Source: Lachnospiraceae bacterium
GTDB taxonomy: Bacteria; Bacillota; Clostridia; Lachnospirales; Lachnospiraceae
DNA: 47,873 nt
Reading direction: 5' to 3'
Assembly (NCBI GenBank): GCA_022781925.1
Contig: JALESO010000027.1
Coordinates: 1 to 47,873 of the forward strand
In this document: piece by piece, positions 1 through 47,873 of the stretch
Numbering within the stretch: position 1 is the stretch's first letter
How the letters are laid out: each line of letters begins with the position of its first letter
Made by a program: the position numbers and the translations under genes
The notes under the pieces: model-generated
Database searches by the model: none
What the model was told of the DNA's origin: nothing
The model's input: only the letters and a program-made list of their open reading frames with translations

Positions 1-1236
<1,236 letters not shown>

Positions 1237-1267
1237 CTATATTCATATTGTTATTATCTATAATGAA

Positions 1268-1371
1268 GTTCTGTTCGCTAAATTCAGACTGCGTAATGCT
1301 TACTTGTCTTCATTAATCTCACAGAACGACCTCACACTAAATTCATGCTTCGTTTCACTTGCATTCATTAA
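1268..1371 (-). repeat. Tandem imperfect repeat with stem-loop between grpE and dnaK
   Basis: This intergenic stretch holds two diverged copies of a 55-59 bp unit. CTAAATTCA occurs at 1278-1286 and 1337-1345; CTTGTCTTCATTAA at 1303-1316 matches CTTGCATTCATTAA at 1358-1371 with two differences. GTTCTGT (1268-1274) and ACAGAAC (1321-1327) form a 7-bp inverted repeat enclosing one copy. On the minus strand a 22-codon ORF runs from ATG at 1368 to TAA at 1300, starting 14 nt after the grpE stop; its ribosome binding site is poor. The stretch may be a dispersed intergenic element, a processing site between grpE and dnaK mRNA, or both. Function is unknown. Confidence 0.5.
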
Positions 1372-1381
1372 GTGTTTCCGG

Positions 1382-1993
1382 TCAGTTCGCTACTTTTACC
1401 ATGCTGTGGCGAACCACGGAATCACGGTATGTGTAACCTTTCTGGAATTCCTCGGCGATGATGTTCTCACCGAACTCCTCATCCTCGATATGCATTACTG
1501 CGTTGTGCAGATTCGGATCAAATTCCTGTCCGACCGCTTCGATCGGTTTTACTCCTGCTTCTTCCAGCATGGTCATCATCTGTTTGTAGATTTTTTCCAT
1601 ACCTTCCACGAAAGGAGTCCCTTTCTCTTCCTCTGTGACAGCTGCCAGACCACGTTCAAAGTTATCCACAACCGGAAGTATTTTTTCTACGATACTTTTT
1701 GCACCGGTCTCAAACATCTGGGTCTTTTCTTTCTCTGTCCGTTTCCGGAAGTTATCGAACTCAGCCATCTGTCTTCTGACTCTGTCTGTAAGTTCTTCGA
1801 TTTTCTCATCCTTTTTGTCTTTCTTCTCTTTCTTTTTGAAGAAAGAACCTTTCTCATTTCCAGCCTCCGGTTCTTCCGCAGCAGCTTCTGCTGTTTCTTC
1901 TGTGGCTTCCTCGTCTGCTGTATCATTTATCTCTTCATTTTCCAGAATTTCTTCTTCCATCTCTTCCGGACTGATGTTTTTATTCTCTTCCAT
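1382..1993 (-). CDS. grpE: GrpE nucleotide exchange factor
   Basis: A 203-residue protein of the GrpE family. It releases ADP from DnaK and so resets the chaperone cycle. The first 50 or so residues are very rich in Glu, followed by a Lys-rich stretch and a helix that would form the dimeric coiled coil (about 60-120), with RRQMAEFDNFRKRTEKEK as the recognisable core. The C-terminal part (VGQEFDPNLHNAVMHIED, then GYTYRDSVVRHSMVKV) is the conserved GrpE beta domain signature. The start follows a GGTGGG-type site. It sits between hrcA and dnaK in the heat-shock operon, 38 nt after hrcA and 163 nt before dnaK; the second gap contains a repeat element. Length and sequence are normal for Clostridia. 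Confidence 0.96.
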   Translation of the reverse strand: MEENKNISPEEMEEEILENEEINDTADEEATEETAEAAAEEPEAGNEKGSFFKKKEKKDKKDEKIEELTDRVRRQMAEFDNFRKRTEKEKTQMFETGAKSIVEKILPVVDNFERGLAAVTEEEKGTPFVEGMEKIYKQMMTMLEEAGVKPIEAVGQEFDPNLHNAVMHIEDEEFGENIIAEEFQKGYTYRDSVVRHSMVKVAN

Positions 1994-2031
1994 CGAAATC
2001 CCACCTTTCCGTTTTCATCATATCTCAATGA

Positions 2032-3075
2032 CTACTCATCTGTCTTTTTAAATATGTCATCCAGCTGAACCTTTAAGGTCCGCAGGTTGTCAACTACTTT
2101 TTCGTAATCCATACGTTTCGGTCCGACGATTCCGACGGTTCCCCGGATTCCTTTTCCCAGATCGTAGGTAGCTGTGACCACGCTGCAGTCTTTCATGCCC
2201 TGCATCGGGCTTTCGTTTCCGATATACACCTGAATGCCGGTTCCCGGATCTCCATTTTCTTTGTCGGCAGTGAACAGATCTTTGAATTCCTGTTTTTCTT
2301 CAAAAGCACTGATCAGTTCGCTTGCCCGCTCAGAATCACTCAACTCCGGGTATTTGAAGATATTGGTTGCACCGCTGGTGTAGATCTCAAGGTCTTCATC
2401 TTCCTGAATGGCCTGTGCAACTGCATCCAGCACATCGCTTACCATGGCGCTGTGGATACCCGCCTGTTCCTTCAATCTGGAAATTGTTCCAAGGTTGATA
2501 TCCTCAAGGGCAAGACCATTTAAACTTCCATTCAGCAGAATGTTTAACTTTAACATGGTCTCCTGATCCGGTGTCTCCTCTGTACGGATGATCTTGTTCT
2601 TTACGATGTTGCCATCCAGCATGATCGTTGCCAGAACCTGTTCCTCATCCACTGCGGAAAGCTGAATGAATTTTACTTTTCCGTGATGGGTCTGGGGGGC
2701 GGATACCACGGTCGCGTAATTGGTATTTGCTGCCAGCATCTTCGCGATCTGTTTTAAAACAAATTCCATACGCTCTGTCTTCTCAATCACAAATTCCTTC
2801 ATATCGGAAATCTCATGATCTTTTTCTTCCATCAGGTGATCCACATAGAAGCGGTATCCTTTGTCCGATGGAATCCGTCCTGCCGAAGTATGCGGCTGAA
2901 CGATGTATCCAAGTTCTTCCAGATCTGACATCTCATTACGGATCGTTGCGGAACTGAGGTTCAGATCAGACGCTTTTGCGATCGTCCGGGAACCAACCGG
3001 TTCTCCTGTCTCCAGATAAGTCTGAATGATTGCATGTAAAATTTTTGTTTTTCTTTCGTCCAATTCACCATTCAT
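2032..3075 (-). CDS. hrcA: HrcA heat-inducible transcription repressor
   Basis: HrcA binds CIRCE operators and represses class I heat-shock genes until GroEL is titrated by unfolded protein. The N-terminal winged helix is clear (LDERKTKILHAIIQTYLETG, then VGSRTIAK and LSSATIRNEMSDLEELGY), followed by SAGRIPSDKGYRFYVD and the GAF-like dimerisation part, ending in VGPKRMDYEKVVDNLRTL. The frame is open up to a TTG at 3123 inside the CIRCE element, which is not a plausible start. AGGAG at 3086-3090 lies 10 nt before the ATG at 3075 and only 1 nt before the ATG at 3084, so 3075 is preferred and gives 347 residues. First gene of hrcA-grpE-dnaK and autoregulated through CIRCE. Confidence 0.95.
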   Translation of the reverse strand: MNGELDERKTKILHAIIQTYLETGEPVGSRTIAKASDLNLSSATIRNEMSDLEELGYIVQPHTSAGRIPSDKGYRFYVDHLMEEKDHEISDMKEFVIEKTERMEFVLKQIAKMLAANTNYATVVSAPQTHHGKVKFIQLSAVDEEQVLATIMLDGNIVKNKIIRTEETPDQETMLKLNILLNGSLNGLALEDINLGTISRLKEQAGIHSAMVSDVLDAVAQAIQEDEDLEIYTSGATNIFKYPELSDSERASELISAFEEKQEFKDLFTADKENGDPGTGIQVYIGNESPMQGMKDCSVVTATYDLGKGIRGTVGIVGPKRMDYEKVVDNLRTLKVQLDDIFKKTDE

Positions 3076-3112
3076 GTTTCTCATGCTCCTGTAATTGATG
3101 CTTTTTTCTTTG

Positions 3113-3139
3113 TTAGCACTCAACCGTTTGGAGTGCTAA
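3113..3139 (-). promoter_or_regulatory. CIRCE operator (HrcA binding site)
   Basis: TTAGCACTC-N9-GAGTGCTAA is present without a mismatch, which is the CIRCE consensus. It lies immediately downstream of the predicted -10 box (3154-3159) and upstream of the hrcA ribosome binding site, so HrcA bound here would block transcription start and elongation of the whole operon. Confidence 0.98.
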
Positions 3140-3153
3140 TATCTTCATTACCT

Positions 3154-3182
3154 AATGTAGCACTATCGTTTTTCTTTGTCAA
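3154..3182 (-). promoter_or_regulatory. Sigma-A promoter of hrcA-grpE-dnaK
   Basis: Read on the minus strand, TTGACA (3182-3177) is followed after 17 nt by TACATT (3159-3154). The start point would fall inside or just before the CIRCE element, the usual arrangement for this operon. Confidence 0.85.
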
Positions 3183-3212
3183 CATCTATTTTTATTTTTT
3201 TCATGTTTTTTC

Positions 3213-3260
3213 AAAAAAGAATCCGGGAAGGATTTTTCTTACAAATCCACTCCCGGAATC
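3213..3260 (-). terminator. Rho-independent terminator after the LuxR-type gene
   Basis: On the minus strand GATTCCGGGA (3260-3251) pairs with TCCCGGATTC (3228-3219) apart from one mismatch, and a run of six T follows. It lies directly after the stop of the LuxR-type gene and ends the accessory transcription unit ahead of the hrcA promoter. Confidence 0.85.
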
Positions 3261-3261
3261 G

Positions 3262-4020
3262 CTATAACTGTATCTGGGTATGCCCCCGATACATCTGATA
3301 AAATTCATACCTGTTATTAACATTATATTTTGAAAAAATATTCTGCACATGATTTTTTACCGTATGAAAACTGATAAACAGCTCATCCGCAATAGCCTGA
3401 TATGTCAGACCATCGCACAAAAGCTCTGCTACTTTCTTTTCTCTTTTTGTCAATGGCAATGGCTGTATATCAGATGAAGGCATTATTTTTTCCCTCTGAA
3501 CCGTAATCCAGTGATACATCTCTGTCATTCCATGTACATAATTCATCGGAAACGGGTACACCTGAAATAAATATCCATTAATTGATGTTTGCTTAATCTG
3601 ATCTGTTCCTACCCCCTGCAATACAAAAGAAATCAATGCCTGTTCCTCTCTCAGCCGCTCGTCCGTTACAATTCTTCCTGTCACTCCTGAAAGATATTCT
3701 CTTGCTTTCACATTACTGGTAAGTACTTTATGATCAATATCAGTGATAATATATGCCTCTTCCTTCTGCAAAATCACCTCATCTTTGATATTAGAAACAA
3801 TACGGGGCTTTTCCAATTTTTTAAAACTTTTAAATGTTCTGGCTATGTATTCATAAACAGTCTCTAATTCTTCCAATTCACGATCTGAAAAATCTCCCTG
3901 CTCCTCCCCTCTGTAAATACACAGATGAATACATCCATAAATATCAAAAGGCATGATTACCTGATATCTTGCATGCATGACCTGATTTAAAAACTTCATA
4001 TATTCTGTCGTCATTGACAT
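3262..4020 (-). CDS. LuxR-family transcriptional regulator with PAS/GAF-like sensor region
   Basis: A 252-residue protein with a C-terminal LuxR-type helix-turn-helix at about 185-245 (LTKREKKVAELLCDGLTYQAIADEL, then SFHTVKNHVQNIFSKYNV). There is no receiver domain with a phosphorylatable Asp. The first 180 residues look like a GAF-like half (YEYIARTFKSFKKLEK) followed by a PAS-like stretch (EAYIITDIDHKVLTSNVKAREYL), so it probably senses a small molecule. It is the last gene of the GRE module, 120 nt after the DUF1097 gene and followed by a strong terminator. From this position I infer that it controls the module. The ligand is unknown. The gene ends with TAG, so TAG is used as an ordinary stop codon here. 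Confidence 0.8.
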   Translation of the reverse strand: MSMTTEYMKFLNQVMHARYQVIMPFDIYGCIHLCIYRGEEQGDFSDRELEELETVYEYIARTFKSFKKLEKPRIVSNIKDEVILQKEEAYIITDIDHKVLTSNVKAREYLSGVTGRIVTDERLREEQALISFVLQGVGTDQIKQTSINGYLFQVYPFPMNYVHGMTEMYHWITVQREKIMPSSDIQPLPLTKREKKVAELLCDGLTYQAIADELFISFHTVKNHVQNIFSKYNVNNRYEFYQMYRGHTQIQL

Positions 4021-4140
4021 TCATTTACTGTTTTCCACCTTTTTTCTATGTATTATGGTACTTTTTATTGTAGCACAACCAAAAAGATGGTGCACTAATA
4101 TTTTTTCAGTACACCATCCTTTTCCTTCTGTCAGTTCACT

Positions 4141-4695
4141 TTACAGATTTTCACTCCCTGAGGCTTCTATATTCAGTTTTTCTGATTTCTGAAATGGCCA
4201 GCAGAAATGTCCGTCTTCCGTCAGAAAATGAGTACCCTCATTACATAACAGTCCAAGGCTTACACCCAGGCAAAGGGTGATGCAGATTGGAATGATATTC
4301 TTTCCCCCCTGGGAAAAACATGCCGAGATACCGCCAAACATAGCCGGAACTTTGTTAATAAAGCTTCTGTCTTTGAATATCATCATAAAACAGCAGGTGA
4401 TCGTCAGCATTCCGCAGGACAATGCATTTGCATTTACCGTGGATACTCCAATATGAAGCAGTCCATTCGTCACTGCTATCATGGCACAACCCCAGGCAAC
4501 TCCGATAATGCTGCTTATCATCTGCGGAATATAATCTTTCCGTGCAGCTCCTCCATTAAAGAAAATCGGAAGTGCAATGAATGTGCACCATACAATTCCA
4601 TATTTTCCAAGTGGGCTCAACAGATAAAGCAATACATAGATACCAGTCCACACACCAATCCATATTGACCAGTTAATTTTTCCCCGGTTTGTCAT
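4141..4695 (-). CDS. DUF1097 family membrane protein
   Basis: A 184-residue protein with about five hydrophobic segments (INWSIWIGVWTGIYVLLYLL, GIVWCTFIALPIFF, a Gly-rich IIGVAWGCAMIAVTNGLL, then MLTITCCFMMIF and IPICITLCLGVSLGLLC) and a polar C-terminal tail. It resembles the DUF1097 inner-membrane family, to which E. coli YcdZ belongs. It starts 15 nt after the stop of the GRE gene, behind GGGGGAAAGTGG, so it is very probably cotranscribed with it. A transport or membrane role for the GRE substrate or product is possible from context only; no substrate can be read from the sequence. Confidence 0.75.
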   Translation of the reverse strand: MTNRGKINWSIWIGVWTGIYVLLYLLSPLGKYGIVWCTFIALPIFFNGGAARKDYIPQMISSIIGVAWGCAMIAVTNGLLHIGVSTVNANALSCGMLTITCCFMMIFKDRSFINKVPAMFGGISACFSQGGKNIIPICITLCLGVSLGLLCNEGTHFLTEDGHFCWPFQKSEKLNIEASGSENL

Positions 4696-4710
4696 TGTCC
4701 ACTTTCCCCC

Positions 4711-7194
4711 TTATACTGTATGAACGGTTCTTGCAATGATCTGATCCTGAACATCTTTATCCAGATCCACAAAGTATGCACTGTATCCTGTTACACGCAC
4801 GATCAGGCTCGGATAATTATCCGGATGTTTCTGCGCATCTTCAAGAATATCCTTATCCATAATATTGAACTGTAACTGTCCCACGCCTGCATCAAAGGCA
4901 CCGCGGATCAGGTCATTCACACGTTTTCTTCCGGCCGGATCCTGAAGCACATCTCTGGTAATATACATATTTGTAATAGAACCATGCTGCGCTGCCCAGT
5001 TTACTTTTCCTACTGATTTCATTGCTGCTGTCGGTCCATTTACATCTGTACCATAATATGCGGAGCAGGAATCTCCCAGAGGCTCGGAAAGCTTTCTTCC
5101 GGACGGAAGTGCTCCGACATTCTTGCCGTAAGGTACGCATCCGGATAACGGTACCAGTGCCATTCCCGGCTGATGACGGATACGGGCTGTTCCCTGATCC
5201 GGATCATATTTTGCGAGGATACCCGGTCTGGATTTTGTTTCCTCTGCGATCCAGTTGAAGATCTGCTGCTCGATACGGTCTACATAATCATCGTCATTTC
5301 CGTATTTTGGTGCATTCAGACACAGCTGGCGAATATCTTCATATCCTTCAAAGTTTGCATCCAGTGCATCGCACAGCTGATCCATTGTAATTACTTTGTC
5401 ATCGTATACAAGTTTCTTTACAGCCGCCAATGAATTTCCGATATCCGGAATTCCCTCTCCTACATAGCCCGGATAAGCAGAACTCCATGCACCGCCTTCA
5501 TGGAACGGCAAACCACGCTCCAGACCGGAGTGAGCCATTACGGACTGAATAATCAGCGGATAGGATTTATAAGCTTCCACGCAATACTGTGCAGACAGAT
5601 AGGTCAGGCGCATCTGCTCTGCCACATGTGCTTTGACTGCATTTTCGAACTCTTCATATGTTTTAAAAGTACGCGGATCACCTGTCTGAACAGATAACTG
5701 CTGTCCGGCTCCTTTTCCAGGTGCCTCCGGACGTTTCCGTCCATTTGTAAATGCCATATCAACCGCAATACCAAAGTTGATAAACTGACCAGGTCCCCAG
5801 GCCCACCAGCCCTGACGTCCAATTTCCTCGCAGCCGGATGTGATATACTCATTTGCGTCCTGCTGGCTGAAACCATACTGCAGGCAGGTCTTAATTGCAA
5901 CTTTATCATTATAGATAGACGGATAACCCATTCCTGCCTCTACCAGATCCAGGATCTTATTTCTGAATTTATCACAGGTCACATCACTGACTTTACAGCA
6001 CATTGCCGGCTGAATACAACGAACAGAGATCTGTGCGTCGATGAGTAAATACGACAGTTCATTTGTTGCATCATTTCCATATTTATCAATACCACCGGTC
6101 AGAATGTTTGCAAATACTGCATTTCCGGCAAAGAAATGCTCGGTATCAATATCGGTAAAGAATACAATATTATTTGTCTTGATGAAAAAGCACTCGATCA
6201 GTTCCAGTACCTGTGCGTCATTTAATGCACCACTTTCAATATCCTGTTTATAATACGGATACAGGTAATTATCCATCTGTCCAAAGGAGATCAGATATCC
6301 GGTACTGTCATTTGCCAGCACACACATACTGAACCATACAGACTGCAGCGCTTCCTGGAAGTTTCTGGCCGGATTCATCGGTACGTGTGCACAGATTTTT
6401 GCAATGTTCTCTTTCTCTGCTTTTTTCACCGGATCCGTCTCTTTTTCTGCCAGCTTATGCATATATTTTGACCAGTTCATGGCAAATGTTTCCACTGCTT
6501 TAAACACACGGATCACGGCTTCATAGAACTGTACTTTTTTGATATCTTCCAGATCATCTGTGGTAGAGATCTCTTCCAGACGCTTCTGTGCGTACTCAAT
6601 ATAATAATTGGTACCTTTCTACAGGATTTCTTTCCAGTCCATGGTCAGATGAGAGCCATATACCGATAACATAAATGCCGGTTCTGCAAATCCGGTACCG
6701 CACATTCTCTCCTGATATTCCTTCGGAAATGTAGCCTGCCATTTTGACTGGATCGTCTTCTTTGCCCAAAACGGATACAATACTTCTTCAAAATATTTCT
6801 GTTCTTCTTCTGTGCACACAAACGGGTTATAACTTCTGGTCGGTAATGCTTTCAGACCACCTTCCGCATTGATCCATGTACTCTCAACCTCCGGATGCAT
6901 CGGATGGCTTTTTGTTTTTTCAGAACGCAGACCAACGATCAACTCGCCTTCTGTATACAGTGGTTTTAAAGTTTCCAGTGTTCTCGCCACCGCTGTGGAT
7001 TTCTGTGTCAGCGGATCCGCATTTTCCATTTCCTTATATACTTCTGTAAATACACGTGCCCGATGCATACATACACCCGGAATCGCATCATGCATTGCTT
7101 TGTTTAATGCCTTGATTCTGTCTGTTGAACCATTTGTTGTATACTGTCCATAATAAGTCGCATCTTTTTTGATTTTCTCATCTACACATGCCAT
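4711..7194 (-). pseudogene. Glycyl radical enzyme of unknown substrate, interrupted by one in-frame TAG
   Basis: One reading frame of 828 codons encodes a pyruvate-formate-lyase-like glycyl radical enzyme, but codon 192 (6621-6619) is TAG. Upstream are residues 1-191 and downstream the frame continues without a shift (KGTNYYIEYAQ) to the natural stop. All catalytic landmarks remain: the thiyl Cys near residue 455 in TSGCEEIGRQGWWAWGPGQF and the glycyl radical loop RVTGYSAYF near 803. Cys-x-Glu is typical of eliminases and decarboxylases rather than of formate lyase (Cys-Cys). Full length fits the 780-850 of the family. From memory of hydroxyproline dehydratase, the TAG position aligns with a Lys in IYKKG, so one base change (AAG to TAG) would explain it. 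It lies 22 nt after its activase gene. Substrate cannot be assigned. It is either recently inactivated or read through. Confidence 0.85.
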
Positions 7195-7215
7195 TTTTCG
7201 TTTCCTCCAATCATT

Positions 7216-8157
7216 TTATAAACTTCCAACCTTACAGGTGACTCCTTCTGCCTCTGCAATTTCTTTCAAATGCCCCATCTGTTCTTCCGATGGTGGTTTT
7301 AATCCGGTCAGAGAATACCCCTCTACGCTTCTGACACGATTGTATTTCACTTCGCCAAAATTGTGATATGGCAGTAATTCCAGACGCTGCACCTGCTTCA
7401 GTTCATGAACGAACTGCGCTGTTGCACGAATATTCTCATCCGTATCGTTAAATCCCGGTATTACCGGAATACGAATCGTCAGTGTCTGACGTTTCTTTTC
7501 TAAAATTTCTGCCGCAAAACGGATATTGTCCAAAATAATCCGATTCGATACTCCGGTAAGCTTTTGATGTACCCGGTCGTCCATATGCTTGATGTCCGTG
7601 AAAATAAAGTCTGCATTTCGATACAGCAATTCTGCATTTTCCCTGCTTGCATAGGAAGAAGTTTCCACCGCTGTGTTAATTCCAAATGCATATTTTGACT
7701 CCTGCATCACCCGGCTGACGAATTTTGCCTGATTTGCCGGTTCCCCTCCGCCAAATGTAACACCACCGTCTGAACGTCCGAAATACATGGCGTCTTTCTC
7801 AATCAATTCCAGCAGTTCATCCACTGTATATACCGTACCTGACTGCTTTCTTGCATGCGCGATATTGCAGCATTCCACACACTTCATACAGTCTGTACAC
7901 AGTTTCTTGTCCCAGATCATCGTACCATCTTTTATTGCAGTAGCTCCGGTCGGACATACCGTGGCACATCTTCCGCATCCATAGCACAGACGTTCCACAA
8001 ACATCATATTCGGTTTTACTTCCAACCCTTCCGGGTTTGCACACCACAGGCAGCGAAGTGGACATCCTTTCATAAAAATCAGTGTCCGAATCCCCTGACC
8101 ATCGTGAATGGAATACCGTTGTATATCAAAAACGATTCCCTTGCTGTCATCACCCAT
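7216..8157 (-). CDS. Glycyl radical enzyme activating enzyme (radical SAM, two 4Fe-4S ferredoxin motifs)
   Basis: A 313-residue radical SAM activase that installs the glycyl radical on the partner enzyme. It begins GIVFDIQRYSIHDGQGIRT, then GCPLRCLWCANPE gives the CxxxCxxC cluster ligands at about 32, 36 and 39. Two further ferredoxin-type motifs follow (CYGCGRCATVCP and CTDCMKCVECC), the insertion found in activases of non-PFL glycyl radical enzymes. TFGGGEP is the SAM-binding GGE motif. The frame is open 44 codons further upstream, but AGGAGG 6-8 nt before the ATG at 8157 and the family start decide for 8157. It precedes the GRE gene by 22 nt. The activase is intact even though its substrate gene has a stop codon. 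Confidence 0.93.
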   Translation of the reverse strand: MGDDSKGIVFDIQRYSIHDGQGIRTLIFMKGCPLRCLWCANPEGLEVKPNMMFVERLCYGCGRCATVCPTGATAIKDGTMIWDKKLCTDCMKCVECCNIAHARKQSGTVYTVDELLELIEKDAMYFGRSDGGVTFGGGEPANQAKFVSRVMQESKYAFGINTAVETSSYASRENAELLYRNADFIFTDIKHMDDRVHQKLTGVSNRIILDNIRFAAEILEKKRQTLTIRIPVIPGFNDTDENIRATAQFVHELKQVQRLELLPYHNFGEVKYNRVRSVEGYSLTGLKPPSEEQMGHLKEIAEAEGVTCKVGSL

Positions 8158-8224
8158 CGTCCTCCTCCTTTCCTTTCGATGACTGTATTTTACCAGTAAC
8201 TGCTCCTGGCTTCTATTGCCCACA

Positions 8225-8327
8225 TACCCCATTTTTTCTTCTGTTCCCCAGCCATATGGGGAATGTTCCCCATATTCTATCAGTAACATGCCCCATAATC
8301 ACGACTCATGAAATTTCTTATCTGGGG
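8225..8327 (-). promoter_or_regulatory. Cluster of GGGG/CCCC boxes upstream of the GRE activase (candidate operator)
   Basis: A perfect 10-bp inverted repeat, ATATGGGGAA (8254-8263), spacer TG, TTCCCCATAT (8266-8275), is surrounded by further half-sites: TACCCCATT (8225-8233), TGTTCCCCA (8242-8250, repeated at 8264-8272, exactly 22 bp apart), TGCCCCATA (8289-8297) and CTGGGGCAA (8322-8330). The spacing of about two helical turns suggests an oligomeric regulator. No good sigma-A promoter was found here, so an activator may be needed. The LuxR-type protein of the same module is one candidate. Confidence 0.6.
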
Positions 8328-8346
8328 CAACCGGATATTTTCCAAC

Positions 8347-8400
8347 AAAAAAAGACATACCGGACAATGTATACCTGTTCCGTATGCCTTTTGATATCGT
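8347..8400 (-). terminator. Rho-independent terminator after hemW
   Basis: On the minus strand GGCATACGGA pairs with TCCGGTATGTC (one bulged base) around a 14-nt loop and is followed by a run of seven T. It separates the conserved gpr-spoIIP-lepA-hemW block from the GRE module. Confidence 0.8.
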
Positions 8401-8412
8401 ACTCATATTGTA

Positions 8413-9696
8413 TCACAGTAAAAATTCCGCCAGCACATAGTTACTGACATCTATGCCGTGTTCCGTCAGACGCACATAACCTGCCACTTCTTCGATCAGC
8501 TGTTCTCCCTTTAATTTTCGCAGCACCGCTCCATACACACTGTCCAACGTCACCTGAAAAGTGTCCTCAAATCGCTGCCGGGAGATCCCTTCCATCAGGC
8601 GCAGTCCCAGAAACATAAACTCTTCCATCTCGGATTTTTTATCTAGGGTTTCTATATGGACATGATGCCCTCTGCAATCATCTGACTGTGACAAAATTTC
8701 TTTCTGTGACAATATAATTTTATTTCCGGATAATCTTCCCTCAGGATCTTTTTGTCCATCCATATCATTTTGTTTCGGATAAATCTGATCTAATGAAATG
8801 TACTCCTGCTCCAGATACTCCTTCAGATCCGATGTATTCTGAAACCTTTGATGCTCCACTAATGAAGATGCACCCAGTCCCAGTCCCAGATAGTCCCTTC
8901 TGGTCCAGTAACCGCAGTTATGCCGGCATTCGTATCCCGGCTTTGCATAATTGGATATTTCATACCGCTCATATCCCTTTGTATGCAAAAAGCGTTCCGT
9001 CACCTCATACATCTGCCGTTCCACTTCTTCCTCCGGAAGCAGTCGCGGATGACCACCTTCTTCCCGGATTCGCTCATCCTCCGCAAAGCGCTCGTAAAAG
9101 GGTGTGCCTTCCTCAATAATCAGGCTGTACGCAGAAATGTGCTCCGGGCGCAATGCCGTCACTTTCTGCAGCGTATCCTGCCAGCTTTTTAATGTCTGTC
9201 CCGGCAGTGCCGACATGAGATCCACATTGATATTTTCAAATCCGGCTTTTCTTGCCAGATCATAGCTTTCCAGAAATTGCGCAAAATTATGGATTCGCCC
9301 CAGCAATTTCAGTTCTCTGTCATCCGCGGACTGCAGCCCCATACTGAGTCGGTTAAATCCTGCCTGTACCAGTTTTTCTGCCTTTCCCGCTGTCAGTGTT
9401 CCCGGATTGCATTCCACCGTAATCTCTGCGTCTGCCACTAAATGAAAATGCTCCTTCACGGTGTCCAGGATAGCCGCAAGCCGATACCCTTCCAGGATCG
9501 TCGGTGTACCGCCGCCAAAAAAAATGCTGCTCACCTGATATTCCTTAAATTGCGAACCATAATAGGCAATCTCTTCCTGTAACTTCTTTATATAAGAAAT
9601 CCGCACCGGCGGATCAGCCGGTGCAGATAAAAAATCACAGTATGCACATTTTCGTTCACAAAAAGGAATATGAAGATATAATTCTAATTCTTTCAT
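8413..9696 (-). CDS. hemW: HemW-like radical SAM protein (heme chaperone family)
   Basis: A 427-residue radical SAM protein of the HemW type, once annotated as oxygen-independent coproporphyrinogen oxidase. It starts ELYLHIPFCERKCAYCDF with CxxxCxxC at 13, 17 and 20, then FFGGGTPT (SAM binding), ECNPGT and NRLSMGLQS. The short N-terminus and this context fit HemW, which hands heme to membrane enzymes, rather than true HemN. The C-terminal HTH-like part begins at EMEEFMFLGLRL. Residues about 302-350 are an extra hydrophilic stretch that I do not expect in this family, encoded in AT-rich DNA (8647-8793). It lies 91 nt after lepA in the usual Firmicutes order. Confidence 0.92.
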   Translation of the reverse strand: MKELELYLHIPFCERKCAYCDFLSAPADPPVRISYIKKLQEEIAYYGSQFKEYQVSSIFFGGGTPTILEGYRLAAILDTVKEHFHLVADAEITVECNPGTLTAGKAEKLVQAGFNRLSMGLQSADDRELKLLGRIHNFAQFLESYDLARKAGFENINVDLMSALPGQTLKSWQDTLQKVTALRPEHISAYSLIIEEGTPFYERFAEDERIREEGGHPRLLPEEEVERQMYEVTERFLHTKGYERYEISNYAKPGYECRHNCGYWTRRDYLGLGLGASSLVEHQRFQNTSDLKEYLEQEYISLDQIYPKQNDMDGQKDPEGRLSGNKIILSQKEILSQSDDCRGHHVHIETLDKKSEMEEFMFLGLRLMEGISRQRFEDTFQVTLDSVYGAVLRKLKGEQLIEEVAGYVRLTEHGIDVSNYVLAEFLL

Positions 9697-9787
9697 ATGT
9701 TTCCTCTAATAATTACGCTGCTTTACATCATTCTCACAATCATTTACGAATATACATATAAATCATATAAATAACGTAACCTGTTTC

Positions 9788-11596
9788 CTATTTATCATCC
9801 AGTTTCAGAACACTCATAAACGCTTTCTGCGGAATCTCTACATTTCCGACCTGGCGCATACGTTTCTTACCCTCTTTCTGTTTCTCCAGAAGTTTTCTCT
9901 TTCTGGAAATATCGCCGCCGTAACATTTTGCCAGTACGTCTTTGCGCATTGCTCTGACGGTCTCGCGGGCGATAACTTTTCCACCGACTGCTGCCTGGAT
10001 CGGAATCTCAAACAGATGACGCGGAATCTCCTCTTTTAACTTCTCACACATCTTACGTCCACGCTCATACGCACTGCCAGAGAATACGATAAAGGAAAGC
10101 GCATCCACTTCTTCTTTATTAATAAGGATGTCCAGTTTTACCAAATCAGAACGGGTGTATCCCTTCATCTCATAATCAAAAGAAGCATAACCTCTGGAAC
10201 GGGATTTCAACGCATCAAAGAAATCGTAAATGATCTCATTCAGTGGCAGATCGTATTTGATCAGCGCACGCGTCTCCTCCATATATTCCATGCTGATATA
10301 GATACCACGGCGCTCCTGACACAGATCCATGATGGCACCAATGTACTCGCTGGTTACCATGATCTCCGCACTTACCATCGGTTCTTCCATATAATCAATC
10401 TCGGACGGATCCGGCATGTTGGACGGATTTGTCAGATCCATCACGGTTCCATCCGTCTTGTGTACTTTGTAAATAACTCCCGGTGCTGTCGTTACCAGAT
10501 CCAGGTTATACTCACGTTCCAGACGCTCCTGAATGATCTCCAGATGTAATAATCCCAAGAATCCACAGCGGAAACCAAATCCCAGTGCCGCGGAAGTCTC
10601 CGGTTCAAACTGAAGGGCTGCATCGTTTAACTGCAGTTTTTCCAGTGCATCACGCAGATCCGGATATTTTGCACCATCAGACGGATACAGACCACAGTAA
10701 ACCATCGGATTTACTTTCTTGTAACCCGGAAGCGGCTCTGCACACGGATTGGAGCGATTGGTGATCGTATCACCTACGCGAGTATCCTGTACATTTTTGA
10801 TACTTGCGGTAATATAACCTACCATACCGGCAGATAATTCATCGCACGGAATAAACTGACCGGCACCAAAATAACCGACTTCCACAACATCCGCCGTGGC
10901 ACCTGTCGCCATCATCTTGATCGGTGTGCCGACACGAACCGTTCCCTCTTTGATACGGCAGAAAACAATAACGCCTTTGTATGCATCGTACAAAGAGTCA
11001 AAGATCAATGCCTGCAGCGGTGCCTTCGGGTCTCCGGTCGGAGCCGGGATCTTCTCCACGATCTGCTCCAGCACCTGATCTACATTCAGACCCGTTTTTG
11101 CGGAAATCTGCGGTGCGTCATGGGCTTCCAGTCCGATGACATCCTCGATTTCCTCAATGACACGCTCCGGATCCGCACTCGGCAGATCGATCTTGTTGAT
11201 AACCGGCATAACATCCAGATCATGATCCAGTGCCAGATATACGTTTGCCAGTGTCTGCGCCTCGATGCCCTGTGCCGCATCTACGACAAGAATCGCACCG
11301 TCACAGGCTGCCAGGCTTCGGGAAACCTCATAGTTGAAATCCACATGGCCTGGAGTGTCGATGAGATTGAAGATATACTCTTCTCCATCTTTTGCCTTGT
11401 AAATAATACGAACTGTCTGCGCTTTGATGGTAATACCTCGCTCACGTTCCAGATCCATATTGTCCAGTACCTGAGACTGCATCTCACGGCTGGTCAGCAG
11501 TCCTGTCATCTCGATAATACGGTCTGCCAGGGTAGATTTACCATGATCAATATGTGCAATAATACAAAAATTTCTGATTTTACTCTGATCTATCAC
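9788..11596 (-). CDS. lepA: Elongation factor 4 (LepA), ribosome back-translocating GTPase
   Basis: A 602-residue translational GTPase with the EF-4 length. G-domain motifs are [17 protein letters not shown] and NKIDLP. LepA-specific C-terminal features are [10 protein letters not shown] and [23 protein letters not shown], the latter reaching into the peptidyl transferase centre. The start is GTG at 11596, 7 nt after AGGAGG. It acts on stalled ribosomes at the membrane-cytosol interface. It lies between spoIIP and hemW on the minus strand, as in many Firmicutes, and shows no unusual features. Confidence 0.97.
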
Positions 11597-11677
11597 TAAA
11601 ATTCCTCCTAGTACATTGTCTCACTTTTCTCAAATGTGCATAAAAGCCCAATATATTGACAATATTAACATTGAAGC

Positions 11678-11698
11678 CGGAAAATAGCAAGTTTTCCG
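11678..11698 (-). terminator. Small hairpin after spoIIP (weak terminator candidate)
   Basis: CGGAAAA (11678-11684) and TTTTCCG (11692-11698) form a perfect 7-bp stem with a 7-nt loop just after the spoIIP stop. A T-run is missing on the minus strand, so termination would be weak, or the hairpin may only protect the mRNA end. Confidence 0.4.
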
Positions 11699-11709
11699 TA
11701 TAAATTGAT

Positions 11710-12930
11710 CTACTTTCCACTCAGCACTTTATCCAGGATCTGTGCCAGCGGATCCATGGCATTCACTGCTTCCTGCAGCGTATTGGTCTGTGCCCCTACC
11801 TCGATCAGCAGCGATTTCGGACAAAGATGCATGTTATACCGATAACTTTTCAGATAGATTTTTCGTGTGAGTCCCGGATACAGTTCCGTTGCTGCCAGCT
11901 GCATTTTCAGGGACATGGCCAGATTGTCCTCGATATAGGGATTGCGCAGATAATCAATATCCCCGGTAGCTGTGGTCTTGCTCAGGCCATTGAAAAACAT
12001 CACCTGCGCCATATCCACGCCATTGATATTTGTCGCCAGACGCGTCGTATCCGCCACGCCGTCACGATGCAGATCGATCACCACCTCAATGGAGGGATGA
12101 TCCTGCAATATTTTCTGAACGAACGGAGCGGCTACGTTATAAGCATGATCCCGGTCCGTATCATAGATCCCGGTATCATGTAATACATGATAGCCGTATG
12201 TATCCTGCAAAATCTGTGTCAGACGATTTCCGACCGCGATCACAGATGTGTTTGGATCTCCCTCCACAGAATCTGCATACCCTTCGGAACCATGGGTATG
12301 ATAGATCAGGATCTGTGGCACATCTTCCGTGGTTTTCTGGATCGTACAATTCTTATTCAGCAGGTTTTGCACCACCAGCTGTGAACTGTTGATAGTGGTG
12401 GATTTGTCCACCGTATAATAATGCTGGATCAGATAATCAAAATCATTTAGTTTTTCCAGCGATACCAGATTTTCCCCAGCCGATGTCGGCACTGCTACTG
12501 TTTCCCCTGACGGATTACCAGTTTCATCCGTCTGCGTATTCCCGGAACCTGTCTGATCCACAGAACTGTCTATATTTTCCGCTGAAGCATCCGCCGCCTG
12601 TGTCTCCTGCGGATCTTTCTTGGCCAGGATCTGCTCATAAGACAACTGACTCTCTGACTGCATATCATACATGGTCATATCATCTTCTTCTATATTATAA
12701 TCATATACCGACTGTGCATCGCTTCCGGATGCCAGCAGCGGTGCATATTGTTTCAGCATGAGATAACAGATCTGATATTGCAGCCGATTCCACATATTCG
12801 TATTGCGAATCGTAAATATAAAAATAAGTGCAGTTAAAAACAGTACGAGGAAACCTGTTCCCCGCACTATCCAACGTACTCTTCTCTCTTTTCGTTTTCT
12901 TTTTCTTGTAACTTTCAACATTTTTCCCAT
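11710..12930 (-). CDS. spoIIP: Stage II sporulation protein P (SpoIIP), peptidoglycan amidase/endopeptidase
   Basis: A 406-residue membrane-anchored peptidoglycan hydrolase that works with SpoIID and SpoIIM to thin septal cell wall at the start of engulfment. A basic N-terminus is followed by one membrane helix (about 26-43, GFLVLFLTALIFIFTI), so the rest is outside the cytoplasm. A linker of about 100 polar residues rich in Ser, Thr, Asp and Gln precedes the catalytic domain. Catalytic and metal motifs are ILIYHTHGSEGY, VVIDLHRDG and LLIEVGAQTNT. It is positioned between gpr and lepA, the order typical of endospore formers. Expression in the mother cell under sigma-E would be expected from the family; no promoter was identified. 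Confidence 0.95.
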   Translation of the reverse strand: MGKMLKVTRKRKRKERRVRWIVRGTGFLVLFLTALIFIFTIRNTNMWNRLQYQICYLMLKQYAPLLASGSDAQSVYDYNIEEDDMTMYDMQSESQLSYEQILAKKDPQETQAADASAENIDSSVDQTGSGNTQTDETGNPSGETVAVPTSAGENLVSLEKLNDFDYLIQHYYTVDKSTTINSSQLVVQNLLNKNCTIQKTTEDVPQILIYHTHGSEGYADSVEGDPNTSVIAVGNRLTQILQDTYGYHVLHDTGIYDTDRDHAYNVAAPFVQKILQDHPSIEVVIDLHRDGVADTTRLATNINGVDMAQVMFFNGLSKTTATGDIDYLRNPYIEDNLAMSLKMQLAATELYPGLTRKIYLKSYRYNMHLCPKSLLIEVGAQTNTLQEAVNAMDPLAQILDKVLSGK

Positions 12931-13034
12931 ATATATTATATATGAAATCCTGCCTGAATTATGCTTACATTTTACTGTTCTTTATTTCTTCCGCTTCTGC
13001 CATTTTACAACTTCGATCGTTCAAATATATTCTC

Positions 13035-14105
13035 TCAGCCACAAAACGCCAAATTAATCGCCTCGGATATGGTATAACTCATACGCTTGATCTCCGCATC
13101 GATATCCTTCGGTGTCACAAACATATGATTTAACTGCGGGGACAGTAGTTCCCGGATCAGATTCCTGTGCTCCGCCTCTGTCAGTCTGCTCCAGGAAGTC
13201 TTCAAGGGCTGCAGGCTCTCTGCATGCGCCAGCTCATCGATCAGGGTAGACATGGAATCATAGACGATCGTCGCCGCTTCTACTACGGTCGGAATCCCGA
13301 TGGCTATCACTGGGATACCAGTCGTTTCCTCTGTAATGCTGTAACGGTGGTTGCCAACACCGGAACCCGGATAGATTCCTGTATCTGTGATCTGTATCGT
13401 CCGACCCAGACGGCGGACACTGCGGGCAGCCAGGGCATCTACCACGATCAGATAATCCGGTTTTACCTCCCGGATAATTCCTGCGATGATCTCCTGGCTT
13501 TCCATGCCTGTCTGTGCCATAACGCCGGGCACAATCGCACTGATAGGCTGCACCTGTTCGTTTTCATAGGCCCGCCTGCCAAATTCTTTTATAATGTGCC
13601 GTGTGATATACAGATTGTCTGCCACCTGCGGTCCCAATGCATCCGGTGTCACCAGACGATTACCAAGTCCGGCTACTAGAATGGAAGTGCCTATTTCTTC
13701 CTTTTTATCAGTATTTCGATTATCTTCACCAAAATTTGTACTACGTTTCCTTTCTATATCTTCTGAATCCACTTGACATTTTGATTCTTGCTCCCTCTGC
13801 GTACTTCTTTTTCCCCTATTATTCACCGGAATCAGTCCTTTCAAAATCTCCGCCAGACGCTCTGAGATCTCCCGATGATAATCCTCATCATCCTCGATCA
13901 TCTCCGCCGCTTCCAGTGTGATATATGTTCCCTTTGGTTTTCCCATTTGTTTTGCACCATTCTCCGTGGTGATCCGCACCGTCGTAATGTGTATCTGTTC
14001 TTCCCCGTAATCTTCTTCCGTGACAGAGATTCCTTTCGTCTCTTCCTGCGCTTTTGTGATCCGTTCATTTTCCTCTACGGCAAGGTCAGTTCTGACTTCA
14101 AACAT
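13035..14105 (-). CDS. gpr: GPR germination protease
   Basis: A 356-residue spore endopeptidase that degrades small acid-soluble proteins at germination. It starts MFEVRTDLAVEEN, with a shorter N-terminus than I recall for Bacillus GPR. Conserved blocks are VAGLGNRLVTPDALGPQVA, AIVPGVMAQTG, VDALAARSVRRLGRTIQITDTG, YPGSGVGNHR and VIAIGIPTVVEAATIV. Residues about 96-137 are a charged insertion encoded by AT-rich DNA (13695-13820), placed just before the catalytic core. It lies 104 nt before spoIIP on the same strand and is divergent from rpsT. Forespore expression under sigma-G is expected for the family. Confidence 0.94.
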   Translation of the reverse strand: MFEVRTDLAVEENERITKAQEETKGISVTEEDYGEEQIHITTVRITTENGAKQMGKPKGTYITLEAAEMIEDDEDYHREISERLAEILKGLIPVNNRGKRSTQREQESKCQVDSEDIERKRSTNFGEDNRNTDKKEEIGTSILVAGLGNRLVTPDALGPQVADNLYITRHIIKEFGRRAYENEQVQPISAIVPGVMAQTGMESQEIIAGIIREVKPDYLIVVDALAARSVRRLGRTIQITDTGIYPGSGVGNHRYSITEETTGIPVIAIGIPTVVEAATIVYDSMSTLIDELAHAESLQPLKTSWSRLTEAEHRNLIRELLSPQLNHMFVTPKDIDAEIKRMSYTISEAINLAFCG

Positions 14106-14196
14106 ATAAAAACACCCCGATTTCTTCTAAGTTTTCATAGTATTGCAAAAAGTACAAACAATTATACCAATTTTTTCATTTTTTTCTGTTTTTCCC

Positions 14197-14225
14197 TTGA
14201 CAATTCCATTTTTTGACCCTATAAT
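14197..14225 (+). promoter_or_regulatory. Consensus sigma-A promoter of rpsT
   Basis: TTGACA (14197-14202), 17-nt spacer, TATAAT (14220-14225): a perfect consensus match, as expected for a highly expressed ribosomal protein. The 5' leader to the start codon is about 80 nt. Confidence 0.93.
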
Positions 14226-14310
14226 ACATGAGTATGTTTACATTAGTTCGTCCGTGTCCGGCTTTAATGTAACAATCATTTAAGAATTCTCAGCATGGGA
14301 GGTGTACAGA

Positions 14311-14574
14311 TTGGCTAACATTAAATCAGCAAAGAAAAGAATCTTAGTTGCGCAGACAAAGACAGAAAGAAATAAATCTATCCGTTCTTCAGTGAAAACA
14401 GCTATTAAGAAAGTAGAGGCAGCTGTTGCAGCAAACGATAAAGAAGCAGCTTCTGCAGCATTAGTATCCGCTACTTCCGTTATCAGCAAAGCTGAATCCA
14501 AAGGTGTTTATCACAAAAACAATGCTTCCAGAAAAATTGCTCGTTTAGCAAAATTAGTGAACAGCATTGCGTAA
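14311..14574 (+). CDS. rpsT: 30S ribosomal protein S20
   Basis: An 87-residue basic helical protein that binds 16S rRNA. The sequence reads (M)ANIKSAKKRILVAQTKTERN and ends RKIARLAKLVNSIA. The likely start is TTG at 14311: GGGAGG lies 8 nt upstream and the S20 family begins MANIKSAKKR. A GTG at 14302 is in frame but directly abuts the ribosome binding site. A rare TTG start is known for S20 in some bacteria and may limit translation. It stands alone and divergent from gpr, with its own promoter and terminator. Confidence 0.96.
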   Translation: MANIKSAKKRILVAQTKTERNKSIRSSVKTAIKKVEAAVAANDKEAASAALVSATSVISKAESKGVYHKNNASRKIARLAKLVNSIA

Positions 14575-14601
14575 CAAGTGCGAATAAATACGAAGTAATA
14601 A

Positions 14602-14640
14602 AGAACAATTGGTGCCGTCATACCAGTTGTTCTTTTTCTT
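14602..14640 (+). terminator. Rho-independent terminator of rpsT
   Basis: AGAACAATTGG and CCAGTTGTTCT form an 11-bp stem with one G-T type pair and a 9-12 nt loop, followed by TTTTCTTTT. Confidence 0.92.
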
Positions 14641-14670
14641 TTGCAATTATCTTATTATTGAAAACAAAAA

Positions 14671-14721
14671 AAATAAATTGTCACACAGACAACTTGGATT
14701 GCTGTCCATGTGACATTCTTT
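14671..14721. terminator. Bidirectional terminator between rpsT and the trp operon
   Basis: TGTCACA (14679-14685) pairs with TGTGACA (14709-14715), extended by GACA/TGTC further in. A-rich sequence stands on the left and TTCTTTTTT on the right, so either strand would have a U-run. On the minus strand it would end the trp operon after trpD. Confidence 0.75.
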
Positions 14722-14790
14722 TTTATTCCGAATGCTATTAGTAAATATATCAGATAACATCAAAACGGCACTGAAATATTTTATTGTTTA

Positions 14791-15804
14791 CTATTTCTTA
14801 TAATTCACCAGATTTTCCAGCACTTCTGCTGCTTTTCCTGAATCAATGGCTTCTTTTGCAAGGATGATTCCATCCGCGATGCTCTCAGCCTTTCCACCGA
14901 TATAAAGCGCTGCACCTGCGTTCAGCAGTACGATCTCACGTTTTGCGCCCTGCTCTTTTCCGGAGAGGATCGCACGGGTAATCTCTGCATTTTCTGCGGC
15001 TGTTCCACCCTGCAGTTCTGCCAGATCTACGGTCTTGAATCCAAAATCTTCCGGTGCGATCTCATACGTTTTTACCGTTCCGTCGTTTAATTCTGATACA
15101 ACGGTCTTGGTACTCAATGTAATTTCATCCATATGATCTCTGCCGCTGACTACCAGGGCACGTTTGACGCCAAGCTGTCCCATAACAGATGCAATGGTCT
15201 CTGTCAGTACCGGATCATAGACACCGACTACCATCCCCTTTGCTCCGGATGGATTTGCCAGAGGGCCAAGAATATTGAACACGGTGCGGATTCCCATCTC
15301 GCTTCGCGCCTGTCCCACAAACCGCATGGATTTGTTAAATGTCTGAGCAAACATAAATCCAATGCCGACTTCATCCACGCAGGCTTCTACTTTTTCCGGC
15401 TCCATCATAATATTTACGCCAAGCTGCTCTAACACATCACCGGCACCGCTCTTACTGGAAATGGAACGGTTACCGTGTTTTGCTACGGATACTCCGGCTG
15501 CTGCCGTCACGAGGGCAGATGTCGTAGAAATATTGAAGGAATACGTGCAGTCTCCGCCGGTTCCCACCAGATCGATAAAATTATCAGAATGTGGATGAAT
15601 GTGCTCTGCCTTATCTGCCAACACAGATGCCAAACCAACGATCTCATCAATGGTCTCACCTTTCATCCGCAGTCTGGTCAAAAATGCTCCGATCTGTGCC
15701 TGTGTGGCTGCACCGGTCAGAAGAAGTTCCATCACTTCTTCTGCCTCCGCGCGGGTCAGATTCTGTCTGTCTGCTACTCTCTGAATTGCCTGTTTCATAT
15801 CCAT
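14791..15804 (-). CDS. trpD: Anthranilate phosphoribosyltransferase
   Basis: A 337-residue enzyme that joins anthranilate to PRPP, the second step of tryptophan synthesis. The PRPP signature LVGTGGDCTYSFNIST is at about 83-98. Further family motifs are KHGNRSISSKSGAGDVLEQLG, RTVFNILGPLANP and VVSGRDHMDEI. Length and motifs are normal and it is not fused to trpG. It is the last gene of the operon, 30 nt after trpA, whereas it usually follows trpG. A bidirectional terminator lies downstream. Confidence 0.96.
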   Translation of the reverse strand: MDMKQAIQRVADRQNLTRAEAEEVMELLLTGAATQAQIGAFLTRLRMKGETIDEIVGLASVLADKAEHIHPHSDNFIDLVGTGGDCTYSFNISTTSALVTAAAGVSVAKHGNRSISSKSGAGDVLEQLGVNIMMEPEKVEACVDEVGIGFMFAQTFNKSMRFVGQARSEMGIRTVFNILGPLANPSGAKGMVVGVYDPVLTETIASVMGQLGVKRALVVSGRDHMDEITLSTKTVVSELNDGTVKTYEIAPEDFGFKTVDLAELQGGTAAENAEITRAILSGKEQGAKREIVLLNAGAALYIGGKAESIADGIILAKEAIDSGKAAEVLENLVNYKK

Positions 15805-15834
15805 GATACTAATACTCCTTTTTTACCCTGATTG

Positions 15835-16623
15835 TTACTTCAACTCTGCCTTAAATGTCTGAATATATTCCTTTGCAACGTTCAGATCATACTGATTTTC
15901 TTCCATCAGATTGATGAAGTGGGAACCAACGATCGCGCCGTCGATGATATCCTTCATCGGCTCCACATCTGCTGCGGTGCGGATACCAAATCCCATCATG
16001 ATTGGGATCTGTGCCTGCTCCTTTACTGATTTCAGATAGGAAATAACTTCTTTGTGGAAATTTGCGCCCTGACCGGTGACACCCATGGAAGATACGCAGT
16101 ATACAAATCCTCTTGCATCTTTCAGGATCTCCGGAATACGTTTATCAGACACCGGTGCTACCAGCTGGATCAGGATTGTTGCATTCTGTTTTGCCAGTGC
16201 GTCTTTTAACGGCTGCTGCTCTTCCAGTGGAAGATCCGGGATGATGAGTCCATCCACACCGACCTCTGCACACTTCTCCGCAAACGCCTCCAGTCCATAA
16301 TGAAGCACGGTATTGTAATACATCATAAATACGATCGGCAGTTCGCATCCATCTTTGCGGACTCCCTCCACCAGTTCAAAACACTTGCGCAGGTTGGTGC
16401 CTTTTAAAATGGAACGGTAAGATGCATCCTGAATGACCGGGCCGTCTGCTGCCGGATCGGAAAACGGAATACCAAGTTCCAGGATATCCAGTTCTGCTTC
16501 TTCCTGTGCGCGGATCAGCTTTGCGCAATGCTCCATATCCGGAAGTCCTGCAGTAATATATGTAATAAATGCTTTTTCCTTTTTTTCCTGTAATGTCTGT
16601 AATTTTTTCTCTATACGGTTCAT
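15835..16623 (-). CDS. trpA: Tryptophan synthase alpha chain
   Basis: A 262-residue TIM-barrel lyase that cleaves indole-3-glycerol phosphate to indole and glyceraldehyde-3-phosphate. The catalytic Glu is in DILELGIPFSDPAADGPVIQ and the second acidic residue is the Asp in SDP. Other landmarks are GVDGLIIPDLPLEE, YCVSSMGVTG and PIMMGFGI. It works in a complex with TrpB, encoded 100 nt upstream. Indole passes through a channel between the subunits, as known for the family. Confidence 0.96.
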   Translation of the reverse strand: MNRIEKKLQTLQEKKEKAFITYITAGLPDMEHCAKLIRAQEEAELDILELGIPFSDPAADGPVIQDASYRSILKGTNLRKCFELVEGVRKDGCELPIVFMMYYNTVLHYGLEAFAEKCAEVGVDGLIIPDLPLEEQQPLKDALAKQNATILIQLVAPVSDKRIPEILKDARGFVYCVSSMGVTGQGANFHKEVISYLKSVKEQAQIPIMMGFGIRTAADVEPMKDIIDGAIVGSHFINLMEENQYDLNVAKEYIQTFKAELK

Positions 16624-16723
16624 GATCTTCTACTCCAATTTATTTTCCTTGATTCTTTCATTTCTGATTTCAGTGTAATGGCAAATGGCATATGTTCTAT
16701 TTCATCAGCCATATGCTCAGTGA

Positions 16724-17914
16724 TTAGTTCAGATAACCTTTTCCTGCCAGATAGTTTGCAATGGTATTGACATCTTTGTCACCACGTCCGGACAGACACA
16801 CGATCATGGACTGTTCCGGTGTCATTTCTTTTGCTTTTTTGAAAGCATATGCCATCGCGTGCGCACTCTCAATGGCCGGAATGATTCCTTCCAGTTCACA
16901 CAGTTCCATCAGTGCATCCATTGCCTCTGTATCTGTGATTGATACATACTGTGCTCTGCCGCTGTCACGCAGATATGCATGTTCCGGTCCGACACCCGGG
17001 TAATCCAGTCCGGCGGAAATGGAATGTGCCAGCTGAATGTTTCCATCTTCATCCTGCAGCAGATAAGAACGCATACCGTGCAGGGTGCCTGGCTCGCCAA
17101 GTGCCATGGCTGCCGCATGTTTTCCGGTTTCTACGCCAAGTCCGGCTGCTTCCACGCCGATGAGCTGCACATCTTTTTCCTCGATAAATTCTGCAAACAT
17201 TCCGATGGAGTTGGAACCGCCGCCCACGCAGGCCATGACCACATCCGGGAGTTTTCCTTCTGCTTCGTAATGCTGCGCTTTTGCTTCTTTACTGATGACA
17301 CGTTGGAATTCTTTGACCATCTTCGGATACGGATATGGTCCTACGGCAGAACCGATCACATAGAAAGTATCCTCTGCGGTTTTTGCCCAGGTACGGATCG
17401 CCTCGTTTGTGGCATCTTTTAAGGTATTGCTTCCGGACTCTACGCTGACTACTTTTGCCCCGAGCATCTCCATACGCATAACGTTCAATGCCTGACGTTC
17501 AATGTCCTCTTTTCCCATGTAAACCGTGCATTCCATGTCAAACAGTGCTGCACCTGTTGCGGTTGCCACGCCGTGCTGACCGGCTCCGGTCTCTGCGATG
17601 ACTTTCTTCTTACCCATACGTTTTGCCAGCAGGATCTGACCGATGACATTGTTGATCTTGTGTGCACCGGTGTGATTCAGATCTTCTCGTTTCAGGTAAA
17701 TCTTTGTACCGTATTTCTGGCTGAGACGCTCTGCATAGTATAATGGTGTCTCACGTCCCACATACTGTTTCAGATAATAATTGTACTGCTCCATAAATTC
17801 CGGATCTTTGATGGCTGCCTCGAATGCCTCATCCAGTTCCTCTAATGTATTCATTAATGACTCGGACACGTACTGTCCGCCAAATTCTCCGTAATATGTA
17901 TTTTTCTTGCTCAT
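16724..17914 (-). CDS. trpB: Tryptophan synthase beta chain
   Basis: A 396-residue PLP enzyme that joins indole and serine. The PLP lysine is in HTGAHKINN (about residue 86), with the phosphate loop [10 protein letters not shown] and the sequence [11 protein letters not shown]. The start [18 protein letters not shown] at 17914 matches TrpB1-type proteins and has AAAGG about 9 nt upstream; an in-frame ATG at 17941 has no such support. It lies between trpF and trpA. Confidence 0.96.
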
Positions 17915-17994
17915 ATTTCTTAACCTTTCTGTCTTTCTCAAATGTTACGTTACATTTTTCCAATCAAATTATATAAGTTATCTCTGAACTCTTT

Positions 17995-18630
17995 TTAACA
18001 TTGTTTTGCGGCCGAAATAAATTCCCGGATCAAAGCGGCATCTTTTACTCCATTCCGTTCCACCCCGCTGCTGACATCCACCACATCCGGATGCAGCATC
18101 CGTATTCCATTTTGTACATTTTCTATATTCAGACCGCCTGCTAAAATAAACTGTCGGTTCTGTATTTTCAGTTTTTCCGGAAATACAACTGTTTTTTCCT
18201 CTGCTTCCCATCCGAAGGTCTTGCCGGAACCGTATTCCGCTCCGTCTACCACATACCCACGGATATTGGATGACTGTATAAACAGTTCCTCTGCATTTAC
18301 CTCTATACTTCCTGCGATATTCACCGCCTGCCACAGTGCCAGACCGCCGTCTGACTGACAATCCGCCGGGATGGTTCCGTGAATCTGGATTAGGTCAAAT
18401 CCCATATCATGGAATCGTTTTACTTCTTCTTTCGATGGGCTGACACACACCGCAACAGACTGGATCTTCGGATTTTTCTTCAACTCTTTTAATAACATCT
18501 CCGCTTTTTCATAGCTGACATTTCGTTTGCTTTTTTTAAAAAAAACAAATCCCGCATAATCGGCGCCATATGTATTGACTGCTTCGATGTCCTCCGGTCT
18601 GCTCAGACCGCATATCTTTATCTTTGTCAT
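17995..18630 (-). CDS. trpF: Phosphoribosylanthranilate isomerase
   Basis: A 211-residue TIM-barrel isomerase. The catalytic Cys is in KIKICGLSRPED near the N-terminus and the general acid Asp is probably in the VVDGAEYGSG region. The C-terminal phosphate-binding parts are ILAGGLNIENV and VVDVSSGVERNGVKD. The ATG at 18630 with AGGTG 8 nt upstream is preferred over the GTG at 18639. It is monofunctional and not fused to trpC. A 125-nt gap to trpC is AT-rich and shows no clear signal. Confidence 0.95.
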   Translation of the reverse strand: MTKIKICGLSRPEDIEAVNTYGADYAGFVFFKKSKRNVSYEKAEMLLKELKKNPKIQSVAVCVSPSKEEVKRFHDMGFDLIQIHGTIPADCQSDGGLALWQAVNIAGSIEVNAEELFIQSSNIRGYVVDGAEYGSGKTFGWEAEEKTVVFPEKLKIQNRQFILAGGLNIENVQNGIRMLHPDVVDVSSGVERNGVKDAALIREFISAAKQC

Positions 18631-18754
18631 ATTTTTCACACCTGACCAATTGTTTTTATAAGGAATATATTTCTTGAATTTGATTCTTTAAGAAAACATA
18701 TAACTTTTACAAGTAACTTACTCTTTATCCTCAAACAGTTGTTTCTTCTATTCC

Positions 18755-19528
18755 TTACAGTGCTTTCCAGTGTTTTGCCAGTTCCTGTGGGTTGGCGGAT
18801 TCCATAAATGCCCGCCCGATCAGGAAGGCATCCACCCGGCATTCTTTCAGATATTTTACATCTTCATCAGATACGATTCCGCTCTCTGCCACAAAAATGC
18901 GATCCTCCGGAACCAGTTTACTCAGACGTTTTGTGGTGTCCAGTTTAATTGTGAAATCTCTGAGATCACGGTTGTTGACGCCCACGATCTTTGCTCCACA
19001 GTTTAATGCCCGATCCATCTGTTCTTCCGTATGGGCTTCAAACAGGGCATCCAGTCCCAGTTCCGTGGTCAACTGATAGAAATCCTTCATCTGTACATCA
19101 TCCAGGATTCCGGTGATTAGAAGGATTGCATTGGCTCCGATCACTTTCGCCTCATAAAACTGATACTCATCGATCATAAAATCTTTCCGTAAGATCGGAA
19201 GCGGTGAAATCTCCCGGATTTCTTTCAGATAATCGATATTTCCAAGGAAATGATCTTCTTCTGTCAGACAGGAAATGCAGTCTACGGAAGCATTGTATTC
19301 ATCGATCCGCTTTGTCAGATCGATCTGGCTGGTGATGTTTCCAAGACTTGGAGAAGCCTTTTTAAACTCTCCGATAATGGAAATCCCCGGTTTTGCAAGT
19401 CCTTCATAAAATCTTGCCGGATGCGCCTCACAGGCTTCTGCCAGTTTTCGCATCTCCGCCGGTGAAATACGGGATTTATGTTCCACCAGACGTACTTTTT
19501 TATCTTCCACGATTTTATCTAATATCAT
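18755..19528 (-). CDS. trpC: Indole-3-glycerol phosphate synthase
   Basis: A 257-residue TIM-barrel enzyme that closes the indole ring. Family signature: GEFKKASPSLG (catalytic Lys), then SCLTEEDHFLG, LRKDFMIDEYQ, GANAILLI, GVNNRDLRDF and VAESGI. The start at 19528 follows GAGGAG at 8-10 nt. The upstream in-frame extension to 19558 is probably not translated. It directly follows trpG, where trpD would usually stand. Confidence 0.96.
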   Translation of the reverse strand: MILDKIVEDKKVRLVEHKSRISPAEMRKLAEACEAHPARFYEGLAKPGISIIGEFKKASPSLGNITSQIDLTKRIDEYNASVDCISCLTEEDHFLGNIDYLKEIREISPLPILRKDFMIDEYQFYEAKVIGANAILLITGILDDVQMKDFYQLTTELGLDALFEAHTEEQMDRALNCGAKIVGVNNRDLRDFTIKLDTTKRLSKLVPEDRIFVAESGIVSDEDVKYLKECRVDAFLIGRAFMESANPQELAKHWKAL

Positions 19529-19586
19529 CTTTTTTACTCCTCTACTCACACACGCCATTTATACAGTTCACTCGTGCCATTCGCTT

Positions 19587-20150
19587 TTATAATGACAAAA
19601 AATTTTCCATCATGCGTTTTCCATGTTCGGTATATACCGATTCCGGATGAAACTGTAATCCGATGACCGGATACTCTTTATGCTGCATCGCCATGATCTC
19701 ACCGTCCTCTGTGGTGGCCAGCACTTCCAGACAATCCGGGAGATTTTCTGCTGAAACCGCCAGGGAATGATATCTGGCTACCCGGATCGGGGACTCGATG
19801 CCATCGAAGATTCCGGTTCCGGTGTGATGGATCAGAGACTGTTTTCCGTGATACAGCTGCTTTGCATAAGTAACGGTTCCTCCCAGTGCTTCGCCGATGG
19901 TCTGATGTCCGAGACAGATGCCCAGGATCGGGATCTTGTCATAAAATTCTTTCACCACATCCAGGCAGATACCGGCTTCCTTCGGGCTTTTCGGTCCCGG
20001 GGAAAGTACAATTTTCTCCGGTGCCATCTGGCAGATCTCTTCAATGGTAATTTTGTCGTTTCGAACCACCTCGATATCCTCCCGGAAGATTCCCATATAT
20101 TGATATAAGTTGTATGTAAATGAATCGTAATTATCAATCAGTAAAATCAT
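19587..20150 (-). CDS. trpG: Anthranilate synthase glutamine amidotransferase subunit
   Basis: A 187-residue class I glutamine amidotransferase that supplies ammonia to TrpE. The nucleophile Cys79 is in GICLGHQTIGEALGG, the oxyanion region is SPGPKSPKEAG, and the His-Glu pair is in LQFHPESVYTEHG. Its ATG overlaps the TGA of trpE (ATGA at 20147-20150), so the two subunits are translationally coupled. No separate pabA-like gene is in the window, so dual use with folate synthesis cannot be judged. Confidence 0.96.
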   Translation of the reverse strand: MILLIDNYDSFTYNLYQYMGIFREDIEVVRNDKITIEEICQMAPEKIVLSPGPKSPKEAGICLDVVKEFYDKIPILGICLGHQTIGEALGGTVTYAKQLYHGKQSLIHHTGTGIFDGIESPIRVARYHSLAVSAENLPDCLEVLATTEDGEIMAMQHKEYPVIGLQFHPESVYTEHGKRMMENFLSL

Positions 20151-21559
20151 AATGCTTCCTCCGCTACCAGTGTTTTCGCCAGTGCCATGGCTTTATTGCA
20201 GCACTCCTGATATTCCTTTTCCGGAACGGAATCTGCCACAATTCCGGCTCCCGCCTGCAGGTAAACTTTTTCACCTTTTTTGATCATTGTCCGGATCGTG
20301 ATACAGAAATCCATGTCCCCGGAGAAAGCCACATATCCGGTGGCTCCGCCGTACAGACCTCTGCGTACTGTCTCCAGTTCATCAATGATCTCCATGGCGC
20401 GGATCTTCGGTGCTCCGCTTAAGGTTCCTGCCGGGAGGAAGGATGCTACCAGATCAAATGGATGATACGTTCCTTTTTTCCGTCCTTCCACCAGAGATAC
20501 GATGTGCATTACATGGGAGTAATACTGGATCTTCATAAAATCTGTCACCTTGACACTTCCGAACTCACTAACCCGTCCCATATCATTCCGCGCCAGATCC
20601 ACCAGCATGACATGTTCTGCTTTTTCTTTTTCATCTGCCAGCAGTTCTTCTGTCAGCCGCTTATCTTCTTCTTTGGTTTTTCCTCTCGGTCTTGTACCGG
20701 CGATCGGGCAGGTATATACACGTTTGCCCTGCTGCTTTACGATCATCTCCGGAGAACTTCCGATGACCTCAAAATTTCCAAAATTGAAGTAATACAGGTA
20801 TGGGGAAGGGTTCAGTTCTCTCAGCTCCCGGTACAGGTCAAATCCGGTCTGTTTTGTCTCCAACGTCCATCTCTGGGACAAGACCGTCTGGAAAATGTGG
20901 CCTTCCCGGATATAGTGTTTGATTTTTTCTACCTTCTCGCTGTATTCCTCCAGTGTATCCGACTGATGTACGATCCTGCCGTCCCGATGAAACTGAAACG
21001 GGCTTGCCTGACCTCTGTTTTTTCTAGCTTCCCGGATCATGTCCTCCGCCTCTTCCAGTGCCTGCTGTTTTCCGGCTTCATCATCTGATCTCAGCACCAC
21101 GGCGGTCATGGTCTCTGCCACATGATCGATCATCAGGAACTTTGTCATCAGCATCATCTGAATGGTTTCGATGCCGATCTCATCCGGATTATCATCCGGA
21201 AGGACTTCTGTATAACGGATAAAATCATATCCCAGCTGACCAACCAGTCCGCCGGAGAAATTCAGCTCCGCATGATCATTTTTTATCTCGAATTCACTGT
21301 AATATGCTTTCAGCAGATCCAGTGGATTTCCTTTTCGAACCTCTCTGCTGCCATCCGCTCTGGTAATCACCAGGGACTGTCCCTCGGAAGAAATCAGTTC
21401 CTCCGGTTCCGCTCCCATAAACGTATAACGGTCATAATTCTTATCATAGCTCTCCAGAAGGAAACCAACTTTGTCCCCTACCAGGTTCTGATACATGCCG
21501 ATGGCAGTTTCATTTACGATGCTGACGGTTTTCTTGTAAACTCTTAATGTACGTTTCAT
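20147..21559 (-). CDS. trpE: Anthranilate synthase component I
   Basis: A 470-residue chorismate-utilising enzyme that makes anthranilate, the committed step. The LLES motif at 34-37 (GFLLESYDK) is the tryptophan feedback site known in TrpE, which separates it from PabB. The catalytic core has SQRWTLET, SPEMIVK, CPIAGTRPRGKT, LVDLARNDMGRV and LPAGTLSGAPKIRAMEIID. First structural gene of the operon behind the T-box leader. The ribosome binding site (GAAAGGG) is rather distant from the ATG. Confidence 0.97.
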   Translation of the reverse strand: MKRTLRVYKKTVSIVNETAIGMYQNLVGDKVGFLLESYDKNYDRYTFMGAEPEELISSEGQSLVITRADGSREVRKGNPLDLLKAYYSEFEIKNDHAELNFSGGLVGQLGYDFIRYTEVLPDDNPDEIGIETIQMMLMTKFLMIDHVAETMTAVVLRSDDEAGKQQALEEAEDMIREARKNRGQASPFQFHRDGRIVHQSDTLEEYSEKVEKIKHYIREGHIFQTVLSQRWTLETKQTGFDLYRELRELNPSPYLYYFNFGNFEVIGSSPEMIVKQQGKRVYTCPIAGTRPRGKTKEEDKRLTEELLADEKEKAEHVMLVDLARNDMGRVSEFGSVKVTDFMKIQYYSHVMHIVSLVEGRKKGTYHPFDLVASFLPAGTLSGAPKIRAMEIIDELETVRRGLYGGATGYVAFSGDMDFCITIRTMIKKGEKVYLQAGAGIVADSVPEKEYQECCNKAMALAKTLVAEEAL

Positions 21560-21647
21560 CTTATTTTCCAGCCCTTTCTATCCTGTAACACTTCCGTGGA
21601 TATCCAAAGGAATGAGAACGAACTTCTACTCTTTTCTGATTTGAAAT

Positions 21648-21945
21648 CAAAAAAGCCCCTGACTGTGAAACTTCACAGCCAGGGACGAATATACGTTTCG
21701 TGGTGCCACCCTTTATTCATTGTGCTCTGCACAACCTCAATCCGATACGGAATCTCTTCGATATCTTTCCCCTGTAACGTGAGGACACGGCATCCGCTAC
21801 TTACAGCCACCTGCGTTCGCTTTGCATCTCTCAAATCCATTCCCTCTATGCTTACCTGCCGGAATCTCACCACCACCGGCTCTCTGTAAAGCAGTGCCAC
21901 AAAGGTACTCCTTTTGTTCTTTGATTTTATTCTCTGTTGTTCGCT
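21648..21945 (-). ncRNA. T-box riboswitch (tRNA-Trp sensing) with terminator, upstream of trpE
   Basis: On the minus strand the T-box sequence AGGGTGGCACCACGA lies at 21712-21698. It is followed by a terminator whose arms, CCCTGGCTGTGAA and TTCACAGTCAGGGG, lie in 21684-21655 with a T-run to 21648. Further 5' are AGAGAG, the GGTGGTG apical region and a specifier region reading GAATGGATTTGAG, in which TGG (tryptophan) is followed by A. Uncharged tRNA-Trp would stabilise the antiterminator and turn on the operon. It fills most of the 544-nt gap before trpE. Confidence 0.93.
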
Positions 21946-21952
21946 TTTTGAC

Positions 21953-21981
21953 ATAGTAGCACTTTACCATACTGATTTCAA
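21953..21981 (-). promoter_or_regulatory. Promoter of the trp operon
   Basis: Minus strand TTGAAA (21981-21976), 17-nt spacer, TACTAT (21958-21953). It lies just before the 5' end of the T-box leader. Confidence 0.75.
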
Positions 21982-22027
21982 CACTTTTCTGAAAATTAAT
22001 TCATACTTTTTTACTCTGTAATTAAAC

Positions 22028-22091
22028 ATGCCCTGCATATGTTCAGATTCATTTTTACGAGTTTCATCAGAATCCGTCATATACAGGGCAT
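22028..22091 (-). terminator. Long inverted repeat after the antiporter gene (terminator candidate)
   Basis: ATGCCCTG (22028-22035) pairs with CAGGGCAT (22084-22091); ATATG/CATAT and GATTC/GAATC extend the stem with small internal loops. It stands 12 nt after the antiporter stop. There is no clear T-run on the minus strand, so its strength as a terminator is uncertain. Confidence 0.5.
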
Positions 22092-22103
22092 TTGACTTAA
22101 ATT

Positions 22104-23447
22104 TTATAGGAAGAAGATTAACATATCAATAATAAATACCGGTATCAGGAATCGCAGCGACCAGGTCATATATCCAAAGAAGGACGGCATACGGATACCG
22201 TTTTCCTCTGCGATGGATTTTACCATAAAGTTCGGTGCATTACCGATATATGTGTTGGCTCCCATAAATACTGCGCCACAGGAGATCGCCTCCAGCATGA
22301 TCTGCGGTACGATACCGACACTGGTCTGCAGACCGGCAGTTGCACCCAAAGTTCCTGCAGTGGTAAGGAATACCAGATACGTCGGTGTGTTATCCAGGAA
22401 ACTGGACATGGCACCGGTTACCCAGAACATCTGCCACGGCTGGGTCAGACCAAGTTCCGCACCTTTTGCTTTCAGGATCAGAAGTGCCGGAATCATGGTA
22501 ATAAAGATACCGATGAACAGCACTGCAACTTCCTGAATGGCTCCCCAGGAAAAATGGTTGTCTTCTCTTACACTCTTATTTGTTGTCTTAAAGGAAAGGA
22601 AGGCTGCTGTCAGAATGATTACAACCTCAATCAGAGCCGCATATGTAAGCTCTACCTCTCCGTAAATGTGGATTCCTCCTCCAAATACTTTTGTGGAAGG
22701 AAGTACACCACTTAAAATTACTGCTACTACGATTGCTGCAAGGAAAATAATGTTGTGTGCTCCTACAACACGGATGGCAGCTTTCTCACCTTTCTCTGCT
22801 TCCGGTACGATACCTTCTGCCAGATCCTTACGGTAAGCTCTGGAATCCAGAATATAGAAGATCACAAGTAAGATTGCAACATTTAAGATCATGATTGGGA
22901 TCAGACGCAGGCTCCAGAAGAATGGAACGTTACGCATAAATCCCATCAGCAGTGGCGGATCTCCCACCGGTGTCAGACATCCACCGATATTGGATACCAG
23001 GAAAATAAAGAACACAACAATCTGTGTCTTTCTGGAACGCCATTTATTTGCACGGATCAGAGGACGGATCATAACCATGCTGGCACCTGTGGTACCGATC
23101 CAGCTGGATAACAATGTACCAATCAGAAGCATGATCACATTTACCTTTGGTGATCCACGCAGTTCACCTTCAATGGTGATATTTCCTGCTACGCAGAAAA
23201 GTCCAAATAATAACACGATAAAAGTGAAATAATCACCTACAATAACTTCCAGCAGCTGCTCACCCATTACGCCAAAACCATAACGGATTGCAAATGGAAT
23301 CAGAAACAGCAGCGACCATGCGATAACTGCATATTTCTGGTTTCTTTCCCACCAGGCCGGTTTTACCAGCGGGAAAACCGCGATACTAAGAAGCATTCCC
23401 AAAAATGGAATGCAGAATAACAATGAAATTGAATTGCCCAAGTCCAT
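22104..23447 (-). CDS. Sodium:proton antiporter, NhaD/ion-transporter superfamily
   Basis: A 447-residue membrane protein with about 11-12 hydrophobic helices. It matches the ion-transporter superfamily that includes NhaD and ArsB. Diagnostic parts are LLSSWIGTTGASMVMIRPLIRANKW and VSNIGGCLTPVGDPPLLMGF in the first half, and the related SSFLDNTPTYLVFLTTAGT with MGANTYIGNAPNFMVKSIAEENGIRMPSFF (split here as two conserved stretches) in the second, which shows the internal two-fold repeat. Sodium/proton exchange is inferred from the closest family; dicarboxylate or arsenite transport is less likely. It has its own transcription unit upstream of the trp leader. Confidence 0.82.
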   Translation of the reverse strand: MDLGNSISLLFCIPFLGMLLSIAVFPLVKPAWWERNQKYAVIAWSLLFLIPFAIRYGFGVMGEQLLEVIVGDYFTFIVLLFGLFCVAGNITIEGELRGSPKVNVIMLLIGTLLSSWIGTTGASMVMIRPLIRANKWRSRKTQIVVFFIFLVSNIGGCLTPVGDPPLLMGFMRNVPFFWSLRLIPIMILNVAILLVIFYILDSRAYRKDLAEGIVPEAEKGEKAAIRVVGAHNIIFLAAIVVAVILSGVLPSTKVFGGGIHIYGEVELTYAALIEVVIILTAAFLSFKTTNKSVREDNHFSWGAIQEVAVLFIGIFITMIPALLILKAKGAELGLTQPWQMFWVTGAMSSFLDNTPTYLVFLTTAGTLGATAGLQTSVGIVPQIMLEAISCGAVFMGANTYIGNAPNFMVKSIAEENGIRMPSFFGYMTWSLRFLIPVFIIDMLIFFL

Positions 23448-23566
23448 TTGTGATACCTCCAGTCATATACTTAAAATCTAATCAATCACAATTTGTTCAG
23501 TCAATCCCCCATTATATCTGAGTTCAGATCAGCATCTTTTGTACTGCTCATCCCCAAATGATTCTC

Positions 23567-24199
23567 TTACATCAGATATAAGTTCTCATTGCCAATGCTT
23601 ATATGATCTCCGGAAGATTCCAGATTTTCCTTCAGCGGATACCCTTTTTTCATATTCTTATTTATAATATAGCCGGTGTGCAGCATCGTGACATTCTCTG
23701 TATCCGAAATCGGAACTACTCTCGTCCGCCCGATATCTGCTTCCGCATACCATACCTGATATTCATCCGCTCGGGGCAAAGATGCATCCATGCTCTCATC
23801 ATCCAGACAGATCACATGATTCAGTTCTGTCTCCGGCATACCAAGCAACACACGATCCTTCGCCATCTGGCGGATCATCTGCACATCCTCTGTATTTCTG
23901 TCTCGCTGTGGCAGAAGTGCAAAATCATCTTTATCTTCCAGTCCATAAGTATGATTTATATTCTGTACTTCGCTCACATAATATTCTAATTTGTCTTTTT
24001 CTTCCCGTTCTTCCTGATTCTCCAGCACTTCATATTCCCATACCATATCCTCCATACGGTAAACATTCAGATTCCATGCACGGTACAATGCCTGTGTGGA
24101 TGCACGCATTCCGCTGATCGAAATTCCCAGGATCAACGGCACAAGCAGGAAAAGACAGATCATCCTTTGTATTGTATTTGTCGTATACTTTTGCTTCAT
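23567..24199 (-). CDS. Hypothetical membrane-anchored protein
   Basis: No family recognised. The preferred start is ATG at 24199 (210 residues, MKQKYTTNTIQ); the frame extends to a TTG at 24238 without better support. A basic N-terminus and one hydrophobic segment (MICLFLLVPLILGISISG) suggest a signal anchor, leaving about 180 residues outside the cell. This part is acidic, with ENQEEREEKDKLEYY predicted as a helix, then a mixed region with DLGxTRVVPISD-like strands. It lies about 140 nt after the hybrid kinase gene on the same strand. A role as a partner of that sensor is a guess from position only. Confidence 0.55.
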   Translation of the reverse strand: MKQKYTTNTIQRMICLFLLVPLILGISISGMRASTQALYRAWNLNVYRMEDMVWEYEVLENQEEREEKDKLEYYVSEVQNINHTYGLEDKDDFALLPQRDRNTEDVQMIRQMAKDRVLLGMPETELNHVICLDDESMDASLPRADEYQVWYAEADIGRTRVVPISDTENVTMLHTGYIINKNMKKGYPLKENLESSGDHISIGNENLYLM

Positions 24200-24336
24200 A
24201 CTCAAATCCCGCCTTTTGTCCGTACAATTATAATACAATTTTTTTAAAAAGAACAGACAAAAATTGTACTTTTTAAATACATATTCTCTCTCTTTTTATG
24301 CAAAAAAGTCTTTTTTGCGGATTTTGTCAGCAATTT

Positions 24337-26195
24337 TTATATGTGAATATATTCTGCAAGTGTTTCATACAGCAGCTGCGGATCGATCGGTTTGGACAGA
24401 TGATCGTTCATACCCGCTTCTATCGTGCGCTTCTGTTCCTCCGCAAATGCCTCTGCCGTCATGGCGATGATCGGCACGGTCTTTGCATCCGGTCGATCCA
24501 ATGCACGGATCTCCTGCGTCGCAGTAATTCCATCCATAACAGGCATTCTGACATCCATTAAAATCGCCTGATACCAGCCTGATTCCGAAGCTTCAAATCG
24601 TTCCACTGCTTCTTTTCCATTTTCTGCTGTATACACCACACATCCTACTCTTTCCAAAATCAACTGAGCCACATACACATTGATCTCATTATCTTCCACA
24701 AGAAGAATACGTGCATCCCTCAGACTTTTTTCCGTCAGACTTACCACATTTTCATGTTCCCCTGCGTCTGCAGTCAAAGCTTCCAGTTCCACGGTAAATT
24801 CTGTTCCTTCTCCCAGTTTGCTCTTTACAGAAATCGTGCCACCCATTGCATCCACCAGACTTTTTACGATCGGCAGTCCCAGCCCGGTTCCTATGGTCTG
24901 TGCTGTAAGTTCTGATTTTTCCTGAGAAAACGGATCGTACAAATGCTCCAGAAATTCCTCACTCATACCAATGCCATTGTCCCGCACACAAATATGAAGC
25001 CTCACTTTTTGGTCATTTCTGGAAAGGATATCCGATGTCATGGAAACCTTTCCTCCTTCCGGCGTAAATTTTGCTGCATTCGACAATAAATTAAAGAAAA
25101 TCTGATTGAAGCGCAGGTGATCCACCAGAATGCATCCCGGCCCATTTAATTGACAATCGAACCGGATCTTACGTTCCTCCATCAGCGGACGGATCACTGT
25201 ATTGATCGATGTTGCAAATACCTCCCTGGTCAGAGGCTCTTCATGCAACGTCAGATCCCCATTTTCTATTTTACTCATATCCAGAATATCATTGATCAGT
25301 CCAAGCAGGAAATCACTGGAAGATGCAATTTTATCCAGATATCCCCTTATTACAGTAACATCTGATTCCTGACGTGCCAGATTGGTCAGACCGATCACAG
25401 CATTCATCGGTGTGCGGATATCGTGACTCATGCGGGATAAAAATTCTGTTTTCGCATGTGCTGCCGACTCCGCTTTTTCTGCCGTTATCTTCAACTCTTT
25501 ATTTTTCTGATGTAATTGTTTGTACAGAATCTCCCTGCGATGTTCCTCCACAGTCAGATCACACCAGACATAGATCGTAGCATAGCTTGCATTGATGATA
25601 AGCCATCCCGGATTTGCCAGCTGTACCCAGATAAAACATGCCGTAGTCCCAAAAAAAGTGAGAGCAGAACAGCATTTATTTTTGGCACCAGCTTTTTCCG
25701 GTTCCATATAACCATCAGCAGACCAGCTGCGGAATATGCCATAATATAGCCTACTCCTACTGACATAAAGAGCGGTCCGCGGGAATAATCCATCTCCGGA
25801 GACAGGCTGAAAAACAGCCCGGTCACAGGATTCGTACATGCCAGTGCAATATAAACCATATATGGTATCATCATACAGAAAATATTTCTGCGCAGCTGTT
25901 TTCTCTGAAAATCCTTATGGATCAGCACATAGGAATATGCCATCCATACAGCCGCCAGCAATGGCATCGTCGCCACATAGATGGTCATCGTCAGTTCATA
26001 AAACCACCAGCCCGGCATATGATTCATCGCATAAGAAGATACGATATCAATGCAGACATTGATGATACTGATCAGCAGCACCATATAAAAAGCCTGCCCT
26101 TCCACATCCTGTCCAAGCTGCTGCTTTGTCTTTTCTTTGATCAACATTACCAGAAAAATTGCCAGTGCAAAAAAATCAGTTTCTATATGCCACAT
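24337..26195 (-). pseudogene. Hybrid histidine kinase-response regulator, frameshifted at a T7/A7 run
   Basis: The two overlapping frames are parts of one gene. The first (26195 to about 25651) encodes MWHIETDFFALAIFLVMLI and about six membrane helices. The second (to 24337) continues with a last helix (ACFIWVQLANPGWLII), a coiled coil, the phospho-acceptor SHDIRTPMNAVIG, ATPase motifs NQIFFNLLSNAAKFT, DNGIGM and GTGLGLPI, and a receiver domain (ILLVEDNEIN; Asp in LMDVRMPVMDG). The frames join if one T is added to the seven T (A7 at 25651-25657 on the plus strand). All catalytic motifs are intact. It is either a recent frameshift, a phase-variable tract or an assembly error. Stimulus unknown. 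Confidence 0.85.
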
Positions 26196-26375
26196 AATCT
26201 CCTCTACTTTCTACTCATCATGAGTACCATATGATACGCTAAGAACAAACGGTGTACCTATGTATTTTTCATCATTGTGTATACGAATTTGTTTTTATTG
26301 TACCATAATCTGACAACTTTTGTATAGAAGAGATATCACGCAGCATCATTGTGCAAAATCATAAATTTCTAACAA

Positions 26376-26424
26376 ATAAAAATAACCCTTACAAACAGTG
26401 TCACCACCATTCATAAGGGTTATT
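26376..26424 (-). terminator. Rho-independent terminator after tsf
   Basis: AATAACCCTTA (26381-26391) and TAAGGGTTATT (26414-26424) form a perfect 11-bp stem; on the minus strand TTTTATTTG follows. It ends the rpsB-tsf operon. The rest of the gap up to the kinase start (26196-26375) is AT-rich and shows nothing further. Confidence 0.88.
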
Positions 26425-26456
26425 GATCGTTTCAGAAATCTAATACAGAAACTGTA

Positions 26457-27386
26457 TTACATGTTCATCTGTGCTGCTACCTCAGCTGCAAAGTCCTCGT
26501 TTTTCTTCTCAAGACCTTCACCTGTCTCGAAACGTACGAAACCTGTGATCTTGATGTCAGCGCCAACTTCTTTGGAAACCTGCTGTAAGTATTTAGCAAC
26601 AGTCTGTTTTCCATCCTCAGCTTTAACGTAAGCCTGCTCCATTAAGCAAACCTCTTTCAGCTCTTTGTTCAGACGGCCGATGATCATTTTCTCAATGATA
26701 TTGTCCGGTTTGTCCGGGTTCTCATTTTTAGCCTGAGCAAGAAGGATAGATTTCTCATGCTCTTTGTACTCTTCGCTTACATCTTCGGAAGATACATATT
26801 TCGGAGCAAGAGCTGCAACCTGCATTGCTACGTTTGTAAGAGCCTCTTTTACAGCGTCGTTTACTACTGCTGTCTCAGCTTTTACAAGGACACCGATACG
26901 TCCGCCACCGTGGATATAAGATACGATGCATCCGTTCTCCTGTGTCTCTTTCTGGAATCTACGAATGTTCAGGTTCTCACCGATAACTGCGATTTTCTCT
27001 ACGAGAGCATCTTTTACAGTTTTGGAAGAATCTGCATTCCATGCCTCTGCCATAAATGCATCCATATCAGCTGCATCAGATGCAACAGCCTGAGCTGCAA
27101 CAGCCTCTACATACTGCTGGAATGTCTCATTTTTAGCAACGAAATCTGTCTCAGAGTTAACCTCTACGATTGCTGCTGTATTGTCGCCGTCCATAGCGAT
27201 GCGTACAAGACCTTCTGCTGCGATACGTCCAGCTTTTTTCTCAGCTTTTGCCTGTCCGTTCTTTCTTAAGAACTCAACAGCTGCGTCCATATCACCGTTT
27301 GTCTCTGTAAGAGCTTTCTTGCAGTCCATCATGCCTGCGCCGGTCATCTCTCTTAATTCTTTTACCATTGATGCTGTAATTGCCAT
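26457..27386 (-). CDS. tsf: Translation elongation factor Ts
   Basis: A 309-residue nucleotide exchange factor for EF-Tu. The N-terminal UBA-like domain carries VKELREMTGAGMMDCKKALTE, followed by AVEFLRKNGQAKAEKKAGRIAAEG, and the core has VEVNSETDFVAKNETF. The signature and length are those of Firmicutes EF-Ts. It follows rpsB by 55 nt, the near-universal rpsB-tsf pair. Confidence 0.97.
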   Translation of the reverse strand: MAITASMVKELREMTGAGMMDCKKALTETNGDMDAAVEFLRKNGQAKAEKKAGRIAAEGLVRIAMDGDNTAAIVEVNSETDFVAKNETFQQYVEAVAAQAVASDAADMDAFMAEAWNADSSKTVKDALVEKIAVIGENLNIRRFQKETQENGCIVSYIHGGGRIGVLVKAETAVVNDAVKEALTNVAMQVAALAPKYVSSEDVSEEYKEHEKSILLAQAKNENPDKPDNIIEKMIIGRLNKELKEVCLMEQAYVKAEDGKQTVAKYLQQVSKEVGADIKITGFVRFETGEGLEKKNEDFAAEVAAQMNM

Positions 27387-27441
27387 GGTTTTATTCCTCC
27401 GATTTCATTCATAGTGATGCGGTTCCCCGCAAATCTACAGA

Positions 27442-28176
27442 TTACTCCTCTGTTCCTTCAGCCTCTTCGAAAACTTCCTCGTCAGCTTCTACTGTACCCT
27501 GTTTTGCTTCGATAACAGCGTCTGCCATTTTGGAAACGATCAGTTTTACGGCTCTGATAGCATCATCGTTACCCGGGATTACATAATCTAACTCTTCCGG
27601 ATCACAGTTTGTATCAGCGATACCGATCAGCGGAATTCCCAGTGTATGAGCTTCCTGAACACAGATTCTCTCTTTTTTCGGATCTACAACGAAGATTGCA
27701 TCCGGGATTCTGTCCATCTCTTTGATACCGCCGAGGTTTTTCTCAAGTTTATCCCACTCTTTTTTGATGTTGATAACTTCTTTTTTCGGCAGAACATCAA
27801 ATGTTCCATCCTCAGACATTTTCTCGATTGCTTTCAGTCTTGCGATACGGCTCTGGATTGTTTTGAAGTTTGTGAGCATACCACCTAACCATCTCTCGTT
27901 TACATAGTACATTCCACAACGCTCAGCTTCTGCCTGGATAGCATCCTGTGCCTGTTTCTTTGTACCAACGAAAAGAATTGTACCACCTTCAGCAACGATA
28001 TCTGCTACTGCATTGTAAGCTTCGTCAACTTTACCTACGGATTTCTGTAAGTCGATGATGTAGATACCATTTCTCTCTGTGTAGATGTACGGAGCCATTT
28101 TAGGGTTCCATCTTCTTGTCTGGTGTCCGAAATGTACACCTGCTTCCAGTAACTGTTTCATTGAAATAACGCTCAT
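27442..28176 (-). CDS. rpsB: 30S ribosomal protein S2
   Basis: A 244-residue S2 protein. It begins [31 protein letters not shown] (conserved core [14 protein letters not shown]). Further landmarks are [12 protein letters not shown] and [28 protein letters not shown] lies 7 nt before the ATG at 28176, which excludes the 28-codon upstream extension of the frame. The last 25 residues are acidic, common in Clostridia. First gene of rpsB-tsf. Confidence 0.97.
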
Positions 28177-28329
28177 TTTTTTACCTCCATGGTTTTGTTT
28201 CTTCCATATGCATCTCACCCGCCGGTTCACCCTGTGGGCACCATCCCGGTTAGTCCGCATATGTGATTAATATAGTATTTATCTTAAAAAAGCACACAAA
28301 AAAATCTGTGACTTTTCTCAGACCGACTC

Positions 28330-28358
28330 AGTATAGCATACTTACAGGTACGCTTCAA
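28330..28358 (-). promoter_or_regulatory. Promoter of rpsB-tsf with structured leader
   Basis: Minus strand TTGAAG (28358-28353), 17-nt spacer, TATACT (28335-28330). The leader of about 150 nt to rpsB contains T-rich hairpin-like sequence near 28290-28310 and a GC-rich stem (GGTGCCC ACA GGG..ACC) near 28210-28250. The latter may be an autoregulatory S2-type leader. Confidence 0.75.
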
Positions 28359-28365
28359 GACATTT

Positions 28366-29148
28366 TTAGTCATTTTTTGCCTTGAGATTGTCTAATTCTT
28401 CGAACACTGCATCATTTAATACTTTGATGTAGGTTCCTTTCATTCCTGAGGAACGGGATTCAATGACACCGGCGCTCTCAAACTTACGCAGTGCATTGAC
28501 GATAACGGAACGCGTAATGCCGACGCGGTCAGCGATCTTGCTGGCTACCAGGATACCCTCGCGGCCTTCCAGTTCATCAAAAATGTGCTCAATGGCATCC
28601 AGCTCGGAGTAGGAAAGTGTACTCAGTGCAGATTTTACAATCTGTTTCTTTCTGGTCTCTTCCTCATTTTCCTCATTTACGGAGCGCATCATCTCCAGTC
28701 CTACGACTGTGGTGCCGTACTCGCACAGGATGATATCATCAATGTCAAACTGCGCATTCTGGCGATATACAAATAAAGTACCGAGACGCTCACCTGCAAT
28801 GTCGATCGGTGCGATGGTTGCCGCATAGCCTTTTTCACTGTCTACGGTAAATCCAAGTGTCTCCAGATTTACATTCTCTTTGGTGGAAAGGATACCCAGT
28901 AACCGCTCATTTAAAGAGGCATCGATATAATTTCCTACCTGATCTGCCAGAAGTTCTGTGATCTCGATCACTTCCGGACGAAGTCCTGTTCCCAGAACTT
29001 TTCCTTTTTTACTGATTACCAGTACGTTGGATGCAAGGATATCTGTCATAACATCACAAATGTCATTAAAAACAACCTTAGACGAATTGTTATTATGAAG
29101 CAGTTTTCCGATTTTTCTTGTTTTGTCTAATAACTGTACGCTGCTCAT
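28366..29148 (-). CDS. codY: CodY, GTP/branched-chain amino acid-sensing repressor
   Basis: A 260-residue global nutrient regulator. The N-terminal GAF domain holds the effector site (LLDKTRKIGKLLH onward). The C-terminal winged helix (about 195-245) has ASKIADRVGITRSVIVNALRKFESAGVIES split over the recognition helix, followed by SSGMKGTYIKVLN, almost the same as I recall for Bacillus CodY. The ATG at 29148 has GGAGG 5 nt upstream; the ATG at 29160 overlaps that site and is unlikely. It lies between topA and rpsB with its own gap. CodY would repress amino-acid and nutrient genes when GTP and branched-chain amino acids are high. Confidence 0.95.
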   Translation of the reverse strand: MSSVQLLDKTRKIGKLLHNNNSSKVVFNDICDVMTDILASNVLVISKKGKVLGTGLRPEVIEITELLADQVGNYIDASLNERLLGILSTKENVNLETLGFTVDSEKGYAATIAPIDIAGERLGTLFVYRQNAQFDIDDIILCEYGTTVVGLEMMRSVNEENEEETRKKQIVKSALSTLSYSELDAIEHIFDELEGREGILVASKIADRVGITRSVIVNALRKFESAGVIESRSSGMKGTYIKVLNDAVFEELDNLKAKND

Positions 29149-29194
29149 AGCTTCCTCCATATTATTCTTTTATCAATCATGCCGATTTTTCGGC

Positions 29195-29245
29195 AAAAAA
29201 ATAGTGCCAAGATAATTAACAGGCATATCTTAGCACTATTTTTCT
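29195..29245 (-). terminator. Terminator after topA
   Basis: AATAGTGCCAAGATA (29200-29214) pairs with TATCTTAGCACTATT (29226-29240) except for one position; T-runs stand on both sides. On the minus strand it ends the comM-dprA-topA unit before codY. A smaller GCCGA/TCGGC hairpin at 29181-29194 follows. Confidence 0.88.
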
Positions 29246-29368
29246 GTAAATTCAACAAATTTTATTCAAATCTGTCAGATTTTTTCAAATTACACAAGAA
29301 ATTTTAAAAAAAGCAATTTTTTCAGTCACTTTATACATTTATTTTTGTCAGAAAACTGCTTCCGCATA

Positions 29369-31447
29369 CTATTCCTCAGAAGTTTCCGGCTTTTCCATGA
29401 CATAGCCACACTGCTCATCTGCGCAGACCAGCTTGTTTCCTTTTTCCACCATATAGCCACCACACTGCGGGCACGGAATCTTGGACGGTTTCTGCCAGGA
29501 CATGAAATCACACTCCGGATTGTTCTCACATCCGTAATATTTTCTGCCTTTTTTCGTTTTCTTCAGCACAATATCCTTGCCGCATTTCGGGCAGGCAACA
29601 CCGATCTTCTCAAAATAAGGCTTGGTGTTACGGCACTCCGGGAAGCCCGGGCAGGCAAGGAATCTGCCGTGCGGTCCGTATTTGATGACCATGTGGCGTC
29701 CGCACTGCTCGCAGACTACATCTGTCACCTCATCCTCGATCTTGACTTTCTCCAGTTCTGCCTCTGCTGCCTTGACTGCCGCATCCAGATCCGGGTAGAA
29801 GTTGCGGATGATCATCTTCCAGTCTACGGTTCCCTCCTCAACTTTATCCAGCAGGGATTCCATATTTGCGGTAAAGCGCTCGTCCACGATCTCCGGAAAA
29901 GCTTCCTTCATAATATTATTAACTACTTCTCCAAGTTCGGATACATAGAGGTTTTTATTTTCTTTTACGATATATCTTCTGCCGAGGATGGTTGTGATCG
30001 TCGGCGCATAGGTACTCGGACGGCCGATGCCAAGTTCCTCCAGCGTCTTTACGAGAGATGCCTCGGTAAAGTGTGCCGGTGGCTGTGTAAAATGCTGTTT
30101 TGGCTCGATCTCCTCTTTCGTCAGCTCCGTTGATTCATCCAGTGATTTTGACAAAAATACCCGGTCGGATTTTTCTTCGTCCAGAGTATATACAGACATA
30201 AAACCATCAAATTTTACCTTGGATGCGGATACATGGAAACGATACTTTCCTGCACCGATGGTAACGGATGTGGTCTCATAGACAGCCGGTGTCATACAGC
30301 TTGCCGCAAACCGGTTCCAGATCAATTGATACAGACGGAACAGATCTCTGCTCAGTGAATCCTTGACCATCGCCGGAGAACGGTTCAGATCCGTCGGACG
30401 GATCGCCTCATGGGCATCCTGGATTTTTGCAATATTTTTCTTGGTATCCACGCTGCCGCCCACATAGTCAGCGCCATAATTTGCACCGATATACTCTGCT
30501 GCCGCTGCCTCTGCTTCCTCAGATACACGGGTGGAATCCGTACGCAGATAGGTGATCAGACCCACAGTTCCGCTTCCTTTGATATCCACACCTTCGTATA
30601 ACTGCTGTGCCAGACGCATGGTTTTCTGAGTGGAAAAATTCAGATGCTTGCTGGCTTCCTGCTGCAGGGTACTTGTCCGGAACGGAAGTGGCGGCTTTTT
30701 GGTACGCTCGCCTTTCTTCACTTCCAGCACTTTATACTCAGAAGATTCCAGTTCTTTTAAGATTGCATCCAGTTCTGCCTGATTGTGGATCTGGATCTTT
30801 CCGCTCTCATCACCATAAAATTTCGCAACCAGTGGTTTTTTCTCGCCCTTCACTTTCAGCACTGCATCAATGGTCCAGTATTCTTCCGGAATAAATGCAT
30901 TGATCTCTTCCTCCCGGTCACAGATGATGCGCAGTGCCACAGACTGTACACGACCGGCACTTAAGCCTCGTTTTACCTTTGCCCAGAGCACCGGGCTGAT
31001 CTTATAACCAACCATACGGTCCAATACACGGCGCGCCTGCTGCGCATCCACCAGATTCATATCGATCTCACGGGGATTCTTCAGGGAAGCCTTTACCGCA
31101 TTTTTTGTGATCTCATTGAATGTGATACGTTTTGCATCTTTGTCACCCAGCTTCAATGCCGTTGCCAGATGCCAGGAAATTGCCTCCCCCTCACGGTCCG
31201 GGTCAGTTGCGAGATACACTTTATCTGCTTTTTTTACTTCTTTTCGCAGATTTGCCAGAATATCTCCTTTTCCACGGATCGTAATATATTTCGGTTCAAA
31301 GTCATTTTCCACATCAAATCCGAGCTGACTTTTCGGCAGATCCCGTACATGTCCGTTTGATGCTGCTACTTCGTAATTTTTTCCAAGAAATTTCTTGATT
31401 GTCTTAACCTTTGCCGGAGACTCCACGATTACTAAATACTTTGCCAT
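29369..31447 (-). CDS. topA: DNA topoisomerase I
   Basis: A 692-residue type IA topoisomerase that relaxes negative supercoils. The Toprim domain starts KYLVIVESPAKVKTIKKFLG and includes DPDREGEAISWHL. The catalytic Tyr is in GLITYLRTDSTRVS. At the C-terminus three four-Cys zinc modules are visible: CEQCGRH...CPGFPEC, CPKCGKD...CENNPEC and CPQCGGY...CADEQC. Length is normal. It is 33 nt after dprA, the common dprA-topA pairing. Confidence 0.97.
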   Translation of the reverse strand: MAKYLVIVESPAKVKTIKKFLGKNYEVAASNGHVRDLPKSQLGFDVENDFEPKYITIRGKGDILANLRKEVKKADKVYLATDPDREGEAISWHLATALKLGDKDAKRITFNEITKNAVKASLKNPREIDMNLVDAQQARRVLDRMVGYKISPVLWAKVKRGLSAGRVQSVALRIICDREEEINAFIPEEYWTIDAVLKVKGEKKPLVAKFYGDESGKIQIHNQAELDAILKELESSEYKVLEVKKGERTKKPPLPFRTSTLQQEASKHLNFSTQKTMRLAQQLYEGVDIKGSGTVGLITYLRTDSTRVSEEAEAAAAEYIGANYGADYVGGSVDTKKNIAKIQDAHEAIRPTDLNRSPAMVKDSLSRDLFRLYQLIWNRFAASCMTPAVYETTSVTIGAGKYRFHVSASKVKFDGFMSVYTLDEEKSDRVFLSKSLDESTELTKEEIEPKQHFTQPPAHFTEASLVKTLEELGIGRPSTYAPTITTILGRRYIVKENKNLYVSELGEVVNNIMKEAFPEIVDERFTANMESLLDKVEEGTVDWKMIIRNFYPDLDAAVKAAEAELEKVKIEDEVTDVVCEQCGRHMVIKYGPHGRFLACPGFPECRNTKPYFEKIGVACPKCGKDIVLKKTKKGRKYYGCENNPECDFMSWQKPSKIPCPQCGGYMVEKGNKLVCADEQCGYVMEKPETSEE

Positions 31448-31480
31448 ATTTATCCCTCTTAACCTCTATGTTCTTAATAA

Positions 31481-32671
31481 TTATATACGTTTACTAAAAT
31501 AGTTTTGAAAGGTTTCCTGCACCAGTCCGTACCGCTTCAAGTTACCCAGATCATGCAGCACGGTAAGCAGATCCAAACCTGTTTCTTCTATAATATAGTT
31601 GATATGTTTTGGATGTAAATCGCATAAAGCATACACCAACTGTTCCGTTTTCGCAAGAGAAATATTTTTTATTTTTGTCGTTTCTGCTTCTTTTTCAGGC
31701 AAATATCCCAGATTTTCGAGGAAAATATCCAGATCATAAATGATCCCTGCGCCCTGGCCGATCAGCGCGTTACATCCTTCACTCAGGGCATCTCCGAAGC
31801 GCCCCGGCACCGCGTAGACATCCTTTCCCTGTTCCAGTGCGGCATCTGCAGTGATCAGGGAACCGCTCTTTTTCTTCGCTTCTACAACGACCAGACAGTC
31901 AGAGAGGGCACTGATGATCCGGTTGCGCTCCGGAAAACGATAGGGCATCGGCTCCGTCCCCGGCGGATATTCCGACAGGATACCTCCGCCGGAACTCTGG
32001 ATATTTTCGTACAGATTCCGGGCATTTTTCGGATAACAGATATCACAGCCGCAGCCAAGCACCGCAAAAGTGCTGCCCTTTCCCTGCAATGCTCCTGCAT
32101 GGGAGGCACTGTCAACGCCAAGTGCCATGCCGCTGATCACCTGTACATCTTTGCCCGCCAGCAGTTTTCCAAGCTTCGTGGCGATACTTCTGCCGTACTC
32201 TGAGCACATGCGGGCACCTACGATCCCCACACTCTTTCTGGCATCCGGCATGGCACCCTTGCAGAAAATCCCATATGGCGGCTGTGCGATCTGTTTCAGC
32301 TTATCCGGATATGCCCGGCTGCCATAGGGGATCAACTGCATATTTTTTGCCAGAAACCGCTCCCACGCCCGGTTCAGATTTCCTTTCCGGCTCTCCAGCA
32401 GATACTGAAGCTCCGTCTCCGTAAAAAGATACATGTTTTGCAGCGTCTCTTCCCGGAGTTCATACACCGCCCGGGCACTGCCGGCAAGTTCCCGGACCTG
32501 GATCCGTTTACTGCTGTTGATATACAACAGGGAAGCCAGCCAGAAGTCATACTTCAGATCATCTTTCTTTTGATCCTCTGCTGCCTGTCCCTGTTCTTCG
32601 TTCTTTTTCATTTTTCCGGAAAGTTCCTGCGTATTATTGAAAATCTCATTCTTTTTATTCATATCACACAT
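31481..32671 (-). CDS. dprA: DNA processing protein DprA
   Basis: A 396-residue protein that loads RecA on incoming single-stranded DNA in transformation. The Rossmann-like core is clear: VGIVGARMCSEYGR, VISGMALGVDSASHAGAL, GCGCDICYPKNA, ILSEYPPG, FPERNRIISALSD and SGSLITADAALEQGKDVYAVPG. A C-terminal winged-helix-like domain follows (about 320-396). The frame is open to 32740 inside the preceding gene, but GGAGG lies 8 nt before the ATG at 32671, which is 2 nt after the preceding stop. The first 40 residues are Lys/Glu-rich and not conserved. It is cotranscribed with the ComM-type ATPase. Confidence 0.94.
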   Translation of the reverse strand: MCDMNKKNEIFNNTQELSGKMKKNEEQGQAAEDQKKDDLKYDFWLASLLYINSSKRIQVRELAGSARAVYELREETLQNMYLFTETELQYLLESRKGNLNRAWERFLAKNMQLIPYGSRAYPDKLKQIAQPPYGIFCKGAMPDARKSVGIVGARMCSEYGRSIATKLGKLLAGKDVQVISGMALGVDSASHAGALQGKGSTFAVLGCGCDICYPKNARNLYENIQSSGGGILSEYPPGTEPMPYRFPERNRIISALSDCLVVVEAKKKSGSLITADAALEQGKDVYAVPGRFGDALSEGCNALIGQGAGIIYDLDIFLENLGYLPEKEAETTKIKNISLAKTEQLVYALCDLHPKHINYIIEETGLDLLTVLHDLGNLKRYGLVQETFQNYFSKRI

Positions 32672-32673
32672 CC

Positions 32674-34203
32674 TCAGTCCCTCCTCCAGTAATTCTTGTC
32701 CGGATTCCGGAACAGAAAAGCCTCTTCCAGATGTCCCCACTGAATATTTTCCTCTCCTGCCAGATCCGCAATGGTACGGGCTGTTTTCAGGATTTTTCCA
32801 TAGGTGCGGGCACTTAAATGGTATTCTTCATACTTGTCCTGCATCCGCTCCATAGACTCTGCATCCAATGCACAGAAACGCTCCAGATCTTCCATATTCA
32901 TCTGGCTGTTAAACCGATACTTTCTGCCTTTAAACCGTTCCCGCTGGATCTCATGCACCCGCTCTACCCGGGCTCGGATCACCGCACTGCTTTCCTCCTC
33001 CCGCATGTCCTTCATCGTAGTATATCGAACTTCTTCCGTCTCCACGCACAGATCCATGCGGTTTAAAAACGCCTGTGAAATGCGGCCGATATAATTTCTG
33101 ATGGCCTGCGGTCTGCAGTTACACCGGTTCAGATCCGGGTAAAACCCACAGGGGCAGGGATTCGTCGATGCCACAAGCATAAAATCCGCCGGATACACAA
33201 AGCTGCCTCCCACCCGGGAAATATGGACTTTTTTCTCCTCCAGCGGTTCCCGCAATACATCCAGAATCCCCGGTTTAAACTCTGCCAGTTCATCCAGAAA
33301 CAAAATCCCGTGATGCGCCAGACTAATCTCACCAGGATGGGGCTGTTTGCCGCCACCCACCAGTGCCTGCGCCGTCACCGTATGGTGCGGACTGCGGAAG
33401 GGTCGCTCATTCTGGATGATACGCTCCTGATCCAACAGCCCACAGAGGGAATAGATCTGTGAAAGTTCCAGTTTTTCCTCCCGGTTCAGCTCCGGCAGGA
33501 TCGTCGGAATCCGTTTTGCCGCCATGGTCTTGCCGGAACCCGGCGGCCCCATCATCAGCAGGTTATGCATGCCGCTGACGGCGATCTCGCAGGCACGGCG
33601 CAGCATCTGCTGGCCCCGCAGTTCTGAGAAATCTACATCATACTGTGTCTTCCAGATTTCCTGCTGTTCCCGGTAAAAACAAGTCTCCGGCAGTTCCTGC
33701 TGACAGATCTGCACAAACTCCTTTAACGTTTTTACCGGAATGACTTTTACGGTATCTAAAATCGCCGCTTCCCGGGCATTCTCCCAAGGCACCACAATAC
33801 CCTGCATCCCTTCTTTCTGCGCCAGTACCGCCGCCGACAGCACCCCTTTCGTGGACAGAATACTGCCATTTAACCCAACTTCTCCAAGCAGCAGATAATT
33901 GTTCAAAATATGCTCATCCAGAAATCCAAACGCTGCCAGAACAGACGCTGCCATAGGCAGATCACACCCGGTACCAGATTTTCGCACATCCGCCGGTGTC
34001 AGATTGATGGTGATCTTCTTGGCTGGCAGACGAAATCCCGCATTTTTCAGGGCAGTGCGCACCCGCTCCCTGGCTTCCTTTACTTCAGAGGTCAGAAATC
34101 CCACCATGTCAAAGGAAGGCATTCCGTCACTGACGTCCGTTTCCACCTGCACCGGAAGTGACTCAAACCCACAGACTACCGCTGTTTTAATTACACTATA
34201 CAT
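32674..34203 (-). CDS. YifB/ComM family Mg-chelatase-like AAA+ ATPase
   Basis: A 509-residue AAA+ protein of the YifB/ComM family. Related ComM is a helicase that aids branch migration during transformation. An N-terminal ChlI-like, Lon-protease-like fold domain (about 1-170: LPVQVETDVSDGMPSFDMVG, INLTPADVRKSGTGCDLPMA) is followed by the ATPase (Walker A GPPGSGKTMAAKR, Walker B GILFLDELAEF) and a C-terminal Mg_chelatase_C domain (SARTYGKILKTARTIADLAG). A CPCGFYPDLNRCNC cluster may bind zinc, typical for the family. It lies directly upstream of dprA. Confidence 0.95.
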   Translation of the reverse strand: MYSVIKTAVVCGFESLPVQVETDVSDGMPSFDMVGFLTSEVKEARERVRTALKNAGFRLPAKKITINLTPADVRKSGTGCDLPMAASVLAAFGFLDEHILNNYLLLGEVGLNGSILSTKGVLSAAVLAQKEGMQGIVVPWENAREAAILDTVKVIPVKTLKEFVQICQQELPETCFYREQQEIWKTQYDVDFSELRGQQMLRRACEIAVSGMHNLLMMGPPGSGKTMAAKRIPTILPELNREEKLELSQIYSLCGLLDQERIIQNERPFRSPHHTVTAQALVGGGKQPHPGEISLAHHGILFLDELAEFKPGILDVLREPLEEKKVHISRVGGSFVYPADFMLVASTNPCPCGFYPDLNRCNCRPQAIRNYIGRISQAFLNRMDLCVETEEVRYTTMKDMREEESSAVIRARVERVHEIQRERFKGRKYRFNSQMNMEDLERFCALDAESMERMQDKYEEYHLSARTYGKILKTARTIADLAGEENIQWGHLEEAFLFRNPDKNYWRRD

Positions 34204-34311
34204 ATATTCATTTTTCCTCTTTTCGTATACGGAAAAATCCGGCGACTGCCGGAAAAAGTAAAAAGTAAGATTTAAAGACAGGTCTACTGTAACATATCCG
34301 CAGGCATCTGT

Positions 34312-34935
34312 CTATGACAAAAATTCCTGCCGCAGCTTTTCCAATGCCTTCTTCTCGATTCGGCTGACATAAGATCTGGAAATTCCCAGACTTTTGGCAA
34401 TCTCCCGCTGCGTGGCAGGTTTTGTGTTGTACAGACCATAGCGCCGCCGGATGATCCAGCTTTCCCGCTCATCCAGCACTTTCGGCAACAGCTCATATAA
34501 CCGCAGAATATTTTTCTTTTCTACCACCCGCTCCCACAGCTCCGGTTCCCCGCTCTCCACGATATCCAACAATTTGATCTGATTGCCCTCTTTGTCCGTT
34601 CCGATAGGCTCATAGAGAGATACATCTCTGGCGGTTTTCTTTTTACTGCGAAAATACATCAGCAGTTCGTTTTCGATACAACGGGCAGCATAGGTTCCCA
34701 GACGGCTGCCTTTTTCCAGATTATAAGTTGACACAGCCTTGATCAGTCCGATGGTTCCAATGGAAATCAGATCTTCCATGTCCTCCTGTGCGCTCTGATA
34801 TTTCCGTGCAATGTGTGCCACAAGCCGCAGATTTCGCTCAATTAATACCGATTTTGCCTGCTCGCTTCCGTTTTTCAGCTGCTCCAGATACTGCTTTTCT
34901 TCCAACGTACTCAGCGGCGATTGAAATGATTTCAA
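34312..34935 (-). CDS. sigK: RNA polymerase sporulation sigma factor K, without pro-sequence
   Basis: A 207-residue sigma-70 family protein close to SigK: PLSTLEEKQYLEQLKNG, NLRLVAHIARKYQ, DLISIGTIGLIKAVSTYN, GTYAARCIENELLMYFR, VSLYEPIGTDKEGNQIKLLD and ATQREIAKSLGISRSYVSRIEKKALEKL. The start is TTG at 34935 with GGAGG 7 nt upstream. Bacillus pro-SigK has about 20 hydrophobic residues before this point; they are missing here, so activation by the SpoIVFB protease is not expected. The gene is continuous, with no skin-type insertion. It would drive late mother-cell genes (coat, cortex). Confidence 0.9.
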   Translation of the reverse strand: MKSFQSPLSTLEEKQYLEQLKNGSEQAKSVLIERNLRLVAHIARKYQSAQEDMEDLISIGTIGLIKAVSTYNLEKGSRLGTYAARCIENELLMYFRSKKKTARDVSLYEPIGTDKEGNQIKLLDIVESGEPELWERVVEKKNILRLYELLPKVLDERESWIIRRRYGLYNTKPATQREIAKSLGISRSYVSRIEKKALEKLRQEFLS

Positions 34936-35002
34936 ATCGGCACCTCCGTGTGCGGCCTTTCTATTATTCTATGTCAGGCAGGCTTTTCCTGTGTATGAAA
35001 AT

Positions 35003-37666
35003 CTATGTGGCTTTCCTGCAATCACAAGAATGTGGCATTTCCGAAAAATCCGCTTTCACAATGCCGCATATTTTTCCGATTCCACGCAGCACATGTCCAT
35101 TCGCAAGATCCAATACTCCGGAAAGCAAACCGCCCCGGATGCCTCCGCAGATCATCATCGTGCGCATCGGGCTTCCCATAGAGGAAGCCAACATCATCCG
35201 ATACTGTGCCTCATTTTCATCGGTGATCTTCCCACCAAGAGACCGCCGGATAAACCAGTCCGCCGCCCGGTAAACCACACGCATAAACCGCACATCTTTC
35301 TGCATTTCTTCCACAGAATCCTCCATGGTATAGGTTCCTTTGTGATGATGTTCCCTCTGCATAACTGCATGTATCACTTCATCCGATAATTGTTTTGGTA
35401 AATGATCTGTCGCTTGCTCTGCCTTTTTTTCAGAAATCATCGTTTTATTAAAATCTGATTGTTCTTCATCACCTGAATAATCATTATGCTTATCAAAATC
35501 CACCGTTCCAGCCTGTACCGTCTCGGACAGACGGATATCCCTGCCGGATGCCCCAAGCTCTATGGCATAGCGTCCTTTCGGACTCTTCCACCCGTCAGCA
35601 TATACACAAAAGTCACGATCTGTCAACAAAAACCGCACCTGTTTTGTCTCTCCCGGCTGCAGAAGCACTTTGGAAAAACCTTTTAATTCCCGCACCGGAC
35701 GGTGAATTTCAGGTGTTTTAGCCGATACATATAACTGCACGATTTCCTTTCCCGGCAATGCCCCGGTATTTGTGACATCACAGGAAATTCTACTCTGTTT
35801 CAATTGCTCATACTTTTGTATCTTCAAATTCGAATAAACAAATGTTGTATACGATAATCCATGACCAAAGCACCATCTCACCGGCAATTGCATTTTGTCA
35901 TAATAGCGATATCCTACATAAATGCCTTCCCGGTAAATGGCATCCTTTTCTTTGCCATAATAAGATGCTGTTGCACAATCTGCGTATTTCATCGGCCAGC
36001 TCTCTGCCAGTTTTCCACTCAGATTGACCTTTCCGTACAAAATATTCGCAATCGCCTGTGCTCCTGCCTGTCCGGACAATCCCGCATACAAAATCCCTTT
36101 TACTTTGTCTGCCCAGGGACACTCCACCACACCGCCGCTCATCAGAACCACAATGGTATTCGGATTTTCCTCAGTAACAGCATCGATCAGACGCAGATGT
36201 CCCTCCGGCAATTTCAGAGATTCCCGGTCAAATCCTTCCGATTCATACCGTTCCGGTAAGCCCACACACAGAACTGCCTTATCACACTGCCGGGCTGCCA
36301 CTCCCGCTTCCTCTAAAAGTTTCTCTGTCGTATTGCCATACGCATCACAACCTTCTGCGAAAACAGTATGAGGAATCACATCCACAAGCTGCTGCAATTT
36401 TGTCGGATTGATATGACTGCTCCCTGCCCCCTGATAACGCAGATTGCGCGCCATATTTCCAATTAAAGCAACGGTATTCTTCACTGTATTTATCGCATTT
36501 TTTATACATGCATCGGCGTCAATTGTTTTTACCATGCCTGCCATAGCTATATCAGCATCCATTGTTTCTGCCAGATTTGTCACAGACATATGCGCATTGT
36601 CATCCATTTGTTGTAACGGCAGAATCTGATCCTCATTTTTCAGTAATACAATGCCTTCTTCTGCCACCTGTCCGGCAATGGCGTGATGCGCTTCTACATC
36701 ATATTCCAATCGTGCTGCCTCTTCTGTTATCATTTTTTCTACGGTTTCTGTCTGATCATATCCAACTCTAGTTGTTTTTCTATCACGATCCTGTCTACGA
36801 CTGACACATTTCCGGATAAAATCCAGCACACGAAGCACACAGGCATCTATCTCATATTCGGAAAGGAACCCCTTTTCTACTGCCTGTTCTGCTTCGCGTT
36901 CCATATAACCACTGCCACCGGGCATGTTCAGGTCACATCCTGCCTGAAAGGCCCTGATCCGACCGTTCATCGCACCCCAGTCTGTCATGACCAGTCCGTC
37001 AAATCCCCACTCCCGGCGCAAAATATCCGTCAGCAGTCGTTTATCATCACTGCAATGCACACCATTGATCTTGTTATACGCACACATCACGGTGGAGGGA
37101 TGCCCTTCTTTCACCGCCAGTTCAAAGGGATACAGATAAATCTCCCGCAAAGTATGCTCATCCATGATACTGTCTGAGGAAAAACGTTTCCATTCCTGTG
37201 AATTACATGCAAAATGTTTTAAGGAAGAGGCCGCTCCTGCCCCTTCCATCCCACGAATCCACCCTGCTGCCAGTTTTCCTGCCAGATAAGGATCTTCGCT
37301 GAAATATTCAAAATTTCTGCCACACAACGGATTGCGTTTGATATTTACGCCCGGTCCCAGAACGATATCCACACCGTAAGCAAGTGCCTCTTCCGCAATC
37401 GTCTGTCCCATGATCTCCATCAATTCAGGATTCCACGTACAGGCTGCTATCACTGCAGTTGGGAAGCAGGTCGCCGCTCTGGAATTATGCACCCCAAGCA
37501 TGTCTGCCTTTCCTTCCTGTTTGCGCAGACCGTGCGGACCGTCACACATCATCAACGCCTCTATGCCATATTGCTTCATTGCTTTCGTATGCCAGAAATC
37601 CTGACCGGAACAAAGTGCAATCTTCTCTTTTAATGTCATCCTCTTCAGAATTTCTCCGGTGTCCAT
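35003..37666 (-). CDS. Glycoside hydrolase family 3 (beta-glucosidase-like)
   Basis: An 887-residue GH3 enzyme without signal peptide, so probably cytosolic. The barrel domain has MMCDGPHGLRKQ, GPGVNIKRNPLCGRNFEYFSEDP (family substrate region), SLKHFACNSQE and the nucleophile Asp229 in GFDGLVMTDWGAMNG. The second domain has EEGIVLLKNEDQILPL and GAGSSHINP, and a fibronectin-III-like domain follows (YVSAKTPEIHRPVRELKGF). Unusual parts are two insertions (about 291-325 and 352-397), a polar linker near 725-765, and a C-terminal domain of about 110 residues with two hydrophobic Gly/Met-rich segments. Substrate is probably a beta-linked gluco- or xylo-oligosaccharide. It has its own promoter. Confidence 0.9.
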   Translation of the reverse strand: MDTGEILKRMTLKEKIALCSGQDFWHTKAMKQYGIEALMMCDGPHGLRKQEGKADMLGVHNSRAATCFPTAVIAACTWNPELMEIMGQTIAEEALAYGVDIVLGPGVNIKRNPLCGRNFEYFSEDPYLAGKLAAGWIRGMEGAGAASSLKHFACNSQEWKRFSSDSIMDEHTLREIYLYPFELAVKEGHPSTVMCAYNKINGVHCSDDKRLLTDILRREWGFDGLVMTDWGAMNGRIRAFQAGCDLNMPGGSGYMEREAEQAVEKGFLSEYEIDACVLRVLDFIRKCVSRRQDRDRKTTRVGYDQTETVEKMITEEAARLEYDVEAHHAIAGQVAEEGIVLLKNEDQILPLQQMDDNAHMSVTNLAETMDADIAMAGMVKTIDADACIKNAINTVKNTVALIGNMARNLRYQGAGSSHINPTKLQQLVDVIPHTVFAEGCDAYGNTTEKLLEEAGVAARQCDKAVLCVGLPERYESEGFDRESLKLPEGHLRLIDAVTEENPNTIVVLMSGGVVECPWADKVKGILYAGLSGQAGAQAIANILYGKVNLSGKLAESWPMKYADCATASYYGKEKDAIYREGIYVGYRYYDKMQLPVRWCFGHGLSYTTFVYSNLKIQKYEQLKQSRISCDVTNTGALPGKEIVQLYVSAKTPEIHRPVRELKGFSKVLLQPGETKQVRFLLTDRDFCVYADGWKSPKGRYAIELGASGRDIRLSETVQAGTVDFDKHNDYSGDEEQSDFNKTMISEKKAEQATDHLPKQLSDEVIHAVMQREHHHKGTYTMEDSVEEMQKDVRFMRVVYRAADWFIRRSLGGKITDENEAQYRMMLASSMGSPMRTMMICGGIRGGLLSGVLDLANGHVLRGIGKICGIVKADFSEMPHSCDCRKAT

Positions 37667-37701
37667 ATCGTTCTGCCTCCTTAGCCGCTAAACTATCTTT
37701 T

Positions 37702-37730
37702 ACTATAAACGGACTGGAAATCATCGTCAA
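37702..37730 (-). promoter_or_regulatory. Promoter of the GH3 gene
   Basis: Minus strand TTGACG (37730-37725), 17-nt spacer, TATAGT (37707-37702), about 36 nt before the ATG at 37666. Confidence 0.75.
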
Positions 37731-37818
37731 TATAACATATCCTGATATAATTTAAGATTCGCTCTAAATTTATCCAAAAACAGCTTTCCGACAAACTTCA
37801 TCAGATATTATTTGTTCT

Positions 37819-38406
37819 CTATTTTTCCCATAGCACTGTCTCCGTGCCATCTGTGTCTCTGTAAATCACTCTGCTGATTGTTCCATTTTCCAGCGATTTT
37901 TCATAACGATATCTCTGTCCACTTTTTTCATAGCCGCGTCTGGCTGCCAGACTATATCTTCCTGTCAAAACAATCGCATTATCAACTACATCCTCATGCA
38001 GACGAACCTGCGCAGTGTCAATCTCGATCCTGTCTTTTTCTTCAGGAACAGCAACATGCACGACTGCATCTTCGCAACTTGCAGGGAAAACCGGCACAAA
38101 ATTGATCATACCGATGGCTGCAGCAAAAGAAACAACAATGGCTGCAATCACCGCAACGCGTTTCATCACTTTACTCTCCACATTTTTCAAAATCTGATGA
38201 AACTCGTTTTCCTCACCTTCTGCATGCGCTTCTGTACGAGACACTTCTCTTACAATCGTTTCGTCTGTATAACCACGGAAAACCTGCCTGCAGCCCTCAC
38301 ATTCCGCCATGTGCGCTTCTACCAGCTTCCGGCTCTCTGTGCTGCACATATGTTCAATATAAAGCGGCATCAAATCCTGTATCACATCACAACAAACGTT
38401 ATTCAT
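37819..38406 (-). CDS. Anti-sigma factor with zinc-finger domain
   Basis: A 195-residue membrane protein. The N-terminal half is a zinc-binding anti-sigma domain: CCDVIQDLMPLYIEHMCS followed by the HxxxCxxC motif HMAECEGC. One membrane helix (VAVIAAIVVSFAAAIGMINFV, about 85-105) leads to an outer domain of about 90 residues with no recognised family. It would hold the sigma factor encoded just upstream at the membrane. GGAGG is 6 nt before the ATG at 38406, and the gene overlaps the sigma gene end (38399), so the two are coupled. The gene ends with TAG. Confidence 0.88.
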   Translation of the reverse strand: MNNVCCDVIQDLMPLYIEHMCSTESRKLVEAHMAECEGCRQVFRGYTDETIVREVSRTEAHAEGEENEFHQILKNVESKVMKRVAVIAAIVVSFAAAIGMINFVPVFPASCEDAVVHVAVPEEKDRIEIDTAQVRLHEDVVDNAIVLTGRYSLAARRGYEKSGQRYRYEKSLENGTISRVIYRDTDGTETVLWEK

Positions 38407-38905
38407 AACCATCCTCCTTCAATTTATCACTGATTTTCTGTTTTGCCCTGTAATAAGTAACCCCCGCCCAGCTTGGCGATTTTCCGAACAGTTCCGCAAT
38501 TTCCACCAGAGCAACTTCGCCAAACACATGCAGATAAAATACTTCCCGATACGGTTCCGGCAGTTCATGCAGCACTCTTAATACCGCTTTCGCCGTATCT
38601 TTTTCTTCCAGTTTATGTACAAAATCATGTTCCGCACATTCGCATTCTGACGGTTCCTGGCCTTTTTTCTTTCTCAGATAAGAATAATATATATTTTTTG
38701 CAATCTGACAGAGCCAGGATTCCATTTTACAGTCACCTCGAAAGGATTTTTCATGCAGGATCGCCTTTACAAACGTATCCTGCACGATATCTTCTGACAG
38801 TTCCCGGTTTCCACAAAGTGAAAACACATATCCAAACACGATTTTATAATATCTGGATATGGTATCAATATCTTCCATTCCCACACCTGCCCCTTCATTT
38901 TTCAT
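38399..38905 (-). CDS. ECF-type RNA polymerase sigma factor
   Basis: A 168-residue sigma-70 family protein with only regions 2 and 4. Region 2: FGYVFSLCGNRELSEDIVQDTFVKA then FRGDCKMESWLCQIAKNIYYSYLRKKK. Region 4: LPEPYREVFYLHVFGEVALVEIAELFGKSPSWAGVTYYRAKQKI (helix-turn-helix core FGKSPSWAGVTYYRAK). The start is uncertain: ATG at 38905 or ATG at 38878 (MEDIDTISRYY). A 7-codon ORF beginning at ATG 38918 behind GGAGGAGG overlaps the first candidate. It is paired with its anti-sigma factor and probably responds to envelope stress. Confidence 0.9.
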   Translation of the reverse strand: MKNEGAGVGMEDIDTISRYYKIVFGYVFSLCGNRELSEDIVQDTFVKAILHEKSFRGDCKMESWLCQIAKNIYYSYLRKKKGQEPSECECAEHDFVHKLEEKDTAKAVLRVLHELPEPYREVFYLHVFGEVALVEIAELFGKSPSWAGVTYYRAKQKISDKLKEDGYE

Positions 38906-38953
38906 AACTATTTTTCATTCTGATATGCCTCCTCCAAATCTGTTTTCATCAAT

Positions 38954-38981
38954 AAGACGCGTCAGAAGGCAATTCATTACA
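38954..38981 (-). promoter_or_regulatory. Candidate ECF-type autoregulatory promoter
   Basis: Minus strand TGTAAT (38981-38976), 16-nt spacer, CGTCTT (38959-38954). This resembles the TGTAAC/CGTCT type used by many ECF sigma factors and lies about 36-50 nt before the sigma gene. An inference from pattern only. Confidence 0.5.
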
Positions 38982-39001
38982 AAGTTTATCAAAAAAACAC
39001 G

Positions 39002-39045
39002 AAAAAAAGAACCGAAACCGACAATTTCTGTCACAGTTCCAGTTC
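39002..39045 (-). terminator. Terminator after the NifX-like gene
   Basis: On the minus strand GAACTGGAACTGTGACA (39045-39029) pairs with TGTCGGTTTCGGTTC (39023-39009), using several G-U pairs, followed by seven T. Confidence 0.8.
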
Positions 39046-39082
39046 GTTTTCTCATTATTACCTGTATCTGACCTGCTTATAT

Positions 39083-39460
39083 TTAATGATTACCGCAATT
39101 ATGCTCCCCACAGCTATGTCCTTCTCCATGATGGGAACACATGATATCCGGATTATAATCCAGTTTTCCCGCCAGATATGCACTTACTGCGCTGTCTGCC
39201 AGACCGGATACGCCGCCATATAATCTGATGCCTGCATTTGCCAGTGCGGTCTGAGCACCTGCGCCGATGCCACCACAGATCAGCACCTCCACTTGATGAT
39301 CCGTCAGAAATCCGGCCAGTGCACCATGTCCCTGTCCGTTTGTCGGAACTACTTCTGATACGGTGATTTTTCCATCCTCCACCTCATAAATTTTGAACTG
39401 CTCCGAATGTCCAAAATGCTGAAATACCATTCCATTTTCATAAGTAACTGCTATTTTCAT
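39083..39460 (-). CDS. NifX/NifB-type dinitrogenase iron-molybdenum cofactor domain protein
   Basis: A 125-residue protein starting MKIAVTYENGMVFQHFGHSEQF, the beginning of the Nif11-unrelated NifX/NifY/NafY domain that binds iron-sulfur or FeMo cofactor intermediates. Other family parts are LICGGIGAGAQTALANAGIRLYGG and an ADSAVSAYLAGKL helix. The C-terminus is rich in His and Cys (CSHHGEGHSCGEHNCGNH), a likely metal-binding tail. The ATG at 39460 with AAGGGAAGG upstream is preferred over the open frame to 39529. No nitrogenase genes are near, so a role in iron-sulfur or metal handling is more likely than nitrogen fixation. Confidence 0.85.
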   Translation of the reverse strand: MKIAVTYENGMVFQHFGHSEQFKIYEVEDGKITVSEVVPTNGQGHGALAGFLTDHQVEVLICGGIGAGAQTALANAGIRLYGGVSGLADSAVSAYLAGKLDYNPDIMCSHHGEGHSCGEHNCGNH

Positions 39461-39753
39461 ACGTTTTATACCTTCCCTTCTTTGAATCAACTGAAACCTA
39501 TTATACACGATTTTCTCCAAATTGACCAAATAATAAATTTCTTAGTCGCCTTTACACCTTTTCACTGAAATTCAAATATTCCAGAAATTTCAGAGCGGAC
39601 AATTTTTATACATTGTCTGACCTGTTTGTTTCCAGGAATAAAATATAAATCTATGTAGTAAGGACGAAATACGATTATGAAACCACCATCGAAAAAGAAA
39701 TTTTATAACCTTCCACAACTGGCTTCTGCCATTTTTCACACAGAAAAGATTTT

Positions 39754-40290
39754 TTATAATGCCGTTCCCTTTTTCGGCACATAAAACTGCTCCATATCCG
39801 CATGTTCCAGTTTCAGCAAACCGACCTTTTTGTCTATGCCACCTGCATAACCGGTCATGCTTCCGTCCGTCCCCACCACTCTGTGACATGGCACGATAAT
39901 AGAGATCGGATTATGTCCAACCGCGCCGCCCACTGCCTGCGCTGACATCCGGGAAAGCCCCCGCTGTTTTGCAATACATGCTGCAATCTCTCCGTAAGTC
40001 ATCGTTTTCCCATAGGGAATCGACAGAAGAATCTTCCACACTTCCTGCCGGAATTCGGAGCCACCTGCAAAGGAAACCGGCGGCAGAAAATCCGGCTCTT
40101 TTCCCTGAAAATAAATGTCCAGCCAACGATCCGCCGTTTCAAATACCGGCAGCATTTTTTCTTCATGCTCTTTTGATAGTGTCACCGCAAAATATTTCTG
40201 CCCGTCAAACCACAGACCCGTCAGTGCTTCTCCGTTGCTTGCCATGGTGATGCCGCCCAACAGTGAATTGTAGTGATGTATGTATTCCAT
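39754..40290 (-). CDS. Methylated-DNA-protein cysteine methyltransferase
   Basis: A 178-residue suicide repair protein that takes the methyl group from O6-methylguanine. The acceptor Cys is in ISIIVPCHRVVGTDGSMTGYAGG; the DNA-binding helix-turn-helix has YGKTMTYGEIAACIAKQRG and SAQAVGGAVGHNP. The N-terminal ribonuclease-like domain is present. There is no AraC/Ada activator domain, so it is the Ogt type. The ATG at 40290 follows AGAGG. It begins 11 nt after the methyltransferase gene, so both are cotranscribed. Confidence 0.94.
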   Translation of the reverse strand: MEYIHHYNSLLGGITMASNGEALTGLWFDGQKYFAVTLSKEHEEKMLPVFETADRWLDIYFQGKEPDFLPPVSFAGGSEFRQEVWKILLSIPYGKTMTYGEIAACIAKQRGLSRMSAQAVGGAVGHNPISIIVPCHRVVGTDGSMTGYAGGIDKKVGLLKLEHADMEQFYVPKKGTAL

Positions 40291-40301
40291 GTTTCTACCT
40301 C

Positions 40302-41078
40302 TTATTTCATTCCAATATTTAATACCCAATGATGAGAAAAATAAATCTCATCGCCTTTTCGATATGGTGCAAAACCCGTCTTTCCTTTTCCGTCCAGATC
40401 TTCCTGCATCAGTTGTACAATTTTCTTCTGAACCGACGCTTCTGTATGTGTCAGCTTCATCCATCCGTCCAGGGAAACCGGTATATCCTGTTGCTCCTGA
40501 AGCAATAGCTTCATATTATTTTTTTCATACAAATCTCGCATTTCTGCCAAAGTCAAGTCTCTTACATGGGAAAAATCACGCATCTGTTCTATACGATCCA
40601 CCTCATCCCGAAAAGCCACATCCGCAACTGTCATATCCATCATAACCAGCTTTCCGCCTGATTTTAAAACTCGTTTCATTTCTGTAAAAATATCTCTCGG
40701 ATTAACAAAATGATGAAACGCCAGCCGGGATAATACGATATCAAAACTATGATCTGCAAATGGAAGTTCTTCCGCAATTCCTTTCACAAAATCCATATTT
40801 TCTAATCCTGTTTTTTTCGCTTCTGCCTGTCCGACTGCAAGCATTTCTTCTGTGGCATCAAAACAGGTAACTTTTGCCACATGCGGTGCAAATGCCCGTC
40901 CGCAAATGCAGGTTCCTGCTGCCACTTCCAGCACCTGATCCGTTATTTCCGGCTTTACTTTTTCAATCATGTAATCCTGATATTCTGCCTTTGACAAATG
41001 ATATGTATTGCTGTCAAATCCTGCCGCCTGCATGCCAAAAGACTTCTGGATCTCTGAAATATTATCCTTTCTGCTCAT
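40302..41078 (-). CDS. Class I SAM-dependent methyltransferase
   Basis: A 258-residue UbiE/Methyltransf_11-type protein. SAM motif I is VLEVAAGTCICGRAFAPHV (a variant of the usual Gly-rich ExGxGxG), then VTCFDATEEML (acidic loop), GIAEELPFADHSFDIVLSRLAFHHF and LKSGGKLVMMDM. The substrate is not evident. It is cotranscribed with the MGMT gene, 11 nt apart, which hints at a link with alkylation stress, but many such pairs are accidental. The ATG at 41078 with AGAGGA upstream is preferred. Confidence 0.85.
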   Translation of the reverse strand: MSRKDNISEIQKSFGMQAAGFDSNTYHLSKAEYQDYMIEKVKPEITDQVLEVAAGTCICGRAFAPHVAKVTCFDATEEMLAVGQAEAKKTGLENMDFVKGIAEELPFADHSFDIVLSRLAFHHFVNPRDIFTEMKRVLKSGGKLVMMDMTVADVAFRDEVDRIEQMRDFSHVRDLTLAEMRDLYEKNNMKLLLQEQQDIPVSLDGWMKLTHTEASVQKKIVQLMQEDLDGKGKTGFAPYRKGDEIYFSHHWVLNIGMK

Positions 41079-41217
41079 GATATTCCTCTTTTCCATCCGT
41101 CATTATTTCAGGTAACTTGTCAAACGGAAATCTTTCATTCTCTCACGCTACTTACTTATTACTTTTTATCATTAAAACAAGTAACATCCTTCATTGATCA
41201 AAATACAAGTTCCTTTT

Positions 41218-41886
41218 TTATTTAACTTTCTTTTTTTCTTCCTTACCTTTTATCGTTTTTAGTGCATAATCCTTCATGCCCGGAATCGCACCACCTGACA
41301 CCGCCCACAGATACAAACTTGCCACACTGCAGTACGGTGAAAATCGTCTGCGATACTTCTCAAACAGCTTTTTATCAATTTTTCTGTGATGATACACCAT
41401 GCGAAGTCCCCGCAAAATCGCCAGATCCCCGTAACTGAATACATCCGGGCGCTGCATGCAGAACAACAGAATCATCTCTGCTGTCCACACACCAATTCCT
41501 TTCAAAGAAGAAAGTGCTTCAATCGCCTCCTGGTCTGACATCTGCCACACAGCATCCAGATCAAATGCTCCACTTTTTATTTTTTCTGCAAAATCAGTCA
41601 GATATTCCGCCTTTCGAAAGGTCATTCCATATGCCTGTAATTTGGGAATCCCTGCATCCTGAATCGTCTCCGCATCAATAACCCCCAGATCATCCTGCAT
41701 CCGCTGCCAGATCGTTTTCTGAGCTTTCATGGAAATCTGCTGACCGATAATGTGGTGTACCACAGAAGAAAAAAGATCCGTATCCACGGTTCGCTCGATC
41801 ATTCCAAGTGTATCGATCACTTTCGCCAGCTTTTTGTCCTTTTGTTTTAGATATTCTATTTCTGTTTCTCCATACTCAAAATGCAT
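41218..41886 (-). CDS. DNA-3-methyladenine glycosylase II-like (HhH-GPD, AlkA family)
   Basis: A 222-residue base-excision glycosylase. It has VVHHIIGQQISMKAQKTIWQRM, the helix-hairpin-helix LKGIGVWTAEMILLF, and the catalytic Asp in DVFSYGDLAILRGLRM. The N-terminal TBP-like domain of E. coli AlkA is missing, as in short Firmicutes forms. There are no Fe-S cysteines as in MutY/Nth. It removes alkylated purines. It lies divergent from the AraC gene and upstream of the methyltransferase-MGMT pair. A TATAAT-type -10 (41920-41915, minus) has a poor -35, in line with activator control. Confidence 0.92.
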   Translation of the reverse strand: MHFEYGETEIEYLKQKDKKLAKVIDTLGMIERTVDTDLFSSVVHHIIGQQISMKAQKTIWQRMQDDLGVIDAETIQDAGIPKLQAYGMTFRKAEYLTDFAEKIKSGAFDLDAVWQMSDQEAIEALSSLKGIGVWTAEMILLFCMQRPDVFSYGDLAILRGLRMVYHHRKIDKKLFEKYRRRFSPYCSVASLYLWAVSGGAIPGMKDYALKTIKGKEEKKKVK

Positions 41887-42007
41887 ATTTTTTCTCCGTT
41901 CTGTGATTTATCTCATTATAATTCCATTTTCAAATCATGTTTTTAATTATTTTTTGCTTTCAATTTCTTCGCTTTATTTTTATGATTATATCATTATTTT
42001 ATACTTG

Positions 42008-42044
42008 AATATATAATTATATCTCTGTAATATATAACTATATC
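42008..42044. promoter_or_regulatory. Two 16-bp direct repeats at 21-bp spacing (candidate AraC-type sites)
   Basis: AATATATAATTATATC (42008-42023) and AATATATAACTATATC (42029-42044) differ at one base. The 21-bp repeat distance is two helical turns, the same as between the direct half-sites of AraC-family regulators. They lie in the divergent gap between the glycosylase and AraC genes. AT-richness raises the chance of coincidence. Confidence 0.5.
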
Positions 42045-42122
42045 GTATTTTTTAAGCAACCATGATTCATCATTTAACTCTTAATGACTATACTAATATC
42101 TTGTCACTATTTACACGCATTG

Positions 42123-42137
42123 TATCACACAGTGATA
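42123..42137. promoter_or_regulatory. Perfect palindrome upstream of the AraC gene
   Basis: TATCAC-ACA-GTGATA lies 28 nt before the AraC ATG. It could be an operator for a dimeric regulator or a small mRNA hairpin near the start site. Confidence 0.4.
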
Positions 42138-42165
42138 ACCATACGCAAAGAAAGGAACATCTGCC

Positions 42166-43041
42166 ATGTCACAGTCACAAATGGAACCGCCCTACATTAA
42201 TTCCGTAAACCTGAATATCCACACCGATTTTCCCTATCTCGTACTGAACATAACCAATGATGTGGCGATTCCACGCAACCCGGGATTTCAGGTCATGCAC
42301 TGGCACGAAGATCTGCAGTTTATCTATGTGCTGGAAGGCTGTATTCAAATCCGAACCCTAAACGAAACGGTTCTTTTACATGAACACGAAGGTATCTATA
42401 TTAATAAAAGCATTGTTCACCTGGTAGAAAAAATCGATCACTGTGTCTATAAAAGTTTTCTCTTCCCGGATTATTTTCTTTCTTTTTATCCGGGCAGTCC
42501 TGCCAGGGAACTGACTACTACGATTACCGAAAATGCAAATCTGACATTAGTTCCTTTGCAGAATGCAGACTGGGAACAGGAAATTTTACATCATCTGCAA
42601 AAACTTGTAACATTCGAGACAAACAAAACCGCTTTTTACCCATATGAGGTCTTAACTACCCTCTCCAATCTGTGGCTGATTTTTCTGAAACATGTAACCG
42701 TACCAAAGCAAAATGCTGGCAATCCCACGAGTCAGCGCATGCAATGTTTTCTGCAATATATCGAAATGCATTATACACAAAACATTACGCTGAATGATCT
42801 AGCACAAAGTGCCAATGTCAGTAAATCTGAATGTCTGCGTTGTTTTAAGCAGACACTGCAAACGACACCTTTTCGATATCTGATTGATTTTCGTCTGTCC
42901 AAAGCGACAAAATTATTAAAAGAAACGGACCTGAGCATAAAAGAAATCATGTATCAGACCGGTTTTCACGATCAGAGCTATTTTGGAAAATGTTTCCGTC
43001 AAAAAACTGGCTGCAGTCCTAAAAAATATCGACAGAGATAG
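42166..43041 (+). CDS. AraC family transcriptional regulator with cupin sensor domain
   Basis: A 291-residue regulator. The N-terminal cupin has FQVMHWHEDLQFIYVLEGCIQI and HEHEGIYINKSIVHLVE, typical of ligand or metal-binding AraC sensors. The C-terminal double helix-turn-helix (about 190-290) has ITLNDLAQSANVSKSECLRCFKQ and LSIKEIMYQTGFHDQSYFGKCFRQKTGCSPKKYR (core GFHDQSYFGKCFRQKTG). The ligand is unknown. It is divergent from the AlkA-like gene, with candidate binding sites between them, so it may regulate the repair genes, itself, or both. Its terminator overlaps the stop codon. Confidence 0.93.
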   Translation: MSQSQMEPPYINSVNLNIHTDFPYLVLNITNDVAIPRNPGFQVMHWHEDLQFIYVLEGCIQIRTLNETVLLHEHEGIYINKSIVHLVEKIDHCVYKSFLFPDYFLSFYPGSPARELTTTITENANLTLVPLQNADWEQEILHHLQKLVTFETNKTAFYPYEVLTTLSNLWLIFLKHVTVPKQNAGNPTSQRMQCFLQYIEMHYTQNITLNDLAQSANVSKSECLRCFKQTLQTTPFRYLIDFRLSKATKLLKETDLSIKEIMYQTGFHDQSYFGKCFRQKTGCSPKKYRQR

Positions 43042-43064
43042 CTTCGTGCTCTGCCGATATTTTT
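43024..43064 (+). terminator. Terminator overlapping the 3' end of the AraC gene
   Basis: AATATCG-ACAGAG (43024-43036) pairs with CTCTG-CCGATATT (43048-43060) and six T follow. The left arm is part of the coding sequence. Confidence 0.85.
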
Positions 43065-43128
43065 TAAATCACATTCCCATAATTTTTTTCAACGGATCAT
43101 AAATATTTTTGTATGATATCAAAAAAAT

Positions 43129-43157
43129 TTGTCAAACAGGCAGAAACAATATATAAT
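43129..43157 (+). promoter_or_regulatory. Promoter upstream of the GNAT gene
   Basis: TTGTCA (43129-43134), 17-nt spacer, TATAAT (43152-43157). The leader to the GNAT start would be about 150 nt. Confidence 0.75.
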
Positions 43158-43173
43158 CATATCTGACGTCTTA

Positions 43174-43197
43174 TTCCAATTATTATTGGAACATTTT
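43174..43197 (+). terminator. Promoter-proximal hairpin with T-run (attenuator candidate)
   Basis: TTCCAAT (43174-43180) pairs with ATTGGAA (43185-43191), followed by CATTTTTT. It begins only about 17 nt after the -10 box of the GNAT promoter, so early termination is possible. Confidence 0.5.
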
Positions 43198-43315
43198 TTA
43201 TGCAGATAAAATCATTTTCAAAATTCACACATACCGATTATGTATATCAGGAATTGATGTCCTTTTTCAATATATATACTCAAAATCTATGAACTTGAAT
43301 CAGGAGGAACGTTTT

Positions 43316-43807
43316 ATGAATATACAGATCAGACCTTATCAGACACAGGATGCTGCAAAAGCAGCTGAAATTTGGAATCAGGTTGTAGAGGACGGTCTCG
43401 CATTTCCACAGGAAGAAAATCTGACTGTCGAAACCGGAGATCCGTTTTTTAAGGAACAGACTTACACCGGCATTGCTGTGAATACCGAAACGAATGAAAT
43501 TACAGGACTCTATATCCTGCATCCAAATAATGTGGGGCGCTGCGGACATATCTGCAACGCAAGTTACGCCGTTCGTCGTGACATCCGTGGACAGCATATC
43601 GGAGAAAAACTTGTCCTTGACTGTCTCGCTATGGCAAAAGAAAAAGGCTTTCGCATTATGCAGTTTAATGCGGTTGTTGCATCCAATACTCATGCCCTAC
43701 ATTTATATGAGCGTATAGGTTTCACAAAACTCGGTGTCATTCCGGGTGGCTTCCGCATGCCGGATGGACACTATGAAGATATTATCCCACATTACTATGT
43801 ACTGTAA
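43316..43807 (+). CDS. GNAT family N-acetyltransferase
   Basis: A 163-residue acetyl-CoA-dependent transferase: MNIQIRPYQTQDAAKAAEIWNQ at the start, NASYAVRRDIRGQHIGEKLVLDCLAMAKEKG (acetyl-CoA loop VRRDIRGQHIGEKL), then FNAVVASNTHALHLYERIGFTKLG. AGGAGG lies 8 nt before the ATG at 43316; an in-frame ATG at 43289 lies upstream of that site. The acceptor is unknown. It is a single-gene unit with its own promoter. Confidence 0.9.
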   Translation: MNIQIRPYQTQDAAKAAEIWNQVVEDGLAFPQEENLTVETGDPFFKEQTYTGIAVNTETNEITGLYILHPNNVGRCGHICNASYAVRRDIRGQHIGEKLVLDCLAMAKEKGFRIMQFNAVVASNTHALHLYERIGFTKLGVIPGGFRMPDGHYEDIIPHYYVL

Positions 43808-43868
43808 TGCATAGAATTTACTTTTATAAAACCCGTCACTCATAAACTATGCATAGTTCTCATTTTTT
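43807..43868 (+). terminator. Hairpin after the GNAT gene
   Basis: ATGCATAG (43807-43814) and CTATGCAT (43847-43854) pair around a 32-nt loop; TTCTCATTTTTT follows. The left arm starts in the stop codon region. Moderate terminator. Confidence 0.55.
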
Positions 43869-43906
43869 ATATGATATCAATATGCAATGTTTCACTTTTT
43901 TACAGT

Positions 43907-44791
43907 ATGATTCGAAATTTAGATTATCAGATTACTAAGAAGTACGATAGCATCCTGCAATTTTTGAAGGAGCACGGCTACTCTTCCAACCTGATCGTAC
44001 ATTTGAAAAAAACACCGGAAAGCATTTTAAAAAACGGCATCTGGAGTTATGTGAACGAACCGCTCCACACCGGAGATCTGCTTCACATCCACATAGAAGA
44101 AAATGAAGGCTCTGACCATATCGTGCCAAACGAAATGCCACTCTCCATTTTGTATGAAGATGAGGACATTCTGGTCATTGACAAACCGGCAAATATGCCG
44201 ATCCACCCTTCCATCAATCATTATGAACAGACACTGGCAAATGGCGTGCTGTGGTATTATACCGCACAGCAGATTCCCTATACTTTCCGCTGTATTACGC
44301 GGCTGGATCGGGATACCACCGGTGTCACACTTCTGGCAAAACACATGCTTTCCGCTTCTGTCCTGTCCAAAGAGATGCAAAAAAAACAGATGCAGAAAGA
44401 ATATCTGGCACTTTGTGACGGTGTCACTCCAGAAGAAGGCACCATTGATGCCCCAATCTGCCGTGCCGCAGACTCTGTCATTGAACGGTGCGTGGATTTC
44501 GAAAAAGGCGACTCTGCCGTGACACATTTTACCAGGGAGTGGACCAACGGACAGATTTCTCTGGTTCGTGTCAGACCGGAAACCGGCCGCACCCATCAGA
44601 TTCGCGTTCATATGAAATATATCGGGCATCCCCTTCTCGGAGATTTTCTGTATCATCCGGAAGATCACTCCATGAGCCGTCAGGCACTGCACTGTGCATC
44701 CCTGACGTTTACGCATCCGATCACAGGAGAAACATTAACCATAAACGCAAAACTGCCGGAAGATATTCAGCAGCTTCTGTCTCAATCGTAA
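43907..44791 (+). CDS. RluA family pseudouridine synthase
   Basis: A 294-residue RNA-modifying enzyme. An S4-like N-terminal domain (SILQFLKEHGYSSNLIVHLKK, GDLLHIHI) precedes the catalytic domain: ILYEDEDILVIDKPANMPIHPS, the catalytic Asp in CITRLDRDTTGVTLLAK, KEYLALCDG, and VRPETGRTHQIRVHMKYIGHPLLGD. The start is taken at ATG 43907 (MIRNLDYQ); the frame is open to 43871. It modifies uridines in rRNA or tRNA; the exact site (RluC/RluD-like) cannot be told from the sequence. It follows the GNAT gene on the same strand. Confidence 0.93.
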   Translation: MIRNLDYQITKKYDSILQFLKEHGYSSNLIVHLKKTPESILKNGIWSYVNEPLHTGDLLHIHIEENEGSDHIVPNEMPLSILYEDEDILVIDKPANMPIHPSINHYEQTLANGVLWYYTAQQIPYTFRCITRLDRDTTGVTLLAKHMLSASVLSKEMQKKQMQKEYLALCDGVTPEEGTIDAPICRAADSVIERCVDFEKGDSAVTHFTREWTNGQISLVRVRPETGRTHQIRVHMKYIGHPLLGDFLYHPEDHSMSRQALHCASLTFTHPITGETLTINAKLPEDIQQLLSQS

Positions 44792-44906
44792 AATTTCGAC
44801 TGAGATAAGTCTGGTTGCCATATACCTTCCGGCAATTTGCTAATATAACTTATATAATATTTTATTTTCTTGAACTTTTTATAAGTAGATCTATTATTGG
44901 TCTTTT

Positions 44907-45443
44907 TTACTTCTTATTATGCAATACTTCTCTGCGGATATAATCAAAAGTTGCGTCCTCGCCCTCATCCGCCAGCATATACAGCAATTTTTCCAGCAGT
45001 TCCCGTACTTCCGGATGCATGATATGGCGATCCTTGCCATGCAGATAATATTCTAATGCACTACGATCCGTATATTTTTCCTTCTGATAGTTTTTCGAAG
45101 CAGACATGCGGTCAATGAACATTTCCACCACATAGTTGTCCGGCATACGCATTCCTACCATCGCCGGTTCTGACGGCATTCCGTAATCGATCCAATACTC
45201 CATATGGTGCTTGTTGCGCCCTTTATGATGAAGCCACGCAGAAGAATATCCCTTGTCCTCTCTCTCTGCATTATTCGGGCTGACATCTCCCTGATAGTAT
45301 TTACAACCAACCAGAAACTCCGACGGCATATATTTTGACAGGTCATGCAGCAATCCCTGTCGGTACAGACCTACCCGAAAACAGCCTTTCATGACCAGCA
45401 TTTTATGATGATTGATTGTCTTTAAATGTTTCCAGAATTTCAA
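44907..45443 (-). CDS. DUF5662 family protein
   Basis: A 178-residue protein that I recognise only as the DUF5662 type seen in many Firmicutes and phages. It has regularly placed His and Asp residues (KTINHHKMLVMKGC, GLLHDLSKYMPSEF, WLHHKGRNKHHMEYWIDY, PEVRELLEKLLYML). The pattern H..HD..H resembles metal-dependent HD-type hydrolases, but no activity is established to my knowledge. It is a single gene on the minus strand; the 115-nt gap before it (from the pseudouridine synthase) is AT-rich and has a weak hairpin near 44783-44806. Confidence 0.75.
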   Translation of the reverse strand: MKFWKHLKTINHHKMLVMKGCFRVGLYRQGLLHDLSKYMPSEFLVGCKYYQGDVSPNNAEREDKGYSSAWLHHKGRNKHHMEYWIDYGMPSEPAMVGMRMPDNYVVEMFIDRMSASKNYQKEKYTDRSALEYYLHGKDRHIMHPEVRELLEKLLYMLADEGEDATFDYIRREVLHNKK

Positions 45444-45567
45444 AAAAATATGCCTCCCGTATATACCTGCGTCAAAATTTTTTCAGCTTATGATAACTAA
45501 AATCATTCGCTAAATTTCACGTCCACGCTTCTTCCATACCCCCGCAAAATATCACATTAACCCACTA

Positions 45568-46296
45568 TTAAAAGGAATAAAATGCGCTTGCCTGTATCAG
45601 ATGCAAAATAAATAGATGCACCGGATAAAATGCATAAAACACATATTTTGCAGATGGACCTTTCTTCCCATTATACAAAAAGATCGGCAAAAAGGCAATC
45701 ACACCCGGCAGTTCCACATTTCCGAAAAATGATATGGAAATCACCGCAAACATTCCGATCTGGAGCACAATATTTTTTCGCGCCAGCCACATAAAATAAA
45801 TCAGCAGAATGCCTCCCATTCCGTAATCCGTCTGTAATGCCTGTGCCACGCAGCCACAAACCGCAACTGCAACAAACTGCCACATGATTGGTATCGGCTG
45901 TCCTTCGATCCAGACTCCCCGCAGCATCTTGCCTTTATGTACCTTCACATAAGATGCTCCATTCTGAATCAGATCCAGCATCACCAAACCGATTGTCAGC
46001 GTCCAAAATACATTCTGAGAATGAATATTGACGATTTCATTTGAAAATGCCAGATCAAACGGGATTTCCGAAATCAATGCAAATAAAAACATCCTTAATT
46101 CATATTTTCGAATCCTGCTGGTATGAATACTTCCCTCCACAAGCAAAAATACAAACAATGGAAATGAAATTCTGCCAATATAGCGAAACATCATATTCAT
46201 TGGGAACAGCACTGCTCCCACATGGTCAATGACCATTGTTATAATGGCAATCATCTTCAGTGTAAAACTGTTGATGCATTTATAATTTTTATTCAT
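45568..46296 (-). CDS. TraX-like integral membrane protein
   Basis: A 242-residue protein with about seven hydrophobic helices. FTLKMIAIITMVIDHVGAVLFP at the start and YIGRISFPLFVFLLVEGSIHTS are the hallmarks of the TraX family, named after the F-plasmid pilin acetylase. Chromosomal members in Firmicutes are common and their acyl acceptor is unknown. GAGG is 8 nt before the ATG at 46296; the GTG at 46302 is too close to it. No conjugation genes are nearby, so no transfer role is implied. Confidence 0.85.
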   Translation of the reverse strand: MNKNYKCINSFTLKMIAIITMVIDHVGAVLFPMNMMFRYIGRISFPLFVFLLVEGSIHTSRIRKYELRMFLFALISEIPFDLAFSNEIVNIHSQNVFWTLTIGLVMLDLIQNGASYVKVHKGKMLRGVWIEGQPIPIMWQFVAVAVCGCVAQALQTDYGMGGILLIYFMWLARKNIVLQIGMFAVISISFFGNVELPGVIAFLPIFLYNGKKGPSAKYVFYAFYPVHLFILHLIQASAFYSF

Positions 46297-46339
46297 GAAC
46301 ACGTCCTCTCAACTTTCTGTAATTTCCACCAGATCATCT

Positions 46340-46556
46340 TATCATAGTTTTCTCTGTATGTAACCCTGATTTTTCGTCACTATGTCCCGTTCAGACATAT
46401 ACGCGCATCTCAATCTCATGTACACGACTGGTTCATAAGGAAATTGCTGACAGAATCCATTCGTAATCCGGATATCCACTATCATGTTTGTTCTTCGACG
46501 ACTTGCGTAGCACTCATATTTGTTATAAGATAAAAGAAATTCTATCATAGTTTTCT
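46340..46556. repeat. About 190-bp segment bounded by 14-bp direct repeats
   Basis: TATCATAGTTTTCT occurs at 46340-46353 and 46543-46556. The segment between lies in the 325-nt gap separating the TraX-like and SDR genes. On the minus strand an ORF of 68 codons starts in one copy and stops in the other. It has no recognised family and no clear ribosome binding site. It could be an inserted element with its target duplication, or the result of an old rearrangement. Apart from this the gap shows only the SDR ribosome binding site. Confidence 0.45.
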
Positions 46557-46621
46557 ATTATGAAAACTTTACCGATAGCACACTAAATGATTTTCGAAAT
46601 AATCCGGAGGATTTTATATAT

Positions 46622-47419
46622 ATGAATATTGCAATTATCACTGGTGCTTCCAGTGGGCTCGGACGTGAATTTGCTTTGCAGATCTGTCAAAACTATGCTT
46701 CTGAAATTGATGAAATCTGGCTGCTGGCCAGACGAAAAGAACCTCTGCTCGCTCTGGCACAGGAAATTTCCGCCACAGGAATCTGTGTCGGTGCCGCTAT
46801 GCCGATGGATATTACAGATGAGGAACAGATGAAAGATTTTCAGGACAAGCTGGATATCGAAGCTCCTACGGTCAAATATCTGGTAAATGCCGCCGGTCTT
46901 GCAAAAATTGGCGGTCCATTTACGTTGCAGCCGGAAGAATTAACCCATATGATCGATCTGAACTGTAAGGCAGCCGTTCATATGACGGCGATCTGTATGC
47001 CACATTTTGACAAAGGTTCCAGAATTTTACAAATTTGTTCCACTGCCGGTTTTCAACCAATGCAGGGACTTAATGTATATGCCGCATCCAAAGCATTTCT
47101 GCTCCGTTACAGTCAGGCGCTTCGTTGGGAATTGATTGGAAAACAGATCTATGTGACAGCGGTCTGCCCATATTGGATCAAAGATACTGAATTTATCGGT
47201 GTTGCAAAAGACACTGACAACCCGAAAGCAGCTCATGCAGTACATCACTTTCCACTGGCTTCCAAAACAAAATCTGTGGTACGTCTTGCCCTGCTTGATA
47301 ACAAACTTGGACTTTGGGTATCCACTCCTGGACCAGTCTGTTTTGTACACCGGCTATTCTGTAAGATTATGCCACCGGTGGTTGCCATGGGTTGGTGGGA
47401 ACTGCTACGGCGCGTATAA
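46622..47419 (+). CDS. Short-chain dehydrogenase/reductase
   Basis: A 265-residue Rossmann-fold oxidoreductase. The cofactor loop TGASSGLG is at 7-14, NAAG at 89-92, the catalytic Ser about 140 (ICSTAGFQP) and Tyr153/Lys157 in YAASK. LLARRKE after strand 2 suggests NADP(H). The substrate is unknown; the closest general type is a classical SDR with a C-terminal hydrophobic tail. CGGAGG lies 11 nt before the ATG. It is followed by the two hairpin units described at 47460-47656. Confidence 0.92.
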   Translation: MNIAIITGASSGLGREFALQICQNYASEIDEIWLLARRKEPLLALAQEISATGICVGAAMPMDITDEEQMKDFQDKLDIEAPTVKYLVNAAGLAKIGGPFTLQPEELTHMIDLNCKAAVHMTAICMPHFDKGSRILQICSTAGFQPMQGLNVYAASKAFLLRYSQALRWELIGKQIYVTAVCPYWIKDTEFIGVAKDTDNPKAAHAVHHFPLASKTKSVVRLALLDNKLGLWVSTPGPVCFVHRLFCKIMPPVVAMGWWELLRRV

Positions 47420-47459
47420 ATCTTGTTCCGGGTAATTGTGTGGTTTTTAAAGGAAGGTT

Positions 47460-47540
47460 ATGAAAAGGGGACTCTGCGATTTTGTCTCGCCCGCTAACAA
47501 TCGCTGGGCAAGAAAAAATAGCCAGAGTCCCCTTATTTAA
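47460..47540 (+). repeat. Hairpin unit A with 13-nt conserved loop and a 26-codon ORF
   Basis: AAGGGGACTCTG (47465-47476) pairs perfectly with CAGAGTCCCCTT (47523-47534). Inside, GCCC (47489-47492) and GGGC (47506-47509) enclose the loop GCTAACAATCGCT (47493-47505). An ORF runs exactly across the unit, from ATG 47460 behind AAGGAAGGTT to TAA at 47540, and contains ANNR at codons 12-15 and RK at 18-19. The loop recurs inverted in unit B. Could be a terminator for the SDR gene, a dispersed element, or a small structured RNA or peptide gene. Confidence 0.6.
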
Positions 47541-47563
47541 ATGTTACAGATGCTTTTCACAAA

Positions 47564-47656
47564 TTACAATAAAGTAAATTGAGCGCCAGTCATGCAATCT
47601 TTCCTCGGCAAGCGATTGTTAGCTGTAGAGGTAAGATTGATGACTGACGCTTTCAC
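47564..47656 (-). repeat. Hairpin unit B, convergent partner with the same 13-nt loop and a 30-codon ORF
   Basis: The arms 47583-47606 and 47628-47650 pair over about 20 bp with one bulge and two mismatches. The loop holds AGCGATTGTTAGC (47611-47623), the exact reverse complement of the unit A loop. On the minus strand an ORF runs from GTG 47656 (context AGGTTGTGAAA; unit A has AGGTTATGAAA) to TAA at 47564. The start-to-loop distance is 33 nt in both. Codons 12-15 again give ANNR and 18-19 RK, whereas the stems differ. It lies 20 nt after the accA stop. Confidence 0.6.
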
Positions 47657-47676
47657 AACCTAAATTTTAAGCCACC

Positions 47677-47873
47677 TTAAAATTTACGGAACCGTTCGTA
47701 TCGTTCTTCGGCAAGTTTTTCCGGTTCTTTTTCAAGATTTTCCGCCAGGAAACCACGAATCCTGTTCTTCATATCCTTACTGAGTTCCACCAGATTGGCC
47801 TCACTTGCCGGCATCGGCTCCTCTATGACATCATCCACGATTCCCATTTCCAGCAGTTCTTTTGCCGTTACTT
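47677..47873 (-). CDS. accA: Acetyl-CoA carboxylase carboxyltransferase alpha subunit, C-terminal end
   Basis: Only the last 65 codons are in the window. They read VTAKELLEMGIVDDVIEEPMPAS, then a helical tail ending RYERFRKF and TAA at 47679-47677. The LTAKDLL.LG.IDEIIPEP pattern is typical of the AccA C-terminus, which with AccD transfers carboxyl to acetyl-CoA in fatty acid synthesis. The start of the gene and the rest of the presumed acc/fab operon lie beyond the window edge. Called from this short end only, so somewhat less certain. Confidence 0.8.
   Translation of the reverse strand, partial: VTAKELLEMGIVDDVIEEPMPASEANLVELSKDMKNRIRGFLAENLEKEPEKLAEERYERFRKF

Follow-up and report, generated by a model that had tools for sequence, protein, structure and literature searches.

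Within the last 400 bases of the window (the whole stretch of 47,873 nucleotides that was analysed), two hairpins, denoted A and B, occupy the gap between two convergent genes. The first gene (positions 46622–47419, forward strand) encodes a short-chain dehydrogenase (PF00106, E = 1.6e-36), and the second (47677–47873, reverse strand), cut by the window end, the C-terminus of an acetyl-CoA carboxylase carboxyltransferase (ACCA; PF03255, E = 2.7e-10). Unit A (47460–47539, forward strand; stem-loop 47465–47534) is situated at the 3' end of the dehydrogenase gene, with 45 nt between the stop codon and its stem, and unit B (47576–47657, reverse strand; stem-loop 47582–47651) at the 3' end of the ACCA-family gene. 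There is one hairpin per gene, each downstream of its own gene and on that gene's strand. A longer unit (47421–47538, forward strand), comprising A and an outer left arm (GGGTAATTGTGTGGTTTTTAAA), is 90% identical to positions 11–128 of the unit at locus L014, another place in the same genome.

The initial annotation had described an identical 13-nt loop in both hairpins, different but self-complementary stems and an equal distance from start codon to loop, and all three observations hold. The loop GCTAACAATCGCT is exact in A (47493–47505, forward strand) and in B (47611–47623, reverse strand), the start codons (ATG at 47460, GTG at 47656) lie 33 nt from it, and both stems, which differ in sequence, fold on themselves (predicted RNA folds of -38.2 kcal/mol, z = -7.7, for A and -37.3 kcal/mol, z = -7.0, for B). 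With one mismatch allowed, the loop matched the window twice against 0.06 expected, and none of 100 shuffles gave two matches. These common features are real, yet not private to the pair. A comparison with Rfam gave a single match above the gathering score in the window, a T-box leader located elsewhere (21678–21930, reverse strand, 107 bits); the best sub-threshold match to the A/B region, mir-74, reached 21 bits against 57, and six further loci returned two tRNAs only.

A and B belong to a large and apparently undescribed family of DNA palindromes located at gene ends in Eubacterium ramulus, an inhabitant of the human gut, and some of its relatives. Searching other genomes for the loop, a step suggested in the initial annotation, revealed many copies, foremost in the E. 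ramulus group. The family loop derived from 149 loops is GCTARYAATCGCN, exact in 88 of them, the remainder being mostly GCTAACAATCGCC (n = 15) and GCTAGCAATCGCT (n = 13). In the 2.93-Mb assembly to which the window belongs (G000), the exact loop occurs 40 times and the same pattern read backwards 10 times. The loop combined with the motif to its right was found 38 times in this genome, 41 times in G012 and 6 times in G009, and gave no match in 17 other genomes of the genus or in 41 genomes outside it. A scan of named genomes returned 46 stretches, 42 of them from E. ramulus and the other four being single matches in unrelated phyla, with flanks that, inspected by eye, contain no such stem. One of the 40 exact cores (L005, 526–538) has different flanks, with a short hairpin (AGATAT/ATATCT), and is located directly upstream of a TTGACA...TAAAAT promoter-like stretch, followed by a gene that we take to encode leucyl-tRNA synthetase.

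A covariance model (R1) was built from an alignment (A1) of 55 diverse copies, from which similar copies and five cores lacking the right-hand motif were left out. Units A and B score 75.3 and 66.1 bits against it. Among the best 150 candidates per genome, and with antisense twins counted, R1 identified at least 104 matches in G000, at least 43 in G009 and at least 104 in G012 (104 and 43 being the figures for two E. ramulus genomes). Across 20 genomes it gave, in addition, one weak match each in G005, which is a true copy, and in G007, which was dropped as a hairpin without the loop. Among the fetched stretches, G000 accounts for 85 distinct places, 80 of which have no more than three loop changes, and the E. 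ramulus loci for 64; the total for the G000 assembly is about 80 copies.

Alignment A1 showed strong covariation, as the initial annotation had suspected for stems around a fixed loop. Paired cells amounted to 86.6% against 61.2% in shuffled alignments, and cells changed on both sides to 383 against 123. The covariation value of 0.655 (shuffled, 0.196) was reached by none of 500 shuffles and fell to at most 0.230 when the alignment was slid; two further measures, based on counting pairs or pair types, were not clearly above the shuffles, being reached by 45 and 123 of the 500. Above a free lower stem, the hairpin exhibits an upper stem of the form ATTTTG(T/C)YTC / GRGAAAAAT, and one position of the stem is unpaired, being G.A in 81 of the 109 copies whose stems are ungapped. 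Outer inverted arms enlarge the inner hairpin of about 80 nt to a unit of about 150 bp. When one such unit was used as a query, eight other places of at least 100 nt were retrieved at 71–90% identity, three of them 139–148 nt long. Folding of eight copies gave -37 to -47 kcal/mol for seven and -56 kcal/mol for L256.

Copies were also identified outside the E. ramulus group. G005, from another species of the same genus, contains three copies with the loop GCTAATAATCGCT on stems unrelated to those of E. ramulus. One is located between what we take, from the translations, to be pgk and tpiA, and two in tandem between presumed scpA and scpB; all three sit between same-strand genes, the tandem pair being oriented opposite to the flanking genes. 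In G134, from another genus of the bacterial family, a second model (R2) produced 21 matches, of which 19 were accepted as copies; L343 and L344 were dropped, not being hairpins of this kind. The G134 stems are near-perfect, with about 25 pairs, and the loops, considered only where they follow GC and precede GC or AC, are TAGCCATC (7 copies), TATTTATC (3), TAGTAATC, CAGCAATC and TGGCAATC (2 each) and TAGCAATC and GAGCAATC (1 each), one further loop (L316) having been mis-picked by the script. The neighbouring genes are arranged (-,-) in seven cases, (+,-) in seven, (+,+) in three and (-,+) in one, with one case open, and both orientation and stop distance are looser than in the E. ramulus group.

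Among 397 genomes drawn from the bacterial family, G000 included and with 13 candidates scored for each, matches were found in G000, G009, G134 and, doubtfully, G427, whose single R2 match was dropped for its different loop; the range is accordingly patchy, and the figure is a lower bound. The consensus GCTARYAATCGC was also sought in 200 genomes of the bacterial family, where the matches read outside the group, save those in G134, were 16S-like or had stemless flanks. The consensus spans the segment GCTAGTAATCGC of the 16S-like matches (e.g., L220 and L224), a post hoc curiosity; we take these, by their flanking sequence, to be 16S rRNA. By this comparison across genera, it is the loop and the pairing that are kept, not the stem sequence, since the same core is carried on unrelated stems in G005 and G134.

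The position of the copies relative to genes was established with a codon-usage gene finder. In the E. ramulus group, 142 distinct copies were classified in this way: 61 between convergent genes, 35 codirectional in sense, 25 codirectional in antisense and 21 with a side unresolved. Among the 121 with both neighbours resolved, none was located between divergent genes. Convergent copies with a 400-base flank (59) were nearer the sense gene in 46 cases, nearer the other gene in 12 and equidistant in one. The distance from stop codon to stem was 10–63 nt in 84 of 92 sense copies (400-base flanks, both sides resolved), with a median of 39. In the window and 42 E. ramulus loci, which had been chosen for holding copies, copies occupied 24 of the 32 convergent gaps of at least 100 nt, 11 of the 121 codirectional ones and none of the 30 divergent ones. 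Among five copy-bearing gene ends picked by eye, three have matches to the phosphate acetyltransferase, glucose-6-phosphate isomerase and H+-pyrophosphatase families, and two have no match.

At convergent ends, a canonical terminator outside the element was detected at 4 of 48 ends with a copy versus 12 of 20 without (p = 2e-5); at codirectional ends the counts were 0 of 11 versus 32 of 135, a difference that is not significant (p = 0.12). The element itself contributes little to a strict scan for intrinsic terminators, which detected 5 of the 48 convergent ends when the element was retained and 4 when it was masked; at the 11 codirectional ends the counts were 1 and 0. The same scan detected no terminator-like site in positions 46500–47873 of the window. 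Of two sequence features of an intrinsic terminator, a strong stem-loop at the gene 3' end is present and a proper T-tract right after the stem is not, T accounting for just 57–65% at positions +2 to +5 past the stem; the stem edges are A-rich on the left and T-rich on the right. Since Rho is present, the hairpin could guard Rho-made ends.

The stability of these positions was assessed with 20 gene ends drawn at random from the 35 eligible in G000. Eighteen were found in G012 or G009, yielding 33 orthologous matches, of which 30 were read. Seven of the 30 were occupied within 260 nt, and in five the copy lay no more than 40 nt from the stop codon. The other 23 were empty, three of them being truncated at the end of a contig or at a run of N. 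This draw replaces an earlier occupancy of 20 of 21, a figure biased by the E. ramulus loci having been chosen for holding copies. A canonical terminator was found by scan at 7 of the 23 empty and 2 of the 7 occupied ends, and some other empty ends exhibit, by eye, a different long palindrome. At several common gene ends the two species bear different subfamilies at nearly equal distance from the gene. At the site of unit B, G012 (L361) has a copy from a different subfamily, and in G009 (L370) the site is truncated by the contig end. At the orthologous site L003/L054 the unit is inverted. An apparent insertion into a native terminator (L172/L371) was set aside, being equally explained by a deletion between GATTT direct repeats.

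Several other arrangements were observed at these loci. In L039 (6815–7010), half of an L019-type unit stops at its loop and adjoins a full unit that has a 16-bp inverted repeat, GTGTGGATGAAAATTT, at its borders. Two gene ends (L378 and L377) bear a different hairpin-tip module, CCAATGCAGGCACGAATGATTTTCTATCTGCGCTGCGCC, which in L378 takes the place where L014 has the fixed-loop family. Downstream of the unit, L014 and L023 share a second repeat, GCGCATGCATA...TATGTTGCATGCGC, of which L378 has the first part.

The way in which the stems change was analysed in 18 orthologous pairs chosen by eye, which stem from 14 G000 copies. These revealed 30 paired changes, from one Watson–Crick pair to another, versus 7 to G.T, 7 to A.C and 5 other one-sided changes; the pair L013/L069 supplies 7 of the 30, perhaps partly through a register shift, and 23 remain without it. 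The ten fixed loop positions had changed in 3 of 180 cases versus 79 of 612 stem bases (p = 1e-6, a rough value given that the 18 pairs come from 14 copies). These far fewer changes at orthologous sites suggest that selection probably maintains the loop at each site; the copies were, however, retrieved with a loop-containing model, which favours conserved loops.

One-sided changes were distributed unevenly along the stem. In 109 copies, 29 with gapped or shifted stems having been left out, the lower stem (positions 10–22) exhibited 25 G.T versus 31 A.C, rejecting a 2:1 preference for G.T (p = 0.0009); positions 5–8 exhibited 5 versus 12, and positions 1–4, beside the loop, 37 versus 10, the G134 stems having 12 versus 8. 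RNA pairing under selection would tolerate G.U better, and with no G.T excess the pairing of the lower stem looks to be maintained at the DNA level or by a template; the part of the stem beside the loop may be read as RNA. The structured RNA proposed in the initial annotation may exist, although G.U is not favoured over A.C in the lower stems. The pattern of stem changes appears to fit template switching in replication, for which two reports describe multi-base compensatory changes and the fixing of stems (PMC8794818) and arm homogenisation with spacer inversion (PMC8604942). The cases in those reports are RNA genes and yeast coding DNA, whereas the present one is a repeat family.

Judged from sequence, the element is characterised by a fixed tip, a varying complementary lower stem, a site at gene 3' ends and presence/absence turnover between related genomes. 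We lean, tentatively, towards a dispersed palindromic repeat that serves the E. ramulus group as a gene 3'-end hairpin, replacing the canonical intrinsic terminator. Its arms would be kept complementary mainly by template switching in DNA replication, one arm being copied onto the other and the spacer being flippable. The tip, an octaloop TARYAATC closed by GC/GC, would be kept by selection for recognition by a putative trans-acting protein or RNA, whether at the 3' end of the mRNA or in DNA extruded from the duplex, and the hairpin might form or protect the mRNA 3' end, perhaps with Rho. A 3'-end hairpin with a recognised tip appears the likeliest role, termination itself being putative. Against this role stand the small number of copies that pass the strict terminator scan unaided, the low T content past the stem, the non-significant contrast at codirectional ends, the canonical terminator at only 7 of 23 empty orthologous ends, the G005 copies between same-strand genes, the loose placement in G134 and the occupancy of only 7 of 30 orthologous ends; against template switching stand the G.T excess beside the loop, as RNA pairing would give, and the counts in the G134 stems. 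A more far-reaching version, which we consider doubtful, is that the lineage has a 3'-end system of its own, with dozens of unrelated genes sharing an 'address' loop, YARYAATC closed by GC/GC, read by a putative dedicated factor in trans. If this were true, termination or mRNA stability of a whole gene set could be set together, and the address would move among gene ends via repeat turnover, the stem drifting freely through template switching.

The main rival explanation, less than likely in our estimation, is a selfish REP/ERIC/MITE-like palindrome, tolerated only at gene 3' ends since insertions into promoters and genes are purged; its loop would be the recognition site of a mobilising enzyme, with no role for the host. 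The miniature dispersed element considered in the initial annotation was indeed borne out by the units of about 150 bp and their presence or absence between genomes, and the eight additional matches, the 23 of 30 orthologous ends without a copy, the different subfamilies at one gene end and the unit adjoining a truncated copy of another are all expected of selfish repeats. In G005 and G134, where copies lie beside other terminators or within operon-like gene rows, this explanation fits as well as the 3'-end hairpin or better. Conservation of the loop in vertically inherited orthologous copies, however, is unexpected for dead copies, and the full pattern had no match in viral contigs, where the bare 15-mer alone gave 20. 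A Y1 transposase appears doubtful as a partner: Y1_Tnp was detected in 8 of 20 genomes of the genus, with two 145-aa copies in G000, yet no palindrome copies were found at the 13 loci searched of 17, and G005 carries copies with no Y1 match in an assembly that is 79% complete.

A site acting in DNA, i.e., a cruciform extruded by supercoiling between convergent genes whose single-stranded loop is read by a DNA-binding protein (a topoisomerase or nucleoid protein), would agree with the lower-stem counts, the long near-perfect palindromes of G134 and the enrichment between convergent genes. We regard it as unlikely, given that template switching alone likewise yields G.T/A.C parity and that the sense-strand bias and fixed stop-codon distance in the E. 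ramulus group, together with the G.T excess beside the loop, argue against it. The A-rich and T-rich stem edges recall the 4A/4T bidirectional terminators of low-GC Firmicutes described in the accessible part of PMC1590033, and a bidirectional Rho-independent terminator could have a loop conserved only through recent descent from one source; that genera share the loop while their stems share nothing, that the loop changes more slowly than the stem in orthologues and that the U-tract is weak make this very improbable. Scarcely credible is the proposal in the initial annotation of a small peptide or of two loops kissing head to head. A and B can indeed be read as open frames, 26 and 30 codons long, the two loops complement each other on one strand, and a start codon lies exactly 33 nt before the loop in 35 of 142 copies. 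In 78 of the 142, however, the ANNR frame is closed by a stop ahead of any start codon, and a Shine-Dalgarno-like stretch was found in two of the other 64; the mini-ORFs were consequently rejected as coding. Of 93 copies, no more than 18 are followed by the complementary core within 400 nt, and A and B simply end two convergent genes, one hairpin for each.

ERIC and similar long imperfect palindromes are known repeats, ERIC being marked by its conserved arm sequence. Such elements are likewise intergenic palindromes of 100–150 bp, present in many copies and at gene 3' ends; compared by description, the present family differs in its fixed tip and free stem. REP elements and REPtrons, as covered by the available part of PMC3733652, are also repeated extragenic palindromes, with GC-flanked loops in some families. 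Unlike in REP, neither GTAG nor CGTC tags are enriched at the foot of the stem: within 8 nt of it, in 132 copies, GTAG/CTAC occurred 1 and 4 times (left and right; control, 3 and 3) and CGTC/GACG 2 and 2 times (control, 3 and 0). The AT-rich terminator-like stem-loops of low-GC Firmicutes resemble the family, in the accessible part of PMC1590033, in their location near stop codons, their preference for convergent gaps and their A-rich 5' and T-rich 3' edges. They differ from it in that no common loop is described in that part, compared with one loop in about 80 copies per genome and across genera here, and in the weak T-tract of the present hairpins.

No paper naming the family emerged from a search of titles and abstract beginnings, most subscription papers and all supplements lying outside its range. 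The part of PMC8040213 that was available lists 250 candidate palindromes from human microbiomes, of which 230 are predicted to be terminators, and its supplements may contain such a hairpin. We file the family as a variant of repetitive extragenic palindromes with a fixed tip. The pattern usual for palindromic repeats is turned round here, with the loop kept across genera and the stems free, and the family points to a putative factor that would read the ends of many, partly housekeeping, genes. Its more than 100 natural copies constitute a set with which hairpin upkeep by template switching in bacteria could be tested. Other terminator-like hairpins of the group (L368, L363 and L366) are also long near-perfect palindromes, and two changes, one paired and the other one-sided, separate L368 from L363; from these differences, template switching may act on terminators generally.
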